DNA of 35,131 nt, from contig NZ_JADYUD010000019.1 in assembly GCF_021531595.1 (NCBI RefSeq), forward strand, positions 1-35,131, given 5' to 3'. The stretch is from Fusobacterium perfoetens (GTDB lineage Bacteria > Fusobacteriota > Fusobacteriia > Fusobacteriales > Fusobacteriaceae). Positions 1 to 35,131 of this stretch are shown one piece after another. The translations under genes were made by a program, and so were the position numbers. The notes below the pieces were generated by a model. It searched no databases. It was not told where the DNA came from and saw only the letters and a list, made by a program, of their open reading frames with translations. How positions within the stretch are numbered: position 1 is the first letter of the stretch; each line of letters starts with the position of its first letter.

Positions 1-95
1 CTTAATAATATTATAAAAAAATAAAAATTTTATTATTTCAAATTTCTATTTAATAATTTTAAATATTAAATTTTATAACAGAAAGGAAAATTAAA

Positions 96-545
96 ATGGA
101 ATTTTTAAAAATAGAAAATAATAAAAAAAGATATCTTGATTTACTACTATTAGCTGATGAAGAAGAAAAAATGATTGATAAATACCTTGAAAAAGGAGAA
201 ATGTATATTTTAAATGATAATGGAATAAAGGCAGAATGTGTAATAACAAATGAGGGAAATGAAATACTTGAAATAAAAAATATTGCTGTTTCTCCAAATT
301 TTCAAAAACAAGGATATGGAAAAAAATTAATAGAATTCATAGTAAAAAAATACTCTGAAAATTATTCAATTATACAAGTAGGAACTGGAGATAGTTTGCT
401 TACAATTCCTTTTTATGAAAAATGTGGATTTAAAAAATCTCATATTGTTAAAAACTTCTTTATAGAAAATTATGAAAAACCTATCTATGAAAATGGAATA
501 CAACTGATAGATATGATTTATTTAAAAAAATTTTTAGAAAAATGA
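96..545 (+). CDS. GNAT-family N-acetyltransferase
   Basis: A 149-residue single-domain GNAT protein, probably cytoplasmic, transferring an acetyl group from acetyl-CoA to an unknown amine. The acetyl-CoA binding motif A is visible around residues 67-88: a beta strand ending NIAVSP followed by QKQGYGKKL, the Q-x-x-G-x-G loop that holds the pyrophosphate of CoA. The C-terminal half has the usual FYEKCGF element (about residues 107-113) seen in RimI-like members. The start is supported by GAAAGGAAAA about 6 bases upstream of the ATG. It stands alone on the plus strand and converges on the exporter downstream, with a large hairpin between them. Substrate cannot be told from sequence. The family call is secure, the function is not. 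Confidence 0.85.
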   Translation: MEFLKIENNKKRYLDLLLLADEEEKMIDKYLEKGEMYILNDNGIKAECVITNEGNEILEIKNIAVSPNFQKQGYGKKLIEFIVKKYSENYSIIQVGTGDSLLTIPFYEKCGFKKSHIVKNFFIENYEKPIYENGIQLIDMIYLKKFLEK

Positions 546-586
546 AAATATTAGAAAAATTTTTTATACTATTTATTTTTTCTTAG

Positions 587-643
587 TTAAAAAGTGCTTA
601 CAACAAAATTATCCTTTATTTGTTAAATTTGTTATAAGCACTT
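587..643 (-). terminator. Terminator of the MFS exporter gene, between convergent genes
   Basis: A long imperfect inverted repeat has arms at 592-607 and 628-643 (16 pairs, one mismatch) and a 20-base loop. Read on the minus strand the stem ends in CACTT followed by TTTAAC, a short U-tract, so it should stop transcription from the exporter. On the plus strand no clear U-tract follows, so it is a weaker stop for the acetyltransferase. Confidence 0.6.
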
Positions 644-682
644 CCTATATTAATTTATAAAATTTTAAATTTCATTTAAAAA

Positions 683-1960
683 CTACATATCAATTTTATC
701 CAGTTCTTTGAAATTTTTACTATTTCTAAAAGTTATAGACCCTATTATTCCTAAAAAACCTATAAAAATATATAATAAGGCTATAGAAAGTTCTTGATTA
801 TTTTTTCCTAAAAAAGATAAATTTTTCATTAATGAATAATTATCTTTTATGATTGGATAAAATATAAAATCATTCAAAACTCCTGATAAAAAAATTCCAA
901 CTGGTAAAAATAAATATTGAATTGTATTTCTAGCTGAAAAAACTCTTCCTTGTAGTTCTATTGGTATTCTTACTCTTGTTAAATAATCTACATTTGCAAG
1001 AAGTAATGGAACTAAAATATTTCCTAAAAATATACCTAGAACCCAAATTATATAATTTTTTCCTATGCCTAAAGAGAAATTACAAACTCCAAAAGAAAAA
1101 ATCATTATATTTGTTAAAAGTACACTATAATTTTTAAATTTTGGAAAAAATTTAAGGAGCATACTTCCAACAAGACCTGCTATTCCAATCATACTGGTAA
1201 CTATTCCTAATTGAAAATCATTATTACCATTTCTTAATAAAACCATTGGAGCAAGAGCTGTTGAGTATATTCCATAGACTAGATTTATAAATCCCATAAA
1301 GAAAATCAAAGTAAGAATATCTTTCATTGAAAGTAGATATTTTATTCCTAATATAAAATCATTTATAAATCTTTCTTTTTTATCAGAAATTTGTAACTTT
1401 GGAATCTTAACAAAAATTATCAATGTTAAATATGCAAATATAAAAGTCATCAAATCTATTATAATTATAACTTTTAATCCCCAAAGAGCATAAATAGAAA
1501 CTGATAAAATAGGAACAAATATATCTAAAAAAGATTTAAAAAAAGAACGAATACCACTTGTCTTTATATAATCTTTTTTTGAAACAATTAAAGAAATTAC
1601 AACTTCTGATGTAGGAGCTTGAAAAGAATCAGCAATTCCTAATAGAATATTTATTATAAAAATATACTGGAATTTAAGTTTTCCAAAAATCAAAAGTATA
1701 AGAGTTACAAAAGATAATACTCCTGCAAAAGAATCAGAAACTTTTAAAACTGTTTTTTTATCCCACTTATCACTTAAAGTTCCTGCTATAAAATTAAATA
1801 AAATCTCTGGAACTAAATAACAAAGTGTTACTAAAGATGTATAAAAAACAGAATTTGTTGTTTTATAAATCCATAGTGTAAAACCATAACTTGTCATTCT
1901 GCTTCCAAATTGAGAAACAAATTGTCCTATTATAAAGATATAAAAATTTTTTAATGTCAT
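683..1960 (-). CDS. MFS exporter, macrolide-efflux (Mef)-like
   Basis: A 425-residue major facilitator protein with about 12 hydrophobic segments, expected in the inner membrane as a proton-driven exporter. The diagnostic MFS motif A loop after TM2 is present as GTLSDKWDKK (residues 60-69). The N-terminal pattern (FGSRMTSYGFTLWIY) and overall length resemble the Mef/enterobactin-exporter branch that pumps out macrolides and other hydrophobic compounds. That branch assignment is from memory of the family, and the true substrate is unknown. The start is set by AAAGGAG at 1971-1977, 10 bases before the ATG. The gene is preceded by its own promoter, a 15-codon leader ORF and a terminator-like hairpin, so drug-responsive attenuation is likely (see separate entries). 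It is monocistronic. Confidence 0.85.
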   Translation of the reverse strand: MTLKNFYIFIIGQFVSQFGSRMTSYGFTLWIYKTTNSVFYTSLVTLCYLVPEILFNFIAGTLSDKWDKKTVLKVSDSFAGVLSFVTLILLIFGKLKFQYIFIINILLGIADSFQAPTSEVVISLIVSKKDYIKTSGIRSFFKSFLDIFVPILSVSIYALWGLKVIIIIDLMTFIFAYLTLIIFVKIPKLQISDKKERFINDFILGIKYLLSMKDILTLIFFMGFINLVYGIYSTALAPMVLLRNGNNDFQLGIVTSMIGIAGLVGSMLLKFFPKFKNYSVLLTNIMIFSFGVCNFSLGIGKNYIIWVLGIFLGNILVPLLLANVDYLTRVRIPIELQGRVFSARNTIQYLFLPVGIFLSGVLNDFIFYPIIKDNYSLMKNLSFLGKNNQELSIALLYIFIGFLGIIGSITFRNSKNFKELDKIDM

Positions 1961-1990
1961 ATTAACTTTACTCCTTTTATTTTATTTTTT

Positions 1991-2073
1991 ATAAAAAGTG
2001 CAAAGTTAATTTATTAAACTCTGTACAAATCTAATTAAAATTAACTTTGCACAGAGTAAATACAATGCAAAGT
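1991..2073 (-). promoter_or_regulatory. Predicted attenuator with competing hairpins upstream of the MFS exporter
   Basis: On the minus strand five segments can pair in exclusive ways. A (2066-2073, ACTTTGCA) lies in the leader ORF. B (2040-2057) contains GTGCAAAGTTAAT. C is 2018-2029. D (1998-2010) is ATTAACTTTGCAC. E (1961-1969) lies between the exporter's Shine-Dalgarno and start. B pairs with D over 13 bases, followed at once by TTTTTAT, which is a terminator. B can instead pair with C (12 pairs, one G-U) or with A (8 pairs). If D is freed it can pair with E (9 pairs) next to the start codon. The pairings are seen directly; the regulatory mechanism is inferred. Confidence 0.7.
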
Positions 2074-2078
2074 CTCAT
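2031..2078 (-). CDS. 15-residue leader peptide upstream of the MFS exporter
   Basis: A short ORF reading MRLCIVFTLCKVNFN and a TAG stop, between the promoter and the exporter gene. Its ribosome binding site is excellent (AAGGAGG at 2086-2092, 7 bases before the ATG), which is what makes it credible. It overlaps segments A and B of the predicted attenuator, so a ribosome moving through or stalling in it would change which hairpin forms. Leader peptides of macrolide resistance genes (Erm, Mef/Msr types) work this way, and some carry an MRL-type arrest motif; this peptide begins MRL. The similarity is suggestive only. No protein function of its own is expected. Confidence 0.65.
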   Translation of the reverse strand: MRLCIVFTLCKVNFN

Positions 2079-2128
2079 TTTTACTCCTCCTTTTTTATAG
2101 TAAATTATGTATATCTTCCTATATAGCT

Positions 2129-2157
2129 ATTATATAAACATTTAAAAAGAAAAGCAA
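2129..2157 (-). promoter_or_regulatory. Sigma-70-type promoter of the leader peptide and MFS exporter
   Basis: On the minus strand, TTGCTT (2152-2157) and a perfect TATAAT (2129-2134) are separated by exactly 17 bases. Transcription would begin near 2122, giving roughly 44 bases of RNA before the leader ORF. Confidence 0.7.
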
Positions 2158-2195
2158 TTTAAAACTATAAAATAAATAAAATTTAATTGTTTATG

Positions 2196-2227
2196 AAAAA
2201 ACTGAAAGGTTTTTAATTTCCTTTCAG
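2196..2227 (-). terminator. Terminator of the beta-glucoside operon
   Basis: Inverted repeat CTGAAAGG / CCTTTCAG at 2202-2209 and 2220-2227 (8 pairs). On the minus strand it is followed by six T (2196-2201). It lies about 110 bases past the 6-phospho-beta-glucosidase stop. The stretch 2228-2337 holds nothing else that I recognise. Confidence 0.7.
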
Positions 2228-2337
2228 CCTTTAAAGTAATTTAAAAATTAATAATCAAGAGATGATAAATACACAAAATTATTTACACTCGGAATATTGT
2301 CCAAGAAATTGTCCGCACTTCCCTCTCATTCTCTATT

Positions 2338-3795
<1,458 letters not shown>

Positions 3796-3823
3796 TTATT
3801 TTTTGTAATTAAATTCAATATCT

Positions 3824-4656
3824 CTATTTTTCTTTTGGATCATCAAATCCCACAATCATTACAAGAACAGCAGGAACAATTACTGCAAGAGCAGAACCAA
3901 TTACCATTCCTATAAATCCTGTTGTATTATTAGGATTTATTGCATTTACTATTGTAAGTATTCCAGGAAGTCCAGCATAAGCATAATAAACTGTACCAAA
4001 GAAACTCATAACAGCAGCTGATATTGCTCCACCTACACAAGCACATATAAATGGTTTTTTAAGGCGAAGTGTAACTCCATAAAGTGTTGGCTCAGTAATT
4101 CCAAATATTCCTGTAATACTTGCCGAAATAGCAACTTTTTTAAGTTCTTTATTTTTTGATTTAAAGAAACAACCTATTGCAGCACCAATTTGAGCTATTA
4201 CAGCTAAAGTCTGAAAAGCTTGGAAAGCATCATAACCATACATGCTAAAATTTGCCATTACCATCGGAGTTATTCCCCAATGAACTCCAAAGATTACAAA
4301 TATTTCCCATAATCCCCCAATTAAAACTGCCCCTAGTATAGGTGCTTTTTCCATTAAAATGTTTTGATGCAGTTATTCCTATTAAAACAGGTAGAAATGC
4401 AAAAGGTGTCCAAGATATGAAGCTTAATATTTCATATGTCCCTGTTGAAGCAAATTCAGGATAAAAAAGATTTGTTAAGATTAAAATTCCTTGTAAAATT
4501 CCGGCTGCTGCAAAAATATAGATAAAAGGAGCAAAAACAGCTGACATTGTAGCTATCACTCTATTTAATAGTAGCATTTATAATATTCTCTTTTCCTCCA
4601 ACTTCACGAATAATATCCTCTGCAAGTTTTGGATAATCTCTTTTTACTTGAGCCAT
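3824..4656 (-). pseudogene. Degenerate beta-glucoside PTS permease EIIBC (two internal deletions)
   Basis: The remains of a PTS permease in the glucose/beta-glucoside superfamily that would import and phosphorylate a beta-glucoside. Three pieces survive. Piece 1 (4561-4656) starts with a good GGAGGT site and encodes 31 residues of EIIB ending KENIINAT, just before where the HCATRLR phosphocysteine motif should be, then stops. Piece 2 (about 4345-4577) encodes the first EIIC membrane segments (RVIATMSAVFAPF to ASKHFNGK). Piece 3 (3824 to about 4350) resumes in another frame at KAPILGAVLIGG and includes the EIIC motif GITEP. Compared with the intact ScrA in this window, about 75 EIIB/linker residues and about 115-125 central EIIC residues are missing, both with frame changes. 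It cannot be functional without its cysteine. No EIIA domain is present. Confidence 0.85.
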
Positions 4657-4753
4657 TTTTTACCTCCATATTTTTAATTTGAATTATTTTATTATTTATA
4701 GGTCAAATATAACACAGTTTAATTCATTTTAAAATACTTTAAAGTTAAACAGG

Positions 4754-4813
4754 TTCATTGTTTCAAAAAAAATTAAAATTTTATATGTTTTTTTGTTTCA
4801 TTGTTTCAAAAAA
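4754..4813. repeat. Two 17-bp direct repeats, candidate RpiR operators
   Basis: The sequence TTCATTGTTTCAAAAAA occurs identically at 4754-4770 and 4797-4813, 43 bp apart (about four helical turns, same face of the DNA). It lies between the RpiR gene and the PTS remnant, upstream of the latter. TGAAA-type elements are common in RpiR-family operators, so binding by the adjacent regulator is a reasonable guess. The AT-rich context lowers confidence. Confidence 0.4.
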
Positions 4814-4861
4814 CAAAAAAAAGAAACAGAAATTTTTGAAAATCTCCATTTCTTCTCGTTG

Positions 4862-5740
4862 TTATTTTGTATATCCACAATCTAATTTTTTTAAAAGCCC
4901 CCAAAGAGAAGCTTCTCCTATTTTATCATAAACTTTATTAAGTTTTATGTTTTTATCATATTCCATAGCAAATTCTATTCCCCATAAAATATCTAAAATA
5001 TATTTTACAGAACTGTAGAATGCAGGAAATAAAAACTCCTGAAAAGTCTTTGGAGCAGAAGCAAAAAGACAATCATCTGCAAACTCTGTAAGAGTACTGT
5101 TCTTTTTAGCTGTAATTACCAAAATTTTTGTTTTTCTCTCTTTTAAAATTTTAGCAATTTCAACAAGTCGTCCATTTTCTCCTGTATGACTTATAAAAAT
5201 AGCAAAATGCTTTTCATCACTCATAAGAGCATTTATAGCCTGCATATTTGTAGCTGTATATGTATTTGTTTTCTTCCTTGCATGAAAATACTGGCTACAT
5301 CCATATTGAGTAAGATGATAATTTAAGTCAAAAGCATAAAAATCAACAATCTCAGCTTTATGTATATTTTCTGTTATTCTTTTTAATTTTTCAAAACTTA
5401 TTCCTTCAGAAGTTTCCTCTATTGCTCTTTTTTGAACTTCAGTAACTTTTCTTACGATAGTAACTACATTTTCTTCTGCTAAAAGTTCTATATTTTCTTT
5501 TGTTTTAGTTCTAGAAAATTTTATTTCACCTATAAATTTAAAACGAAATTTAGGATAACCTTTATAACCTAATTTTCTACAGAACCTTGTAACAGAAGCT
5601 GCACTTGTAAAAGTTGCTTTTCCAAGTTCTCTCGCTGACATTCTTTCTATATCTTCAGGATGTTCTAAAATATAATTCTTAATATCTAACTCACTTGAAG
5701 TTCCATTTACAAAATTTTTAAGTTCTTTTAATATTACCAT
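4862..5740 (-). CDS. RpiR/MurR-family transcriptional regulator
   Basis: A 292-residue cytoplasmic regulator with the family's two domains: an N-terminal RpiR-type helix-turn-helix (about residues 1-80, with the motif SAASVTRFCRKLGYKGYPKF at about 46-65) and a C-terminal SIS domain (about 110-260) that binds phosphosugars. The SIS core ISHTGENGRLVEIAK (about residues 184-198) is the usual ligand loop. The start follows AGGTGA. It lies directly upstream of the broken PTS gene and the 6-phospho-beta-glucosidase, so it probably controls them in response to a phosphorylated beta-glucoside. The regulated permease is dead, so this regulator may have lost its inducer supply. Confidence 0.9.
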   Translation of the reverse strand: MVILKELKNFVNGTSSELDIKNYILEHPEDIERMSARELGKATFTSAASVTRFCRKLGYKGYPKFRFKFIGEIKFSRTKTKENIELLAEENVVTIVRKVTEVQKRAIEETSEGISFEKLKRITENIHKAEIVDFYAFDLNYHLTQYGCSQYFHARKKTNTYTATNMQAINALMSDEKHFAIFISHTGENGRLVEIAKILKERKTKILVITAKKNSTLTEFADDCLFASAPKTFQEFLFPAFYSSVKYILDILWGIEFAMEYDKNIKLNKVYDKIGEASLWGLLKKLDCGYTK

Positions 5741-5867
5741 TTTTCTATCACCTACATAGTAATTTTTTTTATTATATCATAAAGTATAATTATTCCGAAA
5801 AATAAAATTTTTAAATTCCCTCTTCTTTATCCTGTGAAAGTTATTTAAGTAAACTTTTTTATAATAT

Positions 5868-5900
5868 AAAAAAGGAGTTGTAAAAAATACATCCCCTTTT
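5868..5900 (-). terminator. Terminator of the CoA-disulfide reductase/symporter operon
   Basis: Arms at 5870-5882 and 5888-5900 (13 positions, one G-U and one mismatch). On the minus strand it is followed by a run of T, and it sits about 36 bases past the symporter stop. Confidence 0.65.
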
Positions 5901-5935
5901 AAATTAATAATTATAAGCTAGCTTTTATTTTCTTT

Positions 5936-7363
5936 CTATTCAAACTCTTCACTTGCAGCTATTTCATTTCCAGCTTTAGGATTATTATAAACAGAAAGAT
6001 TTATTTGTCCTAAAGATTTATCAACCATAATTGCATTTGTAACAGAACCTATTACATTAAGCATTGTTCTCGGCATGTCAATGATAGGATCTATTGCAAG
6101 AATTGGATTTACAAGAGGAAATAAACTTGCAAGTCCTGTACCAGAAAGACTGACTGATGCAGCCATTGTAGCAGTTCCTGGAATTCCTGCAATTCCAAGT
6201 GAGCTTATAGAAACAACTATTATTGACATCACTATAAGAGTAAGATCAATATTATGCCCACTCATATTTGTTACAAAAACTATTGTAAGAGCAGGAAATA
6301 TTCCTGCACATCCTTGCATTCCAGCTGTTGTCCCAAAACTTCCAACAAAACTTGCAGTAGATTCACTAACTCCAAGTTTGTTTGTAAGAGTTGAAATCGT
6401 AACAGGAAGACATCCCACACTTGATCTTGAAGTAAATGCAAGAATTAAAAGAGAAATACTTTTTTTAACATAAGTTATAGGATTTAATCCAAACATTGCT
6501 ACTGCAAGCATTTGAATAACAAACATAATCGCTACTGCAAGATATAGAACAAGTATAAATTTACTTACTTCAACTATTGCTCCAATACCTTTTTGTGCTA
6601 TTGTATTTGCTAGTAAAGGCACAACTGCAAGAGGCATCCATCTTATAATACTCATTGCCATTGAAACAATAATTTTTTGCATAGCATTTATAAGAGCAAA
6701 AAATGGACTTACAATTTCCATATATTTTTTTGACATTCTTTTTGCAGCTACACCAACCATTGAAGAAAAGATTACAAGTCCAACAATATTAAGATTTACC
6801 ATTGCTTCAATAGGATTTGCTGGAATAAGAGCTTTTAATGTATCAACTATATTTTTAACTTCTCTTATTTTATTTACTCCCTCTGCTGCAACTGCCTGTT
6901 CTACATGACCAACATTAAATATTTTTCCTAAAAAAATTCCAAGAGCAACTGATATTGCAACCATTATAAGAGTAATTATAAGAGTTCTTTGAACCAAAGC
7001 TCCAAGTTTTGCATCCTCTTTCATATTTATTATAACATGAATAATTGACACCATAACAAGAGGAATTACAAGCATTCTTACAAAAGAAATAAATCCTCCC
7101 CCAATTAGACTATACCATAAAGTTGTTTCAGAAACAAAAGTTAGTTCCATAGGATTATTTGAAAATCCTGCAACAACTTGTATAACAAGTCCTAAAATGA
7201 GACCAACAACAGTTGCAATCATAACTTTTGCAGAAAAACTAAATTTTTTCTTTGGAAGTTTATTAAGACCAAAAAGTATAATTATTAAAACGAATAAAAA
7301 TATTATTGTTTTAATATCACTAATTTTTAAAAATTCCTTGAAAAATACATTGTTCATAATCAT
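5936..7363 (-). CDS. Dicarboxylate/amino acid:cation symporter, cystine type (TcyP/YdjN-like)
   Basis: A 475-residue inner-membrane symporter of the DAACS (glutamate transporter-like) family with many hydrophobic segments. The re-entrant loop and substrate-binding regions are visible: SRSSVGCLPVTISTL (about residues 312-326), the GSFGTTAGMQGCAG stretch, and GIAGIPGTATMAASVSLS (about 390-407). This arrangement, with GTTAGMQG rather than the glutamate-carrier NMDG motif region, resembles the L-cystine carriers TcyP/YdjN, though substrate assignment is from family memory. The first of two nearby ATGs is used because GGGG sits 7 bases upstream. It is the second gene after CoA-disulfide reductase with a 43-base gap and is presumably co-transcribed. 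Cystine uptake followed by thiol reduction is a coherent pairing. Confidence 0.82.
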   Translation of the reverse strand: MIMNNVFFKEFLKISDIKTIIFLFVLIIILFGLNKLPKKKFSFSAKVMIATVVGLILGLVIQVVAGFSNNPMELTFVSETTLWYSLIGGGFISFVRMLVIPLVMVSIIHVIINMKEDAKLGALVQRTLIITLIMVAISVALGIFLGKIFNVGHVEQAVAAEGVNKIREVKNIVDTLKALIPANPIEAMVNLNIVGLVIFSSMVGVAAKRMSKKYMEIVSPFFALINAMQKIIVSMAMSIIRWMPLAVVPLLANTIAQKGIGAIVEVSKFILVLYLAVAIMFVIQMLAVAMFGLNPITYVKKSISLLILAFTSRSSVGCLPVTISTLTNKLGVSESTASFVGSFGTTAGMQGCAGIFPALTIVFVTNMSGHNIDLTLIVMSIIVVSISSLGIAGIPGTATMAASVSLSGTGLASLFPLVNPILAIDPIIDMPRTMLNVIGSVTNAIMVDKSLGQINLSVYNNPKAGNEIAASEEFE

Positions 7364-7406
7364 AAATTTTCCCCTTTTTTAAATTTAAATATTAAAATTT
7401 TTCAAT

Positions 7407-8750
7407 CTATTTGGCAATATTTCCTGCCACATTCATTACATCCCAAGTCCTTGCAAAAGGAGGAGCATAACAAAAATCCATCATTCCTATTTCATCTACT
7501 GTAAGTTTTGAGTAAATTGCAACAGCTAATGAATCAACTCTTAAAACTGCACCTTTTTTTCCTGCAATTTGTGCTCCAAGAATAATTCTTGTATCACTAT
7601 TATAAATAAGCTTTACAAATATATCTTCTTGTCCTGGATAGTAATTTGTTTGATTTTTATCTTTTACAAAAACTGTCTTATAATTTATTCCTTTTTTTAT
7701 AGCTTCAGCTTCTGTTATTCCTGTTCTTCCAGCTTCTAAATTCATGACTTTTACAGCTGCAGAGCCAAGAGTTCCCTTAAATGAAGTTTTAACTCCAGCA
7801 AGATTTTCTCCAACAATTCTTCCTATTTTATTGGCTGTTGTTGCAAGAGGAATAAATACATTTTCTTCTCTTACTAAATGATAAACTGTAGCACAATCTC
7901 CTGCTGAATAAACAGAATCTATACTTGTCTTTCCGTATTCATCAATTATCAAAGCTCCATTCGCAAGCATTTTAATTCCTGTATCTTTTAAAAATGCAGT
8001 ATTTGGTCTCACACCTGTTGCTATAACAATAAGATCGGCTTTATATTCTCCTTTATTTGTTTTCACACCTATTACTTTTCCATTTTCTTCAATAATTTCA
8101 AGAACAGTTTCATTGAGATGAAGATTTATTCCTTCATGACTTTTTATTTCTTCTTCCATAATATCTGTAATTTCTTTATCAAAGCTTTCCATTAAAACTC
8201 TTTCTCCTAATTGGATAAGTCTTATATTTCTTTTTCCCAAATGTTTTGCTGCCTCAACAACTTCTATTCCTATATATCCAGCACCTACAATTATAATTTC
8301 TTGATTTTCTTCTTTCATCATTTCTTCTTTAAGAGTAATTCCATCAGTATAATCTTTTAATGTATAAACTCCATGAGTTGAAATATTTTTAATTGGAGGT
8401 ATAATTGCACTTGCTCCTGTTGCTATCATAAGCTTATCATAATTGTCTTTAAAAATTTTTCCATTTTCAAGATTTTTTACTGTTATTTCTTTTGTTTTAA
8501 AATTAACATCAATAACTTCATGTTTTATTTTAATATTCATTCCAGCTTCTAAAAATTTATGAACAGGTCTTGCTATCATATTTTGAGGATCTTTATAAAA
8601 ATCTCCCACATAATATGGAAGACCACATGCACCCCAAGAAACTATATCTGTTTTTTCATAAATTACAAGCTGAGCATCTTTATTAAGTCTGCTAGCTTTT
8701 GCTGCTGCAGACATTCCTGCTGCTACTCCACCAATAATAATTATTTTCAT
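7407..8750 (-). CDS. CoA-disulfide reductase / NADH oxidase-like flavoenzyme
   Basis: A 447-residue FAD- and NAD(P)H-dependent pyridine-nucleotide-disulfide oxidoreductase of the single-cysteine class. The N-terminal dinucleotide fold IIIGGVAAGMSAAA (about residues 4-17) binds FAD. The active cysteine lies in SWGACGLPYYVG (C42), matching the CGLPY signature of CoA-disulfide reductases and related NADH oxidases/peroxidases. A second Rossmann motif VGAGYIGIEVVEAA (about 155-168) binds NAD(P)H, and YSAGDCATV closes the FAD domain. It likely keeps CoA or another low-molecular-weight thiol reduced in the cytoplasm. AAGGAGG precedes the ATG. It is the first gene of a two-gene operon with the cystine-type symporter. 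Which thiol or oxidant is used cannot be decided from sequence. Confidence 0.88.
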   Translation of the reverse strand: MKIIIIGGVAAGMSAAAKASRLNKDAQLVIYEKTDIVSWGACGLPYYVGDFYKDPQNMIARPVHKFLEAGMNIKIKHEVIDVNFKTKEITVKNLENGKIFKDNYDKLMIATGASAIIPPIKNISTHGVYTLKDYTDGITLKEEMMKEENQEIIIVGAGYIGIEVVEAAKHLGKRNIRLIQLGERVLMESFDKEITDIMEEEIKSHEGINLHLNETVLEIIEENGKVIGVKTNKGEYKADLIVIATGVRPNTAFLKDTGIKMLANGALIIDEYGKTSIDSVYSAGDCATVYHLVREENVFIPLATTANKIGRIVGENLAGVKTSFKGTLGSAAVKVMNLEAGRTGITEAEAIKKGINYKTVFVKDKNQTNYYPGQEDIFVKLIYNSDTRIILGAQIAGKKGAVLRVDSLAVAIYSKLTVDEIGMMDFCYAPPFARTWDVMNVAGNIAK

Positions 8751-8805
8751 AATACCTCCTTAATAATTATTCACTAATTACAAAAATACTATTTTATATT
8801 TGAGT

Positions 8806-8829
8806 ATTATACATTTTTATCTGATAAAA
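8806..8829 (-). promoter_or_regulatory. -10 box plus perfect palindrome in front of CoA-disulfide reductase
   Basis: A minus-strand TATAAT (8806-8811) lies 55 bases before the start codon. Four bases upstream of it is a perfect 15-bp palindrome, TTTTATC-t-GATAAAA (8815-8829), in the spacer where the -35 is poor. That is a good position for a repressor, or for an activator that replaces the -35. The regulator is unknown. Confidence 0.5.
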
Positions 8830-8931
8830 GTATATCTTTTTTTTCTCCAAAATTTCTATTTTTATTATAAATGCAATAATACTATAAAAATTCTCATTTG
8901 TCAATATCAAAAAATTTAATCAAAAAATAGT

Positions 8932-8961
8932 TTGACAATCTAAATAAAATTATGTTATAAA
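8932..8961 (+). promoter_or_regulatory. Promoter of the TonB-dependent receptor
   Basis: A perfect TTGACA (8932-8937) and TATAAA (8956-8961) with an 18-base spacer, about 50 bases before the ATG. I could not find a convincing Fur box nearby. Confidence 0.6.
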
Positions 8962-9014
8962 TCTTACATGATTTTTAGACTACAAAAATTTTTATAGAGG
9001 GAAGGTAAAATTTT

Positions 9015-11267
9015 ATGAAAAAAACTTTATTAGCAGCTTTTATTATAAGTGCTGCAGCTTATGCAGAAAATACAGCAGAGGTAACTCTTGACAAAACATA
9101 TGTAAAATCTACAAACGGCTTTGAAGAAACTTTACAGAATACACCTAAAAATATTCAAGTTATTACACAGGGGGAAATAGAAGAAAAAAATTATAAAGAT
9201 GTTTACGAAATCTTAGAAAATTCTCCTCTTATTACCATTAAGAATGATTCATTGGGGCAAGCTATTGAAATGAGAGGAAGTGGGCTTAATTCAAAAGGAA
9301 CAGTTCAAGTTATGGTTGATGGAATGAGTATAAATCCTATTGATATTAATCATGGAACATTACCTTTAAACAGTATACCTGTTTCAAATATTGAAAAAAT
9401 AGAAATTCTTCCGGGAGGAAACGGAGTTCTTTTTGGAGATGGAGCTAACGGAGGAGTTATTAATATAATAACGAAAGATTCTGTTGAAAAAAGTGAATCA
9501 TATGTTGGAGCAAGATATGGAAGCAATAATGAAAAAATTTTTAAAGCTGGAACTGCTACAAAAATAAATGACAGATTTTCAGTTCTTGTAAACTACCAAG
9601 GGGAAAACAGCAAAACAAATAGAGATGACGAAATAAATAAAAATTATAATATTGATGCCACAGGACTTATAAAAATTGATGATAAATCAAATTTATCAAT
9701 AAGATATGCTCATTATGAGAAAGAAACTAAAACAGCTGACCTTTTAACAAGAGATGAATGGAAAGCAGATAATAATCAATCTAGTGTAGATAAAGCAGGA
9801 AACCAGCTTCCTGAAAGCGGAATGATTAATATTGCTGGAAAAAGTATGCCTGTTGGGGGAAAAATAGATAACTCTTATGATATTTTAAATAAAAGTAAAA
9901 TTAAAAGAGATGATATCTCTGCAAATTATAAAAGAGAACTTACAGATAATCTTGATTTTAATTTGACTGCAAGCTGGCAGAAAACAACAAATGATATTAA
10001 TCAAAAAGAACTTAATGTATTAAATTTCGCTGAAAGTCCTTTATTAGTTAATGGTCGTCCTGATTTAGCTAATACGAATAGTCAATATAAATCTTATTAT
10101 GCTGATTATATTGGAACTTTTACAGAAGAAAAATTTAAAATAAATCCATCTTTAAAATATAATTACGGAGAAAAAAGTTATTTCATTTTAGGATATGATT
10201 ATAAACTTCAAAAATCTCAGAGAGATTTTGATAATTTTTTAGATATGTATAAAGTTTATAATCTTGACAGTGAAAAAGAAAGTCATGGAGCATATATTTT
10301 CAATAAAACAACAGTGGGGCAGTTTGAATTTATGCAGGGGGTAAGAAGAGAGTGGACATATTTTGATACAACAAAAAATTCTCATTATTACCATAAAGTT
10401 ATGCCTTATATAACTAATACTTCTACTTCAGGTGAAATTTTTATGGGAGTAAAACCTGGAGAAACTTCTAATCCTTATGTTGATAGTGGATTAAAACAAA
10501 GTAAAATAAAAAAATCTATGATAAATGACAGCTATGAAGCTGCTGTAAACTATATTTATTCTGATACAGGAAATATCTATGTAAGAGCCGAGCAAAGTTT
10601 CAGAACTCCTGCCCCAACTGAATTTCAAGATAAAAATGGAACAGCAGGATATTCTATAAATGATCTTGAGGCTGAAACAAACCAAACTCTTGAAATAGGA
10701 TTAAAAGATTATATTTTAGGTTCTGTTGTTCAGTTTAATGCTTTTATTGGAAGAACAAAAGGTGAAATTTATTATGATGAAATTTCACATGGAAACGAAT
10801 GGGCTTATTACAATCTTGATGAAACACAAAGAAAAGGTATTGAGCTTAACTTAAATCAAGACTATGGAAAACTTTTCTTCTTTGAAGGAATTTCGTATGT
10901 TGATGCAGAAATTACAGAAAATAGTGATGATAATTCTATTGAAGGAAATCAAGTCCCTTATACTTCAAAATTAAATGCTAACATTGGAACAGGGGTAAGA
11001 TGGACTGATAAATTTAATACTATCTTAACATTTAATTATAAAGATGGATATTATCTTGACAGAGCAAATAAATACAAAGCAAGAAGTTACATCACTCTTG
11101 ACTTAACAGCAAACTATTCTATGGATAACGGTTTAAAACTTTATGGAGGAATAAACAACCTTCTTGATAGACAAAACTTTGATCAAGAGGCTTTGGAAAA
11201 TGGGATTCAAGTTTATGATCCTGCTTCTGAAAGATCTTTCTATGCAGGTTTTGAATACAAATTTTAG
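9015..11267 (+). CDS. TonB-dependent outer-membrane receptor
   Basis: A 750-residue outer-membrane receptor that would import a siderophore, heme, cobalamin or another large ligand using TonB energy. A signal peptide is clear (positive MKK, hydrophobic stretch, cleavage after AYA at residue 17). The plug domain follows (about residues 42-155) with QVITQGEIEE, VMVDGMSINP and the closing IEKIEILPGGNGVLFGDGANGGVI split over about 130-148. The remainder is a beta-barrel rich in alternating aromatic residues and ends in YKF with the terminal aromatic needed for outer-membrane assembly. A TonB-box-like segment (EVTLDKTYVKS) directly follows the signal peptide. The start follows AGGGAAGGT. Length is normal. 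A cytochrome-like DUF4405 gene follows across a hairpin. The ligand is unknown; siderophore-type is a guess. Confidence 0.93.
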   Translation: MKKTLLAAFIISAAAYAENTAEVTLDKTYVKSTNGFEETLQNTPKNIQVITQGEIEEKNYKDVYEILENSPLITIKNDSLGQAIEMRGSGLNSKGTVQVMVDGMSINPIDINHGTLPLNSIPVSNIEKIEILPGGNGVLFGDGANGGVINIITKDSVEKSESYVGARYGSNNEKIFKAGTATKINDRFSVLVNYQGENSKTNRDDEINKNYNIDATGLIKIDDKSNLSIRYAHYEKETKTADLLTRDEWKADNNQSSVDKAGNQLPESGMINIAGKSMPVGGKIDNSYDILNKSKIKRDDISANYKRELTDNLDFNLTASWQKTTNDINQKELNVLNFAESPLLVNGRPDLANTNSQYKSYYADYIGTFTEEKFKINPSLKYNYGEKSYFILGYDYKLQKSQRDFDNFLDMYKVYNLDSEKESHGAYIFNKTTVGQFEFMQGVRREWTYFDTTKNSHYYHKVMPYITNTSTSGEIFMGVKPGETSNPYVDSGLKQSKIKKSMINDSYEAAVNYIYSDTGNIYVRAEQSFRTPAPTEFQDKNGTAGYSINDLEAETNQTLEIGLKDYILGSVVQFNAFIGRTKGEIYYDEISHGNEWAYYNLDETQRKGIELNLNQDYGKLFFFEGISYVDAEITENSDDNSIEGNQVPYTSKLNANIGTGVRWTDKFNTILTFNYKDGYYLDRANKYKARSYITLDLTANYSMDNGLKLYGGINNLLDRQNFDQEALENGIQVYDPASERSFYAGFEYKF

Positions 11268-11280
11268 TTTTTATTTTCTT

Positions 11281-11315
11281 AAAAGAGGTCTGCAAAATAA
11301 AAACAGACCTCTTTT
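11281..11315 (+). terminator. Terminator or attenuating hairpin after the TonB receptor gene
   Basis: A perfect 12-bp inverted repeat (AAAAGAGGTCTG, 11281-11292 with 11304-11315) starts 13 bases past the receptor stop. The following T-run is only four bases, part of the stem. It may terminate incompletely and set a lower level of the small gene that starts 21 bases later, which has no obvious promoter of its own. Confidence 0.65.
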
Positions 11316-11335
11316 AAATATTTAGGGAGGATTTT

Positions 11336-11707
11336 ATGACTAAAAATTTAATTAAAATTTTTGTAGATATATTTATGATTCTTTCTTTTATTTTTCTTAT
11401 GTTTTATAATTTTACTGGGGAAAAGATTCATAAATTTTTAGGATTATCCTTATTACTTTTTTCTATTCTCCATATTTTTCTTAATAGATTTTGGTATAAA
11501 AATATCTTTAAAGGAAAATATAATTTTAAGAGAACATTTAAAACTGCTATTATATTTATAATTTTAAGTATTTTTATTCTTTTATTTTTTACAGGAATAA
11601 AAATATTACAATGTAAACAAACGGGAGCTTCTTATGATATTTATTCTGATTTCCATTTTTATTCAGCATATCTAGGAGTTATTTTTGTTATCATTCATTC
11701 TAAATAA
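11336..11707 (+). CDS. DUF4405-like small membrane protein (possible cytochrome b-type)
   Basis: A 123-residue, very hydrophobic protein with about four predicted membrane segments. Histidines sit at membrane positions: one in EKIHKFLG, one in SILHIFLNRFWY, one in SDFHFYSAYLG and one in the terminal IIHSK. The HKFLGL...LHIFLNRFW pattern resembles DUF4405 proteins, now often called flavinylation-associated cytochromes, where such histidines bind heme in extracellular electron transfer or flavin-linked systems. The recognition is from memory and moderate. The protein ends right after the last histidine, slightly shorter than most members. The RBS is AGGGAGGA. It follows the TonB receptor, so a role in reducing an imported ligand (for example ferric iron) is possible but unproven. 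Confidence 0.6.
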   Translation: MTKNLIKIFVDIFMILSFIFLMFYNFTGEKIHKFLGLSLLLFSILHIFLNRFWYKNIFKGKYNFKRTFKTAIIFIILSIFILLFFTGIKILQCKQTGASYDIYSDFHFYSAYLGVIFVIIHSK

Positions 11708-11745
11708 ACTGTATTCCATTTGTAATTCTAATTTATTTTAGAATG
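11696..11745. terminator. Hairpin spanning the ends of two convergent genes
   Basis: CATTCTAAATAAA (11696-11708) is mirrored by TTTATTTTAGAATG (11732-11745), 13 pairs with one bulged A. The arms contain the stop codons of both the DUF4405-like gene and the alcohol dehydrogenase gene. U-tracts are poor on both strands, so it is at best a weak shared terminator. Confidence 0.35.
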
Positions 11746-12904
11746 ATTCTTTTAAAATTTCTAAAATTTCATCAGCAGTTAATTTTTTATACCCACCTTC
11801 CATAATTACAGTAGAATTTGCAATAAGTGGAAGCATTTCTTCTGTAGCACCAATTTCTCTTAATGTTGTAGGAATTCCCATTTCTTTTATAAAGTCAGAA
11901 AGTTTTTCAATTCCTGCAAGAGCAATTTCTTCTTTAGTCATACCTTTTCCATCTATTTTCCAAATTTTTTCAGCAAATCTTACAAATTTATCTAAACCAT
12001 ATTTATAGATATATTTGTAATAAGGAACAGATACAATTGCAAGTCCTATTCCATGAGGACAGTCAGTATAAGCACCAACTTGGTGTTCTATCATATGTAC
12101 TTCCCAATCTTGTGTTTTTGATAATCCTGTAACTGTATTTAATCCAAGAGTTGCACACCACATAATATTGCTTCTAGCTTCATAATCTTTTGGATTTTTA
12201 ATAGCTATTCTTGCACTGTCAATTAATGATTCCATGATTCCTTCAATTACATAATCAGTAGTATTGTTGTCATCTCCTGAAAAATATTGTTCCATAAGAT
12301 GTGAAAGAGTGTCAAATATTCCACTAACCATTTGGTTTTTAGGAACTGTATAAGTATACTCAGGATTTAAAATAGAAAATTTTGGATAAACTTCTGTAGG
12401 GAAAACCCTTCCATTTTTTAACATTTTTTCTTCATGAGTTATAACAGAACCTCCGTTCATTTCAGAACCAGTTCCAACCATTGTAAGTATACTTCCAACA
12501 GGAACTATTTTATTATCTACATTTTTAAAATTAATCCAATATTTTTCCCAAGGCTCTTCATCACAATAAGCTGATACAGAAATAGCTTTAGAACAATCTA
12601 TAACAGAACCTCCACCAACAGCTAAAATTAAATCAACATTATTTTCTCTGACAAGCTTTGCTCCTTCCATCATTTGTTTGTATGTTGGATTAGATTTTAT
12701 TCCTGCAAGTTCAATAACTTTTTTATTAGCAGATTTTAAAATTTCAATAACTTTATCATAAAGACCATTTTTCTTAATAGAATTTTTTCCATAGACTAAA
12801 AGTACTGTCTTTCCATATTTTTTTAATTCTCCCTCTAAATTATTAAGAGAATCTTTTCCAAAATAAATTTTAGTTGGGTTGTAATAAGTGAAATCAAATT
12901 TCAT
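11738..12904 (-). CDS. Iron-containing alcohol dehydrogenase (butanol dehydrogenase/YqhD-like)
   Basis: A 388-residue cytoplasmic group III (iron-type) alcohol dehydrogenase that reduces aldehydes to alcohols with NAD(P)H. The cofactor loop AVGGGSVIDCSKAIS (about residues 95-109) is typical. Metal ligands are visible as the Asp and His of FDTLSHLMEQY (about 197-207) and two histidines of HMIEHQVGAYTDCPHG (about 270-285). Length matches the BdhA/YqhD subgroup. AAGGAGGAAGC precedes the ATG. It is the last gene of a three-gene unit after a flavin reductase and a MerR regulator, behind a MerR-type promoter. This suggests a role in detoxifying reactive aldehydes rather than bulk fermentation. The exact aldehyde is unknown. 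Confidence 0.9.
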   Translation of the reverse strand: MKFDFTYYNPTKIYFGKDSLNNLEGELKKYGKTVLLVYGKNSIKKNGLYDKVIEILKSANKKVIELAGIKSNPTYKQMMEGAKLVRENNVDLILAVGGGSVIDCSKAISVSAYCDEEPWEKYWINFKNVDNKIVPVGSILTMVGTGSEMNGGSVITHEEKMLKNGRVFPTEVYPKFSILNPEYTYTVPKNQMVSGIFDTLSHLMEQYFSGDDNNTTDYVIEGIMESLIDSARIAIKNPKDYEARSNIMWCATLGLNTVTGLSKTQDWEVHMIEHQVGAYTDCPHGIGLAIVSVPYYKYIYKYGLDKFVRFAEKIWKIDGKGMTKEEIALAGIEKLSDFIKEMGIPTTLREIGATEEMLPLIANSTVIMEGGYKKLTADEILEILKESF

Positions 12905-12919
12905 GCTTCTTCCTCCTTG

Positions 12920-13297
12920 TTATTTTTTTAATTTTTCTTCATACTCTAAAATATTTTTATCATAAAGTTCTATTTTCAGCCTTAATCTTTCTTGAACTTC
13001 TTGTAATTTTTTTATTTTTTCAGTTAAAATTTCATATTCTTCTACTAAAATTTGTTTTCTTGCTTTGATTGTGTTATCTCCCTCTTGGAATAATTTTACA
13101 TAATCAATCAAACTTTCTACAGAGATACCTGCTCCTCTCATACATTTAATAAATTCTACCCAGTTACAGTCTACTTCTGTAAAATCTCTATTTCCGCTTT
13201 TATTTTTTCCAACTTTTGGGATAAGTCCTATTCTTTCATAATATCTTAATGTATCTGTAGAAATATCATATTTTTTACCAACTTCAGATATTGTCAT
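12920..13297 (-). CDS. MerR-family transcriptional regulator (AdhR-like)
   Basis: A 125-residue MerR-family activator. The N-terminal winged helix-turn-helix is clear: TISEVGKKYDISTDTLRYYE (residues 2-21) and then RIGLIPKVGKNKSGNRDF. A C-terminal dimerising coiled coil covers about 80-125. Metal-binding cysteines of the CueR/ZntR type are absent, which fits the AdhR/NmlR-like branch that responds to aldehydes or electrophiles. The RBS AGGAGGA overlaps the stop of the flavin reductase gene (8-base gap), so the two are translationally close. It probably activates the promoter of its own operon, which has the 19-bp spacer characteristic of MerR targets. Confidence 0.9.
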   Translation of the reverse strand: MTISEVGKKYDISTDTLRYYERIGLIPKVGKNKSGNRDFTEVDCNWVEFIKCMRGAGISVESLIDYVKLFQEGDNTIKARKQILVEEYEILTEKIKKLQEVQERLRLKIELYDKNILEYEEKLKK

Positions 13298-13305
13298 TTG
13301 TCCTC

Positions 13306-13842
13306 CTATGCTTTTTTTCCCATTTTATAAGCTTCTAAATAAGCAGCACTGTTTTTTATTTCTCCTTTTTCTGCACTTCCGCTTCCTAAAATAATTCCTT
13401 TTTCTATTGTTCCTTCCATACAATCTCTTGTAAGTCCTCTTATAGCTTCTACTGTTGAGTTTAAATTTGCTTTTTCTGAATCCCAAGCAGTAACTATTAT
13501 ATACACTTCTTTATTTAAAAGTTTTGTATATACCGGAACTAATCTATCTATAAAAACTTTCATCTGACCGCACATAGAATAAAAATAAACAGGTGTAGCA
13601 AAAACAATTACATCTGCTTTTAACATTTTTTCACATAGTTTTTCCATTTCATCGTGTTGGACACATTTTCCAGTAGTATTGCAGACTCCACAGCCGGTGC
13701 AATAATTTATTTTCATATCAGAAATATAAATTTTTTCTGTATTATGTCCGCTTTCCTTTGCTCCTTTTATAAATTGTTCACATAAAATATCTGAATTTCC
13801 ATTTTTTCTTGGACTTGATGATAAAACTAATATATTTTTCAT
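13306..13842 (-). CDS. NAD(P)H-dependent FMN reductase / flavodoxin-fold oxidoreductase
   Basis: A 178-residue flavodoxin-like NADPH-dependent FMN reductase. The phosphate-binding loop VLSSSPRKNGNSD lies near the N-terminus, CTGCGVCNTTGKC gives a cysteine-rich loop (about residues 48-60) common in iron-sulfur flavoprotein-like members, and ATPVYFYSMCGQMKVFIDR (about 87-105) is the classic flavin-contacting segment. The ORF can be extended to an ATG at 13863, but that one has no RBS. The ATG at 13842 has GAGGAG 7 bases upstream (inside the extension), so I chose it. First gene of the reductase-MerR-alcohol dehydrogenase operon. Probable role: reducing quinones, flavins or electrophiles during stress. 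Confidence 0.85.
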   Translation of the reverse strand: MKNILVLSSSPRKNGNSDILCEQFIKGAKESGHNTEKIYISDMKINYCTGCGVCNTTGKCVQHDEMEKLCEKMLKADVIVFATPVYFYSMCGQMKVFIDRLVPVYTKLLNKEVYIIVTAWDSEKANLNSTVEAIRGLTRDCMEGTIEKGIILGSGSAEKGEIKNSAAYLEAYKMGKKA

Positions 13843-13882
13843 AGCTGCTCTCCTCTTTTGCATATTTAATATTTATATTTTT

Positions 13883-13913
13883 ACTATACCACTTAGAGTT
13901 AACTATAAGTCAA
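13883..13913 (-). promoter_or_regulatory. MerR-type promoter with 19-bp spacer and operator
   Basis: On the minus strand TTGACT (13908-13913) and TATAGT (13883-13888) are 19 bases apart, longer than normal and characteristic of promoters remodelled by MerR-family activators. The spacer region carries a near-perfect palindrome, ACTTAGAGTTAACTATAAGT (13891-13910, 18 of 20 positions symmetric). It drives the reductase-MerR-alcohol dehydrogenase genes. Confidence 0.82.
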
Positions 13914-13941
13914 TATTCTTTATATAATAATTTATCATTTT

Positions 13942-14478
13942 TTAATTAATTTCCAATCCCATTATAAGTAAATCATAAAATTTATTATTTATAAATGTTC
14001 CTCTTGTTATTACTCCTTCCTCTTTAAATCCTAACTTCTTATAAAGATTTATTGCCCTTAAATTATCTATTCTTGTATCAAGATTTATTTTTCTAAGACC
14101 TGCTTTTTTAGATAACATTATTGCTACTGAAATAAGATGATACCCTATTCCTATATTCCAATAATCTTTTAACACCACTATTCCTAATTCTCCAAAATGA
14201 AGAGAACGAAGCCTTTTCTCATTTGTACTAATGGAGCAACTACCTATAATTTTTCCTCCTAGTTCTGCTATAAGATAAAAATTTTTAGATGTTGAATTTT
14301 TAAATATTTTTTTCTCTTCTTCTAAGGTTATTTTTGGACCTTCTGCCCCAAAACCTAAAAAGTCTGTCTCTACTCCTACATTATTAAAATATTTTAAAAA
14401 TTCTTCTGCATCATTCTCTCTAGCTTTTTTTATAATAATCTTTTGAGTATTTTTTAAAATAAATTCAAATTTTTCCAT
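13942..14478 (-). CDS. GNAT-family N-acetyltransferase
   Basis: A 178-residue GNAT acetyltransferase, distinct from the one at the window start. The acetyl-CoA site is GIVVLKDYWNIGIGYHLISV (about residues 97-116), where the Q/R-x-x-G-x-G/A loop appears as WNIGIG. The later NLRAINLYKKLGFKEEG (about 138-154) is the classic RimI/Ats1-like C-terminal motif. AAGGAGATCCT precedes the ATG. It lies downstream of the NUDIX gene with a 67-base AT-only gap and may be co-transcribed with it. Substrate unknown. Confidence 0.87.
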   Translation of the reverse strand: MEKFEFILKNTQKIIIKKARENDAEEFLKYFNNVGVETDFLGFGAEGPKITLEEEKKIFKNSTSKNFYLIAELGGKIIGSCSISTNEKRLRSLHFGELGIVVLKDYWNIGIGYHLISVAIMLSKKAGLRKINLDTRIDNLRAINLYKKLGFKEEGVITRGTFINNKFYDLLIMGLEIN

Positions 14479-14545
14479 AGGATCTCCTTAATTTATAAAA
14501 TAAAAATTTTATTTTTATAAATTTGCAATAATCACTTTTATAAAT

Positions 14546-15112
14546 TTAATAATATTTTTTAACTTTCTCAATTAATTTAGAATAAATATTATCTACAAAC
14601 CATTTTTCATTTGATTTCTTTGAAATATCTTCTACATCTATCCATTCCAAGCCACTATTCTCATCAGGCTTTATTGAAAGTTTATCAGCTATATCTGCTT
14701 CTATAAGAAATGTTAAATTTAAATGAAGATGAGAAGAGACATAGTTTCCTTTTTTTATATGACCACTTACAGTAAGCACTTCCAAGGAGAAAACATCTTC
14801 TGATAAAAATTTAACTTTTGTTAAACCACTTTCTTCTTTTATCTCTTTCAAGATAACTCTCTTTAAATCACTGTCTCCATCAGCATGACCTCCAAGCCAA
14901 GCCCAAGAATTATAAATATTATGATAACACATCAAGACTTTTTTTCTATCACTATTTACTATCCAAGCAGATACACTAAAATGACATTTTTTATTATTTC
15001 TCGTTAAAATATCTTTTTCACTTTTAAATATTTCAAGAATAAATTTTTTATCTTCTTTTTCCTGATTATTAAAAGGTATATATTTTTCAATTTCTTTTTT
15101 TAAATTTTCCAT
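14546..15112 (-). CDS. NUDIX hydrolase
   Basis: A 188-residue NUDIX-fold pyrophosphohydrolase. The NUDIX box runs about residues 75-97 as GHADGD-SDLKRVIL-KEIKEESGL. The metal-binding core EIKEESG is intact, but the first conserved Glu of the box is Ser and the Arg of REU is Lys. Such members may still be active on nucleoside diphosphate derivatives, although the changed residues make activity uncertain. The RBS is GAGGT. A promoter with TTGAAA (15175-15180), an 18-base spacer and TATAAT (15151-15156) lies upstream on the minus strand. The substrate cannot be inferred. Confidence 0.85.
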   Translation of the reverse strand: MENLKKEIEKYIPFNNQEKEDKKFILEIFKSEKDILTRNNKKCHFSVSAWIVNSDRKKVLMCYHNIYNSWAWLGGHADGDSDLKRVILKEIKEESGLTKVKFLSEDVFSLEVLTVSGHIKKGNYVSSHLHLNLTFLIEADIADKLSIKPDENSGLEWIDVEDISKKSNEKWFVDNIYSKLIEKVKKYY

Positions 15113-15150
15113 ATTTTACCTCATTTATTAATAGTTCAAAACCTAAATAA

Positions 15151-15180
15151 ATTATACAAAATAGTTGCTTATCTTTTCAA
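15151..15180 (-). promoter_or_regulatory. Promoter of the NUDIX gene
   Basis: Minus-strand TTGAAA (15175-15180), 18-base spacer, perfect TATAAT (15151-15156), about 40 bases before the start codon. Confidence 0.5.
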
Positions 15181-15249
15181 ATTAAATTATTTTTTATACA
15201 AATTATTATTAATATATCTATATTTTATAGGACTAATATATAAAGGAGA

Positions 15250-15276
15250 AAAATAAAACCGGATATAAAACCGGTT
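15250..15276 (-). terminator. Terminator of the M23 peptidase gene
   Basis: AACCGG / CCGGTT (15257-15262 and 15271-15276), an unusually GC-rich stem for this DNA, followed on the minus strand by a T-rich run (TTATTTTT). It lies just past the peptidase stop. Confidence 0.7.
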
Positions 15277-15285
15277 CTACAATAT

Positions 15286-16191
15286 TTATTCTGTTTTTTG
15301 AAAAATTTGAGTCTGATGATTTATTGCTTCAGCAAGATATTGCCATTTTACATTTTTCTCTTTATCAAAAATATCATCATAATTTTCAAGACTCCAAGAG
15401 GCAAAATTTTTAGGATTAAGTCTTCTTCCCAAATAATGAATTTCATAATGTAAATGAGGGCCACTACTTCTTCCAGTATTTCCTGTTTCTCCTATTTTAT
15501 CCCCTTTTAATATAAAATCTCCTTGTTTTACATTTATCTTGTTCAAATGAGCATAATAAGTCTTAAATCCAAAGCTATGTGAAACTATAATAAGTTTTCC
15601 AAAACCTCCACTATTATATCCTGCATATTCAATCACACCATCAGCAGGAGCTATTACAGAAGTCCCTATATCTGCTCTGTAATCAAGTCCATAATGAAAA
15701 AGAGTTTTATCAAGAGTAGGATGAGTTCTTTTTCCAAAACCACTTGTGTAGCCATTAAAAGGAAATATTGGATTACCATTAGGAATTATAGTCAAAAGAT
15801 ATTTTTTCTTTTCTAGATCTGCTTTTAAAATCTCCAACTTTTCTTCTTGAGTCATTGGTTCATCAGAAGTATAAATATCATCATTTATTAATTCTTCTAT
15901 TTTTATTATTTTCTCATTTATATTTTCAAATTGTTTCTTAGAATCTTCTAAATCATTATATAGAGCTAAATTTTCTGCCATCAGTGAATCATACTGTTCA
16001 GCTTTTTCCTGAATTAATTTATTATATTCTTTTATTTTCATATTAAAGAATATAGCTGCTCCTGTAAGAATAATATAGCCAATTATAATAATTGCTATAA
16101 AAGCTACTGCATAATTTTTTATTATTTTATTTACAAAAAAATATCTTATTTCTTCTGTTCTGTCTACTGATGCATTATATTTATTTTTCAA
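15286..16191 (-). CDS. Membrane-anchored M23-family peptidase (LytM/murein hydrolase-like), TTG start
   Basis: A 301-residue envelope protein: a short cytoplasmic N-terminus, one membrane anchor (about residues 29-50), a coiled coil (about 55-130) and a C-terminal M23/LytM domain (about 145-265). Zinc-site motifs are intact: HYGLDYRA (the H-x3-D pair) and PHLHYEIH (the H-x-H motif), with GNTGRSSGPHLH the usual surrounding loop. It should either cleave peptidoglycan cross-links in the periplasm or regulate cell-wall enzymes in the manner of coiled-coil M23 proteins. The start codon is TTG, chosen because GGAGG lies 7 bases upstream and the reading begins MKNKYNAS when initiated there. It is a single-gene unit with its own promoter and terminator. 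Confidence 0.9.
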   Translation of the reverse strand: MKNKYNASVDRTEEIRYFFVNKIIKNYAVAFIAIIIIGYIILTGAAIFFNMKIKEYNKLIQEKAEQYDSLMAENLALYNDLEDSKKQFENINEKIIKIEELINDDIYTSDEPMTQEEKLEILKADLEKKKYLLTIIPNGNPIFPFNGYTSGFGKRTHPTLDKTLFHYGLDYRADIGTSVIAPADGVIEYAGYNSGGFGKLIIVSHSFGFKTYYAHLNKINVKQGDFILKGDKIGETGNTGRSSGPHLHYEIHYLGRRLNPKNFASWSLENYDDIFDKEKNVKWQYLAEAINHQTQIFQKTE

Positions 16192-16225
16192 AAAATATCC
16201 TCCATTATATTAATTCTCAAAATAA

Positions 16226-16254
16226 ATTTTATTAGATTATATTGAGTATGTCAA
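16226..16254 (-). promoter_or_regulatory. Promoter of the M23 peptidase gene
   Basis: Minus-strand perfect TTGACA (16249-16254), 17-base spacer, TAAAAT (16226-16231). Confidence 0.65.
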
Positions 16255-16255
16255 C

Positions 16256-16282
16256 AAAAAAAGAGGGAAATCCCTCTTTTTT
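16256..16282 (-). terminator. Terminator of the amino-sugar catabolic operon
   Basis: GAGGG (16263-16267) pairs with CCCTC (16272-16276) around a 4-base loop, flanked by A- and T-runs that extend the stem. T-runs follow on both strands, so it can work both ways. It sits 8 bases past the PfkB-type kinase stop. Confidence 0.8.
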
Positions 16283-16290
16283 GCTGTTTA

Positions 16291-17225
16291 TTATAATTCC
16301 TCTATTACTATTTTAGGAATAATATCTTTTAATATATCATGATCAATAAATCCTGTACTATCAACCATTGCATTAGTTGTCCCACATGCAACTGCAAGTC
16401 TGAAACATTCATCTATAGATTTGTCCACAGAAAGACCATAAGCCATCCCAGCTATAGTAGAATCACCAGATCCTACTGTATTTTTTATTTCAACTTTAGG
16501 AAAAGTCCCTTTATATGCTTTATTCTTAGTTACAAGAACTGCCCCATCTCCTCCTAGAGTTACCATTACATTTTCTATACCTGTGCTTACTATTTCTTTT
16601 GCTGCTTCTACAACTTCTGAAAGGTTGTTAAATTTTTTACCAGTAAGATCTTCTAACTCTTCTTGATTAGGTTTTATTAAAAATGGCTTTGCTTCCATCC
16701 CTTTTTTTAATGAAGCTCCACTTGTATCAAGAATAAATTTAATTCCTCTTTTTGCTGCCTCATCTATTAATATATTATATGCATCTGTTCCTATTCCTTT
16801 TAAAAGACTTCCTGAACCACATACAATATCTATTCCTTTATCAAGGATTGATATATATCTTTCTACAAATTTACTAAAATCTTCTGATGTTCCTTCAGCT
16901 GATTCAAGAAATTCTGTAATTCCTTTTATATCTTTATCTATAACAGCAATACATGTTCTTGTTTCATAATCAGTTTCCAGAAAATTATTTTTTATACCAT
17001 CTGCATTAAGTTTTGAAAGAAAAAGTTTCCCTGTAAAGCCACCTACAATACCAGTTGCAAGGACATCTCCTCCAAGTTGATTTATAACTCTGCTTACATT
17101 TATACCTTTACCCCCTGCATTTTTTTCAATATGTTTTGTTCTGTTTACTTCACCAATTCTCATGTTTTCAACATTATATCTCACATCTATTGCAGGATTT
17201 AAAGTTACTGTTAATATTTTTTTCA

Positions 17226-17226
<1 letters not shown>
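16291..17226 (-). CDS. PfkB-family hexose-phosphate kinase (tagatose-6-phosphate kinase / 1-phosphofructokinase)
   Basis: A 311-residue PfkB (ribokinase-like) cytoplasmic kinase of the LacC/FruK group, which makes tagatose-1,6-bisphosphate or fructose-1,6-bisphosphate. The N-terminal TVTLNPAID and AGGKGINVSRVINQLGG (about residues 37-53) are diagnostic for this group. The ATP/catalytic motif VGSGDSTIAGMAYG (about 251-264) holds the catalytic Asp. The ATG overlaps the stop of the aldolase gene by one base (TAATG), so translation is coupled and the gene needs no strong RBS. Because the partner is a tagatose-bisphosphate aldolase and an AgaS-type enzyme is upstream, tagatose-6-phosphate kinase is the likely role. 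Sequence alone does not exclude 1-phosphofructokinase. Confidence 0.88.
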
Positions 17227-18095
<869 letters not shown>

Positions 18096-18112
18096 TTAAA
18101 TTTTTTTATTTA

Positions 18113-19255
18113 TTATTTGTTGTATTCGTGTATAATTACACCTTTAACTACTCTGTTTACTTCTCCTGTAGGGCAAGGATTATCAGGATTTATTCCTAAG
18201 CTTGCTGATTTTACAAGTGAAATTAATTGTCCACACACTAAGTAAGAAAGATCTGCAAATACATCTTCTATTTCTCCAAGTTTTTCATCAGCAAAAGTAA
18301 AGTAATAATCTGCATTAGCTTTTACTTCTTCATCATTTATTGTATCTAAAACAATAATCTTTTTCTTTCCACCTTCATTTTTAAATTCTTTTAGTAAATC
18401 AAGTTCATAAATTCTTGTATGTTTATTATTTGACATCATACATACAATAGCTGTTTTATCATTAACTATTGATTTAGGTCCATGTCTGAATCCTAAGAAT
18501 GTATTATAGAAAGATGCTAACTTTCCACCTGTAAGTTCAAGAACTTTAAGAGACATTTCTTCAGCAAGACCTTTAGCTGCTCCATCTCCAAGATATACTA
18601 TTCTTTCTATATCTAAAGCTGCAACTGTTTCTGCATCTGTAAGAATTTTTTCTATATTTCTGTTTACTAAATCTGCTACATATTCTACTCTTGCAGCCAT
18701 TCCTTCAAAATCTTTTCTTAAAAGAACTAGAACTCCTGCAACAACCATTGAAGAGAAACTTCCTGTCATCGCAAATCCTTTGTCATTTGTTTTTTCAGGC
18801 ATTAATAATAGATACTTATTATTTCCTGATTTAGATATTTGAGCTAATTTTCCTTCTGCATTACAAGTTATAAAAATATGATGAATATTTTTTACTAATT
18901 TATCTGCAAGTTCTACTGCAGCAACACTTTCAGGAGAGTTTCCTGATCTTGCACAAGATACAAGAATTGTAGCTGTGTCTGCTTCTAAATACTGTTCAGG
19001 CATAGATACTATATCAGTTGTTGGAACTGATAATACATCTATATCTATTTTACTGTTTACATAAGAGCAAAGTGTATTACCAACAAATTCAGAAGAACCT
19101 GCTCCTGTAAATATAACTTTAACTTTATCAGCTTTTACACCTTCAATAAATTCTCCTATAGCTTTAAGATTTTCTCTTACTATTTCAACTTCTTCTTTCC
19201 AAATAGCTGGTTGTTGAGTTATTTCTTTCCATGTTACGCAACTTTTAAAATCCAT
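18113..19255 (-). CDS. agaS: AgaS-type SIS sugar isomerase/deaminase (galactosamine-6-phosphate)
   Basis: A 380-residue double-SIS-domain cytoplasmic enzyme closely resembling E. coli AgaS, which converts galactosamine-6-phosphate to tagatose-6-phosphate and ammonia. Shared signatures include TWKEITQQPAIW (residues 8-19), FTGAGSSEFVGN (about 49-60), VPTTDIVSMPEQYL, SCARSGNSPESVAAVELAD (about 99-117), TNDKGFAMTGSFSSM, the FLGFRHGPKS substrate loop (about 255-264) and the C-terminal TGEVNRVVKGVIIHEY. These match AgaS far better than GlmS- or NagB-type enzymes. The RBS is AAGGAGAG. It sits between the ROK kinase and the aldolase. This gene is the main reason for assigning the operon to a galactosamine-type sugar. 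Confidence 0.9.
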   Translation of the reverse strand: MDFKSCVTWKEITQQPAIWKEEVEIVRENLKAIGEFIEGVKADKVKVIFTGAGSSEFVGNTLCSYVNSKIDIDVLSVPTTDIVSMPEQYLEADTATILVSCARSGNSPESVAAVELADKLVKNIHHIFITCNAEGKLAQISKSGNNKYLLLMPEKTNDKGFAMTGSFSSMVVAGVLVLLRKDFEGMAARVEYVADLVNRNIEKILTDAETVAALDIERIVYLGDGAAKGLAEEMSLKVLELTGGKLASFYNTFLGFRHGPKSIVNDKTAIVCMMSNNKHTRIYELDLLKEFKNEGGKKKIIVLDTINDEEVKANADYYFTFADEKLGEIEDVFADLSYLVCGQLISLVKSASLGINPDNPCPTGEVNRVVKGVIIHEYNK

Positions 19256-19281
19256 TTTTCTCTCCTTTTTATTTAAATTTA

Positions 19282-20238
19282 TTATTTTTTATTTATTACA
19301 AGAGCTGCTGCTCCTTTTATTCCTGCTTCTTCATCTAATTCTCCGAAAGCAAATTTTAAATTTTCCATTGTCATTCCTAATGCATATTTAGGTAAATATT
19401 TTTTTACTCCCTCAAGAAGTATTCCTCTTGCTTTTGCAACTCCACCTGAGAATATAATAATTTCAGGATTAATTATATTAAGAAGCATTCCAATTCCTTC
19501 TGCCATATATTCACAGAAGAAATCAACTATCTCCATAGAAAATTTATCACCTGATTTAGCAAGATCAAATATATCTTTTGCTTCTAAAGAATCAATATTT
19601 CCATTTATTTTTCTATAAAGTTCATTATCCTGATTTTCTTCTAATCTTTTTTTTCCTTCTCTTACTATTCCTGTTGCTGAACAATAAGTTTCAAGACATC
19701 CTGTAAGACCACATCCACATTTATATCCATTTTTATTTACAACTACATGACCAAATTCTCCTGCTGCACCATCTGCTCCCTCAAGAATCATACCATTCAC
19801 AATAATTCCTGCTGCTATTCCTGTCCCGATTGGAACTGTTATACTGTTTTTATATCCTCTTCCTGCTCCAAAAAGACTTTCTCCAAGAGCTATAAGTTTA
19901 ACATCATTACCAACCTTAACTAATTTTCCTGAAATTTTTTCCATTAAATCTTTTGCTGGAAAATCGTTATTCCATGAAAAATTTGCAGCTATTTTTACTA
20001 CAGAATTATTTACTACAGGACCAGGTATTCCCAATCCTATTGCTTCTATTTCATCTTCTGAAATTTTAAGTTCTTCTGCTAATTCTTTTGTTGTATTCCA
20101 TATTCTTTGGAATGTATCTTCTGCTCCATTTTTTGAGTTTGTCTTAATACTTTTTTTACCAAGTATATCTCCTGCTTCATTTAAAATACCTATTTCAACA
20201 TTTGTTCCCCCAATATCAATTCCTGCAAAGTAAGACAT
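19282..20238 (-). CDS. ROK-family sugar kinase
   Basis: A 318-residue ROK (repressor, ORF, kinase) protein without a DNA-binding domain, so an enzyme. The phosphate loop GIDIGGTNVEIGI (about residues 6-18) is clear, and the ROK zinc motif reads CGCGLTGCLETYCSA (about 173-187), preceded by the sugar-binding GEFGHVVV. Glucokinase, fructokinase, N-acetylglucosamine and N-acetylmannosamine kinases share these features. In this operon it most plausibly phosphorylates the sugar freed by the sulfatase (GalNAc or a related amino sugar) to the 6-phosphate. AAGGAGGAG precedes the ATG. It is the first gene of the catabolic unit, separated from the GntR gene upstream by a terminator. Confidence 0.9.
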   Translation of the reverse strand: MSYFAGIDIGGTNVEIGILNEAGDILGKKSIKTNSKNGAEDTFQRIWNTTKELAEELKISEDEIEAIGLGIPGPVVNNSVVKIAANFSWNNDFPAKDLMEKISGKLVKVGNDVKLIALGESLFGAGRGYKNSITVPIGTGIAAGIIVNGMILEGADGAAGEFGHVVVNKNGYKCGCGLTGCLETYCSATGIVREGKKRLEENQDNELYRKINGNIDSLEAKDIFDLAKSGDKFSMEIVDFFCEYMAEGIGMLLNIINPEIIIFSGGVAKARGILLEGVKKYLPKYALGMTMENLKFAFGELDEEAGIKGAAALVINKK

Positions 20239-20301
20239 AACTCCTCCTTATATTTCTATTTTTAAATATTGTTATGTTGTCCGTACCAATTTTAGCTTCT
20301 G

Positions 20302-20330
20302 TAAAAACCAGACTAATCTGTCTGGTTTTT
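20302..20330 (-). terminator. Terminator between the GntR gene and the ROK kinase operon
   Basis: An 11-bp perfect stem (20303-20313 with 20320-20330, core CCAGAC/GTCTGG) with a 6-base loop. On the minus strand it ends in five T. It overlaps the GntR stop codon, so the regulator's transcript stops here and the kinase operon likely has its own promoter in 20239-20300. Confidence 0.82.
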
Positions 20331-21054
20331 AATTTTCTTCTAATTCTACTTCAAATTCAAATCTGTCTCCACGAACAGAACTTACTGTATATTCTACTAT
20401 CTCTATTCCAGTATATGTCCATCTCTGTAATTTAATCAATGGACTTCCTTCAGAAATATTTAATATTTCTGAGGTTTTTTTATCTGCACTCAGCACAGAA
20501 AACCTTTCAAGTGCCTTGCTGAAAACAAGTTTATATCTATTTTCAAGGATATCATATAATGGATTTTTTAGCAAATCTTTTTTTGAAAGATTTGGCATTT
20601 TTTTACAAGGCATATATGTCTTTTCATACATAACCTCTTCTCCATCAGCCAGCCTTAATCTTACAAGTTCAAAAATCTTTTCTCCTGTATCTATGTTAAG
20701 TTCCTTAGCTATTTTTTCATTGGCCTCTTTTTCTCTAAATGAAATGATTTTTGACTCAGGAACTTTTCCCTGTTTTTTCATTTCTTCTGTAAAACTATAA
20801 AACTTAAGAAGTTTCTGTTTCATCATTCTTGAGGAAACAAATGTTCCACAACCTTGAATTTTATATATATATCCCTTTTTCTCAAGATAAGCAATTGCTT
20901 GTCTTACTGTTGCTCTGCTCAAATTATACTTTTCACAGTATTCTCTTTCTGTTAATATTCTGTCATTTTCTTTAAGATTTTTTTCTTTAATCTCATTAAT
21001 TATTATTTCAGCTAATTGGTAATAAAGTGGACTTTTAGAATTTCCTAAAAGCAT
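20329..21054 (-). CDS. GntR-family regulator, HutC/UTRA type (second copy)
   Basis: A 241-residue regulator: an N-terminal winged helix-turn-helix (about residues 5-75, with LTEREYCEKYNLSRATVRQA as the recognition region) and a C-terminal UTRA domain (about 95-235) that binds sugar phosphates, ending in VEYTVSSVRGDRFEFEV, a hallmark of the NagR/AgaR-like group. The RBS is GGGAGGATGAA. It lies between the sulfatase unit and the kinase-AgaS-aldolase-kinase unit and is the probable controller of the latter. A second UTRA regulator heads the transporter-sulfatase unit; the two are clearly different proteins. Confidence 0.9.
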   Translation of the reverse strand: MLLGNSKSPLYYQLAEIIINEIKEKNLKENDRILTEREYCEKYNLSRATVRQAIAYLEKKGYIYKIQGCGTFVSSRMMKQKLLKFYSFTEEMKKQGKVPESKIISFREKEANEKIAKELNIDTGEKIFELVRLRLADGEEVMYEKTYMPCKKMPNLSKKDLLKNPLYDILENRYKLVFSKALERFSVLSADKKTSEILNISEGSPLIKLQRWTYTGIEIVEYTVSSVRGDRFEFEVELEEN

Positions 21055-21124
21055 TTCATCCTCCCATAATAATACATCTTTTATTATAAGACTATACCAT
21101 TACTGTAAAAAATTAGCAAGCTTT

Positions 21125-22582
21125 TTATATTTCATTTATTATTCTATAAAGCCAGTTTGCAAGTGGATCCTTTATTTTTACCATTTCATTGTAAAGCTCT
21201 TCAAGCATTTCTTTCTTTATATCTGCATATTCAGGATTATAGAAAAGATTGTTTATTTCTCCTTTATCATTTTTTACATCATAAAGTTCTCCAACATCTG
21301 TTGCATTGAATACAATTTTATAATCATCTCTTCTCCACATTCTTTGCTCAAAAGATACAAAATGTCCTGCAAGCTGTCCTAAAATTCCTTTTCTATCATT
21401 TCTTTTATTTTTTCTTAATATAGGAAGCATTGATTCTCCATCAAAAAATTCAGGAATTTCTTTTCCTGCAACATCATAACATGTAGATGTTAAGTCATGA
21501 AGATATACGAAGCTGTCATCTTCTTCACCTTTTCTTGATGATTTAGGATCTTTTACTATCATAGGAATTCTATAAGTTGTATCAAACATAAATTCCCCTT
21601 TTTCTATTAATCTGTGAGCTCCCATTGCATCTCCATGGTCAGCAGTAACTGCCATAAACAGACTTTCATATAATCCCTCTTCTTTTAGGAATTTTACAAA
21701 TTCACCTATTGCATCATCAATAAGAGTAATATATCCCCAGAATTTGCATATTATTTCTTTCCATCTTTCTTCAGGAGCTTCCCAAACTCCCCACATTTTT
21801 GCTATATCTTTATAATGAAGAGGTTTTCCATTCATTGGATTGTAAAAACTTTCATCTAGATTAACATCTTCTGGCTTATACATTGAATAGTATGGTTCTG
21901 GTATAACACATGGTGTATGAGGTCCCCAGAAATTCATCCATATAAAGAAAGGTTTATTTTCTTTTTTTGCTTCAATAACAGCTTTTTTAGCTTCTGATAC
22001 TACAAAGAAAGGAAGAGTTGCTTCTCTTGTTCCACTAAGAAGCCCACAAAGTTCCTGTACTCTTAAGTGAGGATTTTCTCCAAAATAACTATTGCTTACT
22101 TCAGGAATTTCAAATCCATTTTCTTTAAGCCATTCAGCATATCTAGGTTCTTGTTTTGGTCCTTGGTCAAATACAAGATTTTTATAAACTCTGCTTCCTG
22201 GATATCCATATCCATCAAAATTGTGTCCTCTGAATCCAAAATCTCTAGGAAGAACTGTTTTTCCTACATGCCATTTTCCTATCAAGTAATTTGCATAATC
22301 ACCCATTCCTGAAATTATATTTGGATTATCCAATTTAGGATCTCCTTCTCCACCTTTTTCACTGTTTCTCATAAGTTCGTGATTACTTGGCATTTGTCCT
22401 GTAAAAAGTGATGTTCTTGCAGGTCCACATACAGAAGCTGGAGTAAATGCATTTGTAAATTTTACTCCATCTGCAGCTAAAGCATCCATATTAGGTGTTT
22501 TTACAATTTTATGCCCATAAGTTCCAAGCATATCCAATCTTACTTGATCTAATAATATATAGACTATACTATTATTATTCAT
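21125..22582 (-). CDS. Cys-type sulfatase without a signal peptide (YidJ-like)
   Basis: A 485-residue type I sulfatase of the alkaline phosphatase superfamily. The formylglycine signature is PASVCGPARTSLFTGQ with the modifiable cysteine at residue 52 (C-x-P-x-R). Metal and sulfate-binding motifs are present: LLDQVRLDMLG near the N-terminus, IGKWHVGK (about 106-113) and TADHGDAMGAH (about 313-323). The N-terminus (MNNNSIVYILL) has no signal peptide, and the enzyme therefore should act in the cytoplasm, unlike most sulfatases. The neighbouring Na+/solute symporter recalls the E. coli yidJ-yidK pair. No maturase for the cysteine is in the window. The RBS is AAGGGGG. The likely substrate is an imported sulfated amino sugar. 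Confidence 0.9.
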   Translation of the reverse strand: MNNNSIVYILLDQVRLDMLGTYGHKIVKTPNMDALAADGVKFTNAFTPASVCGPARTSLFTGQMPSNHELMRNSEKGGEGDPKLDNPNIISGMGDYANYLIGKWHVGKTVLPRDFGFRGHNFDGYGYPGSRVYKNLVFDQGPKQEPRYAEWLKENGFEIPEVSNSYFGENPHLRVQELCGLLSGTREATLPFFVVSEAKKAVIEAKKENKPFFIWMNFWGPHTPCVIPEPYYSMYKPEDVNLDESFYNPMNGKPLHYKDIAKMWGVWEAPEERWKEIICKFWGYITLIDDAIGEFVKFLKEEGLYESLFMAVTADHGDAMGAHRLIEKGEFMFDTTYRIPMIVKDPKSSRKGEEDDSFVYLHDLTSTCYDVAGKEIPEFFDGESMLPILRKNKRNDRKGILGQLAGHFVSFEQRMWRRDDYKIVFNATDVGELYDVKNDKGEINNLFYNPEYADIKKEMLEELYNEMVKIKDPLANWLYRIINEI

Positions 22583-22609
22583 TATTTTTCCCCCTTAATC
22601 AATGACAAA

Positions 22610-22643
22610 TGTTACTTTCTCTGATTTCTCAGAGAAAGTAACA
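22610..22643 (-). other. Perfect 15-bp intercistronic hairpin between symporter and sulfatase
   Basis: Arms 22610-22624 and 22629-22643 are perfectly complementary with a 4-base loop. No U-tract follows on the minus strand (ATTTGTC), so it is not a normal terminator. It may stabilise the 3' end of the symporter mRNA or tune sulfatase expression. Confidence 0.75.
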
Positions 22644-22673
22644 AAATAATTTTTATATTTAATTTTTTATTTT

Positions 22674-24380
22674 TTACTCAACTTCTGCAGTTTCTAATTT
22701 TACTGCTTCTCCTTTTTTCTTTGTCATATTTAAAACAACTAAAATTACTGCTGTTAATATTGCAAAGACTATTGTTATTTTACCTAAACCATTTCCTCCT
22801 GCAAGACCTAATGGAGAAAGAATAGCATATAGATAACATAAACCTAAAACAAGTAATGCTGAAAATTCTCTTACATATTTCCAATCTGTTAAATCTACAT
22901 TTGATTTATTTTTTGCAGATGGAACATATTCTTTTTCTCTTTTAAATACACTTCCAAGTATAAACATTACTATTATGTCAAATACAAATAGGCTTCCCAT
23001 TACATGAACAAAGTTTACTTTTACTTTGAATATCCATACTAAAGAGAAATATAATATTACATGAAGAAGAACTGTAATTCTTGCAGCTTTCCCTGAAACT
23101 GTTTTGTTTAAAAATCCAACTGCAACAAGAGCAACTATAGGAATATTGAAAAATCCTGCAAATCTCTTAAGAAGAAGGAATAATCCACCTGTTCCGTATT
23201 GTAATAATGGAGCTATTATCATAGAAACTATTGCAATTACTGTTCCTGCTATTTTAGCTACTTTTATTAAATCTTCATCAGAAATATCTTTTTTAAATAT
23301 TGGTCTGTAGATATCATAGCAGAATAAAGTTGCAGCACTATTTATAAATGAGTTAAATGTACTTAAAATTGCTCCAAATAAGCAAGCTGTAAAGAACCCT
23401 AATAATGGTTTAGGAAGTACTTTTGATACAAGAGTTGGATATGCAAGGTCTATATTTTTTAATCCATCTCCAAAAATGTGGAATGAAATCAGTCCAGGAA
23501 CATTTAATAATACTGGAAGGAATAATAAAAACACACCAGCATATAAAATTCCTTTTTGTCCTTCAGCAAGACTCTTAGCTGCAAGAGATCTTTGAATAAT
23601 TGCTTGGTTTGTTGTCCAATAGAAGAAGTTAACTATTAAAATTCCTGTAAATATTGTTGTCCAAGGCACAGGATCTGCAGCTGCTCCCCAAGCTGTTAAT
23701 TTTTCAATATGAGTTGTTGTTATTACTTCAACACCCTTTGCCATACTTCCTTGTCCTAAATATTTAAGAGCAAAGAATGGTATCATCGCTCCACCTATTA
23801 TAAGAGCAAAACCATTTAATGTATCAGATACAGCAACTGCTTTTAATCCACCAAATATTGCATATATTCCTCCAATAATACCTATAAGCCATACAACTCC
23901 CCAAAGTGCTGTATTAAAACTTACACCAAACATTCCTGTAACATCAAATATCTGAGTGAATGCTATCGCTCCCGAATATAATGCACCAGGAATCATTACA
24001 AATGTATAAGCTACTAAGAAAAGCAAAGACATAATTTGTCTAGTTTGTCTGTCATATCTTTCTTCAAAGAACTCAGGAATTGTTGTAAATCCTCCTTTTA
24101 AATATCTTGGAAGAAGGAATAATGCAAGCACACATAAAGGTATAACTGACTGAACTGTCCAAGCTATTATTGAAAAGTTACTTATGTATGAAGAAGCATT
24201 TACTCCTACAAGCTGTTCTGTTGAAAGACTTGTAAGTACCATTGAAAATCCTATTACTGTAGCACTAAGACCTCTTCCTGCAAGGAAGTATCCTTTAGCA
24301 CTGTTATCCTCTCCTTTAGTTTTAAGCCATGAAATGAAAGCTATTAAAGCTGTTATTAATACAAATGTAATAAATGTCAT
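22674..24380 (-). CDS. Sodium/solute symporter (SSS family), YidK/sugar type
   Basis: A 568-residue inner-membrane protein of the solute:sodium symporter family with about 14 predicted helices. Family features include [19 protein letters not shown] (about residues 29-47), [15 protein letters not shown] (about 103-117), the [20 protein letters not shown] stretch (about 253-272) typical of the sugar-transporting SGLT/YidK branch, and [19 protein letters not shown] (about 334-352) around the sodium site. It should import a sugar or amino sugar with Na+ without phosphorylating it, which explains the cytoplasmic ROK kinase. GGGAGG precedes the ATG. It lies between its GntR regulator (15-base gap) and the sulfatase. 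Substrate inferred as a sulfated amino sugar. Confidence 0.92.
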
Positions 24381-24395
24381 TTTTTCCTCCCATTC

Positions 24396-25136
24396 TTATT
24401 TTTTCAGAGATCCTGCAAAGCTTGTCATGTAAACAAATCTATCTCCTCTGACTGTTGATTGCGTATACTCTAATATTTTATTTCCATGATAAACTGTTCT
24501 TTCAACTTTCATTCCCAGCTCACCTTCATCAAGCATAAGATGTTTAGCTTCAGAACCTCCTATTTTACATGGATAAAATAATTCCTTTCCTTGAATTGCT
24601 TTTATTCCAAATTCATCTGCAAGTATGTCATATAATTTTTTTGTTGTGAGATCCATATTCTCAATACCTTGTACCATTGAATAATTGAAATATATAGTTT
24701 CATAAATAAGAGGCTCCTGATTCCCATATCTTATCCATACAAGTTTAACAACCAAATCCCCCTCTGCAAGATTCATTTTTGCTCTTACATGTTCATTAGG
24801 TTCTTTTACTTTTACATATAATATTTTTGAGACAGGTACTTTTCCAAGGCTTCTCATATCATCATAGAATTTACTGAATCCTGAACGATCCTGGTAAATT
24901 TTAGGAGATGAAACATAACTCCCTTTCCCTCTTAGTTTATAAATATAACCTTCTTTTTCTAAAGCATTCATTGCCATTCTTACAATTGTTCTGCTAAGAT
25001 TGTATTCTCTGCATATTTCGCTTTCAGAAGGCAGTTTGTCATTTTCTTTTAGAACTCTTGCATCTACATATTTCTTTACTTCGTGTATCAGTTGTTGGTA
25101 TAAAGGTACATCACTTTGTTTGTTAATCTCAAACAT
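24396..25136 (-). CDS. GntR-family regulator, HutC/UTRA type (first copy)
   Basis: A 246-residue regulator with an N-terminal winged helix-turn-helix (about residues 8-75; LPSESEICREYNLSRTIVRM holds the recognition helix) and a C-terminal UTRA ligand domain (about 95-240) ending in LEYTQSTVRGDRFVYM. First gene of the unit with the symporter and the sulfatase. A TTGACA/TATACT promoter and a perfect 17-bp palindrome lie just upstream, so it likely represses its own operon until the sugar or its phosphate binds. The RBS is GGGAGAAA, weaker than most here. Confidence 0.9.
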   Translation of the reverse strand: MFEINKQSDVPLYQQLIHEVKKYVDARVLKENDKLPSESEICREYNLSRTIVRMAMNALEKEGYIYKLRGKGSYVSSPKIYQDRSGFSKFYDDMRSLGKVPVSKILYVKVKEPNEHVRAKMNLAEGDLVVKLVWIRYGNQEPLIYETIYFNYSMVQGIENMDLTTKKLYDILADEFGIKAIQGKELFYPCKIGGSEAKHLMLDEGELGMKVERTVYHGNKILEYTQSTVRGDRFVYMTSFAGSLKK

Positions 25137-25181
25137 ATTTTTCTCCCATGGTTTTAAAAAATGATCATTCTTATTACAACA

Positions 25182-25210
25182 AGTATAATATGTATAAAAA
25201 GTGTTGTCAA
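25182..25210 (-). promoter_or_regulatory. Promoter of the GntR-symporter-sulfatase unit
   Basis: Minus-strand perfect TTGACA (25205-25210), 17-base spacer and TATACT (25182-25187). The predicted start is near 25175. An ACAAGTAT half-site of the nearby palindrome (25179-25186) overlaps the -10. Confidence 0.75.
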
Positions 25211-25232
25211 CAGTGATTTTTACTAGGTTTTA

Positions 25233-25249
25233 ACTTGTATCATACAAGT
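25233..25249. promoter_or_regulatory. Candidate GntR operator, perfect palindrome
   Basis: ACTTGTAT-c-ATACAAGT is a perfect 8+1+8 palindrome, 22 bases upstream of the -35 box of the GntR-symporter-sulfatase promoter. A second copy of the half-site (ACTTGTATC, 25278-25286) lies further upstream, and another overlaps the -10. The rest of the 25137-25468 gap holds the terminator listed below and AT-rich filler. Confidence 0.6.
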
Positions 25250-25401
25250 AATCCCTTGTTTTACGGGGTTAAGGTTTACTTGTATCTAAAAAAATTTTTT
25301 ATATTTTTTAAAAATTTTTAGATAAAATTTAAAACGATATGTTCCATTTTAAATTTTATTATTAAAAAATAAATCACTATAATCATAACTTATGTAAAAA
25401 T

Positions 25402-25431
25402 AAAAAAAGAGGATTTATTTTCCTCTTTTTT
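25402..25431 (-). terminator. Terminator of the proC/NAD(P)HX dehydratase unit
   Basis: GAGGA (25409-25413) pairs with TCCTC (25421-25425), extended by flanking A- and T-runs; a minus-strand run of seven T follows. It lies 38 bases past the dehydratase stop and could act on both strands. Confidence 0.75.
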
Positions 25432-25468
25432 ATCATTTTATAAATATATCATCTGTATTAAAATATTT

Positions 25469-26377
25469 TTACTGATATTTTTCTATCTCTTTAAAAACAT
25501 CTGACAAAGAAGTTATAATATCTCTTGGGAGCATAAAATATTCTGAAAATTTTTCTGCTGCATAATCTCCAGCAAGCCCGTGTATATATACTCCACATAA
25601 AGCAGAATCTTCTGCACTCATACCTTGAGCCAAGAAACTTCCTATTATACCAACCAATACATCACCACTTCCAGCTTTTGCCATTCCTGAATTTCCTGTT
25701 GTATTTCTATAAATTTTTCCATCAGGACAAACTATAAGAGTTCGGTGATCTTTCACAATAACAATAACATTATATTTTTGACATATTTCTAAAGCACAAT
25801 TTATTCTGTCTTTTTTTACCTCTTCAATTGATTTCCCTGCTAGTCTTGAAAGTTCTAAAAGATGTGGGGTAAGAATTATCGGAGCTTTCTTTTCTGCAAA
25901 TATCTCCATTCTCAATGCTACTGCATTAAGTCCATCTGCATCTAAAACAATAGGTTTACCTGAATTTCTTATAATATCATACACAATATTATGAACATCT
26001 ACTGTTGCTCCCAAGCCACTGCCAAGTCCTACTGCTGTTACTTTCTCTATTTTTTCCTTTATTTTATTTATTTCAAGAACAGAAATTGTTCCATTTAAAT
26101 TTTCCTCTAAAGGAAGCATAACAGCTTCTGTCAAATTTGCTGCTCCTGCACTTTCACAAACTTTTTTCGTTGATGCTAGTATTACATAACCTGTTCCACA
26201 TCTCATAGCTGCAAGAGATGATAAAACAGGTGCTCCCATATATTCACTGCAGCCACTTATATTTAAAAATCTTCCATAATCACCTTTGTTACTTTCCTGC
26301 TTTCTTTTAGAAAATTTAGAAAAAATAAAATTTTTATCAATATCAGTTATATTATATTTTATTTCTTCATCTTCCAT
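25469..26377 (-). CDS. nnrD: ADP-dependent NAD(P)H-hydrate dehydratase
   Basis: A 302-residue ribokinase-like enzyme of the CARKD/YjeF C-terminal family. It repairs damaged NAD(P)H by dehydrating the S-hydrate (NADHX) with ADP in most bacteria. Visible motifs: KGDYGRFLNISGCSEYMGAP near the N-terminus (about residues 31-50), VLDADGLNA, ILTPHLLELSRL and the catalytic NSGMAKAGSGDVLVG (about 237-251). The longer ORF begins at an ATG directly after the proC stop, but the GGAGGT within it is a good RBS for the ATG at 26377, so I use the latter. The epimerase domain (YjeF N-terminal) often fused to this enzyme is absent. It probably shares a transcript with proC. Confidence 0.9.
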   Translation of the reverse strand: MEDEEIKYNITDIDKNFIFSKFSKRKQESNKGDYGRFLNISGCSEYMGAPVLSSLAAMRCGTGYVILASTKKVCESAGAANLTEAVMLPLEENLNGTISVLEINKIKEKIEKVTAVGLGSGLGATVDVHNIVYDIIRNSGKPIVLDADGLNAVALRMEIFAEKKAPIILTPHLLELSRLAGKSIEEVKKDRINCALEICQKYNVIVIVKDHRTLIVCPDGKIYRNTTGNSGMAKAGSGDVLVGIIGSFLAQGMSAEDSALCGVYIHGLAGDYAAEKFSEYFMLPRDIITSLSDVFKEIEKYQ

Positions 26378-26392
26378 AACAGAAACCTCCAT

Positions 26393-27199
26393 TTATTTTG
26401 ACATTTCTTTTGATTTCTCTTCACATATTTTCATAGCTCTTATTATAGAGCTTCTAAAACCATTTTCTTCAAGAGCAGCTACAGCTTCTATAGTTGTTCC
26501 TCCTGGAGAACACACCATATCCTTTAATTCTCCTGGATGTATTCCTGTTTCAAGAACCATTTTAGCACTTCCCAGAACTGCCTGAGCTGCAAATTTATAT
26601 GCTTTTTCTCTTGGCATTCCTCCAGCAACTGCTGCATCTCCCATAGCCTCTATCATCATATATACATAAGCAGGAGAAGAGCCACTTACAGCAATAACTG
26701 AATCAATCAGTCTCTCTTCTATTATTTCTGCTTTTCCAAAGCTATTTAAAATTTCCATAACTTTTTTTATTTCATTTTCTGTTACAAATTCATTAGGAAT
26801 GACAGCTGTCATTCCTTCTCCAACCATTGCAGGTGTATTAGGCATAGTTCTAACGGTTTTAATATTTTTTCCAAACATTTTTTTTAATTTTTCTAATGTT
26901 ATTCCTGCTGCTATTGTTATTATAACTGTTTCAGGTTTTATATAATCTTTTATCTCTTCTATTACTGTTTCATAAAAATGAGGCTTTACTGAAAGAACAA
27001 GAAAATCAGCCATTGAAGCTGTTAAAATATTAGAATTTGATGTCTTTACTCTATATTTTTTATAGGCTTTTTTCAAATTTTCCTGTGATATATCTGAAAA
27101 AATTATATTTTCAGGTTTAACTATTCCAGAAGCAACTATCCCCCCTGCCATAGCTTGTCCCATATTTCCTGCTCCTATAAATCCTATTATTTTTTCCAT
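26393..27199 (-). CDS. proC: Pyrroline-5-carboxylate reductase
   Basis: A 268-residue enzyme for the last step of proline synthesis, reducing 1-pyrroline-5-carboxylate with NAD(P)H in the cytoplasm. The Rossmann motif IGFIGAGNMGQAMAGG is at residues 4-19, VRTMPNTPAMVGEGMTA (about 116-132) and the C-terminal signature region SSPAYVYMMIEAMGDAAVAGG with the later MVCSPGGTTIEAV are all family hallmarks. The ORF can extend to 27241, but the ATG at 27199 has AGAGGTG just upstream and aligns with the usual N-terminus. A promoter and imperfect palindrome lie upstream. The neighbour is NAD(P)H-hydrate dehydratase, with no gap apart from the RBS. Confidence 0.94.
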   Translation of the reverse strand: MEKIIGFIGAGNMGQAMAGGIVASGIVKPENIIFSDISQENLKKAYKKYRVKTSNSNILTASMADFLVLSVKPHFYETVIEEIKDYIKPETVIITIAAGITLEKLKKMFGKNIKTVRTMPNTPAMVGEGMTAVIPNEFVTENEIKKVMEILNSFGKAEIIEERLIDSVIAVSGSSPAYVYMMIEAMGDAAVAGGMPREKAYKFAAQAVLGSAKMVLETGIHPGELKDMVCSPGGTTIEAVAALEENGFRSSIIRAMKICEEKSKEMSK

Positions 27200-27248
27200 A
27201 TTGCACCTCTTTTGCCTTAATTTATTTTCTAATTTACACATTAATTTA

Positions 27249-27290
27249 TTTATATTGCAAGTCTATTGTATCACAAAAATATTCTTTGTG
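27249..27290 (-). promoter_or_regulatory. Promoter of proC with overlapping imperfect palindrome
   Basis: Minus-strand TTGTGA (27271-27276), a 16-base spacer and TATAAA (27249-27254). CACAAA...TTTGTG (27272-27290) forms an imperfect 19-bp palindrome over the -35. The regulator is unknown. Confidence 0.4.
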
Positions 27291-27375
27291 CTTCTTTATT
27301 GTTTTTTCTTTTCTTATTTTTTAAAATGATATATAATTTTTATGTTATATAAATTATTATTTAAGGAGTATAAAA

Positions 27376-28206
27376 ATGAGTATAAAAATAACAACCTTAA
27401 TAGAAAATAAAGAAGGATGCTGTGGATTAAAAAATGAATTTGGACTTTCTCTTTTAATTGAAGACGAAGATAAAAGTTTTATTTTTGACACTGGAAAAAC
27501 TGGTGAATTTGTTGAAAATGCTAAAAAAATGAATATAGATTTAAAAAATATAAAAGATATTGTTTTAAGCCATAGTCATTTTGATCATACAGGAGGTATT
27601 AGAACTTTTACTGAAAATTGTTCCTCTGATTACACTCTCCATGTAAACAAAACTTTTTTCCAGGAAAAACATAGAATTACCAATATTATTCATGAATTTT
27701 TAGGAAATAATTTTGATGAAAAGTACCTTGCTGAACATAATGTCAAAATTCATTTTATTAATAAAGATTCTTTTCAGTTTTCTAAAAATATTACTCTTTT
27801 TACAAATTTTAAATCTACAAACGATTTTGAAACTCCTGTAACCTATTATTTTAGAAAAATATATGATAATTATATTTTAGATAATATGGAAGATGAAATT
27901 GTCCTTGCAGCTAATACAAAAAATGGATTGATTATAATATGTGGATGTTCTCATATAGGGATAGCAAATATTGTTGAAAATATAAAAAGACGCACAGGCA
28001 AAAAAATATATGGTATCATAGGGGGACTTCATTTAACAAAAGCTGATGATAAAAGAATGGAAGCTGTACTTAAATACTTTAAAGATAATGATATTAAATT
28101 TTTTGCAGTTTCTCATTGTACTGGTGATAAATTTATTGAAAAATTAAAAGCAGAAAATAATGATTTTATATACAATTCAACAGGAAATATAATTATTCTT
28201 GATTGA
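27376..28206 (+). CDS. Metallo-beta-lactamase-fold hydrolase
   Basis: A 276-residue cytoplasmic MBL-fold protein. The metal motif HSHFDHTGG (about residues 65-73) is intact, and FDTGKTGEF upstream plus CGCSHIGIANIV (about 194-205) and GIIGGLHL (about 215-222) place it with the group related to the archaeal beta-RFAP synthase-like/COG1237 hydrolases. The exact reaction is unknown. The RBS is AAGGAG. It precedes the NfnAB-type fusion by 73 bases on the same strand and may be co-transcribed, but a functional link is not evident. Confidence 0.87.
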   Translation: MSIKITTLIENKEGCCGLKNEFGLSLLIEDEDKSFIFDTGKTGEFVENAKKMNIDLKNIKDIVLSHSHFDHTGGIRTFTENCSSDYTLHVNKTFFQEKHRITNIIHEFLGNNFDEKYLAEHNVKIHFINKDSFQFSKNITLFTNFKSTNDFETPVTYYFRKIYDNYILDNMEDEIVLAANTKNGLIIICGCSHIGIANIVENIKRRTGKKIYGIIGGLHLTKADDKRMEAVLKYFKDNDIKFFAVSHCTGDKFIEKLKAENNDFIYNSTGNIIILD

Positions 28207-28279
28207 TTATATTCTATTTTTAAAAAAATTATTATATAATATTTCATAAAGAGAATCCCGTTTTTAGGAGGAAAAATAA

Positions 28280-30568
28280 ATGTTTAAAATTATAGAAAAA
28301 AAATGGCTGAACGAAAAAATATGCCTTATGAGAATAGAAGCAAGAGCTCTTGCTGAATCAGCAAAACCAGGACAATTTCTTATAGTAAAAAAAGATGAAC
28401 ACGGAGAAAGAATCCCTCTTACTATATGTGACTATGATAAAAAAGAGGGAACTGTCACTATTATTTTCTTTGTTATAGGTAAAAGTACTGAGGATATGGC
28501 AAAACTTGAAGAGGGAGATTTCTTCCAAGATGTTGCAGGGCCTCTTGGACAAGAAAGTGAATTTCTTCACGAAAATATAAAAACTCTTAAAAATAAAAAA
28601 ATTCTTTTTGTAGCTGGAGGAGTGGGAACTGCCCCTGTTTATCCTCAAGTTAAATGGTTTAATAATCTAGGAATAAAAGTTGATGTTATTATTGGAGCAA
28701 AAACTAAAAATCTTATTATTCTTGAAGAGGAAATGAAAAAAGAAGCAGGAAATGTTTATATTGCCACAGACGATGGTTCTTATGGATTCCATGGAATGGT
28801 AACTGGTCTTATAGACGAACTTATTAAAAATCAGAAAAAACATTATGACCATGTTGTTGCAATAGGTCCTATGATTATGATGAAGTTTGTTTCTCTGAAA
28901 ACAAAAGAATACAATATTCCAACTACAGTTAGTTTAAATCCTCTTATGGTTGATGGAACAGGTATGTGTGGAGCATGCAGAGTTACTGTAGGAAATAAAA
29001 TAAAATTTGCTTGTGTTGATGGACCTGAATTTGACGGACATCTTGTTAATTTTGACGAAGCAATGAGAAGACAGATGATTTATAAAACAGAAGAGGGAAG
29101 AGCTTACCTTGAAAAGAAAGAAGGAGACACTCACCATGCTAAAGGTTGTCAGTGTTGTTCACATGAAAATTCATCCCTTGAAAGTCTTGAAAAGGGAAAA
29201 AGAGTCCCTGTAAGAGAACAAGATCCAAAAATAAGAGCTACAAATTTTGATGAGGTAACTTTTGGATATACTTTAGAAGAAGCACAAAAAGAAGCTGCAA
29301 GATGTCTTAACTGTAAAAATCCTCTTTGTATGAAAGGTTGTCCTGTTTCAATAGACATTCCTTCTTTTATACAAAAAATTAAAGAGGGGGATATAAAAGA
29401 AGCTGGCAGAATACTTACAAAATATACTTCTCTTCCTGCTGTTTGTGGAAGAGTCTGCCCTCAGGAAACACAATGTGAAGGAAAATGTGTTTTAGGAATA
29501 AAAGGAGAACCTGTTGCAATAGGAAAACTTGAAAAATTTGTAGGAGATTATCTTCTTGAACATGATTTTGAAGTTGAAAAACCTGAAAAAAATAATCATA
29601 AAGTTGCCGTTATAGGAAGTGGCCCTGCTGGACTTACTGTTGCAGGAGATCTTGCTAAGATGGGATATGATGTCACTGTTTTTGAGGCACTTCATAAAAC
29701 AGGAGGAGTTCTTACTTATGGAATTCCAGAATTCAGACTTCCTAAAGAGAAAATTGTTCAAAAGGAAATTGAAAACATAAAAAAATTAGGTGTACATTTT
29801 ACTACAAATGAAATTGTAGGAAAAACTTTTACTATAGATAATCTTCTTGATGAAAAAGAATTTGAAGCTGTATTTATAGGAAGCGGAGCTGGACTTCCAA
29901 AATTTATGGGTATTCCTGGAGAAAATTTTAATGGTGTCTTTTCTGCCAATGAATTTCTTACAAGAGTAAATCTTATGAAAGCTTATCTTGATGAATATAA
30001 TACACCTGTAAAAGCAGGAAAAAAAGTAGCTGTTATAGGTGGTGGAAATGTTGCAATGGATGCTGTAAGAACTGCAAAAAGACTTGGAGCAGAAGCTCAC
30101 ATTGTTTACAGAAGAAGTGAAAAAGATTTTCCTGCAAGAGCTGAAGAAGTACATCATGCTAAAGAAGAAGGAATTATAATTGATGCTCTTACTCTTCCAA
30201 AAGAAATTCTTGCTGATGAAAATGGAAATGTTATAGGAATGAAATGTATTCACACAAAACTTGGAGAACCTGATTCTTCAGGAAGAGCTTCTTTTATTGA
30301 AATACCTGATTCTGAATTTATTATGGAAACAGATACTGTTATTATGGCTCTTGGAACTGCACCAAATCCATTAATATCTTCTACTACCAAAGGACTTGAC
30401 ATCAATAAATGGAAATGTATTGTCGCTGATGAAAATGGTAAAACTTCAAGAGAAGGAGTTTTGGCAGGAGGAGATGCTGTTTCAGGTGCAGCAACTGTAA
30501 TTCTTGCTATGGGGGCTGGAAAAAAAGCTGCTCAGGCTATTAATGAATATATTAAAAATAAAAAATAA
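28280..30568 (+). CDS. NfnA-NfnB-type fusion: NADH-dependent ferredoxin:NADP+ oxidoreductase
   Basis: A 762-residue fusion. Residues about 1-275 form a ferredoxin-NADP reductase/PyrK-like subunit with FAD and NAD sites (PLTICDYD, VAGGVGTAPVYPQ) and a [2Fe-2S] cluster loop GTGMCGACRVTVG with a further Cys in FACVDGPEFD. The remainder resembles the glutamate synthase small subunit: an N-terminal double [4Fe-4S] region (CLNCKNPLCMKGCPV and CGRVCPQETQCEGKC, about 352-407), FAD motif VIGSGPAGLTVAGDL (about 445-459) and NADPH motif VAVIGGGNVAMDAV. In anaerobes such proteins couple NADH and reduced ferredoxin to NADP+ reduction (NfnAB). The fused form is commonly annotated as DHOD-B/glutamate synthase bifunctional protein. 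No glutamate synthase large subunit is nearby, supporting the Nfn role. The RBS is AGGAGG. Confidence 0.9.
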   Translation: MFKIIEKKWLNEKICLMRIEARALAESAKPGQFLIVKKDEHGERIPLTICDYDKKEGTVTIIFFVIGKSTEDMAKLEEGDFFQDVAGPLGQESEFLHENIKTLKNKKILFVAGGVGTAPVYPQVKWFNNLGIKVDVIIGAKTKNLIILEEEMKKEAGNVYIATDDGSYGFHGMVTGLIDELIKNQKKHYDHVVAIGPMIMMKFVSLKTKEYNIPTTVSLNPLMVDGTGMCGACRVTVGNKIKFACVDGPEFDGHLVNFDEAMRRQMIYKTEEGRAYLEKKEGDTHHAKGCQCCSHENSSLESLEKGKRVPVREQDPKIRATNFDEVTFGYTLEEAQKEAARCLNCKNPLCMKGCPVSIDIPSFIQKIKEGDIKEAGRILTKYTSLPAVCGRVCPQETQCEGKCVLGIKGEPVAIGKLEKFVGDYLLEHDFEVEKPEKNNHKVAVIGSGPAGLTVAGDLAKMGYDVTVFEALHKTGGVLTYGIPEFRLPKEKIVQKEIENIKKLGVHFTTNEIVGKTFTIDNLLDEKEFEAVFIGSGAGLPKFMGIPGENFNGVFSANEFLTRVNLMKAYLDEYNTPVKAGKKVAVIGGGNVAMDAVRTAKRLGAEAHIVYRRSEKDFPARAEEVHHAKEEGIIIDALTLPKEILADENGNVIGMKCIHTKLGEPDSSGRASFIEIPDSEFIMETDTVIMALGTAPNPLISSTTKGLDINKWKCIVADENGKTSREGVLAGGDAVSGAATVILAMGAGKKAAQAINEYIKNKK

Positions 30569-30574
30569 TATAAA

Positions 30575-30623
30575 AATAAAGACAGTTGTAAGTTCATATA
30601 CACAACTGTCTTTATTATTTTTT
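30575..30623 (+). terminator. Terminator of the NfnAB-type fusion gene
   Basis: A perfect 15-bp stem (30575-30589 with 30602-30616) with a 12-base loop, followed by ATTTTTT. It lies 7 bases past the stop codon. Confidence 0.88.
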
Positions 30624-30646
30624 CCAAAATTTTATCAAAACAATAG

Positions 30647-30675
30647 TTGACTAAAATAGTATATAATGATATAAT
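30647..30675 (+). promoter_or_regulatory. Strong promoter of the 92-residue protein gene
   Basis: TTGACT (30647-30652), exactly 17 bases, perfect TATAAT (30670-30675), about 43 bases before the ATG. Confidence 0.75.
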
Positions 30676-30717
30676 TATAGTGTAATATTTAAACTTAAAT
30701 TTTTTAAGGAGGATAAA

Positions 30718-30996
30718 ATGGGAATTGAAACAAATCTAAAATATATGACAAAAGAATATGAGGAAGAAACATTAAAATTAGAAAGACTTAATAATTTTAT
30801 TAAAAGTGATGAATTTAAAACTTCTACAGATGATACTCAAAAAAGAATTATCACTGAAAAAGCTACTCTTTTAACAGATTATATTGCTAAATTAAAAGAA
30901 CAAATTGATTACGATAAAAAAATTCTAGATGAAAACGATGTTTGTATATCTCCTGATGGAAATTATGATAACATTGGAAAATGCTGTAAAAGATAA
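30718..30996 (+). CDS. Orphan 92-residue coiled-coil protein
   Basis: I do not recognise this gene with certainty. The protein is charged, soluble and mostly helical: helices at about residues 8-33 (EEETLKLERLNNFIKSDEF) and 40-72 (TQKRIITEKATLLTDYIAK and beyond) with heptad-like leucines suggest a short helical hairpin. A less ordered C-terminus carries three cysteines (ENDVCISPDG and GKCCKR). The helical part faintly recalls small phage-encoded coiled-coil proteins of the crAss001_48-related type, but no other phage genes are near. It has a strong promoter, an excellent RBS (AAGGAGG) and its own terminator, so it is a real single-gene unit and may be highly expressed. Function unknown. Confidence 0.75.
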   Translation: MGIETNLKYMTKEYEEETLKLERLNNFIKSDEFKTSTDDTQKRIITEKATLLTDYIAKLKEQIDYDKKILDENDVCISPDGNYDNIGKCCKR

Positions 30997-31095
30997 CCAC
31001 AGACAAAAAGGCTATTATAAATCAATTATTTTATAAAAATATAAATATTTTTATATTTTTATCATCTATTACTTATTAACTTTTAAATTATTTTG

Positions 31096-31129
31096 AAGAC
31101 TGAAAGAAAATTGAAAATCTTTCAGTCTT
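31096..31129 (+). terminator. Terminator of the 92-residue protein gene
   Basis: Perfect 11-12 bp stem (31097-31107, AGACTGAAAGA, with 31118-31128) and a T-rich tail TTCTTTAT. It also separates this gene from the convergent LacI-type gene. Confidence 0.78.
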
Positions 31130-31166
31130 TCTTTATATTCTATTTTATCCAATAAAAGTTATATTT

Positions 31167-32159
31167 TTAAAATGATAAATGGCTCACACTTTCTCCTTTA
31201 ATAAAATCAAATTCAATTTTTTGTATTTTAGGAATAGGAATATTATTAATTAATTTTATAATACTATATGCAGCCTCTTTACCTGTTTTTTCATTGTCAA
31301 ATTTAATAGTAGTTAACCTTGGAGAAATAATCTCAGAAACCTTATACCCTCCAAATCCAGCTATTGAAATATCTTTTGGGATATTAAAACCACAAGAATG
31401 AATAGCTTTTATAGCACCAAATGCCATATTATCTGTAGCAGATATGATACAATCAGGTTTGTTATTCTTTAAATATTCTAATATAAGTTTTTCAGTAGTT
31501 TCAAAGGTAAAATCACTTTTTATCTCGGTGATATTCACATCGTATTTAGCTAGCACCTTAAAGACAGCATCTCTTCTATTTTTACCAACCATTATATCTT
31601 TTTCATCTACTCCAATATATAGAATATTTTTTAATCCAGATTTCCCTATATAATCACCCATCTTTTTTCCAGCAGCACTTTCATGATTAACTATAGAAAA
31701 ACCATTACTACATATTTGTCCTACAAAAACAGTAGGTATTTTAGTTCTTTTTATAAAATCTTTATGTTGCTGTGTAACTTCTGTAGCAATAACTATTATA
31801 GCTTCAACATTTAAACGCCATAAGTTTTCAAGATTTGCCTTTTCTAATTCAATGTTATGATTAGTATTTATAATTAAAGGAGTATAGCCTTCAACTCTTA
31901 AAGTACTATCTAAAGCCATAAGAATATTTGAAGTTGTGTTTGAATCTAAGCAAGGTACAATTATCCCAATAAATTTATTATTCTTAGCTTTTATTCCTCT
32001 AGCAAAAACATTAGGAGCATAACTGTTTTCTTCAATAACTTTTTGAATTTTTTCTCTTGCTTCTTGACTAACATAACCATTATTAAAAAATCTAGAAACT
32101 GTACTTTTTCCAACTCCAGAAAGTGTAGCAATATCAAGTATTGTAAGTTTCTTTTCCAT
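31167..32159 (-). CDS. scrR: LacI-family repressor of the sucrose operon
   Basis: A 330-residue LacI-family regulator: the helix-turn-helix LTILDIATLSGVGKSTVSRF (residues 4-23) and hinge (ending about residue 60), then a periplasmic-binding-protein-like ligand domain (IIVPCLDSNT, SATDNMAFGAIKAIH, ISIAGFGGYKVSEIISPRLT). It is divergent from scrA with a 204-bp gap that holds a LacI-type operator over the scrA start site. It most likely represses scrAB until sucrose-6-phosphate or fructose appears, and may also regulate itself. AAGGAGATTTTT precedes the ATG. The symbol is inferred from gene neighbourhood plus family. Confidence 0.88.
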   Translation of the reverse strand: MEKKLTILDIATLSGVGKSTVSRFFNNGYVSQEAREKIQKVIEENSYAPNVFARGIKAKNNKFIGIIVPCLDSNTTSNILMALDSTLRVEGYTPLIINTNHNIELEKANLENLWRLNVEAIIVIATEVTQQHKDFIKRTKIPTVFVGQICSNGFSIVNHESAAGKKMGDYIGKSGLKNILYIGVDEKDIMVGKNRRDAVFKVLAKYDVNITEIKSDFTFETTEKLILEYLKNNKPDCIISATDNMAFGAIKAIHSCGFNIPKDISIAGFGGYKVSEIISPRLTTIKFDNEKTGKEAAYSIIKLINNIPIPKIQKIEFDFIKGESVSHLSF

Positions 32160-32286
32160 TTAAAAATCTCCTTAAATTCATATTTATAATTTCATTATAC
32201 ATCATATATAAAAAAATTAAAATTCTTTTTTATACATGTTTTTAAATAAAACAAAAAATAAAAAATATAAAAAAATTCAAAAAAAT

Positions 32287-32337
32287 ATTGACATTTATTA
32301 AAAAAAATATTATCTTTTATTATATGGGAACGATACC
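32287..32337 (+). promoter_or_regulatory. scrA promoter with LacI-type operator
   Basis: TTGACA (32287-32292), 17-base spacer and TATCTT (32310-32315). Immediately downstream, TGGGAACGATACCA (32324-32337) is a LacI-family pseudo-palindrome with a central CG, covering the expected +1. Binding there would block transcription. Confidence 0.78.
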
Positions 32338-32363
32338 ATAAAAAATTAAAACTGGAGGAAGAA

Positions 32364-33704
32364 ATGGATTTTAATAATGTAGCAGAAGAAATATTAAAGA
32401 ATATTGGCGGAAAAGAAAACATATCTGTAATGGAGCATTGTGCAACAAGATTAAGAATAGTAGCTAAAGATAATGAAAAAGTTAACGCAGAAGGATTAAA
32501 AACTATTAAAGAAATTGGTGGATATTTTTATCAATCAGGACAACATCAAATAATCATTGGAACAGGAAAAGTTAATAAAGTTTTTGATATTTTAAACATT
32601 GGAGATATAAAAACAAGCGGGGCTAAACAAGAAGGATATGCTAATTTAAATCCTTTCCAAAAATGTTTAAGAGCTTTAGCAGATGTATTTATACCATTAA
32701 TTCCAGTATTAGTTGCTACAGGATTATGTATGGGATTAAGAGGATTTTTATTACAACTTGGAATGAAGTTTTCACCAGAAATTTTAACCATGACACAAGT
32801 TGTCACTGATACTGTATTCATATTTTTACCAGCTCTAGTAGTTTGGTCAGCTTTCAAAAGATTTGGTGGAACTCCAGCAATAGGAATGGTATTAGGATTA
32901 ATGCTAATAGCTCCAATGTTACCAAATGCTTGGGATGTTGCCAGTGGAAATGCAATCCCATTAAAATTATGGATATTTAGTATAGAAGGATTCCAAGGAA
33001 CAATATTACCAGCATTAATAGTGGGAATAGTTGGATCATATATAGAAAAATGGATAAAATCATGGATGCCAAGTGTAGTTGATTTAGTATTTACACCTTT
33101 CTTAACAATAATTATTGGTATGCTGGGAGCATTCTTTATAATAGGACCTGTTTTCACATTAATTGAAGATTTGGTAATGAGTTTAATTCAAGGAATAATA
33201 GGATTACCTTTTGGGATAGGAGGAGCAATTTTTGGTGGAGTTCAGCAAGCTTTAACTGTTACAGGATTACATCACTCACTTATGATAGTAGAAACTAGTT
33301 ATTTAGCAAGTAAAGGAATAAATCCATTAAATGCTTTAATAACAGCTTCTATGGCTGGACAGGCTGGAGCAGCTATTGCTTATACAATGTCTATAAAAAA
33401 TAGAGAAGAAAGAGCTTTAAAATTCTCATCAATAGTTCCTTGTTTCTTCGGAATAACAGAGCCATTATTATTTGGAGTTACATTAACTAATTCAAAAGTA
33501 TTCTTATCAGGAATGATTGGAGGAGCTGCAGCTGGGATATTTGCAATGATATTTAAAGTAGCACCTTCAGTTATGGGAGTTACATTTATTCCTGCAATAC
33601 CAGCATATTTAGGAAATAATTTACTTGGATATTTAGCTATGATAGTTGTTGGAATGGGTGTAGGAATGATTTTTACAAAGATACTTGTAAGAAAGGAAAA
33701 ATAA
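32364..33704 (+). CDS. scrA: Sucrose-specific PTS permease EIIBC
   Basis: A 446-residue PTS permease that imports sucrose and makes sucrose-6-phosphate. The N-terminal EIIB domain (about residues 1-85) has the phosphocysteine motif EHCATRLRI with Cys26. The EIIC domain (about 105-440) has multiple membrane helices with GGVQQALTVTGLHHS (about 291-305) and the conserved GITEPLLFGVTL (about 366-377). No EIIA domain is attached, so EIIA(Glc)-like protein must come from elsewhere. The RBS is GGAGGAAG. It is followed with no gap by sucrose-6-phosphate hydrolase. Its intactness contrasts with the related broken permease at 3.8-4.7 kb. Leucine codons are mostly TTA, unlike the CTT-rich genes of the central region. 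Confidence 0.92.
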   Translation: MDFNNVAEEILKNIGGKENISVMEHCATRLRIVAKDNEKVNAEGLKTIKEIGGYFYQSGQHQIIIGTGKVNKVFDILNIGDIKTSGAKQEGYANLNPFQKCLRALADVFIPLIPVLVATGLCMGLRGFLLQLGMKFSPEILTMTQVVTDTVFIFLPALVVWSAFKRFGGTPAIGMVLGLMLIAPMLPNAWDVASGNAIPLKLWIFSIEGFQGTILPALIVGIVGSYIEKWIKSWMPSVVDLVFTPFLTIIIGMLGAFFIIGPVFTLIEDLVMSLIQGIIGLPFGIGGAIFGGVQQALTVTGLHHSLMIVETSYLASKGINPLNALITASMAGQAGAAIAYTMSIKNREERALKFSSIVPCFFGITEPLLFGVTLTNSKVFLSGMIGGAAAGIFAMIFKVAPSVMGVTFIPAIPAYLGNNLLGYLAMIVVGMGVGMIFTKILVRKEK

Positions 33705-35051
33705 ATGTGGAAAAATAAATTTCATATAGAAGCTGAAAAAGGACTTGTAAATGATCCAAATGGTCTTATATTTTGGAAAGGCGAATATCATGTATTTTAT
33801 CAGCTTAATCCTAAAAGCTGTGAACACACCTTCAAAAACTGGGCACATATAAAAAGCAAAGATTTAATAAACTGGGAAAAACTTCCAATAGCATTAGCAC
33901 CAACAGATTGGTTTGATAAAGATGGTTGTTATTCAGGAAGTGCAATAGAAAAAGATGGAAAACTTTATTTGATGTATACTGGAAATGTAAAAAATAATGG
34001 TGTAAGAGAAAGTTATCAATGTTTAGCCGTTTCAGAAGATGGAATAAGCTTTAAAAAATTAGGGCCAGTGATACACAACAATGACATTCCAAAAGGATAT
34101 ACCAGACATTTTAGAGATCCAAAATTACTTAGAAAAAATGGAAAATTCTATGTTGTTTTAGGAGCTCAAAGAGAAAATTTAACTGGAACAATATTATTAT
34201 ATAGTTCAAAAGATCTTTTTACTTGGAAATTTGAACAAGAAATTATAAAAGGAGAATTTGGATATATGTGCGAATGTCCAGATTATTATGAAGTAAATAA
34301 ACAAGGAGTATTAATTTTCTCACCTCAAGGATTAACAGCAAATGGAATATTATATAACAATAGATATCAATCAGGATATATTTTGAGAAATATAAAAGAG
34401 ACAGAAAAAAATAATTTTATTGAATTAGATAGAGGATTTGAATTTTATGCTCCCCAATCTTTTATTGGAAAAGGCGGAGAAAGAATTATGTTCGGATGGA
34501 TGGGAATGCCAGAAGAACTGGAACATCCAAGTGTTGAAGAGGGATGGATACATTCACTTACACTTCCAAGAATTATAGAAATAGAAAATAATAAATTATA
34601 TCAAAGACCACACACTAATCTACAGAAACTTAGAAAAAATAAGATTACAATTGAAAATTTAGAAGTTAATGGAAAGGTAAATTTAGAAAAATTTAATATA
34701 AAAGGAATTACTTATGAAATAATTTTAAAATTAGAAGAACTGAATTCAGATTTAATTTTGAATATAAGAGCTGGAGAAAATAATAAGACTGTTTTGAAAT
34801 ATGAATATAAAAATAAATTATTTATATTAGACAGAGAAAAGTCTGGAAGAGGATATAAAGGAATTAGAAAGTGTGTTTTAGATACATTAAAAGAAATTCG
34901 TATTTTTAGTGATACTTCATCTATTGAAGTTTATCTAAATAACGGAGAAGAAGTTTTTACAGCAAATATCTATCCAGAAAAAGATGCTGAAAATATAATT
35001 CTTGAAGGTAATAACATTAAAGTAGAAAAAATAGAATTTTATGAAATATAA
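33705..35051 (+). CDS. scrB: Sucrose-6-phosphate hydrolase, GH32
   Basis: A 448-residue glycoside hydrolase family 32 enzyme that splits sucrose-6-phosphate into glucose-6-phosphate and fructose in the cytoplasm. The five-bladed propeller motifs are present: LVNDPNG with the nucleophile Asp17, FRDPK (about residue 130) with the transition-state Asp, and CECPDYYE (about 187-194) with the acid/base Glu. A C-terminal beta-sandwich (about 320-448) follows. The ATG directly abuts the scrA stop (TAA ATG), and the AAGGAAA site is inside scrA, so translation is likely coupled. There is no signal peptide, which fits an intracellular phosphohydrolase rather than a secreted invertase. Confidence 0.93.
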   Translation: MWKNKFHIEAEKGLVNDPNGLIFWKGEYHVFYQLNPKSCEHTFKNWAHIKSKDLINWEKLPIALAPTDWFDKDGCYSGSAIEKDGKLYLMYTGNVKNNGVRESYQCLAVSEDGISFKKLGPVIHNNDIPKGYTRHFRDPKLLRKNGKFYVVLGAQRENLTGTILLYSSKDLFTWKFEQEIIKGEFGYMCECPDYYEVNKQGVLIFSPQGLTANGILYNNRYQSGYILRNIKETEKNNFIELDRGFEFYAPQSFIGKGGERIMFGWMGMPEELEHPSVEEGWIHSLTLPRIIEIENNKLYQRPHTNLQKLRKNKITIENLEVNGKVNLEKFNIKGITYEIILKLEELNSDLILNIRAGENNKTVLKYEYKNKLFILDREKSGRGYKGIRKCVLDTLKEIRIFSDTSSIEVYLNNGEEVFTANIYPEKDAENIILEGNNIKVEKIEFYEI

Positions 35052-35061
35052 TGGAGGATTT

Positions 35062-35131
35062 ATGATAATTGGTGGAATAGAAGCTGGGGGAACAAAATTT
35101 GTCTGTGGAATTGGAAATGAAAAAGGAGAAG
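35062..35131 (+). CDS. scrK: ROK-family fructokinase (5' end only)
   Basis: Only the first 23 codons are in the window: MIIGGIEAGGTKFVCGIGNE and onward. GGIEAGGTKFVCGIG is the N-terminal phosphate-binding loop of ScrK/GmuE-type ROK fructokinases. The RBS TGGAGGAT lies 11 bases past the scrB stop. It should phosphorylate the fructose released by ScrB. The gene is truncated by the window edge, not by mutation. Confidence 0.8.
   Translation, partial: MIIGGIEAGGTKFVCGIGNEKGE

Follow-up and report, generated by a model that had tools for sequence, protein, structure and literature searches.

A conserved leader-peptide switch before a Mef-related exporter of Fusobacterium perfoetens, likely a drug-responsive translational attenuator of a family found across Clostridia

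The window analysed here is the whole of a 35,131-nucleotide stretch of Fusobacterium perfoetens DNA (contig NZ_JADYUD010000019.1), part of a 2.06-Mb genome, and it carries on its minus strand a gene for an MFS exporter preceded by a compact leader element. The initial annotation, made from the letters alone, had described a promoter, a 15-codon ORF with its ribosome-binding site and five segments (A to E) with mutually exclusive pairings, all of which were found where they had been placed, as was the pairing of D with E, a long stem beside the exporter start. The features are the following:

2129..2157, minus strand: promoter-like site TTGCTT-17-TATAAT, read from the sequence, with a weak -35 and a perfect -10
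2157-2152, minus strand: -35 element TTGCTT, consensus match 3/6
2134-2129, minus strand: -10 element TATAAT, perfect, 17-nt spacer from the -35
2092-2086, minus strand: Shine-Dalgarno (SD) site AAGGAGG of the leader ORF, read from the sequence, with an SD at the same place in relatives
2031..2078, minus strand: leader ORF MRLCIVFTLCKVNFN, 15 codons plus TAG (start ATG 2078-2076, stop TAG 2033-2031), from the sequence and from codon statistics in relatives
2073-2066, minus strand: segment A ACUUUGCA, pairing with B in the window, weakly conserved
2057-2038, minus strand: segment B ACUCUGUGCAAAGUUAAUUU, leader codons 8-14, partner of A, C or D
2029-2018, minus strand: segment C UUUGUACAGAGU, partner of B over 12 bp
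2012-1998, minus strand: segment D AAAUUAACUUUGCAC, partner of B (predicted ON state) or E (predicted OFF state)
1997-1993, minus strand: run of five U directly 3' of D, pairing in D:E with the exporter SD region
1961..1978, minus strand: segment E AAAAGGAGUAAAGUUAAU, holding the exporter SD (AGGAG, 1975-1971) and spacer, sequestered by D; its end at 1961 abuts the exporter ATG (1960)
683..1960, minus strand: MFS exporter, 425 aa, TIGR00900-like, Mef-related

The promoter-like site was not listed by a consensus promoter scan because its -35 element matches at only three of six positions. Segment A lies inside the leader ORF and forms 8 bp with B; B:C comprises 12 bp including one G-U pair; B:D comprises 13 bp, extendable to 15, and encloses a loop of about 25 nt; and the exporter gene begins 70 nt past the leader stop. 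Upstream of the leader, on the same (minus) strand, lies a gene for a GH1 6-phospho-beta-glucosidase, and at 2190-2250, just upstream of the promoter-like site, a hairpin (CUGAAAGG...CCUUUCAG) is followed by six U. This hairpin probably terminates the glucosidase operon, in which case the exporter would form a separate transcription unit. At 3824-4577 the gene for a beta-glucoside PTS EIIC component is split into two short ORFs that overlap (176 and 110 aa), and it looks frameshifted or truncated since these match separate parts of one enzyme. The NCBIfam Mef(A) profile matches the window exporter with E=1.3e-24, at 87 bits against the curated NF000245 cut-off of 675; on these profile scores the protein is only a distant Mef relative, outside the Mef macrolide exporters proper. 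The initial view that an MFS exporter is preceded by a leader-peptide attenuator is retained, with the exporter described as related to Mef and not as Mef itself.

A search of genome contigs with a single window protein gave no match for related loci, and a leader pattern scan was therefore used, which covered 257 billion bases and returned 36 loci, about 31 of them judged real and nearly all from Clostridia; L038, L045, L050, L052 and L061 were dropped, since they look like chance or coding matches. Loci L002, L030 and L031 were picked by the exporter protein alone. L002 comes from a second genome of the genus, where the orthologous exporter (71% identity) is preceded by the leader MKLCIVFTLCKVNFN with the same segments, and the same architecture is seen before exporter relatives from Monoglobus and Subdoligranulum (35-38% identity), whose leaders are MKLCIAEALCKV and MKLCIASAPCKV. 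The initial annotation had proposed comparing the leader in homologous loci. In 200 genomes from the family of [Clostridium] fimetarium, where loci were chosen by protein only, the 30 best exporter homologs were inspected and 26 carry the element; L106 was truncated, and L111, L120 and L123 showed no such element. Five of the 26 form a variant class, of which the leader MLCHIIIDLSVLLCTRSDDRTKLVQR is an example. This class (MLCH...LDVxLCTRS..., in L116, L117, L119, L121 and L122) precedes more distant exporters and has a diverged core, CUCUGUACAAGGUC / GUGCAGAG. The core pattern has a single occurrence in the window itself and was not produced by any of 100 shuffles.

Pairing was assessed on an alignment of 38 distinct sequences, composed of anchored blocks cut from a MAFFT alignment and not fitted to structure. 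B:C was paired in 97.4% of cells, with 8 double-change cells and compensatory changes at three of its pairs; B:D in 93.1%, with 18 double-change cells; and D:E in 95.4%, with 6, while partners slid by 1-3 columns as a control paired in 24-59%. Moreover, own-species duplexes were stronger than swapped ones, with z-scores of -7.8 (B:C), -11.7 (B:D, including the extension beyond the stop codon) and -7.5 (D:E), values to be read with the relatedness of the sequences in mind. B:C, B:D and D:E were thereby shown to be three mutually exclusive, conserved pairings with covariation, and the comparative evidence shows that the element is a conserved, real regulator. A:B, which had been put forward as a further arm of the switch, does not share this conservation: it was paired in 82.6% of cells overall, with just 27% of relatives keeping the pair at one of the eight positions.

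The leader is also unusually stable as RNA (fold z-score -4.47; 0/200 shuffles equally stable). The minimum-energy fold of the window leader combines B:C with D:E, and not the B:D 'terminator' of the initial annotation; in it, D:E forms a long hairpin in which the U-run is base-paired to the exporter SD region. The effect of a ribosome was computed in 41 leaders by blocking 31 nt (P-15 to P+15, an assumed footprint size) at each codon in turn, by equilibrium folding, which ignores co-transcriptional order. D:E opened at one place only along the leader: its median probability was 0.80 without a ribosome, 0.07 with the P-site at codon 5 and 0.98 at codon 6, returning to about 1 at codon 6 and later. 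At codon 5, B:D climbed to 0.92 and the SD became more accessible in 34/41 leaders (Wilcoxon p=5e-9); B:D is already high without a ribosome in several relatives (mean 0.46). In the window, D:E fell from 0.96 to 0.09 at codon 4 and 0.01 at codon 5; although it was lost at both positions, SD accessibility rose at codon 4 only, and modestly there (0.21 to 0.38; 0.13 at codon 5). With the footprint at window codons 1-3, B:C was formed and the start site was still buried by D:E, which makes this an OFF state; judged from these footprints, the check put forward in the initial annotation, a block of codons 1-6 alone, would leave B:C and D:E formed.

These results can be brought together in a mechanism of the ErmC type. 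In the classical ErmC scheme, a ribosome stalled early on the leader triggers an alternative pairing which frees the sequestered downstream SD. Attenuation of this type is presented in outline in PMC11264731 and PMC5118997. In the window and its relatives a short leader ORF, served by a separate SD, lies upstream, the downstream SD sits in a conserved hairpin (D:E), and the alternative pairing which would free it on stalling is seen in computed folds. Without a ribosome, or with one elsewhere than at P-site codon 4-5, D:E would dominate and the exporter would be OFF. A ribosome with its P-site at codon 4-5 would cover A and the 5' part of B, so that A:B and B:C are lost; the 3' part of B would then capture D, freeing the exporter SD, and B:D would be the ON state. 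The stall would be caused by a ribosome-targeting antibiotic acting after Met-Arg/Lys-Leu-Cys-Ile, and the exporter would remove the same drug. This drug-dependence is inferred from the Mef-like family of the exporter and from the genes which share the RNA core. Taken as a whole, the reading which we consider highly probable is that of an ErmC-type attenuator which responds to a drug at the level of translation, belongs to a Clostridia-wide family and was acquired horizontally together with the exporter. It is most likely worked by a ribosome stalled on the leader, as initially proposed; the proposed route, in which the stall hides A and lets B:C form, was not supported.

That route corresponds to transcription attenuation, in which B:D and the U-run would be an intrinsic terminator, prevented by the B:C pairing which a stall allows. 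In its favour, the B:D stem of 13-15 bp has a run of five U behind it in the window and a longer one in L002, and the leader peptides MefAL and MsrDL are known transcription attenuators before mefA and msrD (PMC10314930). Nevertheless, a run of four or more U follows D in only about 19 of 48 relatives (L046 does have a U-run), the loop is about 25 nt long and no terminator was called at the B:D site, so that a conserved intrinsic OFF-state terminator of the MefAL and MsrDL type was not found. Moreover, B:D is favoured, and not prevented, at the stall position indicated by the folds, and a terminator formed by it would switch the exporter off under the drug; the SD stays buried in D:E when B:C forms. 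Transcription attenuation is therefore regarded as improbable. Somewhat less so, yet still unlikely, is a dual control, in which translational attenuation would be joined, in the Fusobacteriales copies, by some leaky termination at B:D, or else by Rho-dependent termination when the exporter is untranslated, as in toiL-topAI or vmlR. Both Fusobacteriales copies do show 5-7 U after D, vmlR joins a terminator with an SD-sequestering hairpin (PMC9226507) and toiL links SD occlusion to Rho (PMC12121999); however, the polarity of the terminator is opposite to that of stall-driven induction, and the terminator is not conserved across the family.

Leader conservation would also fit a sensor of amino-acid supply, responding for instance to the charging of Cys, Leu or Ile tRNA and not to a drug, since Leu3 and Ile5 are conserved and Cys4 is common. 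Nevertheless, no amino acid is repeated in a run in the leader, leaders elsewhere in the RNA family differ in frame and composition, and the downstream genes are of exporter, Cfr, kinase and acetyltransferase types and not biosynthetic, which makes this explanation a very improbable one. Translational attenuation remains the coherent reading, because a stall favours B:D and opens D:E and because most relatives lack the U-run.

The sensor peptide follows the consensus M[KR]LCI[AV]. In 21 loci chosen by the exporter protein (including L062, which was first found by pattern but served as query of the protein search), Leu3 was present in 21/21, with all six Leu codons used, and Ile5 likewise in 21/21; codon 6 was Ala, Val or Gly with one Asp, and codon 7 was free. 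The conserved part of the peptide thus stops at the codon which would occupy the A-site in the stall demanded by the RNA, and the conserved codons 8-12 need no explanation at the peptide level, since they are segment B. Among loci chosen by the RNA core alone, Leu3 was found in 31/40 and Ile5 in 28/40, so that the peptide is a frequent and not a universal signature. The initial annotation had pointed to the MRL-type leader motifs; the Arg-X-Arg (+x+; Arg/Lys-X-Arg/Lys) stall-site motif of this RLR class is absent from the window (MRLC) and from relatives (MKLC, MILC, MLLA etc.). The chloramphenicol/oxazolidinone context rule (Ala/Ser/Thr at codon 8) was also considered and rejected as evidence, because B:C constrains two of the three bases of that codon and a stall there would hide B.

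The RNA core, CUCCAUGCAAAG / UGCAUGGAG / CUUUGC / SD, is not confined to exporters. A core-only search pattern, CTCYRTGCARRGYYN{2,32}TGYAYRGAGN{10,40}CTTTGC, matched 28/392, 20/295 and 8/291 genomes in three sampled groups, drawn evenly and not exhaustively, and the reversed pattern gave no match in the same samples; a slightly narrower pattern had three matches in viral contigs. The core-bearing set amounts to 58 distinct loci, of which about 35 precede an MFS exporter, 12 a protein of the CD3324 family (NF040785 in the single case tested) and seven (L126-L131 and L156) a ceramidase-like protein with a weak PF04734 match, below cut-off. In addition, the core precedes a Cfr-family 23S rRNA methyltransferase in L160 (599 bits, above the cut-off of 530), a SpoU methylase in L153, an APH-family kinase in L152 and, by eye, a GNAT-like protein in L174.

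Segment B is read in three frames in this set: the APCK frame before exporters and ceramidase-like genes, the LHAK frame before cfr (MNNCKIAVTHDKLHAK...) and before CD3324 genes (MCxNxKRKNDVxLHAKPV), and the SMQS frame before APH and GNAT genes. The switch point lies at the same distance in both frame groups tested, with the P-site about 9-12 nt before B. The use of several reading frames and the shared switch distance argue strongly for an exchangeable peptide and for conservation of B at the RNA level. It is accordingly probable that a modular family of stall switches exists, in which a shared RNA core is combined with interchangeable sensor peptides in any frame and with unrelated genes directed against ribosome-targeting drugs; in such a design, the exchangeable peptide would set the drug specificity, and the shared RNA would do the switching.

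Several members of the set call for separate description. The Cfr-family protein of L160 is 58% identical to Cfr(C), its leader is MNNCKIAVTHDKLHAKPGCAGGLCME, and its core lies at 1500 (match orientation) with the gene about 40 nt past it; on the plasmids examined, the switch was absent before cfr(A), cfr(B) and cfr(C). The ceramidase-like loci share the leader MRLTI[AV]F[ST]PCKV.... The CD3324-family switch loci are L132, L137, L140, L141, L145, L149, L154, L158, L159, L161, L170, L173 and L187, where the CD3324 genes code for small proteins and are followed in several loci by putative modifying enzymes, namely a Vat-like acetyltransferase, a GNAT protein, an alpha/beta hydrolase or a protein with no NCBIfam match; the Vat-like acetyltransferase behind the CD3324 gene in L140 scores 245 bits against a cut-off of 300. 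These gene contents suggest that the CD3324 loci are drug-responsive operons. Finally, the pattern-selected loci L034 and L047 hold PF00756 esterases under a switch with an M[KR][LF]CIV leader, and these are candidate drug-cleaving enzymes.

Compared with ermCL-ermC, the present element shares the short leader ORF, the hairpin-sequestered downstream SD and the alternative pairing upon an early stall. It differs in that an extra segment C competes for B and B lies inside the leader ORF, while the sequences are unrelated, the peptide is M[KR]LCI[AV] instead of that of ErmCL and the gene controlled is an MFS exporter. In mefAL-mefA and msrDL-msrD of the streptococcal Mega element, a leader peptide likewise stands before a Mef-type MFS exporter and a drug-stalled ribosome is involved (PMC10314930); however, MefAL (MTASMRLR) carries the +x+ motif and acts by transcription attenuation, whereas neither this motif nor a conserved terminator is found here. 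The vmlR leader of Bacillus subtilis has a uORF, alternative structures and an SD-sequestering hairpin (PMC9226507), but its uORF is a tripeptide, an intrinsic terminator is one of its main arms and it controls an ABC-F protein. In toiL-topAI of E. coli a stall on the uORF opens an SD-sequestering structure and control is also exerted on translation (PMC12121999), although this is a toxin-antitoxin pair from another bacterial group, with no sign of the present core.

Neither the leader of the window nor those of 20 related loci matched any Rfam 15 family above the gathering threshold, with one unrelated S10-Clostridia match elsewhere in L036, and permissive E-values added only chance microRNA/snoRNA matches; comparison of the leader DNA with plasmids gave only short chance matches. 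No description of the peptide, the motif or the RNA family was found in the open-access literature, to which this search was confined. While leader-peptide attenuation is a known principle, novelty appears to lie in the RNA family, in a design that does not depend on frame and in its occurrence before unrelated resistance-type genes of gut bacteria. If the interpretation is correct, several per cent of Clostridia hold a hidden, shared layer of control over intrinsic drug resistance; uncharacterised exporters, kinases, hydrolases and CD3324 proteins are marked as likely responders to ribosome-targeting antibiotics; and a natural series of sensor peptides becomes available for work on the reading of nascent chains by drugs. 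It would, moreover, show an exporter and its switch moving jointly from Bacillota into Fusobacteria.

Regarding this last point, the simplest account of the compared sequences is that switch and exporter were horizontally transferred together from Bacillota to Fusobacteria. The exporter tree places the two Fusobacteriales proteins inside a group formed by those of Clostridium and Lachnoclostridium (Bacillota) with 99/96 support, and the leader is present in only 2/98 Fusobacteriota genomes. The two Fusobacteriales copies stand in different gene contexts, and the G+C content of the region is 19-23%, against 25-34% in the rest of the window.
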